DNA of 56,221 nt from an uncultured Bacteroidota bacterium. Its GTDB lineage: Bacteria; Bacteroidota; Bacteroidia; Bacteroidales; P3. Where the stretch lies: assembly GCA_902784465.1 (NCBI GenBank), contig CACZUZ010000015.1, forward strand, positions 1 through 56,221. Direction: 5' to 3'. The notes beneath the pieces are model-generated. The model was given only the letters and a program-made list of their open reading frames with translations, was not told the origin of the DNA and searched no databases. A program made the translations under genes and the position numbers. Below, piece by piece: positions 1 through 56,221 of this stretch (the first letter of the stretch is position 1; each line of letters opens with the position of its first letter).

Positions 1-344
1 CCAGACCCAGTAGTCAGAAAAATAGTATTCATGGGTACTTGCGTTGAGAATCCTAAGCGATTAGCGGCTGTGGCTCCAGTTGGTATAACTTTTGCCTTAT
101 CTCGTTTAGCAATTTCTTTCACTAATTCGTAAGCCGAAGGGTAAAGGATGCCAAAACGTGTCTTACGTGCCTTGACATACACTCCTTTGGCTATACGCGT
201 AACCAATCCTTCTTTCTCAAATATGGCGAGCAGTTTGGTGACGTACTCGACATCATACTGGGGAAAAGAAGAAACAAAGAATATCTCGCCAAACTTGCTG
301 CGAGTAATCCTTTTCCTAATCTGTTGTACTACTGCATTCTCCAT
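1..344 (-). CDS. DUF6088/AbiEi-like regulator, cut by window edge
   Basis: Reading the minus strand from the ATG at 344-342 gives at least 114 residues with no stop before the window edge. The N-terminal half contains a winged-helix-like segment (VTKLLAIFEKEGLVTRIAKG, about residues 34-53) followed by YPSAYELVKEIAKRDKAKV and GATAANRLGFSTQVP, a pattern I associate with DUF6088 / AbiEi-type antitoxin regulators. Members of that family bind DNA as repressors of their own operon and usually precede a nucleotidyltransferase-type toxin; that partner would lie to the left of this window. A Bacteroidota -7 box and an inverted repeat lie directly upstream (365-402), which fits autoregulation. The family call rests on motif memory only. 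Confidence 0.7.
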   Translation of the reverse strand, partial: MENAVVQQIRKRITRSKFGEIFFVSSFPQYDVEYVTKLLAIFEKEGLVTRIAKGVYVKARKTRFGILYPSAYELVKEIAKRDKAKVIPTGATAANRLGFSTQVPMNTIFLTTGS

Positions 345-364
345 TGATTTTATATATAAATTAT

Positions 365-402
365 GGTCGGAATGATAACAAATATTTCCGACCGCAAAGA
401 TA
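365..402 (-). promoter_or_regulatory. Promoter -7 box with palindromic operator for the DUF6088 gene
   Basis: On the minus strand TATCTTTG (plus positions 395-402) matches the Bacteroidota -7 consensus TAnnTTTG. Just downstream, GGTCGGAA (365-372) and TTCCGACC (386-393) form a perfect 8-bp inverted repeat with a 13-nt spacer, lying between the -7 box and the ATG at 344, over the expected transcription start. That is the position expected for a repressor operator. Inference: the AbiEi-like protein binds here. Confidence 0.6.
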
Positions 403-860
403 CAAGATTTCTTTCATACAACAATACTTTAAGTGTTGAAATTAAGTTTCATTGGCAAATTATAGCGTTTTTCTTGTTGTATAGATGGCATTCCTATATA
501 AATAACTAAAGTTTGACAAGTATTTTTTTTATAAAAAATTGGCATGGAAATTAATATATTCCATTAATTTTTAGTGTTTCTGTAGTGTAAACAAATAAAA
601 ATAGCCACCATGCCACACTGCAAAAATACGAACTTTTTATCAGAGATTGATATTTTTTTCAAAAACAGTGAAGATTCCGCAATACAAGCCATGATCACCG
701 CCATGAAAGCCATAAATATGACAGACAAAAGACTTGGTTTGGCCACATATCACAATGCACGCTGAAACATCGGCTAGCCCCCCTTGGGGTGTGGGCATCC
801 ACAGGAAAATCCCCCTGTGCCATTTAAGCTTATGGAGCAAACGATGTGTCTGAAAAACAA
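403..860. other. Intergenic stretch, little recognisable content
   Basis: About 460 bp AT-rich DNA between the divergent DUF6088 promoter and the terminator at 861. I see one short open frame (610-765) and a hairpin with arms CACAGG (800-805) and CCTGTG (814-819) not followed by a T tract. No tRNA or other RNA gene is apparent. Confidence 0.4.
610..765 (+). CDS. Possible 51-residue ORF, unknown
   Basis: ATG at 610 to TGA at 763-765 encodes 51 residues beginning MPHCKNTNFLSEIDIFF and ending GLATYHNAR. The composition looks protein-like (mixed charge, a predicted helix around residues 19-37), but there is no recognisable domain, no good promoter just upstream and no neighbour to support it. 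It could be the stump of a longer decayed gene, for example the N-terminus of a transposase. Confidence 0.2.
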   Translation: MPHCKNTNFLSEIDIFFKNSEDSAIQAMITAMKAINMTDKRLGLATYHNAR

Positions 861-890
861 AAGAGGCGGCCGCGAAAGCGGCCGCCTCTT
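861..890. terminator. Rho-independent terminator, bidirectional
   Basis: A perfect 13-bp stem (861-873 with 878-890) closes a GAAA loop; both arms are GGCGGCCGC-rich and flanked by A tracts on the left and T tracts on the right, so it can terminate in either direction. It lies 23 bp beyond the stop of the minus-strand barrel gene at 914-1399, for which it is the natural terminator. Confidence 0.85.
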
Positions 891-913
891 TTTAGTTATT
901 GTTGTTGTTTGGA

Positions 914-1399
914 TTAGAAGCAGTAGCGGATGCTGAAAGCCAGAGCTCCGAGATGCAGACGGTCGACATCGCTGTAGTGGTCGTCAGGGAAGATGAGGTA
1001 AGCCATAGGACGGTAGTCGAAGGCGAACTGGAGTGGTACGGCGTCCAATTTGTACTCTATGCCAACCTGTCCGACTACCGAGAGGGTGAAGTCGTTGTAG
1101 CTGCTTGAAGTCCAAATTCCTACATTGCCGCCAACACCGACAAACCAGCTGAGGTTGCCCACAATGTTGAACTGCCACTGGTATACACCTGTGATGCCAA
1201 TTTGGTCGTAATGTTTGTGGTTGTTCCAACCGAAGTCCAGCTCGAGACGGTTGCGGTCGCTAAGGCCGTGCTGGAAAGAGAGTTCTGCACCGTAGCCGTA
1301 GCCGCCGTCGACATTGATTCGGGCGCCAAGTGCGTTCTGCGCGTTGACGGTAACAGCAAAGGCTACCAAGGCCATAATTGTAACAATTGCTTTTTTCAT
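914..1399 (-). CDS. Small outer-membrane beta-barrel protein
   Basis: 161 residues with a signal peptide (MKKAIVTIMALVAFAVTVNAQ) and alternating hydrophobic/polar strands ending in an aromatic residue (RYCF), as in small OmpA/OmpW-size barrels. It is clearly related to the protein at 16527-16985: both share the same length, the pattern GAELSxQxG near residue 38, a YQW motif near residue 73, the WFxGxGxNxG segment and a DxRP motif. It has its own divergent promoter opposite the APE operon and its own terminator. Function unknown; likely in the outer membrane, possibly connected with display or export of the polyene because copies flank the cluster. Confidence 0.8.
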   Translation of the reverse strand: MKKAIVTIMALVAFAVTVNAQNALGARINVDGGYGYGAELSFQHGLSDRNRLELDFGWNNHKHYDQIGITGVYQWQFNIVGNLSWFVGVGGNVGIWTSSSYNDFTLSVVGQVGIEYKLDAVPLQFAFDYRPMAYLIFPDDHYSDVDRLHLGALAFSIRYCF

Positions 1400-1486
1400 T
1401 TCAGTTTGTTATTTTAATTTTCTTAGATGTCTTTCAATGGTATAGGTAATGGTCTGGAACAATGTCCAATTCCAGATTCGGCAGTG

Positions 1487-1532
1487 CAAAGGTAACAAAA
1501 AAATGTGATATGGAAAAAAAAGTGTATTTTTG
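1487..1532. promoter_or_regulatory. Divergent promoters for the barrel gene and the APE operon
   Basis: Minus strand: TACCTTTG (plus 1487-1494) is a -7 box for the barrel gene at 914-1399. Plus strand: TATTTTTG at 1525-1532 is a -7 box for the ammonia-lyase at 1576. Both match TAnnTTTG; the -33 elements are not clear. The 38-bp spacing of the two boxes means a regulator bound here could affect both directions. Confidence 0.6.
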
Positions 1533-1575
1533 CAATTTCGAACTATCGATTGACTGTTGATACAAATATATAGAT

Positions 1576-3093
1576 ATGTTGCAAATATCTAATTTTACTC
1601 TTGACAATGTAGACCGAATTATTTTCGGTGGTGAGTGTTTTGAGGTCTCCGAAGCCACAATGGAGGGTGTCGGTGACTGCTATAGGTTTCTGGAGGGCTT
1701 TGCTGCCAACAAGATAATCTATGGCATCAACACGGGCTTCGGCCCCATGGCGCAATGGCGTGTCGACGACCAGTTCCTTACCAACTTGCAGTACAATATC
1801 ATCCGCAGCCATAGCACCGGTGCCGGCGCACCGCTGGAGGACATCTATGTCCGTGCCGCCATGATTGCCCGTCTCGGCTCAATCCTCCAATGCCGCTCGG
1901 GTGTCCACCCCGAGGTGGCCTCTTTGCTTGTCGAGTTCATAAATAGGGGAATATGCCCGTTCGTGCCAAGTCACGGCAGCGTGGGCGCAAGTGGCGACCT
2001 CGTACAGCTTGCACATATCGCCTTGACGCTTATCGGCGAGGGCAAGGTGCATTACAGGGGCGAGTGGCGCAAGACTGCTGAAGTGCTGAAAGAGAATGGC
2101 TTGAAGCCTATCACCATGCATGTCCGTGAGGGACTTTCAATAACCAACGGCACATCGGTGATGACGGGGATAGCCTGTGTGAATCAGCATTATGCATCTA
2201 GGCTTCTCGATTGGTCGATACTGGCCAGCGTCTGGATGAACGAGATTGCATCGAGCTACAACGATTTCATGTCGGCGCCACTTAACGAATGCCGCCGTCA
2301 CAGCGGTCAGATAGAGGTTGCCCGACGTATGCGCGAGCTCTCTGCCGACAGCCAATTGCTGCTCAACCGCGAACATGAGCTATACAATGGCGGTCATGTC
2401 AACGACACCACTTTTGGCCATAAGGTGCAGCCCTACTATTCTCTGCGTTGCACACCGCAGATTATGGGCCCCATCCAGGAAACACTGCAACAGACAAGCC
2501 GTCTGCTTGAGGAAGAGCTCCAGTCGGCAAGCGACAACCCTATTGTCGACCCTGTGACACGCAATGTCTATCACGGTGGCAATTTCCATGGCGACTATAT
2601 CTCGCTGGAGGAGGACAAGGTGAAGATTGCCACTGTGCGTATGGCAATGACGGCGGAACGCCAGCTGAACTATCTGTTCCACGACAGGATAAACGGCATA
2701 TTGCCCCCCTTCTTGAATATGGGTACGTTGGGATTGAATTACGGTATGCAGGCGTGCCAGTTCACGGCCACGTCGACTACAGCCGAGTGCCAGACGCTGG
2801 CGATGCCAAACTATGTGCATAGCATCCCCAACAACAACGACAACCAGGACATTGTCAGCATGGGTACCAATACGGCTCTGCTATGCAAACAGGTGATAGA
2901 CAACTGCTACCAGGTGATGTCGATACTCTACATCGCTCTGGCGCAAGCCACCGACTGTCTCAAGGTGAGCGGAAAGCTCTCGTCGGCTACACGTCGTGAA
3001 TATGAGGCTGTTCGCAAGATTATCCCTCTGTTCGTCGAAGACAACCCCTTCTACGAACAAATAGCCCAAGTAGAAAAATATCTGAGAAAATAA
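1576..3093 (+). CDS. HAL/PAL-family aromatic amino acid ammonia-lyase (probable tyrosine ammonia-lyase)
   Basis: 505 residues, usual length for the histidine/phenylalanine/tyrosine ammonia-lyase family. The MIO prosthetic-group tripeptide Ala138-Ser139-Gly140 is present in the motif SVGASGDLVQLAH, as is the NTGFGPMAQ substrate-loop motif near residue 53. The selectivity pair in LQYNIIRSHSTG is Ser-His, as in histidine lyases, but placement as first gene of an aryl polyene/flexirubin-type cluster argues for tyrosine: flexirubin clusters encode a lyase that makes 4-coumaric acid as starter. Soluble homotetramer in the family. Starts at ATG 1576, 44 nt after the -7 box. Substrate is an inference from context. 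Confidence 0.88.
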   Translation: MLQISNFTLDNVDRIIFGGECFEVSEATMEGVGDCYRFLEGFAANKIIYGINTGFGPMAQWRVDDQFLTNLQYNIIRSHSTGAGAPLEDIYVRAAMIARLGSILQCRSGVHPEVASLLVEFINRGICPFVPSHGSVGASGDLVQLAHIALTLIGEGKVHYRGEWRKTAEVLKENGLKPITMHVREGLSITNGTSVMTGIACVNQHYASRLLDWSILASVWMNEIASSYNDFMSAPLNECRRHSGQIEVARRMRELSADSQLLLNREHELYNGGHVNDTTFGHKVQPYYSLRCTPQIMGPIQETLQQTSRLLEEELQSASDNPIVDPVTRNVYHGGNFHGDYISLEEDKVKIATVRMAMTAERQLNYLFHDRINGILPPFLNMGTLGLNYGMQACQFTATSTTAECQTLAMPNYVHSIPNNNDNQDIVSMGTNTALLCKQVIDNCYQVMSILYIALAQATDCLKVSGKLSSATRREYEAVRKIIPLFVEDNPFYEQIAQVEKYLRK

Positions 3094-3141
3094 AACCTAG
3101 AAATACCAGAGATACTAGAGAAACTAGAAAACCTAGAAATC
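3091..3141. repeat. CTAGAAA word-repeat spacer
   Basis: The spacer between the ammonia-lyase and the ketoreductase is almost entirely degenerate copies of a 9-10 nt word (CCTAGAAAT, ACTAGAGAA, ACTAGAAAA, CCTAGAAAT). The same word family fills the spacer before the ACP gene at 6885-6960. Confidence 0.75.
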
Positions 3142-3867
3142 ATGAAATACGCACTAGTAACAGGAGCTTCCAGAGGTTTGGGACGGGCAATAGCTATTCG
3201 TCTTGCCAAGGATGGTTTCTATGTCATAGTCAATTATAACCACAGTGAAGAAGCTGCCCGCCAGGTGCTCGAAGCTATAGAGCAGAGCGGTGGCTGTGGC
3301 GAGCTGATGCGCTTCGATGTCAGCGATGCTGCCGCTGTAGAGGCTGCCGTGGAAGCATGGGAGGCCGCTCATCCCGAAGAGTATATCTCGGTGTTGGTCA
3401 ACAATGCAGGCATCCGTCAAGACAACATCTTGGTTTTCATGACCGATGAACAGTGGCATAGCGTTCTCAATACCACGTTGGATGGATTCTTCTATCTCAC
3501 ACGCCGCCTGGTCAAGAACATGATGACCCACCGCAACGGTCGCATCGTGAACGTCTCTTCGGTGTCGGGACTGAAAGGAATGCCTGGCCAGTGCAACTAT
3601 TCTGCCGCAAAGGCAGGCATTATCGGTGCCAGCAAGGCTCTGGCTCAGGAAGTTGCAAAACGCAAGGTGACTGTCAATGTGGTTGCCCCAGGTTTTATCG
3701 AGACCGATATGACACAAGACATACCCCTCGACGAAATCAAGCGTGTCGTCCCTCTGGGCCGTATAGGCAAACCAGAGGAGGTGGCGTCCTTGGTCTCATT
3801 CCTCGCCTCCGACGAGTCTGCCTACATCACCGGAGAGGTGATCTCAATCAACGGTGGAATTGGATGA
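3142..3867 (+). CDS. fabG: FabG-like 3-ketoacyl-ACP reductase
   Basis: 241-residue short-chain dehydrogenase/reductase. The NADP(H)-binding motif TGASRGLG lies at residues 7-14, NNAG near 88, and the catalytic triad Ser (VSSVSG, about 140), Tyr153 and Lys157 (YSAAK) are intact. The C-terminus ends in the FabG-type GEVISINGGIG. In an aryl polyene pathway (ApeQ role) it reduces the 3-ketoacyl-ACP after each condensation. It follows the ammonia-lyase in the same direction, 48 bp downstream across a word-repeat spacer. Confidence 0.92.
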   Translation: MKYALVTGASRGLGRAIAIRLAKDGFYVIVNYNHSEEAARQVLEAIEQSGGCGELMRFDVSDAAAVEAAVEAWEAAHPEEYISVLVNNAGIRQDNILVFMTDEQWHSVLNTTLDGFFYLTRRLVKNMMTHRNGRIVNVSSVSGLKGMPGQCNYSAAKAGIIGASKALAQEVAKRKVTVNVVAPGFIETDMTQDIPLDEIKRVVPLGRIGKPEEVASLVSFLASDESAYITGEVISINGGIG

Positions 3868-3940
3868 ATGGTGAATGGTGAATGGTGAATTGACGTTACC
3901 AACCATATCACGTAACAACATATTAACGTAACAACGTATA
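3865..3940. repeat. ATGGTGA and ACGTAACA word-repeat spacer
   Basis: Immediately after the fabG stop come three to four tandem copies of a 7-nt word (ATGGTGA) and then spaced copies of ACGTAAC/ACGTTAC (3892-3930). The rest of the spacer to 3968 is A-rich leader. Confidence 0.65.
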
Positions 3941-3968
3941 AATAAAAAATCATATCAACAAAAATAAC

Positions 3969-4502
3969 ATGAAAAAAATAGTTCTTACAGCGATTGCAGT
4001 TCTGGCCATGTCCGTATGCTTTGCACAGGAAGGCAGTGCGGTACGTGTTCCCTCTGGCTATCAGGGATTCATCAGTCAGGGAAATAGTTTCAGGATGGCC
4101 CACGATTGGAAATCATCAATCTGTGTCTCTACCACGCATGGTTTCTATTTCAACGGCAACACCTATGTTGGTATAGGCATCTCGCTGGAGGGTAACAGCG
4201 ACATGTTTGTTCTCCCCATCTATACTGCGCTGAAATACAATTTCTCGTATTCGAACAAGATTACACCCACCATACAGCTCAGGCTGGGTTCTTACACCGG
4301 CAATGGCACTGGTGCATACGGCGACCTCGCTTTTGGTCTCCGTTTCGGCTCTTCGCGCGACTTTGCCATCAACGTTATGGCTGCTGCAAGCTTGTTCTCA
4401 AACTACACAGAGGATTACTATGGTTATTATTTGAGTGATGAACCTGAAATAAAGAAGATTAATCCTTCCAGCATAGGTATTCGGATAGGTATCGAGTGGT
4501 GA
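3969..4502 (+). CDS. Secreted small beta-barrel or periplasmic protein in the APE operon
   Basis: 177 residues with a signal peptide (MKKIVLTAIAVLAMSVCFAQ) and repeated amphipathic strands (GFYFNGNTYVGIGISLEG; IQLRLGSYTGNGTGAYGDLAFGLRFG) closing with IGIRIGIEW, consistent with an 8-stranded outer-membrane barrel. Its stop overlaps the start of the ketosynthase by one base (TGATG at 4500-4504), so it is translationally coupled to the biosynthetic genes. No named family recognised. A role in anchoring or passing the polyene at the outer membrane is only a guess. Confidence 0.75.
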   Translation: MKKIVLTAIAVLAMSVCFAQEGSAVRVPSGYQGFISQGNSFRMAHDWKSSICVSTTHGFYFNGNTYVGIGISLEGNSDMFVLPIYTALKYNFSYSNKITPTIQLRLGSYTGNGTGAYGDLAFGLRFGSSRDFAINVMAAASLFSNYTEDYYGYYLSDEPEIKKINPSSIGIRIGIEW

Positions 4503-5725
4503 TGAGAAGAGTAGTTATAACTGGTGCGGGCATCTGGTCCTGTTTGGGATGCAACCTCGAAGAGGTGCGTAACTCCTTGTATGAAGGACGGTCAGGTATA
4601 GGTGTAGAGCCGGAGCGTATAGGCTATGGCTACCAGTCGTCGCTGACCGGTATTGTCAAGAAACCGGTCCTGAAAGGTGTCCTCGACCGCCGTCTGCGAG
4701 TTGGACTGTCCGAAGAGGCCGAGTATGCCTACATGGCTACCCGCGAGGCGTTGGCCAACGCCGGCGTGGATGAAGACTACCTGCTCAACAATGAGGTGGG
4801 TGTCCTTTTCGGCAACGACTCTTCGGCAAAGGCTGTTGTGGAGTCGGCAAACCTCATGGCTGAGAAGAAAGACTCCCAGTTGCTCGGCTCTGGCTGGATA
4901 TTCCAGTCGATGAACTCGACGGTGAACATGAATATGAGCACCATCTTTCATCTGCGTGGCATCAACTTCTCGGTCAGCGCCGCCTGCGCCAGTGGGTCGC
5001 ATGCCATCGGACTGGGTTACATGTTTATCAAACAGGGACTTCAGGATGTGGTGATATGTGGCGGCGCGCAGGAGACCAACTACTACAGCATGGCGTCGTT
5101 CGATGCCTTGGGCACTTTCTCCAAACGCATGGACGACCCCACACGAGCTTCACGACCTTTCGACCGCGACCGCGACGGGCTTGTTCCGTCGGGTGGGGCT
5201 GCCGCACTGATACTGGAAGAGTATGACCATGCTGTCGCCCGTGGCGCCAAGATACTCGCCGAGGTGGGAGGCTATGGTTTCTCGTCCAATGGCAGCGGTA
5301 TCTCGCAGGCCAGTGCCGATGGCTCGGTGTTGGCTATGCGGCGAGCCATGGATGATGCCGGAGTGAAGGTGGGCGATATCGATTATGTCAATGCCCATGC
5401 CACCTCTACTCATCAGGGTGACATGAACGAGGCTATGGCACTCGACAGGCTGTTCCGCGGTCAGCGAGCCTGGATTAGCTCAACCAAGAGCATGACGGGT
5501 CATGAGTGCTGGATGGCTGGGGCTAGCGAGATAGTATACTCCCTGCTGATGATGCAGAACGACTTCGTCGCTCCCAACATCAACTTTGAGAATCCCGACG
5601 AATACAGCGCCAACCTGAGGTTAGCCACTAAAACCATAGAGACCAATGTCGACACCGTACTTTCTAACTCTTTCGGTTTCGGCGGCACGAATAGTTCGCT
5701 GGTGATAAAAAGAATTAGGAATTGA
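4502..5725 (+). CDS. Beta-ketoacyl-ACP synthase (FabF-like), APE ketosynthase 1
   Basis: About 407 residues from the ATG at 4502, which overlaps the preceding stop; a GTG six bases upstream is the alternative start. The Cys-His-His triad of elongating ketosynthases is complete: Cys162 in SAACASGS, His299 in NAHATST and His334 in MTGHECWMAG. The C-terminal NSFGFGGTNSS glycine-rich loop is present. It catalyses decarboxylative condensation of malonyl-ACP with the growing acyl chain. One of three ketosynthases in the cluster; which of them primes with the aryl starter cannot be told from sequence. Confidence 0.92.
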   Translation: MRRVVITGAGIWSCLGCNLEEVRNSLYEGRSGIGVEPERIGYGYQSSLTGIVKKPVLKGVLDRRLRVGLSEEAEYAYMATREALANAGVDEDYLLNNEVGVLFGNDSSAKAVVESANLMAEKKDSQLLGSGWIFQSMNSTVNMNMSTIFHLRGINFSVSAACASGSHAIGLGYMFIKQGLQDVVICGGAQETNYYSMASFDALGTFSKRMDDPTRASRPFDRDRDGLVPSGGAAALILEEYDHAVARGAKILAEVGGYGFSSNGSGISQASADGSVLAMRRAMDDAGVKVGDIDYVNAHATSTHQGDMNEAMALDRLFRGQRAWISSTKSMTGHECWMAGASEIVYSLLMMQNDFVAPNINFENPDEYSANLRLATKTIETNVDTVLSNSFGFGGTNSSLVIKRIRN

Positions 5726-5789
5726 CATTACCAAATCAGAATGTAGAATATATACAATTCTGTTCTATACAATTATATATACATATGCA

Positions 5790-6884
5790 ATGAATATATC
5801 GCCCACATTAGAAAAAGAATACCTGCATGACGGGATGACCGCTCGCGAGGCGCAACGCAAGGCCGAATGGATTGCCTTTGGCCCTGTGGTCTTCCAGGCT
5901 TCACGTATCATGGTTAAATGGGGCATACTCGAAATGCTTCGTAACAGCGATAATGGTCTGACCATGAGCGAAATCGTTGAGCGTACTGGCAAGACGCCCT
6001 ACGCCATCAAGGTACTCATGGAGGCCTCGCTATGTATTGGCACTGTTATGCTTGCTGACGACAAGGAGCATTTCTTGATTACGAAGACAGGCTGGTGCCT
6101 GCTGGTCGACAAGCTTACGCAGGTCAATATGGCATTCAACCACGACGTCAACTACGAGGGCTGGTTCCGGCTGGAAGAATCTCTTGACGAAGGCCGTCCA
6201 GTGGGCTTAGAGCATTTCGGCGACTGGCCTACCATCTATGAGGGATTGTCCAGCTTGCCTAAACAGGTGCAGGACAGCTGGTTCGGCTTCGACCATTTCT
6301 ATTCCGACAACTCATTCGACGAGGCGTTAAGGGTGGTCTTTGGCCGAAAGCCACGCACACTGCTCGACGTGGGAGGCAACACTGGACGCTGGGCTCTGCG
6401 TTGTGTCGACTACAACGATGAGGTGGAGGTGACCATCATGGATCTGCCCCAGCAGATAGGGATGATGCAGAAATTCACTGCCGGCAAGAAGGGCGCCGAC
6501 CGCATAGCCGGTTACGGCATCAACCTGCTTGACCCCCAAACTCCTTTCCCGACAGACAAGCATTACGACATCATCTGGATGAGCCAGTTCCTCGACTGCT
6601 TTGGCGAGGAGGAGATAGAGAGCATACTCTCGCGTGCCGCCGCCATCATGGATGGCGACAGCCGTCTCTGCATCATGGAGACATTCTGGAACCGGCAGCA
6701 TCACGATTTGGCTGCTTTCTGCCTGACGATGACAAGCCTCTATTTCACCGCTCTCGCCAACGGCAACAGCAAGATGTACCACTCCGACGACATGGAAAAG
6801 ATAGTGAAAAGGGCAGGATTGGAGGTCGAGTCTATTGTCGACGACCTAGGCTATGGCCACAGCATTATGATTTGCAAAAAATAG
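5790..6884 (+). CDS. SAM-dependent methyltransferase
   Basis: 364 residues. An N-terminal winged-helix-like dimerisation region (IVERTGKTPYAIKVLMEA, about residues 62-79) precedes a class I Rossmann methyltransferase domain with motif I LLDVGGNTGRWAL near residue 192 and an acidic residue at IMDLP. This layout is that of plant-type O-methyltransferases and hydroxyneurosporene-type methyltransferases. In aryl polyene clusters a methyltransferase (ApeB role) modifies the aromatic head group. The target hydroxyl or carbon is not predictable here. The 64-bp upstream spacer has no obvious promoter, so it is likely cotranscribed. Confidence 0.85.
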   Translation: MNISPTLEKEYLHDGMTAREAQRKAEWIAFGPVVFQASRIMVKWGILEMLRNSDNGLTMSEIVERTGKTPYAIKVLMEASLCIGTVMLADDKEHFLITKTGWCLLVDKLTQVNMAFNHDVNYEGWFRLEESLDEGRPVGLEHFGDWPTIYEGLSSLPKQVQDSWFGFDHFYSDNSFDEALRVVFGRKPRTLLDVGGNTGRWALRCVDYNDEVEVTIMDLPQQIGMMQKFTAGKKGADRIAGYGINLLDPQTPFPTDKHYDIIWMSQFLDCFGEEEIESILSRAAAIMDGDSRLCIMETFWNRQHHDLAAFCLTMTSLYFTALANGNSKMYHSDDMEKIVKRAGLEVESIVDDLGYGHSIMICKK

Positions 6885-6960
6885 AAGAAACTAGAAGCTC
6901 TAGAAGTTCTAGAAACTCTAGACATTCTAGAAATACTAGAAACACTAAAAAAACAATAAC
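6885..6960. repeat. CTAGAAA word-repeat spacer before ACP
   Basis: Between the methyltransferase stop and the ACP start about seven degenerate copies of a 9-10 nt word (ACTAGAAGC, TCTAGAAGT, TCTAGAAAC, TCTAGACAT, TCTAGAAAT, ACTAGAAAC) run head to tail. It is the same family as at 3091-3141, 3.8 kb away. Confidence 0.8.
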
Positions 6961-7203
6961 ATGACCAGAACAGAAATAGAAGAAACTGTAAAAGAATTTC
7001 TTGTTGAAGACCTTGAACTCAACGAAGAGAAGATTAAACCCGAGGCGCGCCTTAAAGAGGACATCGGCGTTGACAGCCTTGACTTTGTCGACATCGTTGT
7101 CATAGTGGAAAAGAAGTTCGGCTTCAAAATCAAAGCCGAAGAAATGCAGAATGTGAAGACTTTCGCTCAATTCTGCGACTATATTGAATTGAAAATGAAA
7201 TAA
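6961..7203 (+). CDS. Acyl carrier protein 1
   Basis: 80-residue acidic protein with the phosphopantetheine attachment Ser in IGVDSLDFVDIVV (about residue 39), followed by the usual helix III acidic face. It carries the growing chain as a thioester; the first of two ACPs in the cluster (ApeE/ApeF roles). It lies 36-43 bp upstream of the acyltransferase in the same orientation. Confidence 0.93.
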   Translation: MTRTEIEETVKEFLVEDLELNEEKIKPEARLKEDIGVDSLDFVDIVVIVEKKFGFKIKAEEMQNVKTFAQFCDYIELKMK

Positions 7204-7246
7204 GAATAAACAGCAAACGGCAAACAGTAACCCAAGACGATTGAAT

Positions 7247-8134
7247 ATGGAGAGGCAATGGTCGGGACGCACAGACGGCGGCACCAGAATGCAGAGATGG
7301 CTTATTGCCATTTTGCGTTGTACTGATGTACGTGTCATTTATTTCTTCATGGCTTTTGCTATCCCTTTCTATATGATTTTCAATAGACAAGGGTACAAGG
7401 CTATGCGGGATTTCTTTGTGCGTCGTGGCGATCGTGGATTGAGGATTGTATGGCACATTTATCGCAACCATTTCGTCTTCGGAGAGATTATCATCGACCG
7501 TTTTGCCGTATATGCAGGCCGTAAGTTCCAGTTCGACAACGATGGGAAAGAGCAGATAGATGACTGTTTCTCAAAGCCTGGCGGTCTGCTGATGCTTAGT
7601 TCGCATACTGGCAACTATGAGCTTGCCGGCTGTACTCTGATATCTGGCGACAAGCGCGTGCATGCCTTGGTATACGCCGGTGAGACAGAGGCTATTATGG
7701 AGAACAGGGACAGGGTGCTGGGCAGCCACAGTACTGTCATGATACCCGTCCAGAGCGACATGTCGCACATCTTTATGATGAACGCCGCCATTGACGAGGG
7801 TGACGCTGTGAGTATGCCGGCCGATCGTCTCTTTGGTTCAAGCAAGTCGTTCTCATGTAGCTTTATGGGAAGCGATGCCAAGCTCCCCGCAGGACCATTC
7901 ATCTTCGCCTCCCAGAAGGAGCTGCCCGTGTTTGCAGTCTTTGTCATGAAGAAGAGAGCCACTCGTTACCATCTGATTGTGCGACGTGTAGATGATGCGA
8001 ATAGCGCTGCCGAGACCTCTCTCCGTAGTCGTGCGGCAATGCTGGCCAGGAACTATGCATCTATTTTGGAGAATGTTGTGGAACAATACCCATATCAATG
8101 GTTTAACTATTATGATTTTTGGCAGGACAATTAA
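7247..8134 (+). CDS. LpxL/HtrB-like lysophospholipid acyltransferase
   Basis: About 295 residues from ATG 7247 (a TTG at 7241 is in frame). A hydrophobic segment near the N-terminus (VIYFFMAFAIPFYMIF) suggests inner-membrane anchoring. The LPLAT catalytic motif appears as SSHTGNYELAG (HX4E form, as in LpxL/LpxM-type late acyltransferases) near residue 124. In aryl polyene clusters such an enzyme (ApeD role) is thought to transfer the polyene acyl chain from ACP to a lipid anchor. Acceptor unknown. Confidence 0.85.
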   Translation: MERQWSGRTDGGTRMQRWLIAILRCTDVRVIYFFMAFAIPFYMIFNRQGYKAMRDFFVRRGDRGLRIVWHIYRNHFVFGEIIIDRFAVYAGRKFQFDNDGKEQIDDCFSKPGGLLMLSSHTGNYELAGCTLISGDKRVHALVYAGETEAIMENRDRVLGSHSTVMIPVQSDMSHIFMMNAAIDEGDAVSMPADRLFGSSKSFSCSFMGSDAKLPAGPFIFASQKELPVFAVFVMKKRATRYHLIVRRVDDANSAAETSLRSRAAMLARNYASILENVVEQYPYQWFNYYDFWQDN

Positions 8135-8165
8135 CAAAAAAGTTTAATACTCCACATAAGAGCCT

Positions 8166-8582
8166 ATGCAGTTATCAGAAATCGACATAATGAAATTATT
8201 ACCGCAACGGCCACCGATGGTGATGGTTGACAGGTTGCTGCATTGTGACCCAGTGCTTACGGAGACAGAATTCCTCGTACGCGAAGACTGCATCATGGTG
8301 GAGGACGGCAGGTTGTCGGCTATGGGACTGATTGAGAACATAGCGCAGACCTGTGCAGCGCGCATTGGATACATCAACGTAAGCAGCGACAAGGAGGTAC
8401 GCGTGGGAGTAATCGGTGCGCTGCGCGATGTTGTGATACACGCGCTACCGCCCGTGGGTGCGACCATAAAGACACGAATAGAGGTGAGCGACGAAGTGTT
8501 CGGTATGACGCTTGCTCAGGCAGAAAGCCGATGCGGCGACAGGCCGCTGACATCGGGGACGATAATAATAGCACTATTGTGA
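8166..8582 (+). CDS. Hotdog-fold 3-hydroxyacyl-ACP dehydratase (ApeP-like)
   Basis: 138 residues beginning with the dehydratase motif LLPQRPPMVMVDRLL, followed by GLIENIAQTCAARIGY on the central helix. The common version of the N-terminal motif is LLPHRxPFLLVD; here the His is Gln. There is no HFPGxP motif, so this belongs to the ApeP-like group rather than canonical FabZ. It probably pairs with the second dehydratase at 18264-18650 in making trans double bonds of the polyene. The stop overlaps the next gene's GTG start by 4 nt. Confidence 0.8.
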   Translation: MQLSEIDIMKLLPQRPPMVMVDRLLHCDPVLTETEFLVREDCIMVEDGRLSAMGLIENIAQTCAARIGYINVSSDKEVRVGVIGALRDVVIHALPPVGATIKTRIEVSDEVFGMTLAQAESRCGDRPLTSGTIIIALL

Positions 8583-8986
8583 GAACATTAAGCATAAAGA
8601 AACAGTTGGACATCCGCTTCAGTGAGGTTGACTCAATGGGTGTCGTGTGGCATGGGAGCTATATGCTTTACCTGGAAGATGCCCGCGAGGCTTTCGGCGA
8701 AAAATACGACCTGGGCTACCTGCGCTTCTTCGATGAGGGCTACTATGCACCGCTAGTTGACGTACAGCTCAAGTACAAACACCCAATTATCTATGGCACA
8801 CACCCCGAGATAGAGATAACATACACACCCACCGAGGCAGCAAAGATAGTGTTCGACTACAAGATAACCGACGGTGACAGCCTGCTGGCCACCGCACATA
8901 CCGTACAGGTGTTCATGGACAAGCAATACAATTTGGTGCTGGGCAACCCGCCGTTTTTTGAAGAGTGGAAAAAGAAATGGTTATAA
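8579..8986 (+). CDS. Acyl-CoA/ACP thioesterase, 4-hydroxybenzoyl-CoA thioesterase type
   Basis: Hotdog protein with the YbgC/4HBT signature FSEVDSMGVVWHGSYMLYLE: the Asp of the catalytic motif and the WHGxY segment are intact. I place the start at GTG 8579, which overlaps the dehydratase stop (GTGA) and gives 135 residues, the usual family length; the longer frame from 8531 would overlap the dehydratase by 52 nt. Thioesterases are standard in aryl polyene clusters (ApeK role), perhaps releasing stalled chains. Confidence 0.82.
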   Translation: MRTLSIKKQLDIRFSEVDSMGVVWHGSYMLYLEDAREAFGEKYDLGYLRFFDEGYYAPLVDVQLKYKHPIIYGTHPEIEITYTPTEAAKIVFDYKITDGDSLLATAHTVQVFMDKQYNLVLGNPPFFEEWKKKWL

Positions 8987-10623
8987 AACTGGCTGATAAT
9001 ATCTATTCCCCCTTGGGGGTAACCACGTGGGAGAACTACCAAGCCGTGATGGCCGGCCGTTGTGTCTTAAAGCAATACTCACTGCCAGACGGTTCTCTGT
9101 ACACTGCATCACTGTTCCCAGAAGAGGAACGCAAGGATTACAACTACACTTTCTTTGAGCAACTGTGCATAGTATCGGCCGGCGATGCAATAGCGCGGGC
9201 AAATATTGACCCCAAGTCGTCGCACTGTCGCTTTTTCATCTCCACCACCAAGGGTAATGTACACCTGCTGGCAAATGGCGATACCGAAAGGGCTTTGCTT
9301 GGTTCATCTGCCAATATCATCTGTAGCCATTTCGGCAACCCAAACCCACCTGTTGTCATCTCCAACGCCTGTATCAGCGGCTTGAGTGCCCAAATTGTCG
9401 CCATGCGCAGTATCGAAGCTGGCCTTTGCGACACCGCCGTAGTGATAGGCTGCGACATACAGAGCGAGTTTATCATCAGTGGCTTCCAGTGCCTCCATGC
9501 ACTCTCCCCCGACGAGTGCCGTCCATTCGACAAAGACCGCTGCGGCCTCAATCTCGGCGAAGCTGCTGCAACAATTGTTTACAGCAATAGCGGCAACGGC
9601 CAATGGGTGGCTAAAGCCGGTGCCATGTGCAACGACGCCAACCATATCAGCGGGCCGTCACGCACAGGCGAAGGTTCTTATCGCTGCCTGCAGGCCCTTA
9701 ACCTCAAACCCGAAGAACTGGCTTTCGTCAGCGTCCACGGTACTTCCACGCTCTACAACGACGAAATGGAAAGCATAGCCATAGACCGCGCAGGCCTTGC
9801 TGATATTCCACTCTTCAGCCTCAAAGGCATCTATGGCCACACTATGGGTGCCGCAGGCATCCTCGAGACCATACTCTCCATTCAGGCCGTTGAGCACGGA
9901 ATCGTATTCGGCACCCGCGGATACCATGAGCTCGGCGTCAGCCGACAGGTGAATATCTGTGCCGAAAACCGCTCCACCGATAAAAAAAGCTTCGTGAAGC
10001 TGCTTTCCGGCTTCGGCGGCTGCAACGCCGCCATGCTTTTCGAACAAACCGACAACTCAACAACTCACAATTCACAATTCACAATTCAACAACTCAACTC
10101 CCTGCGCATAAACCTTACCGCCGACGAACTGGTGGAGCTCTACCGTACGTATGTGGGCGACTACCCCAAGTTCTTCAAGATGGACCCCCTCAGCCGCCTC
10201 GGCTTCCTAGCCTCAGAAATGCTGCTCAAGCAATTAAGCAATCAAACAATCAAACAATACGGCATCCTTCTCTTCAACCGCACTTCGTCGCTCGCCGACG
10301 ACAGCGCCTTCCAGGCCACCATACAGGATCGTAGCAACTGGTTCCCTTCCCCCGCACTTTTCGTCTACACGCTGCCCAATATCGTCACAGGAGAGATAGC
10401 CATCCGCAACCATTTTCAAACCGAGACTAACTTCATGGTGCTTGACGCACCACATACCGATATCATGGCGGAGCAGATAGCCCTCGCCGCACAGCACGCA
10501 CCACAGCTGGCAGGCTGGTGCGACGTCGATACTGACGGACATTGCCTCGCCGCACTCGTCGCTGTACCACAGTACACATACAAAGAAACAATCCAACAAG
10601 AGTTAAACAAAATATTAAAATAA
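8977..10623 (+). CDS. Ketosynthase 2 with long C-terminal extension
   Basis: About 548 residues from ATG 8977 (an in-frame ATG at 8965 would lengthen it by four). The N-terminal ~360 residues are a thiolase-fold ketosynthase with Cys132 (SNACISG), a His in VHGTST and a His in KGIYGHTMGAAG, so all three catalytic positions are kept. After the closing LLSGFGGCNAAML loop there is a ~190-residue extension with no family I recognise. The junction (about 10060-10100) is a low-complexity tract encoding S/T/N/Q-rich residues and made of AATTCACAATT words; a second word tract sits at 10232-10260. ApeR-like role is possible. Confidence 0.85.
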   Translation: MVIKLADNIYSPLGVTTWENYQAVMAGRCVLKQYSLPDGSLYTASLFPEEERKDYNYTFFEQLCIVSAGDAIARANIDPKSSHCRFFISTTKGNVHLLANGDTERALLGSSANIICSHFGNPNPPVVISNACISGLSAQIVAMRSIEAGLCDTAVVIGCDIQSEFIISGFQCLHALSPDECRPFDKDRCGLNLGEAAATIVYSNSGNGQWVAKAGAMCNDANHISGPSRTGEGSYRCLQALNLKPEELAFVSVHGTSTLYNDEMESIAIDRAGLADIPLFSLKGIYGHTMGAAGILETILSIQAVEHGIVFGTRGYHELGVSRQVNICAENRSTDKKSFVKLLSGFGGCNAAMLFEQTDNSTTHNSQFTIQQLNSLRINLTADELVELYRTYVGDYPKFFKMDPLSRLGFLASEMLLKQLSNQTIKQYGILLFNRTSSLADDSAFQATIQDRSNWFPSPALFVYTLPNIVTGEIAIRNHFQTETNFMVLDAPHTDIMAEQIALAAQHAPQLAGWCDVDTDGHCLAALVAVPQYTYKETIQQELNKILK

Positions 10624-10629
10624 GTAACC

Positions 10630-10890
10630 ATGGAAGAACTTATCCAAAAACTGAAGAAAGAAATTATCGAAGTATTGAACCTTGAAGACATCAAACCCGA
10701 AGACATCGACACCAATGCCCCACTTTTCGGTGACGAAGGCCTCGGTCTCGACAGCATCGACGCCCTCGAACTTATCGTCCTCATGGAGAAGAACTACGGC
10801 ATCAAGCTTCAAGACCCCAACCAAGGCAAAGAAATTTTCAAGTCCATCAGCGTGATGGCCGACTACATCAGCAAAAACCGCACCAAGTAA
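10630..10890 (+). CDS. Acyl carrier protein 2
   Basis: 86-residue acidic protein with the phosphopantetheine Ser in LGLDSIDALELIVLMEKNYGI (Ser near residue 43). Its DSI motif and longer N-terminal helix differ from ACP1 (DSL), suggesting the two ACPs serve different ketosynthases, as ApeE and ApeF do. It sits 6 nt after ketosynthase 2 and 2 nt before ketosynthase 3. Confidence 0.93.
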   Translation: MEELIQKLKKEIIEVLNLEDIKPEDIDTNAPLFGDEGLGLDSIDALELIVLMEKNYGIKLQDPNQGKEIFKSISVMADYISKNRTK

Positions 10891-10892
10891 CA

Positions 10893-12989
10893 GTGTATAC
10901 CGACATCCTCATCACTGGCGCCGGCATCGTGTCGGCCATCGGCATAGGCAAAACCGAGACGCTCTGCTCGCTGCGTGACGGGCGCAGCGGCATACGGCCC
11001 TTGCGCTACCTCAAGACCGACCACCACGAGTTCCCCGTGGGCGAGGTGCAACTCTCCAACGACGAGATGTGCGCCCTCCTCGGCATCAACCCTGCCTCTC
11101 AGCCAACCACACGCACCGCCCTCATGGGTATGTTGGCACTCAAAGAAGCCCTCGAACAAGCCCGGCTTATTGACCCAAAGACCCAAAGACTCAAAGACCC
11201 TATCCCTCTCATCTCCGGCACAACAGTCGGAGGCATGGACAAGAGCGAGCTCTACTATCTTGACTTCCTTGAGAACGACAGCCGCAACGAATACATACGC
11301 ACTCACGACTGCGGAGCCTGCACCGAGATGATCGCCGACCACTTCGGCCGTTTCAGCATGCTCTCCACACTCTCCACCGCCTGCTCCTCCGCAGCCAACG
11401 CCGTCATCCTTGGCGCCGAGATGATACGTGCGGGTCGATCCCAATGCGTCGTCGTCGGCGGAAGCGAATGCATCACCAAGTTCCACCTCAACGGCTTCGC
11501 CTCACTGATGATACTCGACAAAGAGCCCTGCCGCCCCTTCGACCAAAGCCGCGCCGGCCTCAACCTCGGCGAAGGTGCTGCCTGGCTCGTCCTCGAGACC
11601 CGCGAACACGCCCATCGCCGCAACGCCACACCCCTGGCCCGTCTGGCCGGCTACGGCAACGCCTGCGACGCATTCCACCAGACCGCCACATCCCCCGACG
11701 GCGAAGGACCCTACCTCGCCATGAAGCAAGCCCTCGAGCGCGCCGGCATCATGCCCTCCCAGGTCGACTACATCAACGCCCACGGCACAGCCACCAACAA
11801 CAACGACATCAGCGAGAGCACCGCCATCCGCCGCCTCTTCGGCAACCAGCTGCCCCCAGTATCCTCCACCAAAGCCTTCACCGGACACACCACCTCCGCA
11901 TCCGGCACCATCGAGGCCGTCATCTGCCTCCTCGCAATCCAGCACTGCTTCCTCCCCGTCAACCTCCGCTTCAAGGCTGCTGGCGAATGCCTGACACCCA
12001 TATATCAAGCCACTGACAAAAACCTGCACTATGTGCTCAGCAACGCCTTCGGCTTCGGCGGCAACGACAGTGCCCTGCTCTTCGCATCTCCCACCGCATC
12101 AGCCAATTCTCAATTCTCAATCCTTAATTCTAGATCAAAGAAAGTCTACCTCCTCTCCGCCTCCCAGATATCCGCACAAGAGCCACTCCGTGAGGACTGG
12201 ATAGACAGCCCCATACCACTCACCCAGCCACTCACCCCCAGCCGTGAAGCCGACTACAAGCAGTTCATCCCTCCCCTAGAGGCCCGCCGCATGGGCAAGA
12301 TACTCAAGCGGGCCATAGCAACAGCCAGGACAGCAACCGCTCAAGCTGGCATTGATACACCCCAAGCCATCATCACCGCCACCGGTCTCGGCTGCGTCGA
12401 AAACACCGAGATATTCCTCGACGCACTCTGCCGTCAAGGCGAAGACCAACTGATGCCCACCCGCTTCATGCAGTCCACACACAACACCATGTCGTCCATC
12501 GTGGCCATAAACCTCCACGCCCACGGATACAACGCCACCTACGCTCACAACACCGTCTCGTTCCAGAGTGCCCTCCTTGATGCACTGCTGCAACTGCGGC
12601 GCAGCACCATCGGCAACGCCCTCGTCTGTGCCCACGACGAAATGACGCCCTCCTATCATGCTCTCCTCTGCAAAGGAGGCTACCTCAAAGACAAGCACGC
12701 CACAGAGTGCGCCGTCAGCATGATGCTCTCCACAGAAAACAACGGCCATGCGCTCTGCGAGATAGCTGATATGCGCATCCTCTACCGTCCAACTGAAGCC
12801 GAGAGGCAGCAAGCCCTTGCTGAGTTTGGCGACGTCACTTATCACACTTCCGCAGAGAACATCTTCGGCACTAGCTACACCGCCCCAGCCCTCGACCTCT
12901 ACGCAGCAGCACATACCATGAACAACCGTCCCATCGTCGTGCAGTATTCCGACGACAAGTACCTCACCTTAATATTCCTCCGCCCATGA
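10893..12989 (+). CDS. Ketosynthase fused to chain-length-factor-like domain
   Basis: 698 residues from a GTG start two bases after the ACP stop. Residues 1-390 form an active ketosynthase: Cys164 in STACSSAAN, His in NAHGTATNNND, His in KAFTGHTTSASG, closing loop NAFGFGGNDS. After a linker (about 400-425, encoded by AATTCTCAATT words at 12103-12135) comes a ~270-residue second thiolase-like half lacking an active-site Cys at the expected position (QSTHNTMSSIVAINLHAHGYN), like Pfam Ketoacyl-synt_2 chain-length factors. In E. coli APE clusters these are two genes, ApeO and ApeC, which form a heterodimer; here they are one polypeptide. Third positions are strongly C-biased compared with neighbours. 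Confidence 0.85.
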   Translation: MYTDILITGAGIVSAIGIGKTETLCSLRDGRSGIRPLRYLKTDHHEFPVGEVQLSNDEMCALLGINPASQPTTRTALMGMLALKEALEQARLIDPKTQRLKDPIPLISGTTVGGMDKSELYYLDFLENDSRNEYIRTHDCGACTEMIADHFGRFSMLSTLSTACSSAANAVILGAEMIRAGRSQCVVVGGSECITKFHLNGFASLMILDKEPCRPFDQSRAGLNLGEGAAWLVLETREHAHRRNATPLARLAGYGNACDAFHQTATSPDGEGPYLAMKQALERAGIMPSQVDYINAHGTATNNNDISESTAIRRLFGNQLPPVSSTKAFTGHTTSASGTIEAVICLLAIQHCFLPVNLRFKAAGECLTPIYQATDKNLHYVLSNAFGFGGNDSALLFASPTASANSQFSILNSRSKKVYLLSASQISAQEPLREDWIDSPIPLTQPLTPSREADYKQFIPPLEARRMGKILKRAIATARTATAQAGIDTPQAIITATGLGCVENTEIFLDALCRQGEDQLMPTRFMQSTHNTMSSIVAINLHAHGYNATYAHNTVSFQSALLDALLQLRRSTIGNALVCAHDEMTPSYHALLCKGGYLKDKHATECAVSMMLSTENNGHALCEIADMRILYRPTEAERQQALAEFGDVTYHTSAENIFGTSYTAPALDLYAAAHTMNNRPIVVQYSDDKYLTLIFLRP

Positions 12990-12998
12990 ACAATTTTT

Positions 12999-13029
12999 TT
13001 TGCCGAATGGGGGAAAATATGTATCTTTG
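12999..13029 (+). promoter_or_regulatory. Consensus Bacteroidota promoter before the structured leader
   Basis: TTTG at 12999-13002 and TATCTTTG at 13022-13029 are separated by exactly 19 nt, matching both elements of the Bacteroidota sigma-factor consensus. It begins 10 bp after the stop of the ketosynthase fusion and should start transcription near 13036, about 410 nt before the AMP-ligase ATG. It shows that the AMP-ligase/hydrolase pair can be expressed separately from the upstream operon. Confidence 0.8.
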
Positions 13030-13159
13030 CCATGTCTCATAGGAACAACCACGATGGTGGAATTTCACTGAAACAACAATAACACAGCATAATACACTCA
13101 AGCAATTATTAACTGCACAAACAAAAAAACAACATGTAGTAAACTGATAAAAATAAAAA

Positions 13160-13440
13160 ACATATGAGCTGACGCTCTTGTTCTCCTGTAGAAATTGTCT
13201 GGTAAACATTTTAGCGATGAGAATAAGAAGACGTTAAGTTCACGTCAGGGGCGTGAATTTTCGTACACTTATTAATCGCACGGGTATTACCAGACACCCT
13301 CTACAGAAATAAGGCAGTTATTACGAAAGAATCACGCCTTTCTTCATGCCCCCTTATTTACCCTAACAGCGACTGCCGGCTCTACATAGTTCCTGCGGGG
13401 GTGCCGAAAACTGCATAACAGAGTAGGCAAATAACATTTT
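13160..13440 (+). ncRNA. Structured leader RNA or cis-regulatory element, unknown family
   Basis: The untranslated stretch before the AMP-ligase contains nested complementary arms: GAGC/GCTC (13166-13169 with 13174-13177); CTGTAGA/TCTACAG (13186-13192 with 13300-13306); GTCTGGTAA/TTACCAGAC (13197-13205 with 13287-13295); GCGAT/ATCGC (13214-13218 with 13275-13279); AATAAG/CTTATT (13222-13227 with 13268-13273); TTCACG/CGTGAA (13239-13244 with 13252-13257). Together they make one ~120-nt irregular rod. Downstream, GGCAGT/ACTGCC (13313-13318 with 13372-13377) encloses GAAAG/CTTTC (13325-13329 with 13338-13342), and CCCCC/GGGGG (13349-13353 with 13397-13401) would cross it as a pseudoknot. No U-tract terminator precedes the gene. 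I do not recognise tmRNA, RNase P, 6S, SRP or a cobalamin element in it. Orientation is inferred from the upstream promoter. Confidence 0.6.
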
Positions 13441-13445
13441 TCGAA

Positions 13446-15071
13446 ATGAATCAATACGACGAAATTGTGATGTCTGTCTCAAAAAATCCAGATAGGGAAG
13501 CCTTGAGATATTTCGGAGTGTCTGTTAGTTATCGGCAGTTGGGTGAAATGATAGAAGCAGTGGCATCAGGATTATACAATATTGGCGTCAGACCTGGTGA
13601 TAAGGTATGTCTTGCCTTACCGACCACCCCTGAAAGCATTGCCGCAGTTTATGCATTGAACAAAATTGGTGCCGTAGTCAGTATGATAGACGTGCGACTA
13701 ACACCACGTCAAGTAGCGTCAATAGCCAACAACCTGAATGCCAAAATGCTGTTCATTATGAACTTCACTATAAAAGGCATATCCAAGGTGGCTAACGAAA
13801 TGTGTGTTAAGAACATCGTTGTGATGAGAGGCTGTGAGCTATTCCCCAAAGCAGTATCCTCATGGTATTCGTTTGGCGAGATATTTAATGGTAGGCGTAA
13901 AGCCTATAATTCCACCGACAAGTTCATGCACTGGAACAACGTAATAGAGCTTTCTGGTGGCGATACACCCCGTCATGAATGGCTTTCAGATGCTCCTCAG
14001 ATGATATTTCAGACGTCTGGAACGACCGGCAGGTCAAAGAGTGTAATGCTAACTGCGGAGAACATCGCCGTAGCCACAACACATGTTAGAAAGGGCAAAT
14101 TATTATTTATGCCTGCTGATAATGACACCGTACTTTGTTTGATACCCATATTCGCGTACTCAGGTTTCGTCACAACTGTACATGCACCGTTGCGATATGG
14201 TATGTCTATTATTATTGTACCAATATGGAAACCCAAAGATTTCATAAAAACAATAGCCAAGCACAAACCGCAGCATGTTTTCTCCGTACCATCAAATTGG
14301 GAAACAATATACAATAAATCAAATTCCACCTTTGACTTGTCATGTTTGAAGACAGTTATGGTTGCTGGCGATGTAATGAATCCTGATTTTGAGCATGACA
14401 TAAACAACTATCTCCATCACTGTGGGTGCAGCAGCAACGTTATCAAGATGTATGGCTTGACCGAAACTGGAGGCATGGTTGCCTTTACCCCGCAACTATC
14501 GCCACATAAATATTGTTTAGGGTTCTCTGGCAAAGTGGATTTCGGTTTTAAAGTAAAGATTGTTGACGGCGAGGTATGTGTGCTGCACCCGACAAAACTA
14601 CTGGGCTATTATAACAACAAAGAGGCGACAGATAACCTTCTACGACAGCACGAAGATGGGCTGGTGTGGTTGCACACTGGCGATCATGGGCATTTCGACG
14701 AAGAAGGGAATTTATATGTGACTGGCAGAATAAAGCATATGCTGGTGCGGTATGACGGTACAAAAATATTCCCTATTGAAATAAAAGAAGCTTTGATGCG
14801 CCACCCAGATGTACTTGACTGTGCAGTTATAGGCTGCATAGATAAAGAACACCCACAAAGCAGTGTACCAATAGCATTTTGTGTTGTCGGAAACAAGGGA
14901 AGGCTGTCAACATCTATCATTGTACGTTATGTGAACAAAGAATTACCTGTCCACTTACGTCCTACGAAGATAGTAACAATTGACAAACTACCCACAATGG
15001 GAAACGGCAAAGTAGACCTTGTGAAATTGCAGGAAATGGCAGATTCGGAAAACACCAATACTTTAAGTTGA
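13446..15071 (+). CDS. ANL-superfamily acyl/aryl-AMP ligase
   Basis: 541 residues. ATP-binding P-loop FQTSGTTGRSKSVML near residue 187, the MYGLTETGG motif near 338, HTGDHGHFDE and GRIKHMLVRYDG hinge region near 410-435, and the C-terminal catalytic lysine Lys522 in GNGKVD are all intact, so both adenylation and thioesterification steps look possible. In an aryl polyene pathway it activates the lyase-derived coumaric-type acid and loads it on an ACP (ApeH role). Codon use is AT-richer than the ketosynthases just upstream. It has its own promoter and ~410-nt leader, unlike the other biosynthetic genes. Its stop overlaps the next start (ATGA). Confidence 0.88.
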   Translation: MNQYDEIVMSVSKNPDREALRYFGVSVSYRQLGEMIEAVASGLYNIGVRPGDKVCLALPTTPESIAAVYALNKIGAVVSMIDVRLTPRQVASIANNLNAKMLFIMNFTIKGISKVANEMCVKNIVVMRGCELFPKAVSSWYSFGEIFNGRRKAYNSTDKFMHWNNVIELSGGDTPRHEWLSDAPQMIFQTSGTTGRSKSVMLTAENIAVATTHVRKGKLLFMPADNDTVLCLIPIFAYSGFVTTVHAPLRYGMSIIIVPIWKPKDFIKTIAKHKPQHVFSVPSNWETIYNKSNSTFDLSCLKTVMVAGDVMNPDFEHDINNYLHHCGCSSNVIKMYGLTETGGMVAFTPQLSPHKYCLGFSGKVDFGFKVKIVDGEVCVLHPTKLLGYYNNKEATDNLLRQHEDGLVWLHTGDHGHFDEEGNLYVTGRIKHMLVRYDGTKIFPIEIKEALMRHPDVLDCAVIGCIDKEHPQSSVPIAFCVVGNKGRLSTSIIVRYVNKELPVHLRPTKIVTIDKLPTMGNGKVDLVKLQEMADSENTNTLS

Positions 15072-16411
15072 TGAGCAGAACGGGACTCGCCATTATATTA
15101 TCATTGATGGTGTGCATTCATTCACACGCCCAATGCAAGACAGATACAGAAATATATAAAGACAAAGTTTCTTATCATGTACTTAACATCAAAGACTATT
15201 CATTTGAGGAACTTCTTAATGAAGGAACAATTACAGCATCCCATCAATTAGATGTACTGCATATTCCCTCTCGGAACTTTCGGTTTGCCATTAAATGGTA
15301 TATCAAACATCATCATTTCTCCCTCAGTAAGGATGAACGCAGGAATGCTATTTTTAGGGCAATTGCGTTCACTTATCAATCTATCACCCCCACCGGAGAG
15401 CCGACACTACTCTCTGGACTTGTAACCATCCCCATTCTAGACGGCAAAAAACCGCAACGAATGCTCATATACCATCGTCTTCTATCCACACTCAACAGTA
15501 TTGCTCCATCCAACAGTTTACCTATAGAAGCCATATTGACGGCAGACAACTCTGTATGCGTTTTCCCCGACTATTATGGTTGTGGTGTCACAGAGGGAAA
15601 TCCATTGCCTTTTACCGCACTTAATTATCATGCACGATGTGCTACGGAATGCGTTCTTGCCGCACTTGATATTTTGCAGGATAACAATATAGTATTTGAC
15701 CCCGAGTTTTATACATGGAATACTGGTTATAGCCAGGCGGCTGGCTTCGCCATGGCCACCCATAGGTTTATTGAAACCCAATTGCCGGATACTCTCATAG
15801 ACCGACTCAATATCCGTTGGAGTCTGTGCTGCGATGGTATATATTCTCCTGCCAAACTATTTGAGACTGCAATTATGAACAACAATCTGGGTAGCACACC
15901 TGCTGTCTACCTCCAAAGCATGCGTGGACTTTTTTATTCCAAGCCAAAACAACTGGACGGGCTGTCTGTTCATGATTTATTATCCGATAATGCAATAGAG
16001 TCTGGCATAGACAGCATATTGAATTTGCAAGACAATGGTTTTTGGGACTTGTATGACAGGCTTGACAGTCGAGACAAGAGTTCCAATCCCTCTCATTACT
16101 TTAAATCTCAGGTTATGGACACTTCATCAGTAATATACAAAAATATAATATCAGTATTAAAAAATGATGATTGCATCACTGGATGGCAACCAAAGTCTTG
16201 TGTTGTTTTTTGTCATTCGAAAAACGATAAAACAATACCCTACTCTCATTCTGAGCAGGTTTATCATCATTTTTCGGGCACGGGCGCCTGTTGCTTTTTG
16301 CATTCCATAAAATTCAACAGATCCCATTCAATATCTGGCTTTTTCTACTTTTATGTTCTGCTACGCTACAACGAACAAGAATTGTACAATATGTACACTA
16401 ACACAAAATAG
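15068..16411 (+). CDS. Secreted alpha/beta hydrolase
   Basis: 447 residues with an N-terminal signal-like segment (TGLAIILSLMVCIHSHAQ). An alpha/beta-hydrolase fold is indicated by the nucleophile elbow NTGYSQAAGFAMA (Ser near residue 224), an oxyanion-type region VFPDYYGCG near 165, an acid candidate in HSKNDKTIPYS and a late His in NRSHSISGFF. Closest in pattern to secretory lipase/prolyl-oligopeptidase-like hydrolases. Translationally coupled to the AMP-ligase by a 4-nt overlap and shares its AT-rich codon use, so the two were probably acquired together. It is not a standard aryl polyene component; an ester-cleaving or transesterifying step on the lipid-anchored product is conceivable but unproven. 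Confidence 0.7.
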   Translation: MMSRTGLAIILSLMVCIHSHAQCKTDTEIYKDKVSYHVLNIKDYSFEELLNEGTITASHQLDVLHIPSRNFRFAIKWYIKHHHFSLSKDERRNAIFRAIAFTYQSITPTGEPTLLSGLVTIPILDGKKPQRMLIYHRLLSTLNSIAPSNSLPIEAILTADNSVCVFPDYYGCGVTEGNPLPFTALNYHARCATECVLAALDILQDNNIVFDPEFYTWNTGYSQAAGFAMATHRFIETQLPDTLIDRLNIRWSLCCDGIYSPAKLFETAIMNNNLGSTPAVYLQSMRGLFYSKPKQLDGLSVHDLLSDNAIESGIDSILNLQDNGFWDLYDRLDSRDKSSNPSHYFKSQVMDTSSVIYKNIISVLKNDDCITGWQPKSCVVFCHSKNDKTIPYSHSEQVYHHFSGTGACCFLHSIKFNRSHSISGFFYFYVLLRYNEQELYNMYTNTK

Positions 16412-16526
16412 GAACGTATTCAATTTTACAAAAACCTCATTCCAAACTATTCCCATGCCCATAAATAAATTAGCAATCAAAGTTTTATAGTTGCAATTCA
16501 TTACTAACACTTAAAAATCAAACAAA

Positions 16527-16985
16527 ATGAAAAAAATTCTAATTGCAATTGTGGCCATTCTCGCACTCAACACTATGGCCAACGCTCAGATTAAGGACCT
16601 TGGTGTCCGCGGCGCTTTCGGTAGCGGCGCCGGTGCCGAACTATCTGCCCAGTGGGGTATGGGCAGCAACCGCCTCGAGACCGACCTCGGTTGGGCCGGC
16701 CATGAAGACTGGGGCTATGTAAACCTCAGTGCTATCTACCAGTGGACGGGTACCTTTATCGATAACTTCGGCTGGTTCGCCGGTCTCGGCGCCAATCTCG
16801 GCCTCTACAATGGCAGCAACAAGGACTATGATGGATTCGGTCTCGGTTTCGCTGCCCAGGCTGGCTTGGAGTACAACTTCCCCTTCCCCCTGCAACTCAC
16901 TCTTGACGTGCGTCCCAACTGGGGGCTCGTTGGCCACAGTGGCTTCGGCTGGGAACTCGCTCTTGGCGCCCGCTATCGCTTCTAA
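16527..16985 (+). CDS. Small outer-membrane beta-barrel protein, paralogue of 914-1399
   Basis: 152 residues, signal peptide MKKILIAIVAILALNTMANAQ, then GAGAELSAQWG, YQWTGTFIDNFGWFAGLGANLG and LTLDVRPNWG, aligning along its length with the barrel at 914-1399. It ends GARYRF with a terminal Phe as expected for barrel assembly. A weak -7 box TATAGTTG lies at 16486-16493 and a strong terminator follows, so it is probably monocistronic. Function unknown. Confidence 0.8.
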   Translation: MKKILIAIVAILALNTMANAQIKDLGVRGAFGSGAGAELSAQWGMGSNRLETDLGWAGHEDWGYVNLSAIYQWTGTFIDNFGWFAGLGANLGLYNGSNKDYDGFGLGFAAQAGLEYNFPFPLQLTLDVRPNWGLVGHSGFGWELALGARYRF

Positions 16986-17010
16986 TCACTGCAATTTGCG
17001 ATCCCCTGGA

Positions 17011-17042
17011 GATTGCCCCTGGATTTCGGGGCAATCTTTTTT
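17011..17042 (+). terminator. Rho-independent terminator
   Basis: A perfect 9-bp stem, GATTGCCCC (17011-17019) with GGGGCAATC (17028-17036), followed by six T residues. It lies 25 bp after the stop of the barrel gene at 16527-16985 and separates it from the next operon. Confidence 0.88.
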
Positions 17043-17165
17043 ACCTTACCATAACACTACTGGCCCCTAGTGTATTGTCGATAATGTCTACTAGTATTGC
17101 ATTGCGAAAATGGTCAATGCAAAAAAAAATCCGGCCATATAGTGTCTGGTATCGTTTTTTATTTG

Positions 17166-17173
17166 TATTTTTG
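17166..17173 (+). promoter_or_regulatory. -7 box for the export/assembly operon
   Basis: TATTTTTG matches TAnnTTTG and sits 54 nt before the EamA-like ATG. No clear -33 TTTG at the ideal distance. It is the first promoter after the terminator at 17011, so it likely drives 17227 to at least 24625. Confidence 0.55.
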
Positions 17174-17226
17174 CATTCTTAATTATGGTTCTGAACGCAT
17201 TCGAAAATTTAAATATTCAAATAGAA

Positions 17227-17580
17227 ATGTGGCGATTGATACTATTGGTGGTCTTGCAGACTTTTTTTCTTTCTGGTGGACAGGTATTGCTCAAACAGGC
17301 AATGGTCCAACTGCCCAAGTTCAGCTGGTCGTGGAGCTATTTCCACGCCGTCGCCACCGACTGGTGGTTGCTCGCCTGCGGTGTCGTTTTTGGCATCGCT
17401 ACAGTATTGTGGCTGTATATTCTTAAGCATTTCCCATTCTCTCAGGCCTATCCCATGACAGCGATGGGGTACGTCTTCGGTGTCGTCGCTGCCATCTTTG
17501 TCTTTGGTGAGACCGTGACGCCTTGGCGTTGGATTGGTGTCGCGCTGATAGTCCTCGGCTGCCTGTTTGTAATGAGGTGA
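17227..17580 (+). CDS. Small EamA/SMR-type membrane transporter
   Basis: About 117 residues from ATG 17227; an earlier in-frame ATG at 17185 adds an unlikely AT-rich leader. Four transmembrane helices are visible (LILLVVLQTFFLSGGQ; WLLACGVVFGIATVLWLYIL; AYPMTAMGYVFGVVAAIFVF; WIGVALIVLGCLFVM). The pattern, with Gly/Ala-rich helices and GQVLLKQAM, is that of half-size drug/metabolite transporters such as EmrE or ArnE/ArnF, which dimerise in the inner membrane. As first gene of the export half of the cluster it may move a lipid-linked intermediate. Substrate unknown. Confidence 0.78.
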   Translation: MWRLILLVVLQTFFLSGGQVLLKQAMVQLPKFSWSWSYFHAVATDWWLLACGVVFGIATVLWLYILKHFPFSQAYPMTAMGYVFGVVAAIFVFGETVTPWRWIGVALIVLGCLFVMR

Positions 17581-17582
17581 TT

Positions 17583-17651
17583 ACAATGCCTACCTTGCCT
17601 ACTTTGCCTAATATGCCTACAAATATTAAACCTTTTCAAAAATCTATTACA
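17583..17651. repeat. TGCCTAC word-repeat spacer
   Basis: Between the transporter and the LolA-like gene, four spaced copies of a word close to TGCCTACNTTGCC run from 17586 to 17625, followed by an A-rich leader. Confidence 0.6.
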
Positions 17652-18248
17652 ATGAAAAAGTCTTTATTGATCACGCTTCTTTCCTGTCTGATGCTGACAG
17701 CTCATACGCAGCAGTGGAAAGAACTCACCGCTGCTGATGCCAAGGTGGCGGCTACGCAGGTCATGGATGCTGTGAAGAAAGTGAAGACTTTAGACCGCAG
17801 GTTCGAGCAGGTGAAGCGAAGTCCCATGACCACCACGCCTACAGTGTCTAAGGGTAAGATGCACTACGAGAGCCCTGACGTGATGCTATGGAGCTACGAA
17901 TCGCCTTACAGTTTCTCCATGGAGATTCGAGGCGACAAGATGACTGCCACTCGTGATGGCGAGGTCATGAAGTTGGGCTCCAAGCAGCAGATGGGGCTGA
18001 AGAGCATGATGAAGATGATAGTGGGCATGAGTAGTGGTAACAGCCTCTTCGATGACCGCAGTTTCGACTGGAAGATGGCGGAGAGTGCCGATGAATATAA
18101 GGTCGACATGACACCTAAGAACAAGAATGTCAAGCGCATGTTCTCGAAAGTCGTTCTTTTTTTCGACAAGAAGTCAAAAGACATTAAAAGCCTCGAATTG
18201 ACCGAAACCGACAATTCCGTCACAACAATAACCTTTCTCTCCCTTTAA
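17652..18248 (+). CDS. LolA-like periplasmic lipoprotein/lipid carrier
   Basis: 198 residues from ATG 17652, chosen because it begins a clear signal peptide (MKKSLLITLLSCLMLTAHTQ); the longer frame would start inside the previous gene. The body has the LolA half-barrel pattern (FEQVKRSPMTTTPTVSKGKM; YESPDVMLWSYESPY; MEIRGDKMTAT). Aryl polyene clusters usually carry such a LolA-like protein (ApeG role), thought to move the hydrophobic polyene through the periplasm. Confidence 0.82.
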   Translation: MKKSLLITLLSCLMLTAHTQQWKELTAADAKVAATQVMDAVKKVKTLDRRFEQVKRSPMTTTPTVSKGKMHYESPDVMLWSYESPYSFSMEIRGDKMTATRDGEVMKLGSKQQMGLKSMMKMIVGMSSGNSLFDDRSFDWKMAESADEYKVDMTPKNKNVKRMFSKVVLFFDKKSKDIKSLELTETDNSVTTITFLSL

Positions 18249-18263
18249 CTCCCCCTTTAACCC

Positions 18264-18650
18264 ATGAAAATTATTGGTGACTTATTCCAAACTGGTGACT
18301 TTATTTCCGATAACAGTGGCGCTGAAGGTACAGGTATCCATTGCTCAGCAACGCTGCTTCCTGTGATGGAGAGTGTCGTCTTTGCTGCTCACTTCCCGGG
18401 ACATCCTATTGTCCCGGGAGCATGTATTGTCGCTGCGGTCGGTGAGCTTGCAAGTCGCGCGCTCAATCAACAATGCCAGGTCTCTTTTGTGAAAAATGTG
18501 AAGTTCATCTCTCTTATCGAGCCTGAAGCAAACATCCCCGTCAGGTTTGACTTGGATATCGATTTGGAATCAAAAAAGGTTAAAGCTATAGTACAATACC
18601 GTGGTGCAGTTTGTTGTAAATTAAGCTTAACACTATCCAATGACTATTAA
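18264..18650 (+). CDS. Hotdog 3-hydroxyacyl-ACP dehydratase (ApeI/FabZ-like)
   Basis: 128 residues with the dehydratase signature AAHFPGHPIVPGACIVAAVGELA near residue 42; the catalytic His of HFPG is kept. The acidic residue that follows in E. coli FabZ is displaced: here Glu appears later, in VGELA, a layout I also associate with Bacteroidota relatives. It would dehydrate 3-hydroxyacyl-ACP to the trans-2-enoyl form. Second dehydratase of the cluster, 15 bp after the LolA-like gene. Confidence 0.83.
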   Translation: MKIIGDLFQTGDFISDNSGAEGTGIHCSATLLPVMESVVFAAHFPGHPIVPGACIVAAVGELASRALNQQCQVSFVKNVKFISLIEPEANIPVRFDLDIDLESKKVKAIVQYRGAVCCKLSLTLSNDY

Positions 18651-18659
18651 TTAAGTGGT

Positions 18660-18716
18660 ATACTTACACCCTACACCCCTACACCATTACACCCCTACAC
18701 CCTACACCTCACATTC
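18660..18716. repeat. CTACACC word-repeat spacer
   Basis: From 18666 to 18709 the spacer is head-to-tail copies of CCTACACCC/CATTACACC words. It runs to within 8 nt of the GTG start of the glycosyltransferase. Confidence 0.75.
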
Positions 18717-19499
18717 GTGTCCCACTGTATTTTGATCCCGACATATAACAATGAACGTACATTGAGGTCTGTGATAGACAGGTCGTTGGCTGTGTGTAGT
18801 GACCTTATTGTTGTAAATGATGGGAGTACTGATGGTACTGGCGCTTTGTTGGCGGAATATGGAGAGAGAGTTGACGTGTTGTCCTACTCTAAGAATAGGG
18901 GTAAGGGCTATGCTCTGAAACGTGGATTGCGTCGAGCCAGCCAGTTGGGATTCCGATACGCTATAACGTTGGATTCCGACGGCCAGCATTTCCCCGAGGA
19001 TGCGCTGCTGCTCCTGGATTGTGCACGTCAGAATAAAGCACTCGCGCAATCAAACAATCAAACATTCAAGCATTCAACCCTTATTGTCGGCAGCCGCAAC
19101 CTCTCGGCCGATGGGATGCCCCGCGAGAACAGTTTCGCCAACCGTTTCTCAAATTTTTGGTTCAGGGTGCAGACCGGCATCGATATGCCCGACACTCAGT
19201 CCGGCTACAGGCTCTACGATTTGGAGGCGTTGCCCTCTTTCGTTTTTGTCACCAACCGCTACGAGTCCGAATTGGAACTCCTCGTCTTCTCCGCCTGGCG
19301 TGGTGTCCGCCTGCAGAGCGTGCCTGTGAGGGTCTATTATGCTCCTCTTGGGGAACGTGTGAGCCATTTCAGACCTTTTATGGACTTTTTCAGAATCAGC
19401 GTTTTGAATACCATACTATGCTTTGTGGCGTTGCTTTACGGTTATCCGAGGATGCTTTTAGGCAAGCTGTTTGGTAAAGGAAGGAGGATGGGTGTATGA
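18717..19499 (+). CDS. Family 2 glycosyltransferase
   Basis: 260 residues from a GTG start. GT-A fold features: CILIPTYNNERTL at the N-terminus, VVNDGSTDGTG near residue 38, nucleotide-binding ALDSDGQHF-type motif (TLDSDGQHFPEDA, DXD near residue 88) and SRNLSADGMPREN. The C-terminal ~40 residues contain a hydrophobic helix (FRISVLNTILCFVALLYGY), suggesting membrane association like dolichol-phosphate-mannose synthases. An in-frame word tract at 19046-19078 encodes QSNNQTFKHST. It overlaps the MMPL gene by 4 nt. It may decorate the polyene or its lipid anchor (ApeJ-type role). Confidence 0.85.
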   Translation: MSHCILIPTYNNERTLRSVIDRSLAVCSDLIVVNDGSTDGTGALLAEYGERVDVLSYSKNRGKGYALKRGLRRASQLGFRYAITLDSDGQHFPEDALLLLDCARQNKALAQSNNQTFKHSTLIVGSRNLSADGMPRENSFANRFSNFWFRVQTGIDMPDTQSGYRLYDLEALPSFVFVTNRYESELELLVFSAWRGVRLQSVPVRVYYAPLGERVSHFRPFMDFFRISVLNTILCFVALLYGYPRMLLGKLFGKGRRMGV

Positions 19500-22400
19500 A
19501 AATTTTTTTTGTTAAAATTCATGACTTTCTGATACGCCACAGAGCGATGGCATTGGTCGTGCTTGTGCTACTTGTTGTGACACAGGTGCTTGTCGGGTTG
19601 CGGATTGGCTACAAAGAGGATGTCGCCGACTTCCTGCCCCAGGACGAAGAGGCTCAACGCTACATGTCGGTCTACGAGAACCTCGGCGGGGAAGGCACCG
19701 TCACCGCAATTTTCGAGAGCGATGCAGACGACCCCGTCGAGGGACATTATGCCATCGTGGAGGCCGTTGAGATATTCGAGTCTCTGTGCGACTCGTTGGC
19801 CAAGGCCGAAGGTGAAAATCTGCAACTCCGTTGCCATGTCGACGAGAGTCTTGCTCTGGACGCAATCTCCTATACTAGAGACAATATCGCCCTCTTTCTC
19901 AGCGACGGCGACTACAGGCGTATCGACTCATTGCTTTCCATTGAGGGATATGTCGATTCAAGCCTTGTGGGCGTCAGCAGAATGATGGCTTTCCCTCTCG
20001 GCTCGGTGGCAATGTCGGCCATCTCCAGCGACCCGTTGAACCTTTTCTCTCCTGTTTTGCAGCGCCTAAGTCTGTTGGGTCCGTCGGACAACTTCGAAAT
20101 AGACGAAGGCATCCTCTTCGACACCGCTGGTAGGGGATATGCCTTTGTCGACAGCCCCTACGGTGGTAGCGACACCAAGGGCAATTCGCGTGTTGACAAT
20201 GTTTTGTCGTCGGCAGTTGAAGCAACACTTCAACAGATAGAAGGAGTTCGGATAACCTGCGTCGGCGCACCCATCATAGCTGTGGGCAATGCCAAACAGA
20301 TAAAACGCGACAGCCTCACGGCGATGGCTATCAGCGTCCTGTTGATAGCTGCCATACTCTTTGTGGCTCTCCGCAGAAAACGCAACATCCTCTTGTTGGC
20401 AATCTCGGTTATTGCAGGTTGGCTCTTCGCGTTGGCAGCCGTTGCCCTGCTCAGCACCACCGTGAGCATCATCGTTATCGGCATCGGTTCCGTCCTCGTA
20501 GGCATTGCCGTCAACTATCCTCTCCATTTCCTCGAACATTTCGAACACCATCCCGACCGCAGGGAGACACTCAAGGAGATGGTTGAGCCCCTTGTCACTG
20601 GCAACATCACCACCGTGAGTGCTTTCGCCTGTCTGCTGCTGATGGACTCCGATGCCATGCGCGACCTGGGGCTCTTCGGCGCTCTCATGCTCATAGGAAC
20701 CATCCTTTTTGTCATGCTGTTCTTGCCTCTGATGCTCAAGGAGGGCGGCAAAAAGATGCCCGCCGACGAAGCCCGAAATGAAGAGGCAGGCCCTCGTCGC
20801 CGGTCTTTGGCCCTCGGCCGTTGGTCGTTGCCCTTGTTTGCTGTCGTCGTGGGTCTTACCGTCTGGCTCGGCATCCGAAGCGTCAACCCCACGTTCGATT
20901 CCGACCTGCACAATATCAACTATATGACCGACGAGCAGCGTAATGGATTGGCGTTGCTTAACGGCCTCATGGGCGACAGCACATCCCAGGTGGAGTATGT
21001 GGTCTCGACAGGTAAAACCCTCGATGAGGCATTGCACAGGCAGGAAGCTTTCTGGCGTCGCTATGCTATGTCCGACACCTCCTCGTCGGCGATAAATATC
21101 GACGATTGTCGCCTCTCTGGGGTCTCCGGTGTAATACCCTCCCTCAGTAGCCAGTCTCGCTCCTTGCGGCAATGGAACGCTTTGGTCTCCCGCCACCCGG
21201 CTCTCCTGGATGAAGTCAGGCGTAAATCCAGCAGGTACGGATTCACCGATAGTGCCTTCTCCGCCTTTTTCAAGGCCTTCGAAGCCGACTACTCCGTCGT
21301 CGACCCTTCTCAGATGCATCCCCTCACATCGTTGGCATCCAATTACATCAGTCCCCAAATCCATCAATCCGAAAATCCGACCATCCAAAAATCCGACCAT
21401 CCGACCATCCGACCATCCGAAAATCCAGTCTCTCTTGTCACCATGCTGAGCGTCCCGCTACGCCAGTCGGCCTCCTACAAAAGCCGTCTGCACGACATCG
21501 CTAGCGGCATAGGCTCCACCGACGAGAATGCCACCTTCGTGTTCGACATGGACGATCTGGGAAACAACCTCGTCAGAAGCCTCAACCTTGACTTTAATTA
21601 TATTCTGTATCTCTGTGGTTTCGTGGTCTTTTTCTTCTTGTGGTTGTCCTTCGGTAGGCTGGAGTTGGCCCTGTTGTCCTTCTTGCCCCTGGCTGTGGCG
21701 TGGCTTTGGATATTAGGCATAATGGATATCGCCTCCGTCAAGTTCAACATCGTCAATATCATTCTGGCCACATTCATTTTCGGTCAGGGCGACGACTACA
21801 CCATCTTTATCACCGAGGGCTTGATTTACGAGAATGCCTACGGCGAACGCCGCCTCAGGAGCTACCGTCGCAGCGTCATCGTCTCGGCGTTGCTCATGTT
21901 CGCTGGCATTGGCTCCCTCATTGTCGCCAAGCATCCCGCCATGAAGTCGTTGGCTCAGGTGGCCATCATCGGCATGGCAGTAGTGGTGGCTATGGCCTGC
22001 TATTTGCCCCCGTTGGTGTTCCGGTGGTTGGTCGGGAAAGAAGGAGCCCGACGTGATGTACCCTTGACCTTGAAGCGTCTCGTCCGTACCGTCTATGTCC
22101 TCATAGTCTTCGTGCTTTTCGTTTTCCTTGTCTTTACGCCTTATACGTTTGTATACAGGCTTATTGGCCGTGACAGCGAGGCGAAGCGCATGAGGTTTCA
22201 TGCTATGATACAACGGTTCATAGGGATAGGAATACGGCATATTCCGGGAGTCGGGTTCAGATACGACAACAGGACTGGAGAGACTTTTGGGCGTCCCGCT
22301 GTGATTGTGGCCAACCATCAGTCGCACCTCGACCTGCTCTGCGTGTTGCAGATGTCTCCGCGGCTGGTAATACTGACCAACGACTGGGTGTGGCGAAATC

Positions 22401-23065
22401 CAATATACGGGGCCATAATACGTTATGCCGAGTTCTATCCCGTGCATGACGGGTTTGATGCGTTGGTGCCCAAGTTGAGGTCGCTGGTTGACAGAGGCTA
22501 CTCGATAGTTGTCTTCCCCGAGGGGACGCGCTCGCCGGATGGCGAGATTGGACGCTTCCACAAGGGGGCATTCCAGTTGGCGCAGCAGCTTGGTGTGGAC
22601 CTCCTGCCAGTGATGATCCATGGGGCGAGCCATGTAATGCCCAAGCGCGACTTGGTGCTGCGCGAAGGCCTGCTGACGGTAGAGGTGAAGCCCAGGGTTG
22701 AAATATCGACATTTGCCGAAGAGGATAGTCGTTTGTTGGCCAACAAGATGCGGCAGTTGATGAAAGTATATCTTGAAGAGATGCGGACGGAGATTGAGGA
22801 TGAGGACTATTGGGAGTCGTTTGTGCTTAGCCAGTACCTGTACAAGGGCAGAGAGGTGTGGCGCAGGGCCGCCCGCAACATGAGAGAGTACAAAAAGAGC
22901 GGAAAGTATGGCGCTGGACAGGGCGAGGTATTGCTTCTGAAGGCATTGTCGCACAGGGACGAGACCTATAGTGGTGAGTTCGACGACTTGGAAGACTTCA
23001 ACGTCGCGAAGACTATTGTAAATCGCCTCGGTGTCAGCAACCTTACTATCACAATACAACAATAA
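19496..23065 (+). CDS. MMPL/RND-family exporter fused to a PlsC-type acyltransferase
   Basis: 1189 residues. Residues 1-860 form an RND/MMPL transporter: one N-terminal TM helix, a large periplasmic loop, a six-helix bundle (about 265-455), a second loop and a second bundle (about 695-865). After another membrane helix near 885, residues 900-1100 carry an LPLAT domain with His941 in NHQSHLD (HX4D) and FPEGTRSPDGEIGRFHKGA. The C-terminal ~80 residues are charged. The second loop contains an in-frame low-complexity tract (residues 620-645, ENPTIQ/DHPTIRP repeats) encoded by ATCCGACC words. Predicted role: export of the polyene lipid across the inner membrane plus acyl transfer. Confidence 0.88.
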   Translation: MKIFFVKIHDFLIRHRAMALVVLVLLVVTQVLVGLRIGYKEDVADFLPQDEEAQRYMSVYENLGGEGTVTAIFESDADDPVEGHYAIVEAVEIFESLCDSLAKAEGENLQLRCHVDESLALDAISYTRDNIALFLSDGDYRRIDSLLSIEGYVDSSLVGVSRMMAFPLGSVAMSAISSDPLNLFSPVLQRLSLLGPSDNFEIDEGILFDTAGRGYAFVDSPYGGSDTKGNSRVDNVLSSAVEATLQQIEGVRITCVGAPIIAVGNAKQIKRDSLTAMAISVLLIAAILFVALRRKRNILLLAISVIAGWLFALAAVALLSTTVSIIVIGIGSVLVGIAVNYPLHFLEHFEHHPDRRETLKEMVEPLVTGNITTVSAFACLLLMDSDAMRDLGLFGALMLIGTILFVMLFLPLMLKEGGKKMPADEARNEEAGPRRRSLALGRWSLPLFAVVVGLTVWLGIRSVNPTFDSDLHNINYMTDEQRNGLALLNGLMGDSTSQVEYVVSTGKTLDEALHRQEAFWRRYAMSDTSSSAINIDDCRLSGVSGVIPSLSSQSRSLRQWNALVSRHPALLDEVRRKSSRYGFTDSAFSAFFKAFEADYSVVDPSQMHPLTSLASNYISPQIHQSENPTIQKSDHPTIRPSENPVSLVTMLSVPLRQSASYKSRLHDIASGIGSTDENATFVFDMDDLGNNLVRSLNLDFNYILYLCGFVVFFFLWLSFGRLELALLSFLPLAVAWLWILGIMDIASVKFNIVNIILATFIFGQGDDYTIFITEGLIYENAYGERRLRSYRRSVIVSALLMFAGIGSLIVAKHPAMKSLAQVAIIGMAVVVAMACYLPPLVFRWLVGKEGARRDVPLTLKRLVRTVYVLIVFVLFVFLVFTPYTFVYRLIGRDSEAKRMRFHAMIQRFIGIGIRHIPGVGFRYDNRTGETFGRPAVIVANHQSHLDLLCVLQMSPRLVILTNDWVWRNPIYGAIIRYAEFYPVHDGFDALVPKLRSLVDRGYSIVVFPEGTRSPDGEIGRFHKGAFQLAQQLGVDLLPVMIHGASHVMPKRDLVLREGLLTVEVKPRVEISTFAEEDSRLLANKMRQLMKVYLEEMRTEIEDEDYWESFVLSQYLYKGREVWRRAARNMREYKKSGKYGAGQGEVLLLKALSHRDETYSGEFDDLEDFNVAKTIVNRLGVSNLTITIQQ

Positions 23066-23089
23066 CCATTCACCATTCACCAATAACTT

Positions 23090-24625
23090 ATGTATGAATC
23101 AATAATTTGTAGTGATCAATTAGAGGCTGACCGTCGGCAGACCATCGTTGTTGTCGGCGGAGGACTGGGTGGACTGTTCACAGGGGCGTTGCTGGCCAAG
23201 AATGGGCGGGTGGTGACTGTGTTGGAGAAGAACAGTGCCTTAGGTGGCGGCTTGCACACCTTCCGCCGGGGCGGTGTGGAGTATGCCACGGGGATGCATG
23301 TCTTTGGAGGCTTCAGCGAGGGCAACATCATGGACCGCATCTGCCGGTATCTGGGTATTGATAAGAGTCTGCATCTCGTGGCTACCGATGCCGATTGCAT
23401 GGATGAGGTCTTCACGCCCTATGGTCGATACCGCATCCCACAGGGCCGCGAGAACTACGTTGGCTATCTTTCCACGCTCTTTCCGCACGAAGCGGAGGGG
23501 ATAAGGCAATATGTCGATGCCCTCTACAGGCTGGCGTCGGCCGAAATGTCGTCGTTCCTCGACAATGCAAGCTCCAGCGGGGCGCTTGGAGAAGACCAGT
23601 TTCTGTGGCCTGCCGACGCACTGATTGATTATTATGTCGCCGACCCGCGCCTAAGGTCGTTGTTGTCATACCTTGCACCCTTATACTCAGGCATAAAGGG
23701 AGAGACACCCGCTTTTGAGCATGCCATGGTGAATACGCTGCATATCGACGGCTCATCGATGTTTGCCAGTGGCAGTCAGAGGATGGCCGATGCGTTAGCC
23801 GGTGTGATTAGGGATGCAGGAGGCGAGATTGTTACAGGCTGCGAGGTGGAGAGGGTCGTCGTTGCGGAGCGTCGTGCTGTCGCTGTTGAGACTGTGGAGG
23901 GCAGAAGGTTTGAAGCCGACCAGTTCGTTTGGGCGGTGGATCCTCGCCAGCTGGTCGAGAAAGCAAGTGGCGGCACCTTTCCACAGTCGTTCTGCAATAG
24001 GGTAAAAGAGGCCACTTATAGCTATTCGGCATTCAAGTTATACTTGAAGCTTGGGCATGGAATGATTTCATACACAAAGCATCCCATGTATTTCTTTAAT
24101 GGGGATGACGAAAGGGGTGCGTGGAATGCCGCCGATGTGTCGATAGGGGATTGGCCACGCTGTGCTATGGCGGTGATGGGCGGAGAGCAGGGCGCGGTGA
24201 ACGGTGAGCAGACGGCAGAGACTATGACGGTGGTGGCACCCATGTCGTATGACTGGTTCGGGCGGTGGTCGGACAGTGTGGTCGGTCATCGCCCTGAGGA
24301 CTACTATCTGTTCAAGAAAAAGCTTGAACAAAAGCTTTTTGCGCTGTTAAGGCGTTATATGCCGGAACTGGAGGGAAGCGTGGAGTCGGTGTTCTCCTCA
24401 ACGCCATTGACCATAAGAGACTACAATGGCATACATAGGGGCAGCATGTATGGATTCCACAAAGACTGCAACCATATCATGTACACCAAGATGTCCGTCA
24501 ACACCAAGGTGGGTAACCTGTTCATGACCGGACAGAGTGTCAATCTCCATGGTATGTGTGGTGTAGCCATCACATCGGTCATGGCAGCCGAGGCAATCAT
24601 GCCCGAAAAAAAGCTTTTGGAATAA
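23090..24625 (+). CDS. FAD-dependent CrtI/phytoene-dehydrogenase-like oxidoreductase
   Basis: 511 residues. The dinucleotide-binding motif IVVVGGGLGGLFTGALLAKNG (GxGxxG) lies at residues 21-40, followed by LEKNSALGGGLHTFRRGGVEYATG, the conserved CrtI-type region, and a C-terminal FAD motif FMTGQSVNLHGMCGVAITS. It resembles carotenoid desaturases and retinol saturases. In aryl polyene/flexirubin-type clusters such enzymes act on the conjugated chain, but the reaction is not established from sequence. An insertion-like tract (about 24178-24225, GEQGAVNGEQTAE) interrupts the body of the protein. Confidence 0.83.
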   Translation: MYESIICSDQLEADRRQTIVVVGGGLGGLFTGALLAKNGRVVTVLEKNSALGGGLHTFRRGGVEYATGMHVFGGFSEGNIMDRICRYLGIDKSLHLVATDADCMDEVFTPYGRYRIPQGRENYVGYLSTLFPHEAEGIRQYVDALYRLASAEMSSFLDNASSSGALGEDQFLWPADALIDYYVADPRLRSLLSYLAPLYSGIKGETPAFEHAMVNTLHIDGSSMFASGSQRMADALAGVIRDAGGEIVTGCEVERVVVAERRAVAVETVEGRRFEADQFVWAVDPRQLVEKASGGTFPQSFCNRVKEATYSYSAFKLYLKLGHGMISYTKHPMYFFNGDDERGAWNAADVSIGDWPRCAMAVMGGEQGAVNGEQTAETMTVVAPMSYDWFGRWSDSVVGHRPEDYYLFKKKLEQKLFALLRRYMPELEGSVESVFSSTPLTIRDYNGIHRGSMYGFHKDCNHIMYTKMSVNTKVGNLFMTGQSVNLHGMCGVAITSVMAAEAIMPEKKLLE

Positions 24626-24659
24626 TAAAAAGGCAAAAACATCGTTGTAGAAGGTGACT

Positions 24660-25433
24660 ATGGCAAGTTTTTTTAAATATTTGCTTATCATCTTTTTTGT
24701 GTTGCCTTCTGTGCTTATGGCGCAGAAAGGTATAGATGTGTCACGATTTCAGGACACCATCAAATGGACGAGGGTGGCGACGAACAAGAGCATCGAGTTC
24801 GTTTACGTCAAGGCATCGGAGGGGGCGAGCATTCGCGACAAGATGTACAGTTACAATATGAAGAAAGCACGCGACGCCGGTCTTTTGGTGGGCAGCTATC
24901 ATGTCTACAGCAGCCGGACTACTGCCAAGGAGCAGTTCGCCAACTTCAAGAAAGCGGTGGGGAAGACGAAACAGGATCTGGTGCCGGTACTGGACATCGA
25001 AGCCGTCCATTGCCACAAGCTGTATATGGCCAGGGTCGACAAACTGCTTCAGCTCATGGAGGAAGAGTATGGCGTTAAGCCGATGATTTACACTAGTGAG
25101 CGGCTTTACAAGACCCATTTCAACATCAAGAAATACAAAAAGTACCATTTCTTCATTGCCAACTACAAGCGCGAGCCAAGAATGGCATACACAATATGGC
25201 AGTATACGCAGCATGGCAAGCTGAAGGGCATCTCGGGTTTTGTCGACTTCTCTCGCTTCAGCAAAAAGTACGGTCTTGATGACATCAAAATCAATAAGAA
25301 AAAGGCAGAGCCTGCAAAACAACCCGAGAAAACGAAGACGAAAACTAAGAATAAGACAGCAAAAAAAGCATCCGCAAAACCAGCCTCAAAGCCTAGGGCA
25401 AAACAGACGGTAAAAACTAAGAAAAAACCTTGA
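24660..25433 (+). CDS. GH25 lysozyme-like muramidase with basic tail
   Basis: About 257 residues from ATG 24660 (GTG at 24654 is in frame). A hydrophobic N-terminus (FFKYLLIIFFVLPSVLMAQ) is a signal peptide. The GH25 barrel starts GIDVSRFQDTIKW, has FVYVKASEGA, GSYHVY and the catalytic Asp-x-Glu in VPVLDIEAVH, then GVKPMIYTSE and AYTIWQYTQHG. Family enzymes cleave the beta-1,4 MurNAc-GlcNAc bond. The last ~45 residues are a Lys/Ala/Pro-rich tail (KTKTKNKTAKKASAKPASK), unusual for the catalytic family and perhaps wall or membrane binding. It lies 34 bp after the oxidoreductase, so it may be read through from the APE export operon. Confidence 0.87.
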   Translation: MASFFKYLLIIFFVLPSVLMAQKGIDVSRFQDTIKWTRVATNKSIEFVYVKASEGASIRDKMYSYNMKKARDAGLLVGSYHVYSSRTTAKEQFANFKKAVGKTKQDLVPVLDIEAVHCHKLYMARVDKLLQLMEEEYGVKPMIYTSERLYKTHFNIKKYKKYHFFIANYKREPRMAYTIWQYTQHGKLKGISGFVDFSRFSKKYGLDDIKINKKKAEPAKQPEKTKTKTKNKTAKKASAKPASKPRAKQTVKTKKKP

Positions 25434-25539
25434 ACAGGCCTGAAATGAGATGAAACGCGACTAGACCCCTCCGTCACCGTCAGCACCACCCTCGGCGACA
25501 GCTGGAAAAACTGGAAATTAAAGTAACTACTTGAAAAAT

Positions 25540-27081
25540 ATGAAATACCCGATAGGCATACAAGATTTTGAGAGTCTCCGGACTGACGGATACAGCTATG
25601 TGGACAAGACGGCTTTTGTCTACAAGCTGGTGTCGGAGGGAAGGTACTATTTCCTCTCGCGGCCGCGGCGTTTTGGCAAGAGCCTGCTGCTCTCCACCCT
25701 CAAGGCTTACTTCGAAGGCAAGCGTGAGCTCTTCGACGGCTTGGCCATTGCCGGGTTGGAGCGGGAGTGGAAAAAATACCCTGTGTTCCACCTCGATTTG
25801 AACGCCGGGAAATACACCACACCAGAGGCTCTCTCCGAAAGACTTGGAAATCAGCTTTCCAACTGGGAAAGTGGGTATGGGATAAGGCCTGACCAGACAA
25901 AGTCGCTATCGTCGCGTTTCTGCGATTTGATAGCCAGCACTGCTGAGCAGACAGGCAAGAGGGTGGTCATCCTTGTCGACGAATATGACAAGCCACTGTT
26001 GGAGGCCATAGGCGATGCAACACTACAGGATGATTATCGTATGACGTTGAAGTCGATCTATGGTGTCGCCAAAACGATGGATGCATATATCAAGTTTGCC
26101 TTTTTCACAGGTGTTACCAAGTTCTCCAAGGTTAGCATATTCAGTGATTTGAACAACTTGAAGGATATCTCTTTGGACAGTCGCTACAGCGAGATATGCG
26201 GAGTGTCGGAGAAGGAACTGCATTCTGTTTTTGACGACGAGGTTTTTTTGATGGCTGAGGCAAACAGTATGCCGAAGGAGGATTGTTACCGGCGTTTGAA
26301 GGAGAAGTATGATGGCTATCGTTTCGGGAAACAGGCCGTAGGTGTTTACAATCCTTTCAGCTTGTTGAACGCGCTGGATGGCAGGGATTTTGATGATTTC
26401 TGGTTTGCCACCGGTACGCCTAATTTTCTCGCGGAGGTGTTGCAGCATACCGACTATCCGCTCGACCGTATTGGTACGGAGGATGTCGATGTCGGTACAC
26501 TCGACAGTGTCGACATGATGTATTCAAATCCGGTTCCGTTGCTGTTCCAGAGTGGATACCTGACAATAAAGGACTACAATGAGCGGTTCAAGACATTCCG
26601 TCTCGGCTTTCCTAACGAAGAGGTGAGTCAGGGTTTTTCGCAGTTTTTGGCCACCTATTATTTCGGTGGTGGTTGCAATGGCAGCTTCACTATCAACAAT
26701 TTTGTTGGCGATGTCGAACATGGCGACGTTGAAGGTTTTATGGCACGGCTTCAGGCTCTATTTGCTGACGGCGATTACCAGATAACAGGCCAACTGGAGG
26801 TTTATTTCCAGAACTCGCTGATGACCATATTCAAGCTGATGGGTTTCTACACGCAGGTGGAACGCCACACCAGCCGTGGACGCATGGATGTCACCATACA
26901 GACACGCGACTATGTCTACATCATGGAGCTGAAGGTGGACAAGAGTGCCGACGAGGCACTTAGGCAGATAGAGGAGAGGCAGTATGCCCTGCCTTTCGCC
27001 GCCGACAAGCGGAAACTCTTCAAGGTCGGCGTCAGCTTCGGCAGCAAAACCCACTGCATCGACGAATGGAAGGTGGGGTGA
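25540..27081 (+). CDS. AAA-ATPase-like protein with PD-(D/E)XK nuclease domain (DUF1703 type)
   Basis: 513 residues from ATG 25540 (a TTG at 25531 is in frame). N-terminal AAA-ATPase_like domain: YPIGIQDFESLR opening, P-loop RPRRFGKSLLLST near residue 47, Walker B VVILVDEYDKPLL near 145. C-terminal PD-(D/E)XK domain with RMDVTIQTRDYVYIMELKVDKS (Asp and ExK intact) and QIEERQYALPF. Multi-copy family in Bacteroidota with uncertain role; defence or mobile-element control has been suggested. No toxin partner adjacent. Confidence 0.88.
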   Translation: MKYPIGIQDFESLRTDGYSYVDKTAFVYKLVSEGRYYFLSRPRRFGKSLLLSTLKAYFEGKRELFDGLAIAGLEREWKKYPVFHLDLNAGKYTTPEALSERLGNQLSNWESGYGIRPDQTKSLSSRFCDLIASTAEQTGKRVVILVDEYDKPLLEAIGDATLQDDYRMTLKSIYGVAKTMDAYIKFAFFTGVTKFSKVSIFSDLNNLKDISLDSRYSEICGVSEKELHSVFDDEVFLMAEANSMPKEDCYRRLKEKYDGYRFGKQAVGVYNPFSLLNALDGRDFDDFWFATGTPNFLAEVLQHTDYPLDRIGTEDVDVGTLDSVDMMYSNPVPLLFQSGYLTIKDYNERFKTFRLGFPNEEVSQGFSQFLATYYFGGGCNGSFTINNFVGDVEHGDVEGFMARLQALFADGDYQITGQLEVYFQNSLMTIFKLMGFYTQVERHTSRGRMDVTIQTRDYVYIMELKVDKSADEALRQIEERQYALPFAADKRKLFKVGVSFGSKTHCIDEWKVG

Positions 27082-27126
27082 AGCACTACTTCTGCAAAAA
27101 TCCAAATAAAAACCAAAAATGCAAGA

Positions 27127-27170
27127 GTTTTAATTGGTAATTAACGGAAGTGTTAATTACCAATTAAAAC
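27127..27170. repeat. Perfect 19-bp inverted repeat with 6-nt loop
   Basis: Arms 27127-27145 (GTTTTAATTGGTAATTAAC) and 27152-27170 are exact reverse complements around GGAAGT. It is nearly all A/T, lies 45 bp after the ATPase stop and is not followed by a T tract, so it is a weak terminator candidate at best. Its perfection suggests selection or recent origin: an operator, recombination site or remnant of a small inverted-repeat element. Confidence 0.85.
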
Positions 27171-27288
27171 CCTGAGGCTGTCAACTTATCTCCTGACGAT
27201 CTTTTTTTTATTTACACTCTCACATTATTTGTTCGACACTACAAAACAAATATTTCAATTTTTGTTCTGTCACATCGAATACTTTTTG

Positions 27289-27296
27289 TATATTTG
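27289..27296 (+). promoter_or_regulatory. -7 box for the DUF4143 ATPase
   Basis: TATATTTG matches TAnnTTTG and lies 21 nt before the ATG at 27318; a TTTG occurs at 27261-27264 but 24 nt upstream instead of the usual 19. Confidence 0.55.
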
Positions 27297-27317
27297 CATT
27301 TTGAGAACAGAAAAAAA

Positions 27318-28571
27318 ATGATAAATAAAGAACTAATAAAAAGCATAATATCAGAGGGATATGAGTATATACCTCAAGTTGATATTGTGCCAAGAAGTGT
27401 AACATTGGAGCCGGCCGGCAATTATGTGTTCGTTGGTGTTAGACAGGCAGGCAAGTCCTATACGCTGTATCAGCAGATGCAACGGAAACTGGAAGAGGGG
27501 AATCCTGTCGAAAATCTGGTGTATATCAACTTCGACGATGAACGTTTGCATGGTATGTCGGCAGACCAGCTCGACTTGATATTACAGGCCAATTACAGTG
27601 TCCGAAACACAAAACCCACATTTTTCTTCGACGAGATACAGAATGTGGGAGGCTGGGAGAACTTCGCTCGCAGGCTTGCTAACCAAAAGTATCAGGTGTA
27701 TATAACCGGCAGCAATGCCAAAATGCTGAGCCGTGACATTCAAACAGTTCTTGGTGGACGATACATAGATGTGCCGGTTTATCTTTACAGCTTTGCGGAG
27801 TTTCTTTCTGCAAATGGCGTAGAGCTAGGTTCGCGATGGATGTACGGGCAGAAACGCGGCGAGGTGGAACGCGCCTTCAACGTCTATTTCCAATGGGGCG
27901 GTTTCCCGGAACTTACAAGGTTCAAGGAAAAACGTGTATGGCTGAATGGTTTGTACAACCGCATTTTCTTCAATGACCTTATTGTGAGAAACAAGGTTAA
28001 GAATAAAGAAGCGTTGAGACTTGTATTGAGGAAACTGGCGGAAAGCGTGCGCCAGCCGGTGTCCTATACAAGGCTATGCAATATGATTAAAGCGGTCGGT
28101 GTATCGTGCGGAACTGCTACTGTTATAGAGTACATCAACCATTTCATGGATGCATGTCTCATATTCCCGTTGCAGAACTACGCATCACGCTTTGTTGAAC
28201 GAGAGACCACAAAGAAGTTTTACTTCGTGGACAATGGTCTGCTCAACCTGTTTCTTCTCGAAAACCAGTCCGCATTGATTGAAAACCTTTGTGCCATAGA
28301 AATGCGGAAACGTTACGGCGAACAGCTGTACTACTATCTCCACAATATAGAAGTCGATTTCTTTGTGCCGGGAGAGGATCTGGCAGTCCAGGCCTCCTAC
28401 CGTCTTTCCGATGAATCCACTATAAAACGTGAAGTCGATGCGTTGGTCAAACTTCACAAGGTTCATCCCCTTAAAAAGGCTGTCATTGTAACAAGAGATG
28501 AAGAAACAACACTCAATGAAGGCGGATTGTCTATTGAGATAGTTCCAGTATGGAAATGGCTTTTATTATAG
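27318..28571 (+). CDS. AAA ATPase with DUF4143 C-terminal domain
   Basis: 417 residues from ATG 27318; the upstream TTG at 27294 overlaps the -7 box and is unlikely. P-loop VGVRQAGKSYTLYQQM near residue 36, Walker B PTFFFDEIQNVGGWENF near 104, sensor-type ITGSNAKMLS near 133. The C-terminal half is the DUF4143 module with YFVDNGLLN and a degenerate nuclease-like core (YYLHNIEVDFFVPGEDLAVQASY). Common multi-copy Bacteroidota ATPase of unknown role. It meets the next gene tail to tail with a 6-nt overlap. Confidence 0.87.
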   Translation: MINKELIKSIISEGYEYIPQVDIVPRSVTLEPAGNYVFVGVRQAGKSYTLYQQMQRKLEEGNPVENLVYINFDDERLHGMSADQLDLILQANYSVRNTKPTFFFDEIQNVGGWENFARRLANQKYQVYITGSNAKMLSRDIQTVLGGRYIDVPVYLYSFAEFLSANGVELGSRWMYGQKRGEVERAFNVYFQWGGFPELTRFKEKRVWLNGLYNRIFFNDLIVRNKVKNKEALRLVLRKLAESVRQPVSYTRLCNMIKAVGVSCGTATVIEYINHFMDACLIFPLQNYASRFVERETTKKFYFVDNGLLNLFLLENQSALIENLCAIEMRKRYGEQLYYYLHNIEVDFFVPGEDLAVQASYRLSDESTIKREVDALVKLHKVHPLKKAVIVTRDEETTLNEGGLSIEIVPVWKWLLL

Positions 28572-29993
28572 CACGAAAAGGTCGTCCATGACTACTTCGT
28601 TTTGAACAATGCCGGAATGGATTCCGGGAAGTACGCCGAAGGTGGTCACCAGGGTTGTCACCAGGCTTTTGCGGGTGCCAGTTGAGGCCTTGAATAATGC
28701 CATGCGGTTACGCAGCTGTTCCTCGTAGCTCTTGTTAATGGTGTACGGTGTTTCCGAAAACTCCATCTCGCAAAGGTTGATGATCCTGTCTGAACGGTCG
28801 ATGACCAAGTCAATCTGTGTCCCTTTGGACTCTTTGTCGCCCAAAAGTCGCCAAGTGCTTGTATTGGTGGATATTCCGCTAATGCCCAGTTTCCGTTTGA
28901 TTTGGTCGAGGTGCAGCATACAGATGGTTTCGAAACTGAACCCTTCCCATGCTTCCACGGAATGAGAGTGCATGTTGTTCGTCCACCAATGTTCATCTTT
29001 TGAGTTCTTGGCATTGATGAATTTGAAGTAAAACAGTGAGTAGGGGTCACATATTTTGTAGAGGGTGTTGCGAACAGTAGCCTTATAATGAGCATATTTC
29101 ATAATAAAATCGCACCGTTCGAGGTTGTCCAGTATTTTGGTCAGAGGACCTCCGGAGAGCCCCGTTTTCTCGATGATGTCGGCTCGCAGCAGCCCCTCTT
29201 TCGTTGCCGCCAAAGTTTTCATCACCGCTATGTATTTTTCAGCTTGTGAAAATAGAGCGTTGAATAATTCGTCGAACTCCTCTATCATAGGTGCGTTCTT
29301 CGCAAAAAACAGGCGGTCAATATTCTGAGCCAGACTCTGTTTTGGATTCAGCAGGCTCATGTAGTAGGGCACACCGCCGAGAGCCATGTGGCATTGCAAA
29401 ACAGTGTAGCGATCCCATTTGCAGCCCAATCCGTGAAGATACTCTTCGCATTCCCCCAACCTGAACGGTCGCAGGTAAATCTGTCCCGTGATTCGGTTGT
29501 GCAGCCCACCTCTGTTCTTTACGAGCTTGTTGACCATCCACGATGTTGCAGAACCGCAAGCGATGAAGAGGATGTCGCTGCGTTGTGCCGCCCAGGCATT
29601 CCAAAAATATTCAAGAGCTTCCACAAACGAGCTGCGAGGCGTGTCAATCCATGGCATCTCGTCGAAGAAGATGACTTTCTTTTTTTTCTTAGGCTTGCCT
29701 TCGACCAAAGCCTTCAGCTCGTTGAAGGCCTCCTCCCAGTTCTTCAAGGTGGGAGCATATCTGGAGCCGCTGTATTCTTTCAACTGTTCTGCAAAACGTT
29801 GAAGTTGTTTCTGCGGTTTCTGTTTTCGTGAGCCGACGTATGAAAATGTGAACCTGTCGGCAAAAACATTATTCACCAGGAACGTTTTTCCGATACGTCG
29901 CCGACCATATACAACAATAAAATCAGATTTATTAGAGTTGTATAAGCGTTCAAGAGTCTCAATTTCAGCACTTCGTGCAATTATTTTGCTCAT
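28566..29993 (-). CDS. Archaeal-ATPase-type AAA protein with DUF234 domain
   Basis: 475 residues. P-loop VVYGRRRIGKTFLVN near residue 27, Walker B KVIFFDEMPWID near 108, ACGSATSWM sensor region. A winged-helix region (LLRADIIEKTGLSGGPLTKILD) precedes the C-terminal DUF234 nuclease-like domain with QIDLVIDRSDRIINLCEMEFS. In relatives I recall the last motif as CEMKFS, the ExK of a PD-(D/E)XK fold; here the Lys is Glu411, so this copy may be nuclease-dead. The -7 box TACTTTTG lies 23 nt upstream. Confidence 0.85.
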   Translation of the reverse strand: MSKIIARSAEIETLERLYNSNKSDFIVVYGRRRIGKTFLVNNVFADRFTFSYVGSRKQKPQKQLQRFAEQLKEYSGSRYAPTLKNWEEAFNELKALVEGKPKKKKKVIFFDEMPWIDTPRSSFVEALEYFWNAWAAQRSDILFIACGSATSWMVNKLVKNRGGLHNRITGQIYLRPFRLGECEEYLHGLGCKWDRYTVLQCHMALGGVPYYMSLLNPKQSLAQNIDRLFFAKNAPMIEEFDELFNALFSQAEKYIAVMKTLAATKEGLLRADIIEKTGLSGGPLTKILDNLERCDFIMKYAHYKATVRNTLYKICDPYSLFYFKFINAKNSKDEHWWTNNMHSHSVEAWEGFSFETICMLHLDQIKRKLGISGISTNTSTWRLLGDKESKGTQIDLVIDRSDRIINLCEMEFSETPYTINKSYEEQLRNRMALFKASTGTRKSLVTTLVTTFGVLPGIHSGIVQNEVVMDDLFVL

Positions 29994-30015
29994 ATAATCC
30001 TCTATTTACTGAATG

Positions 30016-30048
30016 CAAAAGTACAATTTTTTTTGAGATATGGACAAA
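30016..30048 (-). promoter_or_regulatory. Promoter of the DUF234 ATPase
   Basis: Minus strand: -33 TTTG (plus 30045-30048), 21-nt spacer, -7 TACTTTTG (plus 30016-30023), start codon 23 nt further on. The -33 element lies inside the first unit of the 53-bp tandem repeat. Confidence 0.65.
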
Positions 30049-30164
30049 TATAAAACAATAAAAGTGTCCATAAGTCGATTTTTTTGTGAGATATGGACAG
30101 ATATAATTATGCAAAAGTGTCCATAACTCGATTTTTTTGTGAGATATGGACAGATATATAAACG
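30033..30164. repeat. About 2.5 copies of a 53-bp tandem repeat
   Basis: Units near 30033-30078, 30079-30131 and 30132-30164 (partial) share TTTTTTTGTGAGATATGGAC, then ATATA, then AAAAGTGTCCATAA and CTCGA. Within each full unit ATGGACA and TGTCCAT are inverted, so each copy can form a hairpin or bind a dimeric regulator. The array lies immediately upstream of the minus-strand ATPase promoter. Confidence 0.8.
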
Positions 30165-30226
30165 AAAACGAAGACGAAAACGAAAACGAATACGAAGACG
30201 AAAACGAAGACGAAAACGAAAACACT
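30162..30226. repeat. Hexanucleotide array GAAAAC/GAAGAC
   Basis: About ten copies of a 6-nt unit (GAAAAC, GAAGAC, GAATAC) run head to tail directly after the 53-bp repeats. A short version (CGAAAACGAAAACG) recurs at 32980-32995 after kamE. Confidence 0.85.
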
Positions 30227-30501
30227 AAAGTGTCAATAGCTCGTTCGTGGTAGTGTTCTGCGTCCTCGCAGAGCAAGCCAACATATCAGCAGTTGTTGTC
30301 GTTTTGTTTGATGCTGATTTTCAGCATTAAGCGTCATAGTGTTGGTAATTTGTGGTATTTTATTTTTAGAAGTTGTTACTATTTCACAAAAAATCACTAA
30401 CTTTGCAAGTTGTTTCATTGTGTCCACACAAACCATAAATGTGGTGAGTGTGTGTATGATACAATCTGATAATGAGTGAAATAATAATATAATGTAATTC
30501 T
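30227..30501 (+). promoter_or_regulatory. Upstream region and promoter of the kam operon
   Basis: TAACTTTG at 30398-30405 matches the -7 consensus; a GTTG at 30372-30375 is a weak -33 at 22 nt. Transcription would start near 30412, leaving a ~90-nt leader before kamD. Upstream are two small hairpins, TCTGCG/CGCAGA (30257-30272) and ATGCTGA/TCAGCAT around 30311-30328. No further gene is visible in this stretch. Confidence 0.6.
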
Positions 30502-32058
30502 ATGCAAAAAAGTAAAATTGGTCTCGATTTTGAGAAAGTAGAGCATGCAAGGGGTATAGCACGAAAGATTGCTGACCAGGTTCAGGATTTTGTGGAAGGC
30601 TACACCACGGTGGCAGTAGAACGCACCATCTGTCGCCTTCTTGGCATTGACGGTATCGACGAAAATGAGGTGCCGCTTCCCAATGTTGTAGTCGACGAGT
30701 TGAAGTCGAAAGGTGTTCTTGGTCAAGGTGTTGCCTTCTTTATCGGTAACGCAATCATTGAGACAGGGAAAAACCCGCAGCAGATTGCCGAGGATGTTGT
30801 CGCCGGCAAGCTCGATCTGACCCAGTTGCCGATGCATAGCGTCGCCGACGCTGCCAAGGCCATACAGCCCTATGTGGATGAGAACATCACGCGCGTCCGC
30901 AACAACCGCCTGCGTCGTGAGAACTATATCAATACCATTGGAGAAGGTTCAAAACCATATCTTTACATCATCGTAGCCACGGGTAACATCTATGAGGATG
31001 TCGTTCAGGCTCAGGCCGGTGCCCGTCAAGGTGCCGACATCATCGCCGTGATCCGTACCACTGGTCAGTCGTTGCTCGACTATGTGCCTTACGGCGCCAC
31101 CACAGAAGGCTTTGGTGGTACCTTCGCCACTCAGGAGAACTTCCGCATCATGCGTAAGGCTCTCGACGAGGTCGGCGAGGAGGTAGGCCGCTACATTCGC
31201 CTCTGCAACTACTGCTCCGGACTCTGCATGCCTGAGATTGCTGCCATGGGTGCCCTCGAGGGTCTCGATGTCATGCTCAACGATGCCCTCTATGGCATCC
31301 TCTTCCGCGACATCAACATGCAGCGAACCCTTATCGACCAGTATTTCAGCCGCATCATCAACGGCTTTGCCGGCGTCATCATCAACACCGGCGAGGACAA
31401 CTACCTGACCACCGCCGACGCATACGAGGAGGCTCACACAGTGCTGGCTTCCGACCTTATCAACGAGCAGCTGGCCCTTATCGCCGGTCTTCCCGAGGAA
31501 CAGATGGGTCTCGGCCATGCTTTCGAGATGGACCCCATGTTAGAGAACGGTTTCCTCTACGAGTTGGCTCAGGCACAGATGATTCGCGAGATATTCCCCA
31601 AGGCCCCGCTCAAATATATGCCTCCCACCAAGTTCATGACTGGCAATATCTTCCGCGGACATATTCAGGATGCTCTTTTCAACATCATTGGACAGTGGAC
31701 TCATCAAGGCCTGCAGCTTTTAGGTATGCCTACCGAGGCTATCCATACTCCCTTTATGAGCGACCGTTACCTCTCTATCGAGAACGCCAAATACATCTTC
31801 AACAACATGAAGGACATCGGCGAAGAGGTTGAGTTCAAGGAGGGTGGCATCATCCGCAGCCGTGCCAAGGAGGTTCTGGACAAAGCTACCGAACTGCTCG
31901 AGAACATGGAACGTGAGGGCTTGTTCACCGCCTTGGAGAAAGGTATCTTCGCTAATGTGAAGCGTCCCAAGAACGGCGGCAAGGGTCTCGACGGTGTCAC
32001 CTTGAAGGCAGAGAACTATTTCAATCCCTTCATTCCGCTGATGAAAGGAAAAAAATAA
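30502..32058 (+). CDS. kamD: Lysine 5,6-aminomutase alpha subunit
   Basis: 518 residues, the full family length. The TIM-barrel subunit of the adenosylcobalamin- and PLP-dependent enzyme that moves the terminal amino group of D-lysine or L-beta-lysine from C6 to C5 in lysine fermentation. Characteristic segments include QAGARQGADIIAVIRTTGQS, PYGATTEGFGGTFATQENFR, NYCSGLCMPEIAAMGALEG and PPTKFMTGNIFRGH. It heads the operon kamD-kamE-CoA-transferase-barrel, with its own -7 box at 30398. Cytoplasmic. Confidence 0.96.
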   Translation: MQKSKIGLDFEKVEHARGIARKIADQVQDFVEGYTTVAVERTICRLLGIDGIDENEVPLPNVVVDELKSKGVLGQGVAFFIGNAIIETGKNPQQIAEDVVAGKLDLTQLPMHSVADAAKAIQPYVDENITRVRNNRLRRENYINTIGEGSKPYLYIIVATGNIYEDVVQAQAGARQGADIIAVIRTTGQSLLDYVPYGATTEGFGGTFATQENFRIMRKALDEVGEEVGRYIRLCNYCSGLCMPEIAAMGALEGLDVMLNDALYGILFRDINMQRTLIDQYFSRIINGFAGVIINTGEDNYLTTADAYEEAHTVLASDLINEQLALIAGLPEEQMGLGHAFEMDPMLENGFLYELAQAQMIREIFPKAPLKYMPPTKFMTGNIFRGHIQDALFNIIGQWTHQGLQLLGMPTEAIHTPFMSDRYLSIENAKYIFNNMKDIGEEVEFKEGGIIRSRAKEVLDKATELLENMEREGLFTALEKGIFANVKRPKNGGKGLDGVTLKAENYFNPFIPLMKGKK

Positions 32059-32059
32059 T

Positions 32060-32190
32060 GCTTGAATGAGTAAATGCTTGAATGTTTGAGTGGCTGACGC
32101 ACTTAAACATTCAAACAATCAAACAATTAAGCTAAAAATACTCATTCATTAAAACATTCAAACATTCAAACACTCAAACATTAATAAAAA
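32060..32190. repeat. TGAATG / ATTCAAAC word-repeat spacer
   Basis: The 131-bp spacer between kamD and kamE is built from words TTGAATGA, TTGAATGT, CATTCAAAC and CAATCAAACAATT. Word copies on the left are reverse complements of those on the right (TTGAATG versus CATTCAA), so the transcript can fold back on itself. The 15-nt string TCAAACAATCAAACA (32111-32125) also occurs inside two coding genes (10242-10256 and 19050-19064). Confidence 0.8.
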
Positions 32191-32979
32191 ATGAGCGAAG
32201 GATTGTATTCGATGGAGGCAAAGGATTACGACAAAACCTTAGACCTCACCAAGATAAAACCATACGGCGACACCATGAACGACGGCAAGGTGCAGCTGAG
32301 TTTTACGTTGCCCGTCCCCGCAGGTGCCGAGGCTGAAGAAGCCGCCAAGCAGTTGCTGAAGAAGATGGGTTTTGAAAACCCGCTCGTCGTCTACCAGAAA
32401 GAACTTACCGAGGGTTTCTGCTTCATGAACTGCTACGGTTCGTTGACCCACACTGTCGACTATTCGACCATCCATGTGCCTAAGGTAGAGTCCACTACTA
32501 TGGACATGCACGAGTGCGACGACTATATCCGCGAGAACATAGGCCGCAAGATTGTCATCGTAGGTGCTTCGACGGGTACCGACGCCCACACCGTTGGTAT
32601 CGATGCCATCATGAACATGAAAGGCTATGCCGGTCACTATGGTCTTGAGCGTTACGACATGATTGATGCCTACAACCTTGGCAGTCAGGTGCCCAACGAG
32701 GAATTTATCGCCAAAGGCGTTGAACTCCACGCCGACGCTCTTATTGTCTCCCAGACTGTCACCCAGAAGGATGTTCATATCAAGAACCTTACGGAACTTG
32801 TCGAAATGCTTGAGGCCGAAGGCCTTCGCGACAAGATTATCCTCATCTGTGGCGGCCCCCGCATCAGCCATGAATTGGCCAAGGAGCTTGGCTACGATGC
32901 CGGTTTCGGTCCCAACACCTACGCCGACGACGAGGCTTCCTTCATAGCCCAGGAAATGGTGAAGAGAGGGATGAAATAA
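32191..32979 (+). CDS. kamE: Lysine 5,6-aminomutase beta subunit
   Basis: 262 residues. The C-terminal cobalamin-binding domain has DAHTVG (DxHxxG) with the base-off ligand His133, and Lys144 in MNMKGYAG, the residue that forms the internal aldimine with PLP in the characterised clostridial enzyme; both numbers coincide with that enzyme. N-terminal part is the dimerisation arm. LICGGPRISHELAKELGYDAGFGPNTYA closes the Rossmann-like B12 domain. Partner of KamD. Confidence 0.96.
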   Translation: MSEGLYSMEAKDYDKTLDLTKIKPYGDTMNDGKVQLSFTLPVPAGAEAEEAAKQLLKKMGFENPLVVYQKELTEGFCFMNCYGSLTHTVDYSTIHVPKVESTTMDMHECDDYIRENIGRKIVIVGASTGTDAHTVGIDAIMNMKGYAGHYGLERYDMIDAYNLGSQVPNEEFIAKGVELHADALIVSQTVTQKDVHIKNLTELVEMLEAEGLRDKIILICGGPRISHELAKELGYDAGFGPNTYADDEASFIAQEMVKRGMK

Positions 32980-33039
32980 ACGAAAACGAAAACGTTGTCA
33001 AATTAATTTGATTAATTACTTAAAAACAATAATAACATC

Positions 33040-33696
33040 ATGGAAAAAGAACAGATTAAACCCTTTATCGCAAGACGTGCAGCACAGGAGCTGCATGACG
33101 GCGATGTTGTCAATCTCGGCATCGGTCTGCCGACTCTGATTCCCAACTTTTTACCAGAAGGTGTCAATGTCATTCTTCAGTCGGAGAACGGCATGATTGG
33201 CATGGGCCCCACTCCCGAGACTGGCAAGGAGGACCCCTGGATGATTAATGCCGGCGGCGGCTACATCACCCATGTCCCTGGTGCTTCTACCTTCGACAGC
33301 GCAACATCGTTTGGCATCATCCGCGGCGGCCATGTCGACGTGTCGGTGCTCGGCGCAATGCAGGTCGACGAAGAGGGTGACCTCGCCAACTGGATGATCC
33401 CTGGCAAGAAGACCCCCGGTATGGGTGGTGCAATGGATCTCCTCGTTGGTGCCAAAAAGGTTATTCTCGCCATGGAGCATACCGCCAAGGGTAACCCCAA
33501 AATCTTGAAGAAATGCACGCTGCCCCTCACCGCTAAGGGTCAGGTGAACATGATTATCACCGAGATGGGTGTTATGGAAATCACCAAAGAGGGCATCGTG
33601 TTGACCGAAATCAATCCTGAATTTACCGTTGAGCAGGTTCAGGCCGCTACCGAGGCCAAGCTCATTATCTCTCCGAACCTGAAGAAGATGGAGTAA
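33040..33696 (+). CDS. atoA: 3-oxoacid CoA-transferase subunit B (AtoA/butyryl-CoA:acetoacetate type)
   Basis: 218 residues of CoA-transferase family I, beta subunit. The active-site motif SENGMIGMGP contains the glutamate that forms the glutamyl-CoA thioester; GGGYITHVPGASTFDSATSFGIIRGGHVD is characteristic. In lysine-fermenting bacteria the enzyme exchanges CoA between butyryl-CoA and acetoacetate and is encoded with kamDE. The alpha subunit normally beside it is missing from this window. The stop codon overlaps the next start (TAATG). Confidence 0.92.
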   Translation: MEKEQIKPFIARRAAQELHDGDVVNLGIGLPTLIPNFLPEGVNVILQSENGMIGMGPTPETGKEDPWMINAGGGYITHVPGASTFDSATSFGIIRGGHVDVSVLGAMQVDEEGDLANWMIPGKKTPGMGGAMDLLVGAKKVILAMEHTAKGNPKILKKCTLPLTAKGQVNMIITEMGVMEITKEGIVLTEINPEFTVEQVQAATEAKLIISPNLKKME

Positions 33697-34376
33697 TGAA
33701 AAAATTCTTTTTTTCACTATTATTGCTGGTTGGATTATCAGCCAGAGCTGCTGTGGTGCCGGTGACTGAGCCGGCACCAGCGCAGCAACCAGGGTTCATG
33801 GCTCCTGCCAGAACCATGGACCATATCGAGTTTAAGTACTACGGCTTCTATTGTGTCGTGGACTATACCAATATGTTCTGTTTCACCCATTTCTCGGGCC
33901 AGTACATGGAACCCAACACAGGACAGATAATCGGTTTCCACGACAACTATCACCTGAATGGTGTGACCGCTGTCGCCGGATGGCAGTGGCGCAAGGAGAC
34001 AGCTTTGGGACTGGGTTTCTCCTATCTGAACGATCCGATGAAGTCGTTCTCGCAGATTCCCGTCTTCCTGGAGTTCCGTAGCCATTTTTTGCGTAGCCGT
34101 ATCACTCCCTTCACTTCGTTACAGTTGGGATATACTATTCCCTTTGGATCGAAGAACCTTGCCGAGGAGTACACCAGAATTGACAGGGGTGGCATAATGT
34201 TTGCCTTCAACATCGGTGGCCGCTTCGCCATCAGGCCTAAGTTCGGCATCAACATCTATGTGGGGTACCAACTGGTAAATCTTGACAGCGTGGAGCGTGG
34301 TTTCGGTGGTGTCGCCAGCACACGCATGTCGGAATTGTATGATAATATCCGTTTCGGATTGGGTGTCAACTTTTAG
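33696..34376 (+). CDS. Outer-membrane beta-barrel protein in the lysine operon
   Basis: 226 residues with signal peptide (MKKFFFSLLLLVGLSARA), a Pro/Ala-rich stretch, then amphipathic strands (GVTAVAGWQWRKETALGLGFSYL; SRITPFTSLQLGYTIPFG; GINIYVGYQLVNL) ending FGLGVNF with terminal Phe. ATG shares its first base with the CoA-transferase stop, so translation is coupled. Could be a small porin or a PorT-like scaffold; substrate unknown. The coupling suggests a function alongside lysine fermentation, such as uptake. Confidence 0.78.
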   Translation: MKKFFFSLLLLVGLSARAAVVPVTEPAPAQQPGFMAPARTMDHIEFKYYGFYCVVDYTNMFCFTHFSGQYMEPNTGQIIGFHDNYHLNGVTAVAGWQWRKETALGLGFSYLNDPMKSFSQIPVFLEFRSHFLRSRITPFTSLQLGYTIPFGSKNLAEEYTRIDRGGIMFAFNIGGRFAIRPKFGINIYVGYQLVNLDSVERGFGGVASTRMSELYDNIRFGLGVNF

Positions 34377-34399
34377 TCGACGCTTCGCGGTTCACTCCC

Positions 34400-34468
34400 C
34401 CAGTTGGATAGCAACACCTTCCTCCCCATTCCTAATTCCAAATTCCTAATTCCAAATTCACAAGACTT
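34400..34468. repeat. TCCTAATTCCAAAT word-repeat spacer
   Basis: Two to three copies of CCTAATTCCAAATT (about 34433-34462) sit just upstream of the TTG start of the GH2 gene. Confidence 0.6.
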
Positions 34469-37400
34469 TTGTACAAGAGATTTCTAACTACCGTCGTGGC
34501 GTTGGCTCTTCTGTTTGGCGCCAATGCTCAATCCCGAAAGGGAAATGATGCAGCTCCCGTCGTCAACGAATGGGACGATGCGGAGATTTTTGAGCAGCAC
34601 AAGCTCTATCCGCGTGGCAACGTGGTACCTTACGGCAATGAGAATGCCATAGAGAAAAACCGCTACGATGAATCGCCATACTACATCAGTCTCCGCGGTG
34701 ACTGGCGGATGAAGCTGAGCTCCAGCTTCTCAAGCCGTCCGACCGACATCGAGCAGAAAGGCTTCTCTGCCGAGGGATGGCCCCAGGTGACTATACCTGA
34801 CGGTGCATGGCACGAGAGAGGCAAGGGTGTCTTGTCCAAGAAAGTTACCAAGCCCAGCGACGTGGGTGAGCAGGGTAACTACGTGGCAACATACTATCGT
34901 GACCTCAATGTGCCTAAATCATGGAAAGAATATAAAGCATACCTTAATATACAGGCGCGGTCGGCATTTTATGTGTGGGTGAACCACGAATATGTGGGAT
35001 ACAGCGAGGATTCGCGCGACATGAGCGAGTTTGAACTCACAAAACACCTCAAGCCAGGCAAGCCCAACCATATTGTGGTCCAGGTGATAGGGACCACGGA
35101 TGGCAACCTGCTGGAGTCGCAGTATGCCCGGTCGTTGAACGGCATCACCGCTGAGCCCTACATCATTCTGAAACCACACGTCAACATAATGGACTACAAC
35201 ATTATAGCCGACTATAGTGCCAGTTCCAAGATGGGTTCATTGGCGGTCAATATCGACGTCTTCAACGAGATGAAGAAAGGGCAGTACTATGTAGAGATGG
35301 AAGTTTGGGATCCACAGGGACATCAAGTCGAGAAGATGGGTCGCTGGACAGTCTTCGACAAGAAGAACGAGTTGACAATGAAGATGGAACGCTCTATTGC
35401 AGGCGTGATGCCCTGGAATGCCGAGACCCCACACATGTATACTCTTGTGTTGCGTTTGCGCGACCAGAAGATGAATCTCGTCGAGACTGTCGGATGCCGC
35501 TTTGCATTCCGCACGGTGACTCTTAAAGATGGCTTGCTTACCGTCAATGGTATGCCTGTCACAATAAACGGCGTCGACTATGCTTTCTACGACTACGAGA
35601 CCCACAGCCTTCCCACCAAAGAGAAGGTGAGCGAGGATTTGAAGCTGATGAAACGCCACAACATCAATGCGGTACGTGTGTCGTATTATTCTCCCGCAGC
35701 CCCCTATTTCTATGAGCTCTGCGACGAGTATGGACTTTATGTGGTGACCGATGCCAACCTGCAGCCCTTGTCGACAACAGCAAAGGCTGTAGCCACCGAC
35801 AAGACCTACATCAACATGTTCGTCTCGAGGATGCAGAACATGTACGAGCGTCTGAAGAACCATCCTTCGATAATAGCATGGTCGCTGGGTAACACCCAAG
35901 ACAACGGCATTTGCATGGAGAATGCCTACCGTGCCATCAAGCAGAAAGACAAGAGCCGTATAGTGATTTACCCTGGTGCCGGCTATTCCGACAACAGCGA
36001 GGTTGTAACACCTTTGTTTATAGAGTATGACGACTTGAAACTATATGCCGCCAAGCCGCAGACTCGCCCCATGATAATGGCCGCTTTCGGTTCGTCGAAG
36101 GGCAATTCCTACGGCAATATGGAGCCGTTGTGGAAACTGGTGCGCGACAACAGGTCGTTGCAGGGCGGCTTCGCATGTCATTGGAATGCTGTTGAGTATT
36201 TCGACCCCATTGAAGGAAACGACCTCCACACCGAAGGTCTGCTGAGTGTCGACCGCAAGCCGTCGCCCATGCTTGCCGAGCTCCGCAACATCTACCGTCC
36301 CTTTGACGTCAAGCTTGTCAACATTAGTCCTGATGCCGCAGAATTCAATGTTACCAACTACCTGTCGTTCCTCACCCTGAACGACTATATATTGGAATAC
36401 AATATATATAGTAATCTAAAAACCCGCATTATCGAAGGCGAGGTCTCGGTAGCCCTAAATCCAGGGGAGTCGAAGAATTTCAAGCTCAAGATTCCCGGTT
36501 TGACCTTATATGCCGGTGAGGAGCTTTTTATACGCTTTACCATCAAGCAGCGTACCAACAGCGATGTGGTGCCACGAGGCACGGAATTGGGCGTGGTGGA
36601 GTTCCCGCTTCCTATGAAAGGTGTCCGCAAGGAGCAGTTGGCAGATTATGACCGCGAGGAGTTGCTCATAAACCGTTCCAGGACCGGATCGGATGACGTA
36701 GATGTGAACCTTAAACCAGAAGATGGAGGCACCTTGAGAGTATTCAACGACAATATTGACCTTGTCTACGACCTCGACCATGCCGACTTCCAGAGCTATA
36801 CGTTCCACGACAAGCAGATGCTTGTCTCGTCGCCGAGAATCAACTTCTGGCGTGCTGCCACCGATAACGACCGTGTCGACAAGAACGGACTGAAGATGTG
36901 GCAGGGTCTAAACCCCTCTGGTTTGACACGTACAGTCATCGCAACCAATTATCGCCGTGTTGACAACAACAGCGTCTGCATCGATGCTATGCTGCGTTAT
37001 ATGGACCGCAACGGCGCGGTACTCTTCGACGTGAAGCAGTCTATCTCGGTACTCTTCACAGGCGATGTCATCATCGACAACGAGATTGTTGCCAGCGAGC
37101 AGGTGAAGAGTCTCCCCAAGGTGGGCCTGCAGATGTGCGTGCCCAAGGGGATGGACAGTGTACGCTGGTTTGGCCTTGACAAGGAGAGCTATATCGACCG
37201 CCGCCAGTCGGGGGTGGCAGGAACCTATAAACGCCATGCCTCCGCATTGTTCCATCGCTATGAACGTCCGCAGGAGGCTGGCAACAGAACCGGAGTACGC
37301 TGGCTCTCTGTCGAGGACAACAGTGTAGGATTCTTTGTCGACATGCTCGACTCGAATTTCAACTTCAGCATCTACCCGTTCACCGATGTGGATCTCTCCG

Positions 37401-38356
37401 AGAATGAGACATATACCTCCGTCAAGGAGCGCGATTTCTGGACGCTGAATGTCGACTACCGTCAGGCAGCCATCGGGAGCGCCTTGGCCGGACAGGAGGT
37501 CTCTGACGACCATTTGGTCAACGCACGCAGATACCATTTCAAGGTGCATCTGAGAGCCTACGACCTCAACGACTACAACCCATACGATTTCTGTAGGGTA
37601 GAGTACCCGCAGATAGTGTCGAGCGTGTTGCCTATGCCTGTTATCAGCAAGGACCGTGACCGCTTCGACCAGCCCATGACTATATCGATGAGTACGGATG
37701 TCCCCAAGGCGGAGATTCGCTACACCACCGACGGCTCCATGCCCAACGAGAAGTCTGAACTCTACAAGAAGCCCTTCGTCATCAGCAACTCCACCTACGT
37801 AAAGGCCAAGACCTACCTAAAGGGCGCTACACCGTCGTTCACCACCATCAAGCGTTTCAACTTCGACTACATCATTAACGCCACATACGCCAACAAACCC
37901 AATACGCCTTACAACTACAACCCCGAATCGATACTCTTCGACGGCGAGACGGGCGATATCAGCGAGTTGTCGCATGGCTGGCTTGGCTTCTCAGGCAACA
38001 ACCTTGACGTTGTCCTGGAACTGAGCAAAGCCATCGAGCTGCAGCAGGTGGTGGTAAGCTTTGCACATGTGCCTGATGCATGGGCTTTTGCTCCTACGGG
38101 AGTGCAGGTCTTTGTGTCGGGAGATGGTGAAAACTACTCGCCAGCCATCAATGCCAAGTTGAAATATGCCTCTGAGGAGCAGTCTATGAACAGTCCGCAG
38201 AAAGTCAAGGTAATCGTTGAGGTGAACCAGAACAATGTGAAGTATGTACGTCTCGTTGCCAAGAACATGGGACGCATACCTTCATGGCACAAAGCCCGCG
38301 GTCTGCGACCCTGGATTATGGTTGACGAGATTGAGCTGGATGAGGCAATTAGGTAA
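34469..38356 (+). CDS. Secreted LacZ-type GH2 protein lacking both catalytic glutamates
   Basis: 1295 residues from a TTG start that opens a signal peptide (MYKRFLTTVVALALLFGANAQ). Order: jelly-roll sugar-binding domain (about 60-230), Ig-like domain (235-345), TIM barrel (350-610), second Ig, beta-galactosidase small-chain domain (about 755-1030, SPRINFWRAATDND), chitobiase C-terminal-type domain (about 1070-1125) and an F5/8-type C domain (about 1150-1290). LacZ acid/base motif WSLGNE reads WSLGNT (Thr476) and the nucleophile motif LCEYAHAMGNS reads MAAFGSSKGNS (Ala539). The metal/His motif DEANIETHG reads TDANLQPLS. It is likely a carbohydrate-binding pseudoenzyme. Confidence 0.85.
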   Translation: MYKRFLTTVVALALLFGANAQSRKGNDAAPVVNEWDDAEIFEQHKLYPRGNVVPYGNENAIEKNRYDESPYYISLRGDWRMKLSSSFSSRPTDIEQKGFSAEGWPQVTIPDGAWHERGKGVLSKKVTKPSDVGEQGNYVATYYRDLNVPKSWKEYKAYLNIQARSAFYVWVNHEYVGYSEDSRDMSEFELTKHLKPGKPNHIVVQVIGTTDGNLLESQYARSLNGITAEPYIILKPHVNIMDYNIIADYSASSKMGSLAVNIDVFNEMKKGQYYVEMEVWDPQGHQVEKMGRWTVFDKKNELTMKMERSIAGVMPWNAETPHMYTLVLRLRDQKMNLVETVGCRFAFRTVTLKDGLLTVNGMPVTINGVDYAFYDYETHSLPTKEKVSEDLKLMKRHNINAVRVSYYSPAAPYFYELCDEYGLYVVTDANLQPLSTTAKAVATDKTYINMFVSRMQNMYERLKNHPSIIAWSLGNTQDNGICMENAYRAIKQKDKSRIVIYPGAGYSDNSEVVTPLFIEYDDLKLYAAKPQTRPMIMAAFGSSKGNSYGNMEPLWKLVRDNRSLQGGFACHWNAVEYFDPIEGNDLHTEGLLSVDRKPSPMLAELRNIYRPFDVKLVNISPDAAEFNVTNYLSFLTLNDYILEYNIYSNLKTRIIEGEVSVALNPGESKNFKLKIPGLTLYAGEELFIRFTIKQRTNSDVVPRGTELGVVEFPLPMKGVRKEQLADYDREELLINRSRTGSDDVDVNLKPEDGGTLRVFNDNIDLVYDLDHADFQSYTFHDKQMLVSSPRINFWRAATDNDRVDKNGLKMWQGLNPSGLTRTVIATNYRRVDNNSVCIDAMLRYMDRNGAVLFDVKQSISVLFTGDVIIDNEIVASEQVKSLPKVGLQMCVPKGMDSVRWFGLDKESYIDRRQSGVAGTYKRHASALFHRYERPQEAGNRTGVRWLSVEDNSVGFFVDMLDSNFNFSIYPFTDVDLSENETYTSVKERDFWTLNVDYRQAAIGSALAGQEVSDDHLVNARRYHFKVHLRAYDLNDYNPYDFCRVEYPQIVSSVLPMPVISKDRDRFDQPMTISMSTDVPKAEIRYTTDGSMPNEKSELYKKPFVISNSTYVKAKTYLKGATPSFTTIKRFNFDYIINATYANKPNTPYNYNPESILFDGETGDISELSHGWLGFSGNNLDVVLELSKAIELQQVVVSFAHVPDAWAFAPTGVQVFVSGDGENYSPAINAKLKYASEEQSMNSPQKVKVIVEVNQNNVKYVRLVAKNMGRIPSWHKARGLRPWIMVDEIELDEAIR

Positions 38357-38401
38357 TCGTTACAATTCACAATTAACCATTGACCATTCACATTCCTAAG
38401 A

Positions 38402-39427
38402 ATGAAACATTTCAAGTCATATCTTCTCATTCTAGCAGCTTGCATCCTTTTCACCTCTTGCGAGGTGGAGTTTTCACCCAATGACAGCTGGCGAGAAATC
38501 CCCGTGGTCTACTGCCTTCTGGACCAGGATGAGGACACCACATACGTGCGTCTGCAGCGTTGCTTCTTGGCAGAGGGCAACCAGCAAGACTATTTTTCGG
38601 TGCGCGACTCAATCTACTACCCTCAAGGGTCGATGAAGGTTTTCATCGAAGAGTGGGCTAACAGTGGCAGTGGACTGGCTATCAAGAAGGTCTACGATTT
38701 CGACTATATGGAGAGCGACAACAAAGAGGATGGCGAATTCTATAATGGATCTGTGCCGCTGTATGTGTGTCGCACTGCAGGTATGCTCGACACCAACAGC
38801 CTGTATCGTCTCCGTGTCGTCAAGACTGCAACGGGCGACACTATTGTTAGGGCTGAGACCCGCCTGATCTACGGGGAAACGAAGCTGAATACACCCAACA
38901 ACAACACGTTTTTCCAGTTCAGCGGAAGCTCCAAGGACTGTAGAATAGAATGGACTACGATGCGTCAGGCTCGCCAGTATCAACCTATAGTGCGTTTCCG
39001 TTACCGCGATTTTGTGGTCAATTTCGACCATACACCGATAGACACGACAATTACCTATCATCACATCGACATACCTGGCAACACTGTCAACAGCAACCTG
39101 GATGAGAGGTCGTTGTTTACATCCATGGATATGAATTATTTCCTTTCTACCGTCAGGAACAATATCTCGGATGTTACGACACCCAAAAACATCATCGATA
39201 CCGTCGACATCTTCATTGTAAGTTGTACTGAGTCGTTGAATGCCTATCTCTATGCCAATCATCCGGCAGGTGGCATCAACCAGGAGCCCTTCGAGTATAC
39301 CAACATAGAGGGAGGTCTTGGGATTTTCGCGGCACGCCGCCGGCATGTCAGTTTCAAGATTAACACACCCAACTCGGCTTTAAGTCTCTATGTCAAGTCG
39401 CTAAAGGAATTGGGAGTTGGATTTTGA
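38402..39427 (+). CDS. DUF4249 outer-membrane lipoprotein
   Basis: 341 residues. Lipoprotein signal peptide with lipobox LFTSC (Cys about residue 20). The body starts IPVVYCLLDQDEDTTYVRLQRCFLA, the DUF4249 opening pattern, and continues with beta-rich segments. DUF4249 proteins usually accompany a TonB-dependent receptor; none is adjacent. It lies 45 bp after the GH2 gene in the same direction, across a TTCACAATTAACCATT word tract, so the pair may act together at the cell surface. Confidence 0.8.
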   Translation: MKHFKSYLLILAACILFTSCEVEFSPNDSWREIPVVYCLLDQDEDTTYVRLQRCFLAEGNQQDYFSVRDSIYYPQGSMKVFIEEWANSGSGLAIKKVYDFDYMESDNKEDGEFYNGSVPLYVCRTAGMLDTNSLYRLRVVKTATGDTIVRAETRLIYGETKLNTPNNNTFFQFSGSSKDCRIEWTTMRQARQYQPIVRFRYRDFVVNFDHTPIDTTITYHHIDIPGNTVNSNLDERSLFTSMDMNYFLSTVRNNISDVTTPKNIIDTVDIFIVSCTESLNAYLYANHPAGGINQEPFEYTNIEGGLGIFAARRRHVSFKINTPNSALSLYVKSLKELGVGF

Positions 39428-39451
39428 TGGTTGAAAGCTTTATATACATTT

Positions 39452-39482
39452 CTTGTAATTTAAAAAAAATTGTGTAATTTTG
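39452..39482 (+). promoter_or_regulatory. Promoter of trigger factor
   Basis: CTTG at 39452-39455 and TAATTTTG at 39475-39482 separated by 19 nt, one mismatch from the -33 consensus and a perfect -7 box. The leader to the tig ATG is about 48 nt, all A/T-rich. Confidence 0.7.
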
Positions 39483-39536
39483 CATTTTCTTAATAGAATA
39501 TTATAAAATTAAAAATCAATAAATTAAAGCATTAAA

Positions 39537-40892
39537 ATGAATATCACAAGAGAAAATTTGAGTGAACTGGACCTCCTTATCAAGGTCGAAATCGTAGAGA
39601 GTGACTATGCCGAAGAGGTGAAAAAGCAGCTCAAGAACTACAAAAACAAGGCATCTGTACCTGGTTTCCGCAAGGGTATGGCTCCTATGGGACTGATAGA
39701 ACGTATGTACAAGGGCGCAATTGTCGCCGACTCGGTTCAGAATTTGCTTGCCTCATCGCTGTATAAATACCTTGATGATGAGAAACTTGACATCATCGGC
39801 AGCCCCCTCAGCAATGATGAGAAAACCGGCACAGTCGATTTCGAGAACAGCAAGGACTTTACATTCTATTTTGATGCAGCCCTGATGCCCAAGGTTGATT
39901 TGGCATGGGACAAGGTGGATGCCAAATTATTCCAGATCAAGGTCAACCCCAAAGATATTGACAAGCGTGTTGATGACATCGCCAAGCGTTTCGGCAAATT
40001 CGAGACTCCCGAGACCGTTGGTGAGAACGACTATGTGTACGGCAAAGTCGAGGAACTCGACAAGGATGGCAACGTGAAGGAGGGTGGCGTAAGCACTTTC
40101 GCATCATTCCAGCTCGAAAGCCTCAAGAACCATGATGAGATTTTCCCCCTCTTTGAAGGGAAAAAGGCCGAAGACAAGATTGTCTTCAATGCTGCAAAGG
40201 CTTTCACTGCTAGCGACATAGAGATTAATTTCCGTATGGATGCTGCCGCTGCCAAGAAATTCAAGTCGGATGTTCAGTTCACCATCAGTGGTATTTCGCG
40301 TACTACTCCCCACGAGGTCAATGATGAACTCTTCAAGAAGGTGTTCCCCAAAGAGGAGGTCAAAGATCTCGCTGCTTTCCGCAAGCTGGTAGGCAAGGAC
40401 ATTGAGAAGCAGTACAACGAGCAGTGTGAGATATTCTATGTCAACGAGGTTCATAAACAGCTCTTGGACAATTTCACCAATGAGATGCCTGAAGCTTTCC
40501 TCAAACGCTGGATCCTCAGCCGTGGAGACAAGGATGTCACCGCTGAAAGTATCGAGGAGCAGTGGGCCGACAAGTATGTCCCCTCGTTGAAGTGGGAGAT
40601 GGTAGACTCGGCTCTCAACAAAATAAAGGTGCTCGAACCTACTCACAAGGAGATTATTGACTATATCAAGGGCATACTCCGCGATGGCGACACTCTCCAT
40701 GAGGGCGAAGACGAGAAAGCACAGGATGCACGTCTCGAGCAGGCAGCCCAATCGATTGCCAAGGAGCGTCAGAATGTTCAGAACATCATCGACCGTCTCT
40801 ACTCCCACAACTCTTTCCTGCTTTACTCTGAACAGCTCAAGCCCGAGGCTGAGAAGATCACTATTAAAGAGTTTGGCGAGAAAATAAAGTAA
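39537..40892 (+). CDS. tig: Trigger factor, ribosome-associated chaperone
   Basis: 451 residues. The ribosome-docking signature VPGFRKGMAPMGLI near residue 40 corresponds to GFRKGKVP of E. coli. The central peptidyl-prolyl isomerase region (about 150-245) is strongly diverged, as usual in Bacteroidota, and the C-terminal chaperone arms are helix-rich (KERQNVQNIIDRLYSHNSFL). Binds nascent chains at the ribosomal exit tunnel. Own promoter upstream; a barrel gene follows after 3 nt. Confidence 0.93.
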   Translation: MNITRENLSELDLLIKVEIVESDYAEEVKKQLKNYKNKASVPGFRKGMAPMGLIERMYKGAIVADSVQNLLASSLYKYLDDEKLDIIGSPLSNDEKTGTVDFENSKDFTFYFDAALMPKVDLAWDKVDAKLFQIKVNPKDIDKRVDDIAKRFGKFETPETVGENDYVYGKVEELDKDGNVKEGGVSTFASFQLESLKNHDEIFPLFEGKKAEDKIVFNAAKAFTASDIEINFRMDAAAAKKFKSDVQFTISGISRTTPHEVNDELFKKVFPKEEVKDLAAFRKLVGKDIEKQYNEQCEIFYVNEVHKQLLDNFTNEMPEAFLKRWILSRGDKDVTAESIEEQWADKYVPSLKWEMVDSALNKIKVLEPTHKEIIDYIKGILRDGDTLHEGEDEKAQDARLEQAAQSIAKERQNVQNIIDRLYSHNSFLLYSEQLKPEAEKITIKEFGEKIK

Positions 40893-40895
40893 ACA

Positions 40896-42002
40896 TTGAG
40901 AAAGACGCTGATATTGACTTCACTATTCATTGCGCTCTTCCTGCAACAGGGGAGAGCGCAATTTGGTGGTATTTTCGAAAATACCTACTTTTTAGTGAAG
41001 GCCGGTCCCAACTACTATCTCAACGATGCTAATGGAACGTTTGGAGGCGGTGTAGACATAGGTTACGGCAAGTGGCTGATAAACACTATGTCGCTCAGGG
41101 GATTCCTGTCAGCAGAGTACGCCAATAGAGGCTATAAGTCCGAGATGATTTTCTACGGACGTGCCGATGCCGTTTTTGACTTTTATACATCGATAAAAGG
41201 CCGCAACACGAGCGATTTCCGCAGCTATCTTTACTTGGGCATAGGCGTGGTACATACCATGTCGAATGACAACGATTTCAGTGGTACCATAGGAATAGGC
41301 GGCGACTGGAAGATGAACTCAAACTGGCGTCTTGTCAGCGAGTTGGAGATGAGGATCCATCCCTCAGATTTCGACGATAACAAGAGGAGTTCATTCATGC
41401 CTGCCCTTTCGTTGGGTTTGGAACGAGACATCAACAATAACCCTACCAGAAGCCGTTCGCGCGATGAGACTAGGCGGTTCGGTAACGATTGGTTTTTCCT
41501 AATTGGTCTTGGCTTGAATGCCATGAACTATAAGGGTATAGGTTCTTTCCAGGATAGGGAGAAGCTTTTTACGCCCATTTTCGAGTTTGGAATCGGCAAG
41601 ACAATCACAAAGTATTGGTCTGGACGATTAATAGCATCTGGCCTTTATGGAAAGAGTCACGTAGAACTCTTTTCCTACTACAACGTCTGCGGCGACATGT
41701 TATTCGATTTTATGGGGCTGTTTGTTCCTAATCCGAAGAACACTCTTTTCGATGTAAAACCATACGCAGGAGCCTGCATCGTGGCACGATTGGATAACCA
41801 GTCCAATTTCCTCTTCAGCACTGATTTGGGATTGCTGTTATTGTGCAGACCTCTCCCGAAGAACGAGTTTTTCATTGACGCGCGTTATATACTTACGCCT
41901 CCGCGTTTTGCGCATGTTCCGATACGACAGAACAAGTTCTCTGTTGGACTTGCAACCCTGATGGTTGGCTACAGTTACACTTTCACCCACAGCAGCTTCT
42001 GA
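40896..42002 (+). CDS. Outer-membrane beta-barrel protein
   Basis: 368 residues from a TTG start, chosen because it opens a signal peptide (MRKTLILTSLFIALFLQQGRAQ) 3 nt after tig. Many amphipathic strands (YLYLGIGVVHTMSNDNDFSGTIGIGGDWKM cut in two by loops; IFEFGIGKTITKYWSGRLIASGLYG) and a terminal Phe (THSSF) mark an outer-membrane barrel. No family name recognised. Likely cotranscribed with trigger factor. Confidence 0.78.
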   Translation: MRKTLILTSLFIALFLQQGRAQFGGIFENTYFLVKAGPNYYLNDANGTFGGGVDIGYGKWLINTMSLRGFLSAEYANRGYKSEMIFYGRADAVFDFYTSIKGRNTSDFRSYLYLGIGVVHTMSNDNDFSGTIGIGGDWKMNSNWRLVSELEMRIHPSDFDDNKRSSFMPALSLGLERDINNNPTRSRSRDETRRFGNDWFFLIGLGLNAMNYKGIGSFQDREKLFTPIFEFGIGKTITKYWSGRLIASGLYGKSHVELFSYYNVCGDMLFDFMGLFVPNPKNTLFDVKPYAGACIVARLDNQSNFLFSTDLGLLLLCRPLPKNEFFIDARYILTPPRFAHVPIRQNKFSVGLATLMVGYSYTFTHSSF

Positions 42003-42078
42003 CCACAGATTACACGGTATTTTTTTTGCTCACACTGATTTCACCTATTACACGGATTAATTAAACTTTCTGAGGGAA
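42003..42078. repeat. CACAGATTACACGG word-repeat spacer
   Basis: Copies of GATTACACGG and TGATTTCACC words occupy 42004-42058. The same family (CACAGATTTCACAGATTACA) fills the spacer at 44695-44748. Confidence 0.7.
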
Positions 42079-43866
42079 ATGCTACTTCTTGTCACTCCCC
42101 CTCTTACGCAGCTCAACACCCCTTATCCGGCGACAACCCAGTTGAAGGCATACCTGCAGCATCAGGGCTTTTCTGTTGTGCAGGCCGACATGGGGATAGA
42201 GTTGACGGACAAGATTTTTAGGCGTGATTTCATTGCTGCCAATCTGCCTAAAGGGCTTCCCGATGCTGATGCGTACGCTGGTTCTATCGATTCGGTCATG
42301 AGGTTTTTGCGTGGCGGAGACTCCACGCTGGCGTCAAGAATTGTTGCCGGCAATCTGTTGCCCGAGGGGAGGCGGCGGCGCGACGATGAGGAATTGGAGT
42401 GGGCTTTTGGTGTCGCCGGAGTCGAGGACCGTGCACGATACCTGGCAACGCTCTATTTGGAAGAGCTTGCCGAGCTGCTGAAAAAGCATGTGGATCCTCA
42501 TTTCGAGCTGGTACGCTATGCCGAGCATTTGTGTACATACGCCGCAGACTTTGACGAGGTGGAGGCAGCGCTTGCAAAACCGCCGAGCCCGATAGAGGCA
42601 ATGACAATCTCGTTGCTGGAAGGGTATATGCAGAAGCATCGTCCCGATATGGTGGCGTTTACAGTGCCATTCCCAGGATGTCTGCTGTCGGCATTGCGCT
42701 GCGGACGATATATAAAAGAGCAATGGCCTGGAGTGACGGTTTGCATGGGTGGCGGCTTTGCCAATACCGAGTGGCGCCAGTTGAGCGAACCCCGAGTGTT
42801 TGACTATGTCGACTATATCACTCTCGATGACGGCGAGCTTCCGCTGTTGAGACTGCTGCTCCACCAAAAGGGAAAACTGGATGGGGACAAATTGCTTCGC
42901 ACCTATTGCTGCAAGGATGGCAACGTTGCTTATATCAACTACATGGGTGACGACATGCCGGTGCAAGTAGACAACGACTCCATGCCGGCTCCCGATTTCG
43001 AGGGGTTGCCGATGGATCTCTATATCTCCACTGCCGACATGACAAACCCCATGCACAGTCTGTGGTCGTGTGGGCGATGGAACAAGATGATGATGGCACA
43101 TGGCTGCTATTGGGCGAAATGTGCATTTTGCGACACTACGCTCGACTATATAAGCCGTTATGATGCCCCTAGTGCGACGACAGTTGTTGACCGTATGGAG
43201 CGCATAGCTTCGCAGACGGGAAGCACAGGATTCCATTTTGTCGACGAGGCGTTGCCGCCACGCCTGCTGCGTGAGGTGTGCGATGAGATTGTGCGTCGCG
43301 AGCTGGTGTTCTCTTTCTGGGGCAACATAAGGTTTGAAAAAAACTATACGCCGGAGTTCTGCCATCTGTTGGCCCAAGCAGGCTGCATAGCAGTCAGCGG
43401 AGGGCTGGAGGTGGCATCAGACCGGCTGCTTAAATTGATGGGGAAGGGGGTGTCGGTCCAGCAGACCATGGTGGCGGCTCGCAACCTCAGTGACGCCGGC
43501 ATAATGGTACACACATACCTGATGTACGGGTTCCCTACCGAGACTCTACAAGAGACCATCGGAGCGTTGGAGAATGTGCGTCGCATGTTTGAAGAGGGGA
43601 TAGTCCAGTCGGCTTTCTGGCATCGTTACGCCATGACGGTGCATAGCCTTTCTGGATGTGAACCAGAACGTTATGGCGCGCGGTGCGTGCAACGCAATGG
43701 CTATAACCGCTTCTGCAACAACGAGGTGGCTTTTGAGGCCGATTTCGACTACGACCTCGATGCTGTCGGCGAGGCTTTGAGGGTAGCCACTTACAACTAT
43801 ATGAACGGTTTGGGCTTAGACCGTCCAGCGTCCAAATGGTTCAAGGGTGTCAGGGCTTTGCGGTAG
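42079..43866 (+). CDS. B12-binding-type radical SAM protein with CX4CX2C motif
   Basis: 595 residues. The N-terminal ~260 residues look like a cobalamin-binding-type Rossmann region (QLKAYLQHQGFSVVQAD; PDMVAFTVPFPGCLLSALRCGRYIK; CMGGGFANTEWR), followed by the radical SAM barrel. The iron-sulfur ligands are Cys343, Cys348 and Cys351 in HGCYWAKCAFCD, spaced CX4CX2C instead of CX3CX2C. SAM-binding GGLEVASDRLLKLMGKG and YGFPTETLQETIG follow. The reaction is unknown. Its last 70 nt overlap the convergent tcdA gene. Confidence 0.85.
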   Translation: MLLLVTPPLTQLNTPYPATTQLKAYLQHQGFSVVQADMGIELTDKIFRRDFIAANLPKGLPDADAYAGSIDSVMRFLRGGDSTLASRIVAGNLLPEGRRRRDDEELEWAFGVAGVEDRARYLATLYLEELAELLKKHVDPHFELVRYAEHLCTYAADFDEVEAALAKPPSPIEAMTISLLEGYMQKHRPDMVAFTVPFPGCLLSALRCGRYIKEQWPGVTVCMGGGFANTEWRQLSEPRVFDYVDYITLDDGELPLLRLLLHQKGKLDGDKLLRTYCCKDGNVAYINYMGDDMPVQVDNDSMPAPDFEGLPMDLYISTADMTNPMHSLWSCGRWNKMMMAHGCYWAKCAFCDTTLDYISRYDAPSATTVVDRMERIASQTGSTGFHFVDEALPPRLLREVCDEIVRRELVFSFWGNIRFEKNYTPEFCHLLAQAGCIAVSGGLEVASDRLLKLMGKGVSVQQTMVAARNLSDAGIMVHTYLMYGFPTETLQETIGALENVRRMFEEGIVQSAFWHRYAMTVHSLSGCEPERYGARCVQRNGYNRFCNNEVAFEADFDYDLDAVGEALRVATYNYMNGLGLDRPASKWFKGVRALR

Positions 43867-44693
43867 AGGTCTTGGATGACGAGTCCTGCAAGGGTAAAGC
43901 CAAACAGTGCGGTGATGTGAGCCGTGGTGCCGTTAATCTGCGCTTTTGCTGAACACCATTCGTGATTGAGGAGGTCGGCGCGGCCATCGCCGGATTCGTT
44001 CTTAGGGCAGAGGCAGGCGTTGGTGCCGCAGGTACGTGCCTGCCCCAGGTTGGGCAGCACTTCGGGACTCCAGACACAGAGGAATTTGTGGCCAGGAAAA
44101 CGTTTCTGTTTTCGCATGCGGCGGCGTAGCACGGCAGCCAAAGGGCATCCGTCGACCTGCCAGAACTCGCTGACCTTCACCTGTGTGGGATCCATCTTAA
44201 GGGCTGCACCCATAGAGCTGAAAAATGTGGCATGAGATTTGGTCGGGGTGTCCGACGTTGGTGGCTGAGGCTTCTGTGTACAGCGGATGATGAGTTCCAG
44301 CTTGTCTTTTAGGCTGTCGATGGCATCGATAATATAGTCATAATCATCGAGATTGAAGTTGTCGGCAGTCTCGGCGCAGAATATTTCCTGAATGGCGTTG
44401 ATGTTGGCGGCGGGATTTATCTCGACGAGTCGTTCTTTCAGTGCATCAACCTTGACACGCCCAACGGTGCGGGTGGTGGCCATGGACTGGCGGTTGACGT
44501 TGGTGATGCATACCCTGTCGGAATCGACAATGGTGAGGTTGCGTATGCCGCTTCGAACCAGACTCTCTGCACACCATGAACCTACGCCGCCAACACCAAA
44601 GATGATGACATGGGCAGACGTGATGCTTTCCATGGCGGCGTCGCCGACCAAGAGGGAGGTGCGATTAAGTATTGCTTTCTCGATGGTTTTCAT
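43797..44693 (-). CDS. tcdA: tRNA threonylcarbamoyladenosine dehydratase (TcdA/CsdL-like, ThiF fold)
   Basis: 298 residues from ATG 44693 (a GTG at 44699 is in frame). E1-like adenylating fold: HVIIFGVGGVGSWCAESLVRSGI (nucleotide loop), DSDRVCITNVNRQ, GRVKVDALKERLVEINP and DAIDSLKDKLELI. Family members cyclise t6A37 in tRNA to ct6A using ATP. Where relatives have a short turn before the SSMGAALKMDPT segment, this protein carries a T/P/S-rich insertion (KPQPPTSDTPTKSH), resembling the in-frame word tracts elsewhere here. The last gene of the minus-strand operon; overlaps the radical SAM gene end by 70 nt. Confidence 0.88.
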   Translation of the reverse strand: MKTIEKAILNRTSLLVGDAAMESITSAHVIIFGVGGVGSWCAESLVRSGIRNLTIVDSDRVCITNVNRQSMATTRTVGRVKVDALKERLVEINPAANINAIQEIFCAETADNFNLDDYDYIIDAIDSLKDKLELIIRCTQKPQPPTSDTPTKSHATFFSSMGAALKMDPTQVKVSEFWQVDGCPLAAVLRRRMRKQKRFPGHKFLCVWSPEVLPNLGQARTCGTNACLCPKNESGDGRADLLNHEWCSAKAQINGTTAHITALFGFTLAGLVIQDLYRKALTPLNHLDAGRSKPKPFI

Positions 44694-44694
44694 G

Positions 44695-44749
44695 CTCACA
44701 CAGATAATTATTTCTTCTCACACAGATTTCACAGATTACACAGATTTTT
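44695..44749. repeat. CACAGATT word-repeat spacer
   Basis: Tandem copies of a 10-nt word (TCACACAGAT, TCACAGATTA, CACAGATTTT) fill the gap between the porin stop and the tcdA start. Confidence 0.75.
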
Positions 44750-46975
44750 TTAGTCGAAGAAGCGCCAGATGAGTCCCCAGTAGAGGGTGAAATTCTCGTA
44801 TGGGTAGTGTGGCATGCTGAAGTAGTTGGGTTGCAAGCCAGCGAGTCGTTCTATTGGTGCGTTGAGGTGGCTGGCACGAGCGTAGATTGTGGCACGTTTC
44901 ACCTGAAGGGTTAGCCATAGGTCGGCGATTAGATAGTTGCCGACCTGAACTTCGTCCTGCCGATAGAAAACGCCCAGGACGGGGTTCCATGAATCGCAGT
45001 AGAACTTGGTATGGTAGCGAAGGTCGACACCAATCTGGGCACGTAAGGCGTTGTGGAAAAGGTTGAAATCGGCGAAGATACTGTTCTTTGATGCAAGGAG
45101 TGGCACGCGAATCACGTTGTCGTCGCCGCTGTGTTGCAGCATCTGGTGTGTGCGAATGTTGAACCATCCCATCCTCAGATGTGCGCCGAGGTCGGCCTGT
45201 AGGAGCAGCGCGGTGGCATTGCCTTGTGTTGGTTGCATTTTGCTGTCAAACCATACGTTGTCGCCCAAAATGGAAGAGGAAATCTGGAGGTTGAACGACA
45301 AAAGATGCGCATTGCGAATTGAAGAGTCGGGAGCCTTATAGCTGTATTCTGCGGTGAGACGCTGGAGCTTAATCTTGTTGTAATCTTTTATGTCCCAACT
45401 ATATACGCCTTCGTTGTGATAAAATATCATGTCGGGACTCTGGGCTTGGCTGAGGGCAGAGACCTTGAAATCGTTGCTGCCGACATTAAAGCTCAGCGTC
45501 CCATCAATGCGATAGTCTCCCAGTCGTCGAGGGCCATTGGTCTCCTCGGCATTGGCCACAAGGAGGAAACGGCCTACATGAAGCCGTGCGGAGGCAAACT
45601 GTATGATGTTCAGTTCCTTCATTTTGGCATCATAATCGGGAGAAATGGTGTCCCAATAGCTGGCATATCGCACCTCGTCGTACTGCGGTCGAATGCCGCC
45701 GGTAAGCACCACGGGGTTGGAGTAGCGATGCTGCATGTGGGCGTCGTTGGTCCAGTAGAGTTCCGCGGCAAATCGGTGGTGTGCCGTCGAGTCGAAGAGT
45801 ACCGAGGTGTTGAGGTTGCTGTAGTTGTAGAACCAGCTTGAGGGCTGGTTGTCATAGAAGATGCGGCGGTGACGGGCGTAGGAGAGGTCGAGGGCGAACA
45901 CGCCACTGTTGAAGGTTGAAGGTTTTGGTGCCGGAATGGTGTCGGAAACCGGATTGTTGATAGTGGGATGCTGAGAGCGGAGAGCCATCGTGTCGCTCAC
46001 AACCGTTGAGTCAGCCTTTGTTGTCGTGTCGGCTTTTGTTGTTGTGTCCGTTGGCGGAGCAGGACGCTCCACAATGCGTTCAAACTGGCGTACAGTGTTG
46101 TAACTCTGATGTATTCGGAACTCTAAGTCGCGCCATTGGTTTTGGGCGGAATACATGTTGACGGGGACACCCGACTCGCGTGTGTATTCCCAGCAATTGA
46201 TGTCGTTGGTGACGCCACCATTCTCCTCGTGGCGGATGCGGTTGTAGGTTATAGAAGCCTGCAGTTGGTAGCGTGCATCCTGCGAGTAGTAGTTGGTCGA
46301 CAAGTCGAGGTAGTGGCTTGTGCCTCCGCTGTTGGTATAGAGTCCTTCGCGGCTCACGAGGTCGTAGAGCATGGCAAAGTTCCAGCGGGGACGTATGTTC
46401 TGCGTGTGTATCGCATGGATTTGGTAGTCCTTGTCGAGGGAGCTGCCGTAGCCAAGCACCGTGAATGGGGTTTGCGTTTGGAATAGGCGCGAGCCATGGT
46501 TCAGCTTCCGGTAGTAGGGCAACGGGTCGGCGGTGTGTTGAAAGATTGAAGTAGAGATGAGGGAGTTGAGAGACAAGGGTTTATGTACCTGACCGAGGAA
46601 ACCCAGTGAGGCATAGCCTGTCTGCTCGACAGCGGCGATGGGGTCGTTGCTCTGGATGCCTGTAGGGAGCAGTGATGGATTCTGGATATGACGTATTTTC
46701 ACAGCCCTCACCGTCTCGCTGAAGTTGAAGACATGACTACGCAGCACCGAGTCGGGCACAGACTCGTTGTCGAAAATGATGCCTTCGGGAGCTCTGTTGG
46801 CTATCGAGTCTTCGCCATCGGGCAGTTCGCCGTCAGAGTTGGGGTCGTAGTTGTTGAACGACGAGTTGCCATTCCTATTCCCTGTGTTGGGAGTTTTGCG
46901 AATGGTATTCTGAGCGTGGACCGAGGCGGAGAGGACGAGGGCTGTGAGAAATAATATGGTTTTGAACCTGATCAC
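44750..46975 (-). CDS. Putative porin (large outer-membrane barrel)
   Basis: 741 residues from a GTG start that overlaps the trxB stop (GTGA), with signal peptide (IRFKTILFLTALVLSASVHAQ). The mature protein has long stretches of amphipathic strands, regularly spaced aromatic residues and a terminal aromatic-rich LYWGLIWRFFD. This fits the Bacteroidota putative porin family (Pfam Porin_10-like). A DTTTKADTTTKADS repeat and a P/T-rich loop (about residues 310-355) form a predicted external loop. Transported solute unknown. Confidence 0.82.
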   Translation of the reverse strand: MIRFKTILFLTALVLSASVHAQNTIRKTPNTGNRNGNSSFNNYDPNSDGELPDGEDSIANRAPEGIIFDNESVPDSVLRSHVFNFSETVRAVKIRHIQNPSLLPTGIQSNDPIAAVEQTGYASLGFLGQVHKPLSLNSLISTSIFQHTADPLPYYRKLNHGSRLFQTQTPFTVLGYGSSLDKDYQIHAIHTQNIRPRWNFAMLYDLVSREGLYTNSGGTSHYLDLSTNYYSQDARYQLQASITYNRIRHEENGGVTNDINCWEYTRESGVPVNMYSAQNQWRDLEFRIHQSYNTVRQFERIVERPAPPTDTTTKADTTTKADSTVVSDTMALRSQHPTINNPVSDTIPAPKPSTFNSGVFALDLSYARHRRIFYDNQPSSWFYNYSNLNTSVLFDSTAHHRFAAELYWTNDAHMQHRYSNPVVLTGGIRPQYDEVRYASYWDTISPDYDAKMKELNIIQFASARLHVGRFLLVANAEETNGPRRLGDYRIDGTLSFNVGSNDFKVSALSQAQSPDMIFYHNEGVYSWDIKDYNKIKLQRLTAEYSYKAPDSSIRNAHLLSFNLQISSSILGDNVWFDSKMQPTQGNATALLLQADLGAHLRMGWFNIRTHQMLQHSGDDNVIRVPLLASKNSIFADFNLFHNALRAQIGVDLRYHTKFYCDSWNPVLGVFYRQDEVQVGNYLIADLWLTLQVKRATIYARASHLNAPIERLAGLQPNYFSMPHYPYENFTLYWGLIWRFFD

Positions 46976-47806
46976 TTATTAAGGAAACGTTCGACATCGA
47001 TGGCGGCGACACAGCCTTTGGCGGCAGCGACGCAAGCTTGGCGGTAGTTGGGGTCGCAGACATCGCCGGCGGCGAAAACACCAGGGATGTTGGTTGCGCT
47101 GGAGGGGTTCTGGACTTTGATGTAGCCAGCCTCGTCGAGTTCTATCTGGCCGTCGAGGAAGGCTGTATTGGGCTGGTGGCCTATGGCGACGAAAAATCCG
47201 GCGATGTCGAGTCTTTGGATTTTGCCGGTCTTGACATTCTTGATGTCGGCGCCGGTGACGCCATCCATGTCGTTGCCGATGATTTCATCAGTGACACTGT
47301 TCCACAGCACCTCGATTTTGGGGTTGCTGAGGACGCGGTGTTGCATTGCTTTGGAGGCGCGAAGTTCGTCGCGGCGTACAATCTGGTAGACCTTGCGGCA
47401 GAGGGTGGCGAGGTAGGCAGCCTCTTCGCAGGCGGTGTCGCCACCGCCAACCACGGCGACATCGAGGTTCTTGTAGAAGAAACCGTCGCAGGTGGCACAG
47501 GCGCTGCTCGCCTTTGTCGTCGGTGGCGACGAAGGGGCGATGGCTGAGGTCGATTTTCTCGATGGTGCCCTTGCGTATTTCGGTGCCGAAGCGGAGGGCC
47601 TGTTTGCGGAGGTCTTCCATCATGGCGGTGCCGGAAATGCCCTCGGGATAGCCCGGGAAGTTCTCTATTTCGGTGGTGATGGTCAGCTGACCACCGGGTT
47701 GCAGACCCTCATAAAGAAGAGGTTTGAGGTCGGCGCGGCCTGTATAGATGCCTGCTGTGTAACCTGCAGGACCAGAGCCAATGATTAAACAACGGGTGTG
47801 TGTCAT
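46972..47806 (-). pseudogene. trxB: Thioredoxin reductase, broken by internal deletion and frameshift
   Basis: The 5' part (47806-47507, residues 1-100) is a normal FAD domain start: CLIIGSGPAGYTAGIY, PGGQLTITTEIENFPGYPEG. At about 47506 the frame changes. Continuing in the second frame gives SACATCDGFFY with the redox CATC, then VVGGGDTACEEA and GVFAAGDVCDPNYRQA to the stop at 46972. Only ~100 residues precede CATC instead of ~135 in TrxB, so about 33 codons including the ATGAS segment are missing, and the remaining parts are out of frame. The real enzyme would reduce thioredoxin with NADPH. Either a true pseudogene or an assembly error. Stop overlaps the porin start. Confidence 0.88.
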
Positions 47807-47890
47807 ATAAGAATGGGGTTAATGGGTTTGAAGGATTTGATGGTTCATTAATGGCTTTAAAGCATTCGTTTAGAGAGGGCCAATTGTTGA

Positions 47891-48541
47891 CTAGAATGAG
47901 AGGGTGATGCCGGCTTGTATGAGGCGGTTGAACTGGCCTTTGTTATCGCGGAAGATACGGTACACGCCGCTGCCGTTCTCTTTGGCGATGTTGAGGATAG
48001 AGTTGTAGTACCGCAGGTCGACACCGAAATTGTCGGTGAGGCAGTAGCGGATGCTGGCAACGACGGGGAGGGCGTCGAATCGTTTGTAGTTCTCGCTTTG
48101 CAGCCGGTCGAAACTCTTGTCGGTGGTGACCTTGGCTTTGGCGAGGATTGCCGGGGCTACACCAGCGGCGACGCGCAGCTTCCGGCTATCGAGAAAATCG
48201 TAGGCAGCCATGATAGGTACCTCGACATAAAGCAGCGATATGTTGCGGTCAATGTAGCTGTTGGCAATTCGTGAACCTTTTTGCGTGAGTCCTATCTCGA
48301 CACACAGGCGTAATCTGTCATTGTCGGAGAGTGGCATTGAGGTGCCCACTCCGGCATGAAATCCCACCTTGTTGTAGTTGCCCGAGGCATCGCCGTCGAT
48401 CTGGCAGAAGTTAAGCCCTCCTCGCAGTTGGTAGTCAAAACCGGATGAGCGGCTTTTGCCGCGCCGTTGAGCCTGCATGTCGTTGACAGCCGAAAGAACC
48501 AGGAACAGAAATAATAAGGTGACTAATCGTTTCATTATCAT
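47891..48541 (-). CDS. PorT-family outer-membrane beta-barrel protein
   Basis: 216 residues; start ATG 48541, or ATG 48535. Signal peptide (MKRLVTLLFLFLVLSAVNDMQAQ), basic RRGKSRSSG stretch, then FDYQLRGGLNFCQIDGDASGNYNKVGFHAG, the opening typical of PorT-like barrels, and LYVEVPIMAAYDF, ending AGITLSF. PorT family proteins are outer-membrane barrels; some support type IX secretion, others have no known role. Second-last strands intact. Confidence 0.82.
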   Translation of the reverse strand: MIMKRLVTLLFLFLVLSAVNDMQAQRRGKSRSSGFDYQLRGGLNFCQIDGDASGNYNKVGFHAGVGTSMPLSDNDRLRLCVEIGLTQKGSRIANSYIDRNISLLYVEVPIMAAYDFLDSRKLRVAAGVAPAILAKAKVTTDKSFDRLQSENYKRFDALPVVASIRYCLTDNFGVDLRYYNSILNIAKENGSGVYRIFRDNKGQFNRLIQAGITLSF

Positions 48542-48544
48542 TTG

Positions 48545-49057
48545 TTAGTTTTCGATTTTCTTTACCAGGTTGGTGGTTGACTCGCCAGGGACCAGCGGGA
48601 TGAGTTCCAGTCTGCCGCCATAGGATTCGACGAAGTCGGCACCGACAACGTTGTCGTGGCTGTAGTCGCCACCCTTGACCAGTATGTCGGGGCGGATATG
48701 TTTGATCAGGTTTATTGGGGTGTCGTCGTCGAAGAGAACCACATAGTTGACAAAGGCGAATGCCGCAAGCACCGTGGCGCGGCTTTGCTGGTTGGAGATG
48801 GGGCGTTTGTCGCCCTTTAGTCTTCGCACCGAAGCATCGCTGTTGAGTCCTACAACAAGTATGTCGCCGAGGTCGCGGGCCTTGCTGAGGTAGTCGACAT
48901 GCCCGCGATGGACGAGGTCGAAGCATCCATTGGTGAAGACTATAGTGGGTCGGTTGCCATTGTTGCAGTCTGGCTGTCGCAAAGAGGCGAGGATAATGTT
49001 CAAGTCGTTTAGAGACACGATTTTGAGCTGTAAACCTTTATTGAAGCTGGTGTTCAT
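48545..49057 (-). CDS. rfaE2: D-glycero-beta-D-manno-heptose 1-phosphate adenylyltransferase
   Basis: 170 residues from ATG 49057; a longer frame would run far into the upstream membrane protein. Nucleotidyltransferase motif [19 protein letters not shown] (HxGH as HRGH) near residue 43 and [18 protein letters not shown], then [17 protein letters not shown]: the C-terminal half of HldE as a separate enzyme, common in Bacteroidota. It makes ADP-heptose for the LPS inner core. It overlaps the upstream gene end by 20 nt. Confidence 0.9.
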
Positions 49058-50066
49058 TTTTCTCTTTTTTAAGCAGTGAGAAGTAGATGAGGAACGCCAG
49101 GCCGACGACAACGACGATGGCCTGTTGCGACCCCCACAGCAGCCAGCCGCAGGCCAGTCCGGTGGGTTCGCTGATGCCATAGAGGGTCAGAGCCTGCCAC
49201 ACAAGCACAGGGTATGCCCCAAGGCCGCCCTGCGAAATCATCATGCCCACCGAGCCGAAGAGATAGATGACGAAAGCCGTCTGGAAACCAAGAGTTTGTG
49301 TCTCGACAAAGGCTTTCAATATCAGCCATCCGCCGGCGATGTAGAGGAGATAGATGATGACGCTGTAGATGAGGAAAAGCACTGTGGACTTGGGTCCCAG
49401 ATGGAGAATGCTCTTTACGCCCGAGATGCATCCCTGTATGAGGTCGAAGCCCTTGCGGTAGAGGCTGAACTTCATGAGCTTGTCGTGGAAGAGCTTGTAG
49501 ATGACCAAAATGGCGACCAGAGCGACAACACCGGCAACTGCAATGCCGGTCATGGTAGGCAAGGAGCTCATTTTCTCTGAAAGGCTGTCGTAGAGGAAGT
49601 CTTTCACGCTGCTGAACATCAGCAGGAAACCCAACAAGACGATGAGGGCGAACATCAGTGTGTCGAAGAGCCGTTCGGTGACCACGGTGCCCACCGATTT
49701 CTCCAGGGGGATGTTGTCGCTGGTGCGAAGCATGGCGCAACGCATCACCTCGCCCAGCCGCGGGAAAGCCAGGTTGGCCAGATAGGTTACCATGACGGCG
49801 CCGAAAGTGTTGCGGAGCGATGGGGTGTGTCCTATGGGTTTGAACAACAGCTGCCAGCGCAGGGCACGCACAAAGTGGGAGAGGAGGCTGACAAAAACAA
49901 CGACTGCGACCCACCCCCATTTTGCGTTCATGAATGAGTTCCAGATAGCTACTTTCTGCTCATAGTCAAGTTTCAGCAGGAACCACCATATAAAAAAGAT
50001 GCCAATGCCGAGAAAGATGGTGAATTTCAGCAGGTTGAAAAGCCTTTTCCTCCTCTTGTCGGTCAT
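49038..50066 (-). CDS. Lysylphosphatidylglycerol-synthase-TM/flippase-like integral membrane protein
   Basis: 342 residues from ATG 50066, which overlaps the panD stop by 4 nt. Eight or more TM helices ([87 protein letters not shown]). The segment [16 protein letters not shown] and [13 protein letters not shown] match the UPF0104/YbhN-AglD family, thought to flip or bind lipids. Located between panD and rfaE2, so a link to envelope lipid synthesis is plausible only. Confidence 0.83.
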
Positions 50067-50407
50067 TGTGGGTGGTTGTTTTTGGGGAAGATGACTGTGG
50101 GATGCCACTGTTTGGCTTCTTCGAAATCCATTGAAGCGTAGGAAGCGATGATGAGGAGGTCGCCGACATGGGCTTTGTGGGCGGCGGCACCATTGATGCC
50201 TATAACACCGCTGCCGGCATCGCCCTTGATGGCATAGGTGGAGAAGCGTTCGCCGTTGGTGATGTTGTAAATATCCACGCGTTCGTTCTCTATCATGTTG
50301 GCAGCATCGAGAAGTTGGGAGTCAATTGTGATACTTCCGATATAGTCAAGATTGGCTTCGGTGACTGTAACTCTATGTATTTTAGATTTTAATACTTCGA
50401 TAAGCAT
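50063..50407 (-). CDS. panD: Aspartate 1-decarboxylase
   Basis: 114 residues from ATG 50407; the upstream ATG at 50425 falls inside the promoter and is rejected. [18 protein letters not shown] is the family N-terminus, and the self-cleavage pair Gly24-Ser25 in YIGSITID is at its usual position, giving the pyruvoyl cofactor. [16 protein letters not shown] and [17 protein letters not shown] are conserved. Makes beta-alanine for pantothenate and CoA. First gene of the minus-strand operon. Confidence 0.95.
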
Positions 50408-50422
50408 TGCGAAAAATTTTTG

Positions 50423-50430
50423 CAAAGTTA
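50423..50430 (-). promoter_or_regulatory. -7 box of the panD operon
   Basis: TAACTTTG on the minus strand matches TAnnTTTG and lies 15 nt before the panD ATG at 50407. No other good promoter is seen down to tcdA, and most genes overlap or abut, so this likely drives panD to tcdA (50407-43797). Confidence 0.7.
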
Positions 50431-50455
50431 CATCTTTTTTATAAATAAAGCAACA

Positions 50456-52597
50456 TTACTCGACGACGATTTTCTTTATTGCCTTACCGCTATGGTTGAT
50501 TGCGACGACAGAGTAGATTCCGCGGGGGAAAGATCTCACATCTACAGTGGTTTGAGTGTCCCCTACGGCGACGACCCCAGTGAAGAGGGTGCGGCCCGAG
50601 AGGTCGAGGATTGTTATCGTCGTTTCGCTGTCCTGCTCTTCGAGGAAGAGGGTTACACTGTTTTTGGCGGGGTTAGGATAGACGGAGAGTTGCGAGCCCA
50701 GTGGCTGGGGTTGTGTGGTTTCAATCCCTAGGTTGTTGGAGAAGAGGGCCTGAATCATCCAGCTGAACTTGGTGTTCTCGCGCTCATGGAGGTCGTCGCC
50801 AACCAGCATGCCGTTGGGATTGCCGCCCCAAATAGAGAAGACCCCTGGCGTGTCGACCTCGGTGCATTTCAGCTTGATCCATAACGACTTGGTTCCGTCG
50901 AGGGAGATTGGGCTGTTCAGTTGATGTGTGTAGAAAGTGAAGTCGTAGTCGAGCGAGTCGAAGAAAAGGTCTTCGTAGATAACCTCGTCGGGAGTGTCGG
51001 TGCCGCTAAGGATGGTGAGGGTGTGGTGGGCCTGTTTGCGGCCATGCAGGCGTATGGCGTTGAGGGTGCTGCCGGCCTTGATGGCAGATGCGTCGATTTT
51101 GATGCCCCATACCGAGTCGGTAGCCAGACCTTCGGGGATGTTGGCGGCACGGTTCATGGCGTTGCTGGTGGTGAAATAGCCAATGGTGTCGAGAGTTATT
51201 GGTTCAAACAGGGCTGTGAAACTGACTTCGCCGCCGGTGGCTACAGTGCTGCGTGGGTTGTAGCGGCATCCGTCGCTCCACTGTGCGAAGCGAGTGTGGT
51301 GGTTGTTGGCAGTGGCGGTCATCACAATGGTGTCGCCGAAGTTGTAGGTGCCGCTGCCGGTGACGGTGCCATCATAGCTGGAGGCACCGTGGAGGCCTTC
51401 CACAGCGGTGTTGACCACCGTGGTAGCCTGGCCGAATGCGTCGAATGGGGTTATGCCAATGGTGGCTGTGGCGAAGAGGTTGAAGTTGTAGCCCTGCGGA
51501 TTGAGGTTGGTGATGAGGAACATGCCGTCGGCATTGCCACCCCAACCCCAGTTGAAATGGAAAGTGCCGTCGGCACCGCTGTACCCGTCGATGACGAAGG
51601 CATGGCCGCCCTGCATCTCGTCATAGCCGGCATAGAGTATGGGACGGTCGTTTTTCAGCTCTTCGAGCATAAGGTTTTTCCAGTCCTTGTCGGTGTAGTC
51701 GATGCGGAAAGCAGTCCATACGTAAGGACTGTATTTGAAGTTGTACTTGAACGAGTTTTCCGAGGCTGCGTCGCCGCCATAGCCGTAGGCTGCTGTCTTT
51801 CCGCCACTGCCATTGGGGTCGTAGTTCATGTGGACAGCCACTCCACAATGGTAGATGAGGGTGGCGATGGCATCGATTTGGTTGTCGCTGTTGCTACTAG
51901 TGAGGCTGTTGGGCATCGAGTCCCACAGGTAGGTGCCATAGTCGGCAGAGATGAGGCCATATTTTTTATGGATGTATTCGCCGTGGCCATAACCCTCGGC
52001 AGGGTGGTTGAAATACTTCATGATCTGTGCCGTCGCGGTGGCTGTGCAGCCCGAGACGGAGCGTTTTCCCACCACAGAGTCGAAAGGACAGAACTTGTTG
52101 TAGAATGGGCTCTGGTCCCATTTTGTTGTGAGTTTGGTGGGTATTATGAGTTTAGGGCCGTTGTTGGCGATGGCATTTTGGTCGCCGGCTTCGAGGCGTT
52201 GCCATTTTGTGCGTGCTTGGCGTGACGAGGGCAGGTCGGGGTGGCTGCGGTTGTAGCGAACAGCGGCGGCGTAGCCTTCAAGCCAGAGACGTAGATTGGA
52301 CGGCATATCGGTCAAAGAGATAGGGTTCTCGGTGGAGTAGCCAAGGATGGGCTCGGTGTTTTTGTCGGCAGCGACGATAACAAAACCTTTGTCGGCCGCG
52401 GCGAGGACGTGAAGTTCATCGAATGGGCATTCTATGGGCGTGAAACCGCTCTTGGCCTCTTGTCCAAGGGAGAGGAAGAGAGTTCTTGCCACCTTTTGTG
52501 CCTCCTGGGTCGAGGCGCTGTAGTTTTGTGCCTGAATTGAGAATGGTGCGGTAAAGGCTAATAATGATAATGCCAGAAAAATAAATCTATGAATCAT
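50456..52597 (-). CDS. Secreted C10 (streptopain-family) cysteine protease with T9SS sorting domain
   Basis: 713 residues: signal peptide (FIFLALSLLAFTAPFSIQAQ), streptopain-type propeptide (about 25-140), then the catalytic domain opening TKWDQSPFYNKFCP with Cys184 in VSGCTATATAQIMKYF and His332 in MQGGHAFVIDGY, followed by FHFNWGWGG. Beyond ~400 come beta-sandwich domains and a Por-type C-terminal sorting domain (LSVYPNPAKNSVTLFLEE to GKAIKKIVVE), which targets proteins to the type IX secretion system. Similar to PrtT/interpain proteases of oral Bacteroidales. -7 box TACATTTG on the minus strand at 52660-52667. Confidence 0.93.
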   Translation of the reverse strand: MIHRFIFLALSLLAFTAPFSIQAQNYSASTQEAQKVARTLFLSLGQEAKSGFTPIECPFDELHVLAAADKGFVIVAADKNTEPILGYSTENPISLTDMPSNLRLWLEGYAAAVRYNRSHPDLPSSRQARTKWQRLEAGDQNAIANNGPKLIIPTKLTTKWDQSPFYNKFCPFDSVVGKRSVSGCTATATAQIMKYFNHPAEGYGHGEYIHKKYGLISADYGTYLWDSMPNSLTSSNSDNQIDAIATLIYHCGVAVHMNYDPNGSGGKTAAYGYGGDAASENSFKYNFKYSPYVWTAFRIDYTDKDWKNLMLEELKNDRPILYAGYDEMQGGHAFVIDGYSGADGTFHFNWGWGGNADGMFLITNLNPQGYNFNLFATATIGITPFDAFGQATTVVNTAVEGLHGASSYDGTVTGSGTYNFGDTIVMTATANNHHTRFAQWSDGCRYNPRSTVATGGEVSFTALFEPITLDTIGYFTTSNAMNRAANIPEGLATDSVWGIKIDASAIKAGSTLNAIRLHGRKQAHHTLTILSGTDTPDEVIYEDLFFDSLDYDFTFYTHQLNSPISLDGTKSLWIKLKCTEVDTPGVFSIWGGNPNGMLVGDDLHERENTKFSWMIQALFSNNLGIETTQPQPLGSQLSVYPNPAKNSVTLFLEEQDSETTITILDLSGRTLFTGVVAVGDTQTTVDVRSFPRGIYSVVAINHSGKAIKKIVVE

Positions 52598-52659
52598 TGT
52601 GATTGTATTATATTGTTTTACAGATGGTAATTTGCTGATGATGGGTAACTATAAATATG

Positions 52660-52716
52660 CAAATGTAAACATAAATTTCAGATAATCGAGTTGTTTGATT
52701 TTATTTTTTAATTTTG
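52660..52716. promoter_or_regulatory. Divergent -7 boxes for the C10 protease and queF
   Basis: Minus strand TACATTTG (plus 52660-52667) faces the protease at 52597; plus strand TAATTTTG at 52709-52716 faces queF at 52782. Neither has a clear -33 element at 19 nt. Confidence 0.6.
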
Positions 52717-52781
52717 CAGCTGCAAAAACAAACAGAGGTACTTGATAACCCTCTTTAACAAAACAAGATACATCAAAAACT

Positions 52782-53240
52782 ATGTCACGCGAAAAGGAAC
52801 AACTCCGTGCCTTGGGGCACGATACCGACTACAGCAACGATTACAATCCGGCGTTGCTGGAGACTTTCGAGAACCAGCATCCCTACAACGACTATTGGGT
52901 ACAGTTTCTCTGTCCCGAGTTCACCACTCTCTGCCCCATTACAGGGCAGCCCGATTTCGCCGAGATACGCATCATGTATATCCCCGACAAGCGTATGGTG
53001 GAGAGCAAGAGCCTGAAACTCTATCTCTTTTCGTTCCGCAACCATGGCGACTTCCACGAGGACTGCGTCAATATCATCATGAAAGACCTCATCAAGCTGA
53101 TGGATCCCCGCTATATAGAGGTGCTTGGTCTTTTCGTTCCGCGTGGCGGCATAGCCATCCACCCCTACGCCAACTACGGCCGCCCCGGCACCAAATACGA
53201 GCAGCTTGCCGAGAAGCGTCTGAGTGAATACAAGGGTTGA
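52782..53240 (+). CDS. queF: NADPH-dependent 7-cyano-7-deazaguanine (preQ0) reductase
   Basis: 152 residues, single-domain type. Catalytic Cys51 and Asp58 lie in [15 protein letters not shown], and the QueF motif [20 protein letters not shown] follows. Reduces preQ0 to preQ1 in queuosine tRNA modification. No other queuosine genes are near. It abuts the convergent DUF456 gene without a gap (stops at 53240 and 53241). Confidence 0.95.
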
Positions 53241-53732
53241 TTAAAAATACGCGACAACGGTGGCAATGGTCATCGCGATGCCGAAGATTAGCTTGAGTCC
53301 TGTGCCGGTGAGGAATCCCAGAAAAGCGCCCCATGCAGCACGCAAGGGTTTGCTGTCTTTCTTGCCTCCAATCAGTTCGCCTGCCAATGCGCCGACGAAC
53401 GGCCATACGATGATGCCGGGCAGACCCAGGGGGCCTGTGGAGAGTCCGAAGAGCGAAAGCACCAGGCCTATGTTGCATCCCCACACGCCCGCTTTGCTTC
53501 CTCCGTGCCGCTTGGTGCTCCACGAGGGTATTATGAAGTCCATTACAGTAATGACCGCAGCCAGGATGGCGGTGATGATTATGAAGGCGTTGGAGAATTG
53601 GGCAACTCCGCTCAGATGGGCAAAGAGGATGCCAAGCCAGCTGAGTGGAGGTCCAGGCAGACCAGGGGCTATGGAACCTATGATGCCGAGAATGAGCATC
53701 AGTAAGGCAAGGATTATGAAAAGGGTGGTCAT
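53241..53732 (-). CDS. DUF456 integral membrane protein
   Basis: 163 residues with four to five hydrophobic segments (LFIILALLMLILGIIGSIAPGLPGP; FIIITAILAAVITVMDFI; GLPGIIVWPFVGALAGELIGG; FLTGTGLKLIFGIAMTIATVV). The GxxxPGLPGxPLxW opening and PxxGAxxGE motif are those of DUF456. Inner membrane, function unknown. Confidence 0.87.
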   Translation of the reverse strand: MTTLFIILALLMLILGIIGSIAPGLPGPPLSWLGILFAHLSGVAQFSNAFIIITAILAAVITVMDFIIPSWSTKRHGGSKAGVWGCNIGLVLSLFGLSTGPLGLPGIIVWPFVGALAGELIGGKKDSKPLRAAWGAFLGFLTGTGLKLIFGIAMTIATVVAYF

Positions 53733-53754
53733 TTTGAGGTTTTACAATTTCGGT

Positions 53755-53946
53755 TTATAGTTTAATCTCTTCCAGGCGTTCGAGGTCGTAGCCGCGTAAT
53801 TGCATGACTATGGTATGCAGCCGGGTGTCGGCGAGCATCTGCCTGACGCTGGGCGACTGGGCGTAGGAGAGGATTTGCTTGCGGACGTTGGCGTTTGGAA
53901 TTATCAGTTTGGTAAGGGCTCCATAGCTTGAACCGATGGTCAGCAT
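53755..53946 (-). CDS. Hypothetical 63-residue protein
   Basis: ATG at 53946 to a stop at 53755, 22 nt upstream of DUF456 in the same direction. Sequence opens MLTIGSSYGALTKLIIP, then a helix-like QILSYAQSPSVRQMLADTR and a charged tail DLERLEEIKL. No domain recognised. Tight spacing to DUF456 and ordinary composition support it; no promoter is obvious upstream. Confidence 0.45.
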   Translation of the reverse strand: MLTIGSSYGALTKLIIPNANVRKQILSYAQSPSVRQMLADTRLHTIVMQLRGYDLERLEEIKL

Positions 53947-54042
53947 GCCGTAATATAATTGAAGATTAAGAAAAGTTTAGAAATTAGTTGGATTTATGAA
54001 TTTTCGCCGTATTACTCAGATTCGTACATCGTGCGTTGTCTG

Positions 54043-54408
54043 TCAAACTCCCAGTACAACCTCGGGTGGAATATTAAGCTTCTTGCAGAGGGCGCGGGAA
54101 AGGCGGTAGGAGGGTTCCATCCGTCCGTGCACAAGATCACTCATACGCGATGGGCTGATGCCGAGGAGTTCGGCTCCGGCCTTCTGGGTAAGACTCATTT
54201 CAAACAGGCTCTTTTTGATAGCGTTGCCTAAAATATCATCAAAGATTACATGTTCGTCTTCCCAGTCGGCTACAAGATTGGCAAGCAGGTTTAATTCCAA
54301 GCATGCGGGGTCATCTTCTTTCACATCATCACCCCATGTCCGCGGGAGTAATTCTTCAATGCGGTTACAAATCGCATTGTACTCTTGTTCTGTCTGTATC
54401 TTTGTCAT
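54043..54408 (-). CDS. higA: HigA-type antitoxin, XRE helix-turn-helix
   Basis: 121 residues. The N-terminal part (EYNAICNRIEELL; LELNLLANLVADWEDEH) is the COG5499 HigA opening; the C-terminal XRE domain has the HTH LTQKAGAELLGISPSRMSDL and RLSRALCKKLNIPPE. It follows higB by 3 nt, the reverse order typical of hig loci. It should neutralise HigB and, with it, repress the shared promoter at 54733. Confidence 0.92.
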   Translation of the reverse strand: MTKIQTEQEYNAICNRIEELLPRTWGDDVKEDDPACLELNLLANLVADWEDEHVIFDDILGNAIKKSLFEMSLTQKAGAELLGISPSRMSDLVHGRMEPSYRLSRALCKKLNIPPEVVLGV

Positions 54409-54411
54409 GAT

Positions 54412-54708
54412 TCAAATGTTTTTTATGTCCTTGATTCGGTCGTATTCACTATGTGTACCAATGAATCTCACAAACACATTTTGTGGAGTAAATTGAATGA
54501 CAACAACTAATCTAAAATCGTTATGCTGAATATTAAACACATAGTGCTGCTGCCCTACATAATCGACGCTGTTAAACGTCTTTTTGATATCTTCAAAGCA
54601 AGTCCAATGAGCTTCTTCTGTCTTTTTCATCCATTCCATCAAGCCGGATGTCGCTTGCGGATGCTTTGTACAGTATTGTTTTATAGTTGTTTTCTTAATT
54701 ATTCTCAT
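54412..54708 (-). CDS. higB: HigB-family mRNA interferase toxin
   Basis: 98 residues from ATG 54708 (GTG 54714 also in frame). Sequence MRIIKKTTIKQYCTKHPQA, then WTCFEDIKKTFNSVDYVGQQHYVFNI and NDFRLVVVIQFTPQNVFVRFIGTHSEYDRI is the HigB_toxin (RelE-fold) pattern including the C-terminal GTHxEYD. In the family it cleaves mRNA on translating ribosomes. Promoter with perfect consensus 25 nt upstream. Confidence 0.93.
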   Translation of the reverse strand: MRIIKKTTIKQYCTKHPQATSGLMEWMKKTEEAHWTCFEDIKKTFNSVDYVGQQHYVFNIQHNDFRLVVVIQFTPQNVFVRFIGTHSEYDRIKDIKNI

Positions 54709-54732
54709 TGTCACTTGTCATTATTATCAATG

Positions 54733-54763
54733 CAAAGATATAAACTTAATTCCATTTAGCAAA
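54733..54763 (-). promoter_or_regulatory. Consensus promoter of higBA
   Basis: Minus strand -33 TTTG (plus 54760-54763), 19-nt spacer, -7 TATCTTTG (plus 54733-54740). Both elements and spacing are perfect for Bacteroidota, suggesting a strong promoter that would rely on HigA repression. Confidence 0.78.
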
Positions 54764-54889
54764 ATAAAATTTCATATTTTGTATATTTTTGTCGGAGCAA
54801 TAAACACAAAATCATGAGCAAAAGTTATCTTAATAACTTAACCCAACTTCAACCCTAAAAATTTTTTTTGAGATTTTTTAATTTTTAAA

Positions 54890-56221
54890 TAGTTGATTTA
54901 TAGTGGTGGGCTGTTGAAATATTGCCGAAATTTGGTTTGTACTACCCAGGGCGGTTCGGATGGACTTCGTAATTTTGCAGCCATGTATTTCATGCCAAAA
55001 CCGCGATATAATCCTACCACACAGAAAGATGAGGACTATCTGACCCTCAAGGAATCGTTCCGGGACAAGTCGGGGCGCGTACACACACGGACGCTGCTCA
55101 CGGTTGGGTTCCTGCAGGCTTTGTCGTGCCGTTACGACAGCCGCGGATATGCGGGAGACATGTTCACGTGCGACGGTTTCGGCGAATGGAACGAGACAGT
55201 GTTGCGCTATGCTGCCGAGTTTTGGGAGAGGATGGTGAAGAACGGTGTTATAGACGCAAGCGAGGAGGCCAGGCGGAACGCAGACGGCAAGTGCCGGAAG
55301 TTGGTGGATGCAAGCACGATGAATCATACCGACGCCCGCGAGTGCGGGGCGGAGTGGCTCTGTCTTCAGGCTGTGGAACAGCTCGGCCTGAAAGAATTCC
55401 TGAAAGGGCTGGGCTGGTCGGAATCGAAGGTGAATGCCGCGCTGTCAGTCCTGATAGCGAGGACCGTATACAGTCCCTCGGAGCTGAAGACGCGCCGCAT
55501 CATGGAGGATAACTCTGCCGTATGCGAGCTGGTGAGCGGGGACTGCGGCTGGCTGCCCTCTATGCGGAGCATATATAATGTGGCTCCCAGTCTCTTCGCA
55601 GTCAAGGACAAACTGGAGAGCCACCTGTGCTCGGTCACTGACGACCTCTTCAACCAGAAGAACCGCATCGTCCTCTTCGACCTGACCAACTTCTACTTCG
55701 AGGGTCGCAAGGAGGGGAGCCTCAAGGCCAAATTCGGCCGCAGCAAGGAGAAGCGCAGCGACTGCCGCCTGCTGGTGCTTGCCCTGTGCATAAACACCGA
55801 CGGTTTCATACGCTACTCCTCGATACTGGAGGGCAACACGCTTCCGGACATGGTCGACGGACTGATGGCGAAGAGTTCCGTGAAGGATGAGGACCGCACC
55901 CTTGTGGTCATCGATGCAGGCATCGCCACGGAGGACAACCTCGCGCTGCTCAAAAGCAAGGGCTACAACTACCTGTGCGTGTCCCGCACACGCCTGAAGG
56001 ACTATGAGCTCTCGCCGGATCACCAATCCGTCACCGTTCTTGACAGCCGCAAGCGGCCCATAACACTGCGCGAGGTGCACACGGACCCGGACGGAGACTA
56101 CTATCTGGAGGTGACATCCCCGTCAAAGGCAATGACCGAGGCATCGATGAACCGGCAGTGGAAGGAAAGGTTTGAGTCGGAGATGGAGACCATCAATGCC
56201 GCAATCTCAAGGAAAGGCGGC
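54890..56221 (+). mobile_element. Insertion sequence, IS1634/IS4-type, right end outside window
   Basis: The transposase gene below and its upstream ~90 bp. I place the left end only roughly: sequence after about 54890 shifts from A/T-rich to mixed composition (GGTGGGCTGTTGAAATA, GGTTTGTACTACCCAGGGCG). Terminal inverted repeats and target duplication cannot be judged because the right end is not visible. Confidence 0.6.
54970..56221 (+). CDS. DDE transposase, IS1634/IS4 superfamily, C-terminus cut by window edge
   Basis: From ATG 54983 (or 54992) the frame stays open for 413 codons to the window end. N-terminal part with YDSRGYAGDMF-like zinc-free domain, then the catalytic core: FDLTNFYFEGRKEG (first Asp) near residue 235, AKFGRSKEKRSDCRLLVLALCINTDGF cut by a short loop, SILEGNTLPDMVDGL, and VVIDAGIATEDN (second Asp) near residue 310. 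The final Glu lies beyond the window. A -7 box TAATTTTG at 54970-54977 is only 6 nt from the ATG, so translation from the second ATG or a leaderless transcript is possible. Confidence 0.85.

Follow-up and report, generated by a model that had tools for sequence, protein, structure and literature searches.

Purine and cobalamin riboswitches are transcription-terminating RNAs with kissing loops, and the leader RNA considered here resembles them in that a predicted loop-loop clamped domain lies upstream of a terminator/antiterminator-like pair, but differs in having no Rfam riboswitch match and in preceding genes that share no pathway. The leaders of Bacteroides capsule operons are targets of UpxY, a NusG paralogue acting in antitermination; compared by description, the likeness lies in early termination within the 5' leader of an accessory surface locus, whereas the associated genes differ. 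DUF805b (RF02914, clan CL00115), for which the Weinberg 2017 paper is said to be the source, is matched by the last 35 nt of the present leader below the family cut-off and by seven other copies from the genus above it, but it corresponds only to the 3' tip, lacks the double-domain fold, the P5/T switch and the mini-ORF, and occurs alone elsewhere in the same genome (L003, L093). The attenuated tetQ leader of Wang et al. 2005 reportedly has a short leader peptide. In a review (PMC5418344), tetQ of Bacteroides is a case of attenuation in the structured leader of a Bacteroidota gene, and in this it is similar; in the present RNA, however, the ORF has 1–3 codons and is kept only in part of the RNA family, and the core switch is terminator-like. 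The STAXI motif, a pseudoknotted RNA candidate near DNA-handling genes whose name includes antirestriction, is described (PMC2864571) as a set of repeated small pseudoknots, of a different fold, and the table of the same article gives no Rfam number for the motifs Bacteroides-2 and GUCCY-hairpin. In the open-access literature no paper with the term "DUF805b" was found, and among the matches listed nothing concerned this leader RNA. The class appears new, the comparison covering Rfam 15 and the open-access literature.

The window, that is the whole stretch of 56,221 nucleotides that was analysed, carries this RNA between a promoter and the gene of an aryl polyene AMP-ligase. A sequence-only reading of the window had proposed there a long structured leader with nested perfect arms, and overall this observation is confirmed, in that the named arms are present, homologues exist and the arms covary, the phenomenon being larger than was stated. 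The features at the borders of the leader are as follows.

13000–13029, + strand: Bacteroidota-type promoter TTG ... TATCTTTG, from the sequence and a motif scan, with the −7 box at 13022–13029
13134–13139, + strand: start-stop mini-ORF ATG TAG, from the count of upstream regions in the genus
13166–13177, + strand: small 5' hairpin GAGC-TGAC-GCTC, conserved in alignment A1, with no covariation seen
13446–15071, + strand: downstream gene, an AMP-binding acyl ligase of 541 aa (Pfam AMP-binding 3.2e-58 on the first 518 aa)

The promoter had been placed at 12999–13029, and a TTG followed by TATCTTTG is indeed found, ending at 13029. All the arms that had been listed are at their places: CTGTAGA/TCTACAG at 13186–13192/13300–13306, GCGAT/ATCGC at 13214–13218/13275–13279, and also TCTGGTAA/TTACCAGA, AATAAG/CTTATT, TTCACG/CGTGAA and the GAGC/GCTC of 13166–13177. 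The folding energy of 13030–13445, at −103.4 kcal/mol, is matched by none of 100 dinucleotide shuffles (−79.6, sd 5.2; z −4.6). In the genus a −7 box of the form TAnnTTTG stands at −53 to −62 from the start of the element model in 46 of 89 copies, and within 300 nt of it in 58 of 89 against a background of 0.18 per 300 nt. The −7 box of the window is more distant, at −136, and so the window leader is some 76 nt longer than is usual; a 16-codon ORF (13032–13082) lies in this extra stretch between promoter and element and begins about at the expected transcription start. At the other end the ATG of the AMP-ligase gene lies 17 nt past the leader element.

Homologues, which the sequence-only reading had proposed to look for, are plentiful, and 37 distinct copies show compensatory changes in the arms. 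A sequence search with the 501-base region gives relatives in 73 of 120 genus genomes, with up to six matches per genome, some of these being the 3' tip only. Distribution counts were made with the rod covariance model R1, which finds the element in 134 of 190 family genomes (11 of 12 genera), often in several copies, and in 88 of 393 order genomes (56 of 206 genera); in a phylum sample of 395 genomes drawn evenly, at E up to 1e-6, it finds 19, of which 18 are from other orders of the same class. A pattern scan of named genomes yields at least 119 loci, the model confirming 75 of 80 in one part and 38 of 39 in the rest, and the titles among the matches listed are mostly of rumen or gut Bacteroidales and Paludibacteraceae, with nine from Fibrobacter, five of them confirmed (L249, L252, L293, L307, L317). 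Eight places are found by covariance model in Fibrobacter intestinalis ATCC 43854 and two in Phocaeicola massiliensis DSM 17679. A confirmed copy of 72 bits on a contig titled Clostridium sp. MAG (L297, JAMPGY010000001.1) could be a transfer or a misbinned contig. The window's own genome has, besides the window copy, a strong second copy (C22:24716) and weak ones at C3:16226 and C41:32908, the other model matches falling on the antisense strand of the first two and on one place that is weaker still. By eye the two weak copies (L368 on G000:C3 and L370 on G000:C41) share an unusual central stem and precede MBOAT-like and PLD/helicase-like genes.

The fold was parsed segment by segment in alignment A1, which holds 37 non-redundant genus copies, and has the following parts in the window.

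13177–13185, + strand: A1 helix, 5' strand CTTGTTCTC, pairing with 13219–13227 (326 of 333 cells, 0.979 against 0.947 shuffled; 3 of 9 pairs with double changes)
13219–13227, + strand: A1 helix, 3' strand GAGAATAAG, partner of 13177–13185
13186–13192, + strand: P1 helix, 5' strand, pairing with 13300–13306 (235 of 259 cells, 0.907 against 0.488 shuffled)
13300–13306, + strand: P1 helix, 3' strand, partner of 13186–13192
13199–13205, + strand: kissing loop 1 (P2), CTGGTAA, inside hairpin h1, pairing with 13287–13293
13214–13218, + strand: P3 helix, 5' strand, pairing with 13275–13279 (178 of 185 cells, 0.962 against 0.542 shuffled)
13275–13279, + strand: P3 helix, 3' strand, partner of 13214–13218
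13268–13274, + strand: A2 helix, 5' strand CTTATTA, pairing with 13307–13313 (257 of 259 cells, 0.992 against 0.963 shuffled; 1 of 7 pairs with double changes)
13307–13313, + strand: A2 helix, 3' strand AAATAAG, partner of 13268–13274
13282–13299, + strand: hairpin h2, GGGT...ACCC, with kissing loop 2 TTACCAG at 13287–13293 (double changes in 3 of 4 pairs, one of these in a single copy)

Across the 37 distinct copies pairing holds in 94.7% of cells, and 203 cells carry changes on both sides, where shuffles give 74.1% and 57.5, and with partners slid by 1–3 columns at most 39.5% are paired with at most 38 double changes. For the full pseudoknotted structure of 46 pairs in 8 helices the pairing is 96.0% of 1678 cells with 252 double changes (shuffles 82.7% and 68; slid versions at most 46.6% and at most 45). 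P1 and P3 are hardly conserved in sequence, only their pairing being maintained, and a structure-blind mutual-information scan places their 12 pairs within its first 13; its first 30 include pairs of h1, P2, A1 and h2 too, among pairs outside the structure. The weaker covariation of A1, A2, h1 and h2 is because their sequence is conserved. The 37-copy parse gives A2 as CTTATTT:AAATAAG, and its junction-side pair (the last base of CTTATTA against A13307) is mismatched in the window and in one other copy (2 of 37). The P2 pairing CTGGTAA:TTACCAG holds in 237 of 259 cells (0.915 against 0.830 for re-dealt partners), and in far copies the two loop regions have an exact complement of at least 7 nt in 106 of 113, against 73 of 560 for swapped partners. 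There the kissing loops have been replaced wholesale, for example by CCGCCAA:TTGGCGG or CGCCAAA:TTTGGCG in place of CTGGTAA:TTACCAG, with others besides and 59 distinct segments in all.

In the consensus A1, P1, A2 and P3 abut with no unpaired bases (alignment columns 43/44 where A1 ends and P1 starts, 81/82 where P3 ends and A1 resumes, 142/143 where A2 ends and P3 resumes, 179/180 where P1 ends and A2 resumes), which implies a four-way junction; on the opposite side P1, h1, P3 and h2 meet again and both hairpin loops are able to kiss. The comparison of copies thus supports two predicted hairpin domains, A1 with h1 and A2 with h2, joined by P1, P3 and the loop-loop kiss P2. Because the two helix sets cross, energy folding cannot show their coexistence, and it is from the abutments and the covariation of both sets that all double-domain helices are inferred to exist at once.

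The fold is then probably not a rod. The sequence-only reading had built its arms into a single rod of some 120 nt, and while the arms stand, the rod as a fold probably does not: AATAAG:CTTATT and, in the minimum-energy fold, the outer CTTGTT:AATAAG are complementary without covarying, and the same strands covary with other partners. The rod helices use A1 and A2 strands in other combinations, 13177–13182 with 13308–13314 and 13221–13227 with 13268–13274. The minimum-energy rod was dropped as the main model, its helices P0 and P4 showing no covariation (500 of 500 shuffles as good for P0, 411 of 500 for P4), and on 136 copies including far ones P0 scores 738 against 738 shuffled and P4 723 against 723, of 816. 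In that 136-copy test the far-copy A1 and A2 strands were chosen by their own pairing, so that the gains of A1 and A2 are inflated and the alignment-based counts give the fairer picture. As the A1 and A2 strands resemble each other, rod and cruciform might interconvert by exchanging four strands, an idea that rests on three or four copies and is not claimed.

Downstream of the double domain, the pseudoknot that had been suggested fares unevenly. Its CCCCC/GGGGG pairing persists in the majority of the 37 copies without covarying, and GGCAGT/ACTGCC is not conserved, the other copies in alignment A1 having mostly CGGCTTCC at the place of the window's CGACTGCC. The 3' domain helices GCCTTTCT:AGAGTAGGC, CGGCTTCC:GGAAGCCG and GCAG:CTGC are kept and show no covariation in the mutual-information scan.

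The very tip of the leader is where Rfam has something to say. No Rfam family is present in the window at curated cut-offs, riboswitch families included, and in 32 far loci no riboswitch family appears up to E 0.1 (12 loci) or 0.01 (20 loci). Under a lax threshold, the known-class match that the Rfam scan does return is confined to the tip, the rest of the element having no credible match.

13394–13429, + strand: DUF805b motif, an H-type pseudoknot with GCGG:CTGC and GCC:GGC (cmscan RF02914, 30.2 bits against a cut-off of 35.6, lax threshold)

Its GCGG:CTGC, at 13395–13398/13411–13414, and its GCC:GGC are both present, next to the start codon. The lax scan also returned U12, snR66 and CrcZ far under their cut-offs, and other loci gave microRNA matches; all were dismissed as chance. 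DUF805b is matched in 18 of 18 scanned genus loci, over the cut-off in eight, of which seven are copies of the element and the eighth (L003) is a stand-alone DUF805b of the window's own genome. It was not found in 11 loci, from the genus and elsewhere, chosen for having another 3' end, and outside the genus it occurs in 1 of 12 and 4 of 20 loci (5 of 32), over the cut-off in L169. DUF805b is therefore neither universal to the element nor confined to the genus. By eye, the own-genome over-cut-off copies L003 (G000:C10:31953–31988) and L093 (G000:C25:10498–10530) have no large 5' element, L093 standing directly after a promoter and before a gene with a lipoprotein-like start. Also by eye, a different 3' pseudoknot, like CTGAAGAGGCAACAGGATAAAACCGCC, replaces DUF805b in L030, L046, L048, L054, L063, L066, L067, L070, L075, L077 and L078, its GGC:GCC becoming GCCC:GGGC in L048.

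Between the two hairpin domains sits a further hairpin, P5, whose 3' part can pair instead with a segment further downstream.

13238–13258, + strand: P5 hairpin, switch segments 1 and 2, antiterminator-like, with strands GTTCACG/CGTGAAT (96.3% of cells paired in the genus)
13250–13264, + strand: segment 2, helix T 5' strand GGCGTGAATTTTCGT, pairing with segment 3
13323–13338, + strand: segment 3, helix T 3' strand ACGAAAGAATCACGCC, pairing with segment 2
13339–13344, + strand: U tract TTTCTT after helix T, interrupted here, from the pattern scan

Since both use segment 2, P5 (1:2) and helix T (2:3) exclude each other. In 77 far copies P5 pairs at −19.2 kcal/mol with its own strands and at −16.5 with swapped ones, helix T at −18.5 and −13.0, so the two helices are sequence-matched within a copy and of near-equal strength; in the genus the strands vary too little for such a swap to be a test (helix T and P5 own −17.9 and −18.0, swapped −17.5 and −18.0). 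The helix T stem of about 15 pairs is followed by the U tract, and its loop of 58 nt is unusual for an intrinsic terminator; a simple terminator scan limited to loops of 3–8 finds none on the + strand of the window. A first count of T nucleotides after the predicted helix T duplex showed 2.44 per 8 nt in far copies, no excess over the background of 2.48, the reason being that the duplex as predicted frequently extends beyond the tract; in the genus the figure was 3.22 against 2.60. Made after this null result, a test for the pattern [AG]CG[CT](C) followed by a U tract finds it in 35 of 37 genus copies (reversed-string control 0), often with an interrupted tract, and in 78 of 113 far copies (control 1), being missing in the other 35. 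In the window the nested energy of the P5 state is −102.1 kcal/mol against −87.3 for helix T with A1 and A2, the P5 state being 15 kcal/mol better. By eye, P5, helix T and U tract are arranged in the same way in Fibrobacter and three copies from other Bacteroidia. Taken together the comparisons support a candidate three-segment switch made of mutually exclusive, near-equal P5 and helix T followed by a U tract.

Upstream of the element, an ATG followed by 0–2 codons and an in-frame stop lies between promoter and element in 83 of 86 distinct genus upstream regions (31 start-stop, 49 with one codon, 3 with two), while stops in the other two frames give 22 of 86 and 13 of 86 and equal-length shuffles a mean of 17 and a maximum of 29; the genus copies being related, the 83 are not independent events. 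In 53 copies from outside the genus it is seen 29 times (in shuffles 11 times as a mean and never more than 23), and it follows that the mini-ORF is not part of the core switch. In three copies outside the genus with a very near promoter (L119, L145, L150) a 5'-terminal hairpin takes, by eye, the place of the mini-ORF. The genus additions, this mini-ORF and the small pseudoknot (DUF805b or the other) shortly before the start codon, probably tune ribosome access.

A fixed place before genes is a property of the copies in general, and quite different genes are concerned. Of 49 copies reaching the 3' end of the model, 46 have an ORF of at least 45 codons beginning 15–40 nt after it, against 11 of 49 on the divergent side. 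In the genus the 84 first downstream proteins, taken by a simple ORF rule, form 49 clusters. Six of 30 scanned pass a Pfam cut-off, namely the window's AMP-ligase, a PDDEXK nuclease, a C5 methyltransferase, TerB, a peptidyl-arginine deiminase and an InlB-repeat protein, and no common function was found, with 19 of 30 having no Pfam family and 9 of 10 no NCBIfam family. Outside the genus, Pfam on 109 first downstream proteins gives BspA-type LRR_5 13 times, N6_N4_Mtase 6, N6_Mtase 5, EcoRI_methylase 2, D12 2 and C5 methylase 1, with some overlap. DNA methyltransferases come to about 16 of 109, as a raw tally with no background rate, in which 13 were seen individually, one of them under its cut-off, and the rest are from tallies. 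Small HTH proteins of about 75 aa are found by motif search downstream of at least 20 of 113 far copies, Pfam recognising few of them. A family of this length with the motif IGxxI...QGRSxxWLAxxLxCxRxNxYxIF follows the RNA in L165, L168, L142, L148 and L188–L239, with varied genes next. In Fibrobacter L249 the next gene is by eye, from its sequence, that of a type III-like methyltransferase. The copies thus precede diverse accessory genes, the most noticeable outside the genus being those of small HTH regulators, DNA methyltransferases and LRR proteins, and the link to restriction-modification genes and small regulators suggests that the RNA takes part in controlling mobile accessory genes.

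That the leader would act on starter-acid activation, as had been suggested from the AMP-ligase, does not hold, given the 49 clusters and a homologous AMP-ligase gene lacking the leader. That gene is present in 3 of 119 genus genomes (E up to 1e-100), with the leader before it in the window's genome (G000) and in G103 and absent in G090, so the leader is an optional attachment. Since genus copies precede quite other genes, the signal cannot be tied to one pathway, and the downstream genes point to no common ligand. It was also observed that arms and 5' flanks are common to copies before unrelated genes (L001, L002, L013, L017, L039, L051), as if recombining, L017 and L002 sharing v1/v3 and L002, L013 and L051 the 5' flank.

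On balance the RNA is best taken as a cis-acting, riboswitch-like attenuator of a class absent from Rfam and not specific to aryl polyenes. The part of the earlier suggestion that stands is that of a structured cis-regulatory leader, possibly a riboswitch, for which the covariation, the fixed place before start codons and the terminator/antiterminator-like pair all speak. Clamping of the two domains by a ligand or factor would allow P5 to form and the RNA polymerase to read on into the gene; with no clamp, segment 3 would displace P5, helix T would form with the U tract behind it and transcription would stop. Candidates for the clamp are a ligand, an ion, a protein or a ribosome. In L142, L148, L168 and L172 an ATG directly follows the U tract, and there helix T may instead block translation.

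If the clamp were a protein, termination would be decided without a small ligand by whichever protein binds the RNA, be it an antitermination factor such as UpxY or LoaP or the small HTH protein whose gene lies downstream. The capsule-operon leaders that UpxY targets are counted for this, as is the small HTH gene after at least 20 of 113 far copies, but by the same motif search most far copies have no adjacent HTH gene and no HTH family is among the 30 scanned genus proteins, so that a protein-read leader seems rather unlikely. Less likely again is that a ribosome stalled or recycling on the start-stop mini-ORF alters the folding of the leader, as in leader-peptide attenuators: however well the mini-ORF is kept in the genus against out-of-frame stops and shuffles, only 29 of 53 copies outside the genus have it, against up to 23 in shuffles, the codon between start and stop varies, and the window's ATG is 32 nt before the first hairpin. 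The translational attenuation of tetQ in Bacteroides, as stated in a review (PMC5418344), is the precedent in its favour. A structure that does not switch, and merely protects the messenger or spaces the start codon, would suit the very stable fold, the fixed place before start codons and the strong preference for the P5 state in the window; it is slightly less probable than the ribosome-read reading, since an RNA that does not switch hardly accounts for two mutually exclusive, near-isoenergetic helices that are matched in sequence outside the genus and have a U tract after them.

Two further explanations are both very improbable. Several copies per genome, a pseudo-symmetric inverted repeat, and arms or flanks common to copies before unrelated genes (L002, L013, L051; L017, L002) are what a DNA element would have, with the inverted repeat serving a recombinase or mobile element and no RNA being involved, whereas a shared spacing from the promoter and from the start codon, a single orientation with respect to the gene, a one-sided U tract and inner hairpins with kissing loops are not. 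Counted against it too are the lack of an exact match of the A1-helix pattern in IMG/VR and of any match of the window's element in phage records, and listed with these points is a P. massiliensis query that matched one plasmid record. The leader's own promoter and possible terminator could also give rise to an independent small RNA that ends before the gene, for example as a by-product of early termination, at about 310 nt in the window; the element nevertheless keeps one place and direction with respect to the genes after it (46 of 49 copies with a start codon no more than 45 nt away), and the possible terminator is followed, in the genus, by a further structured motif.

The riboswitch-like attenuator can be extended, tentatively, to a switch RNA class across Bacteroidia that may have been carried into Fibrobacter with restriction-modification genes. 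Its double junction, locked by kissing loops, might sense a signal useful to defence or accessory genes, such as methylation state, phage attack or a nucleotide second messenger, and so gate transcription of horizontally moving cargo, and in one genus it would have become a composite leader with a start-stop mini-ORF and a second pseudoknot. The RNA is common, being in 134 of 190 family genomes, yet Rfam recognises only the tip of the window copy. The fold of this RNA, in which two long-range helices and a kiss zip two hairpin domains together, would merit structural study, and cultured hosts exist in Phocaeicola massiliensis DSM 17679 and Fibrobacter intestinalis ATCC 43854. For the biology of these bacteria it would mean control at the RNA level of restriction-modification and other accessory genes in a major gut and rumen lineage.
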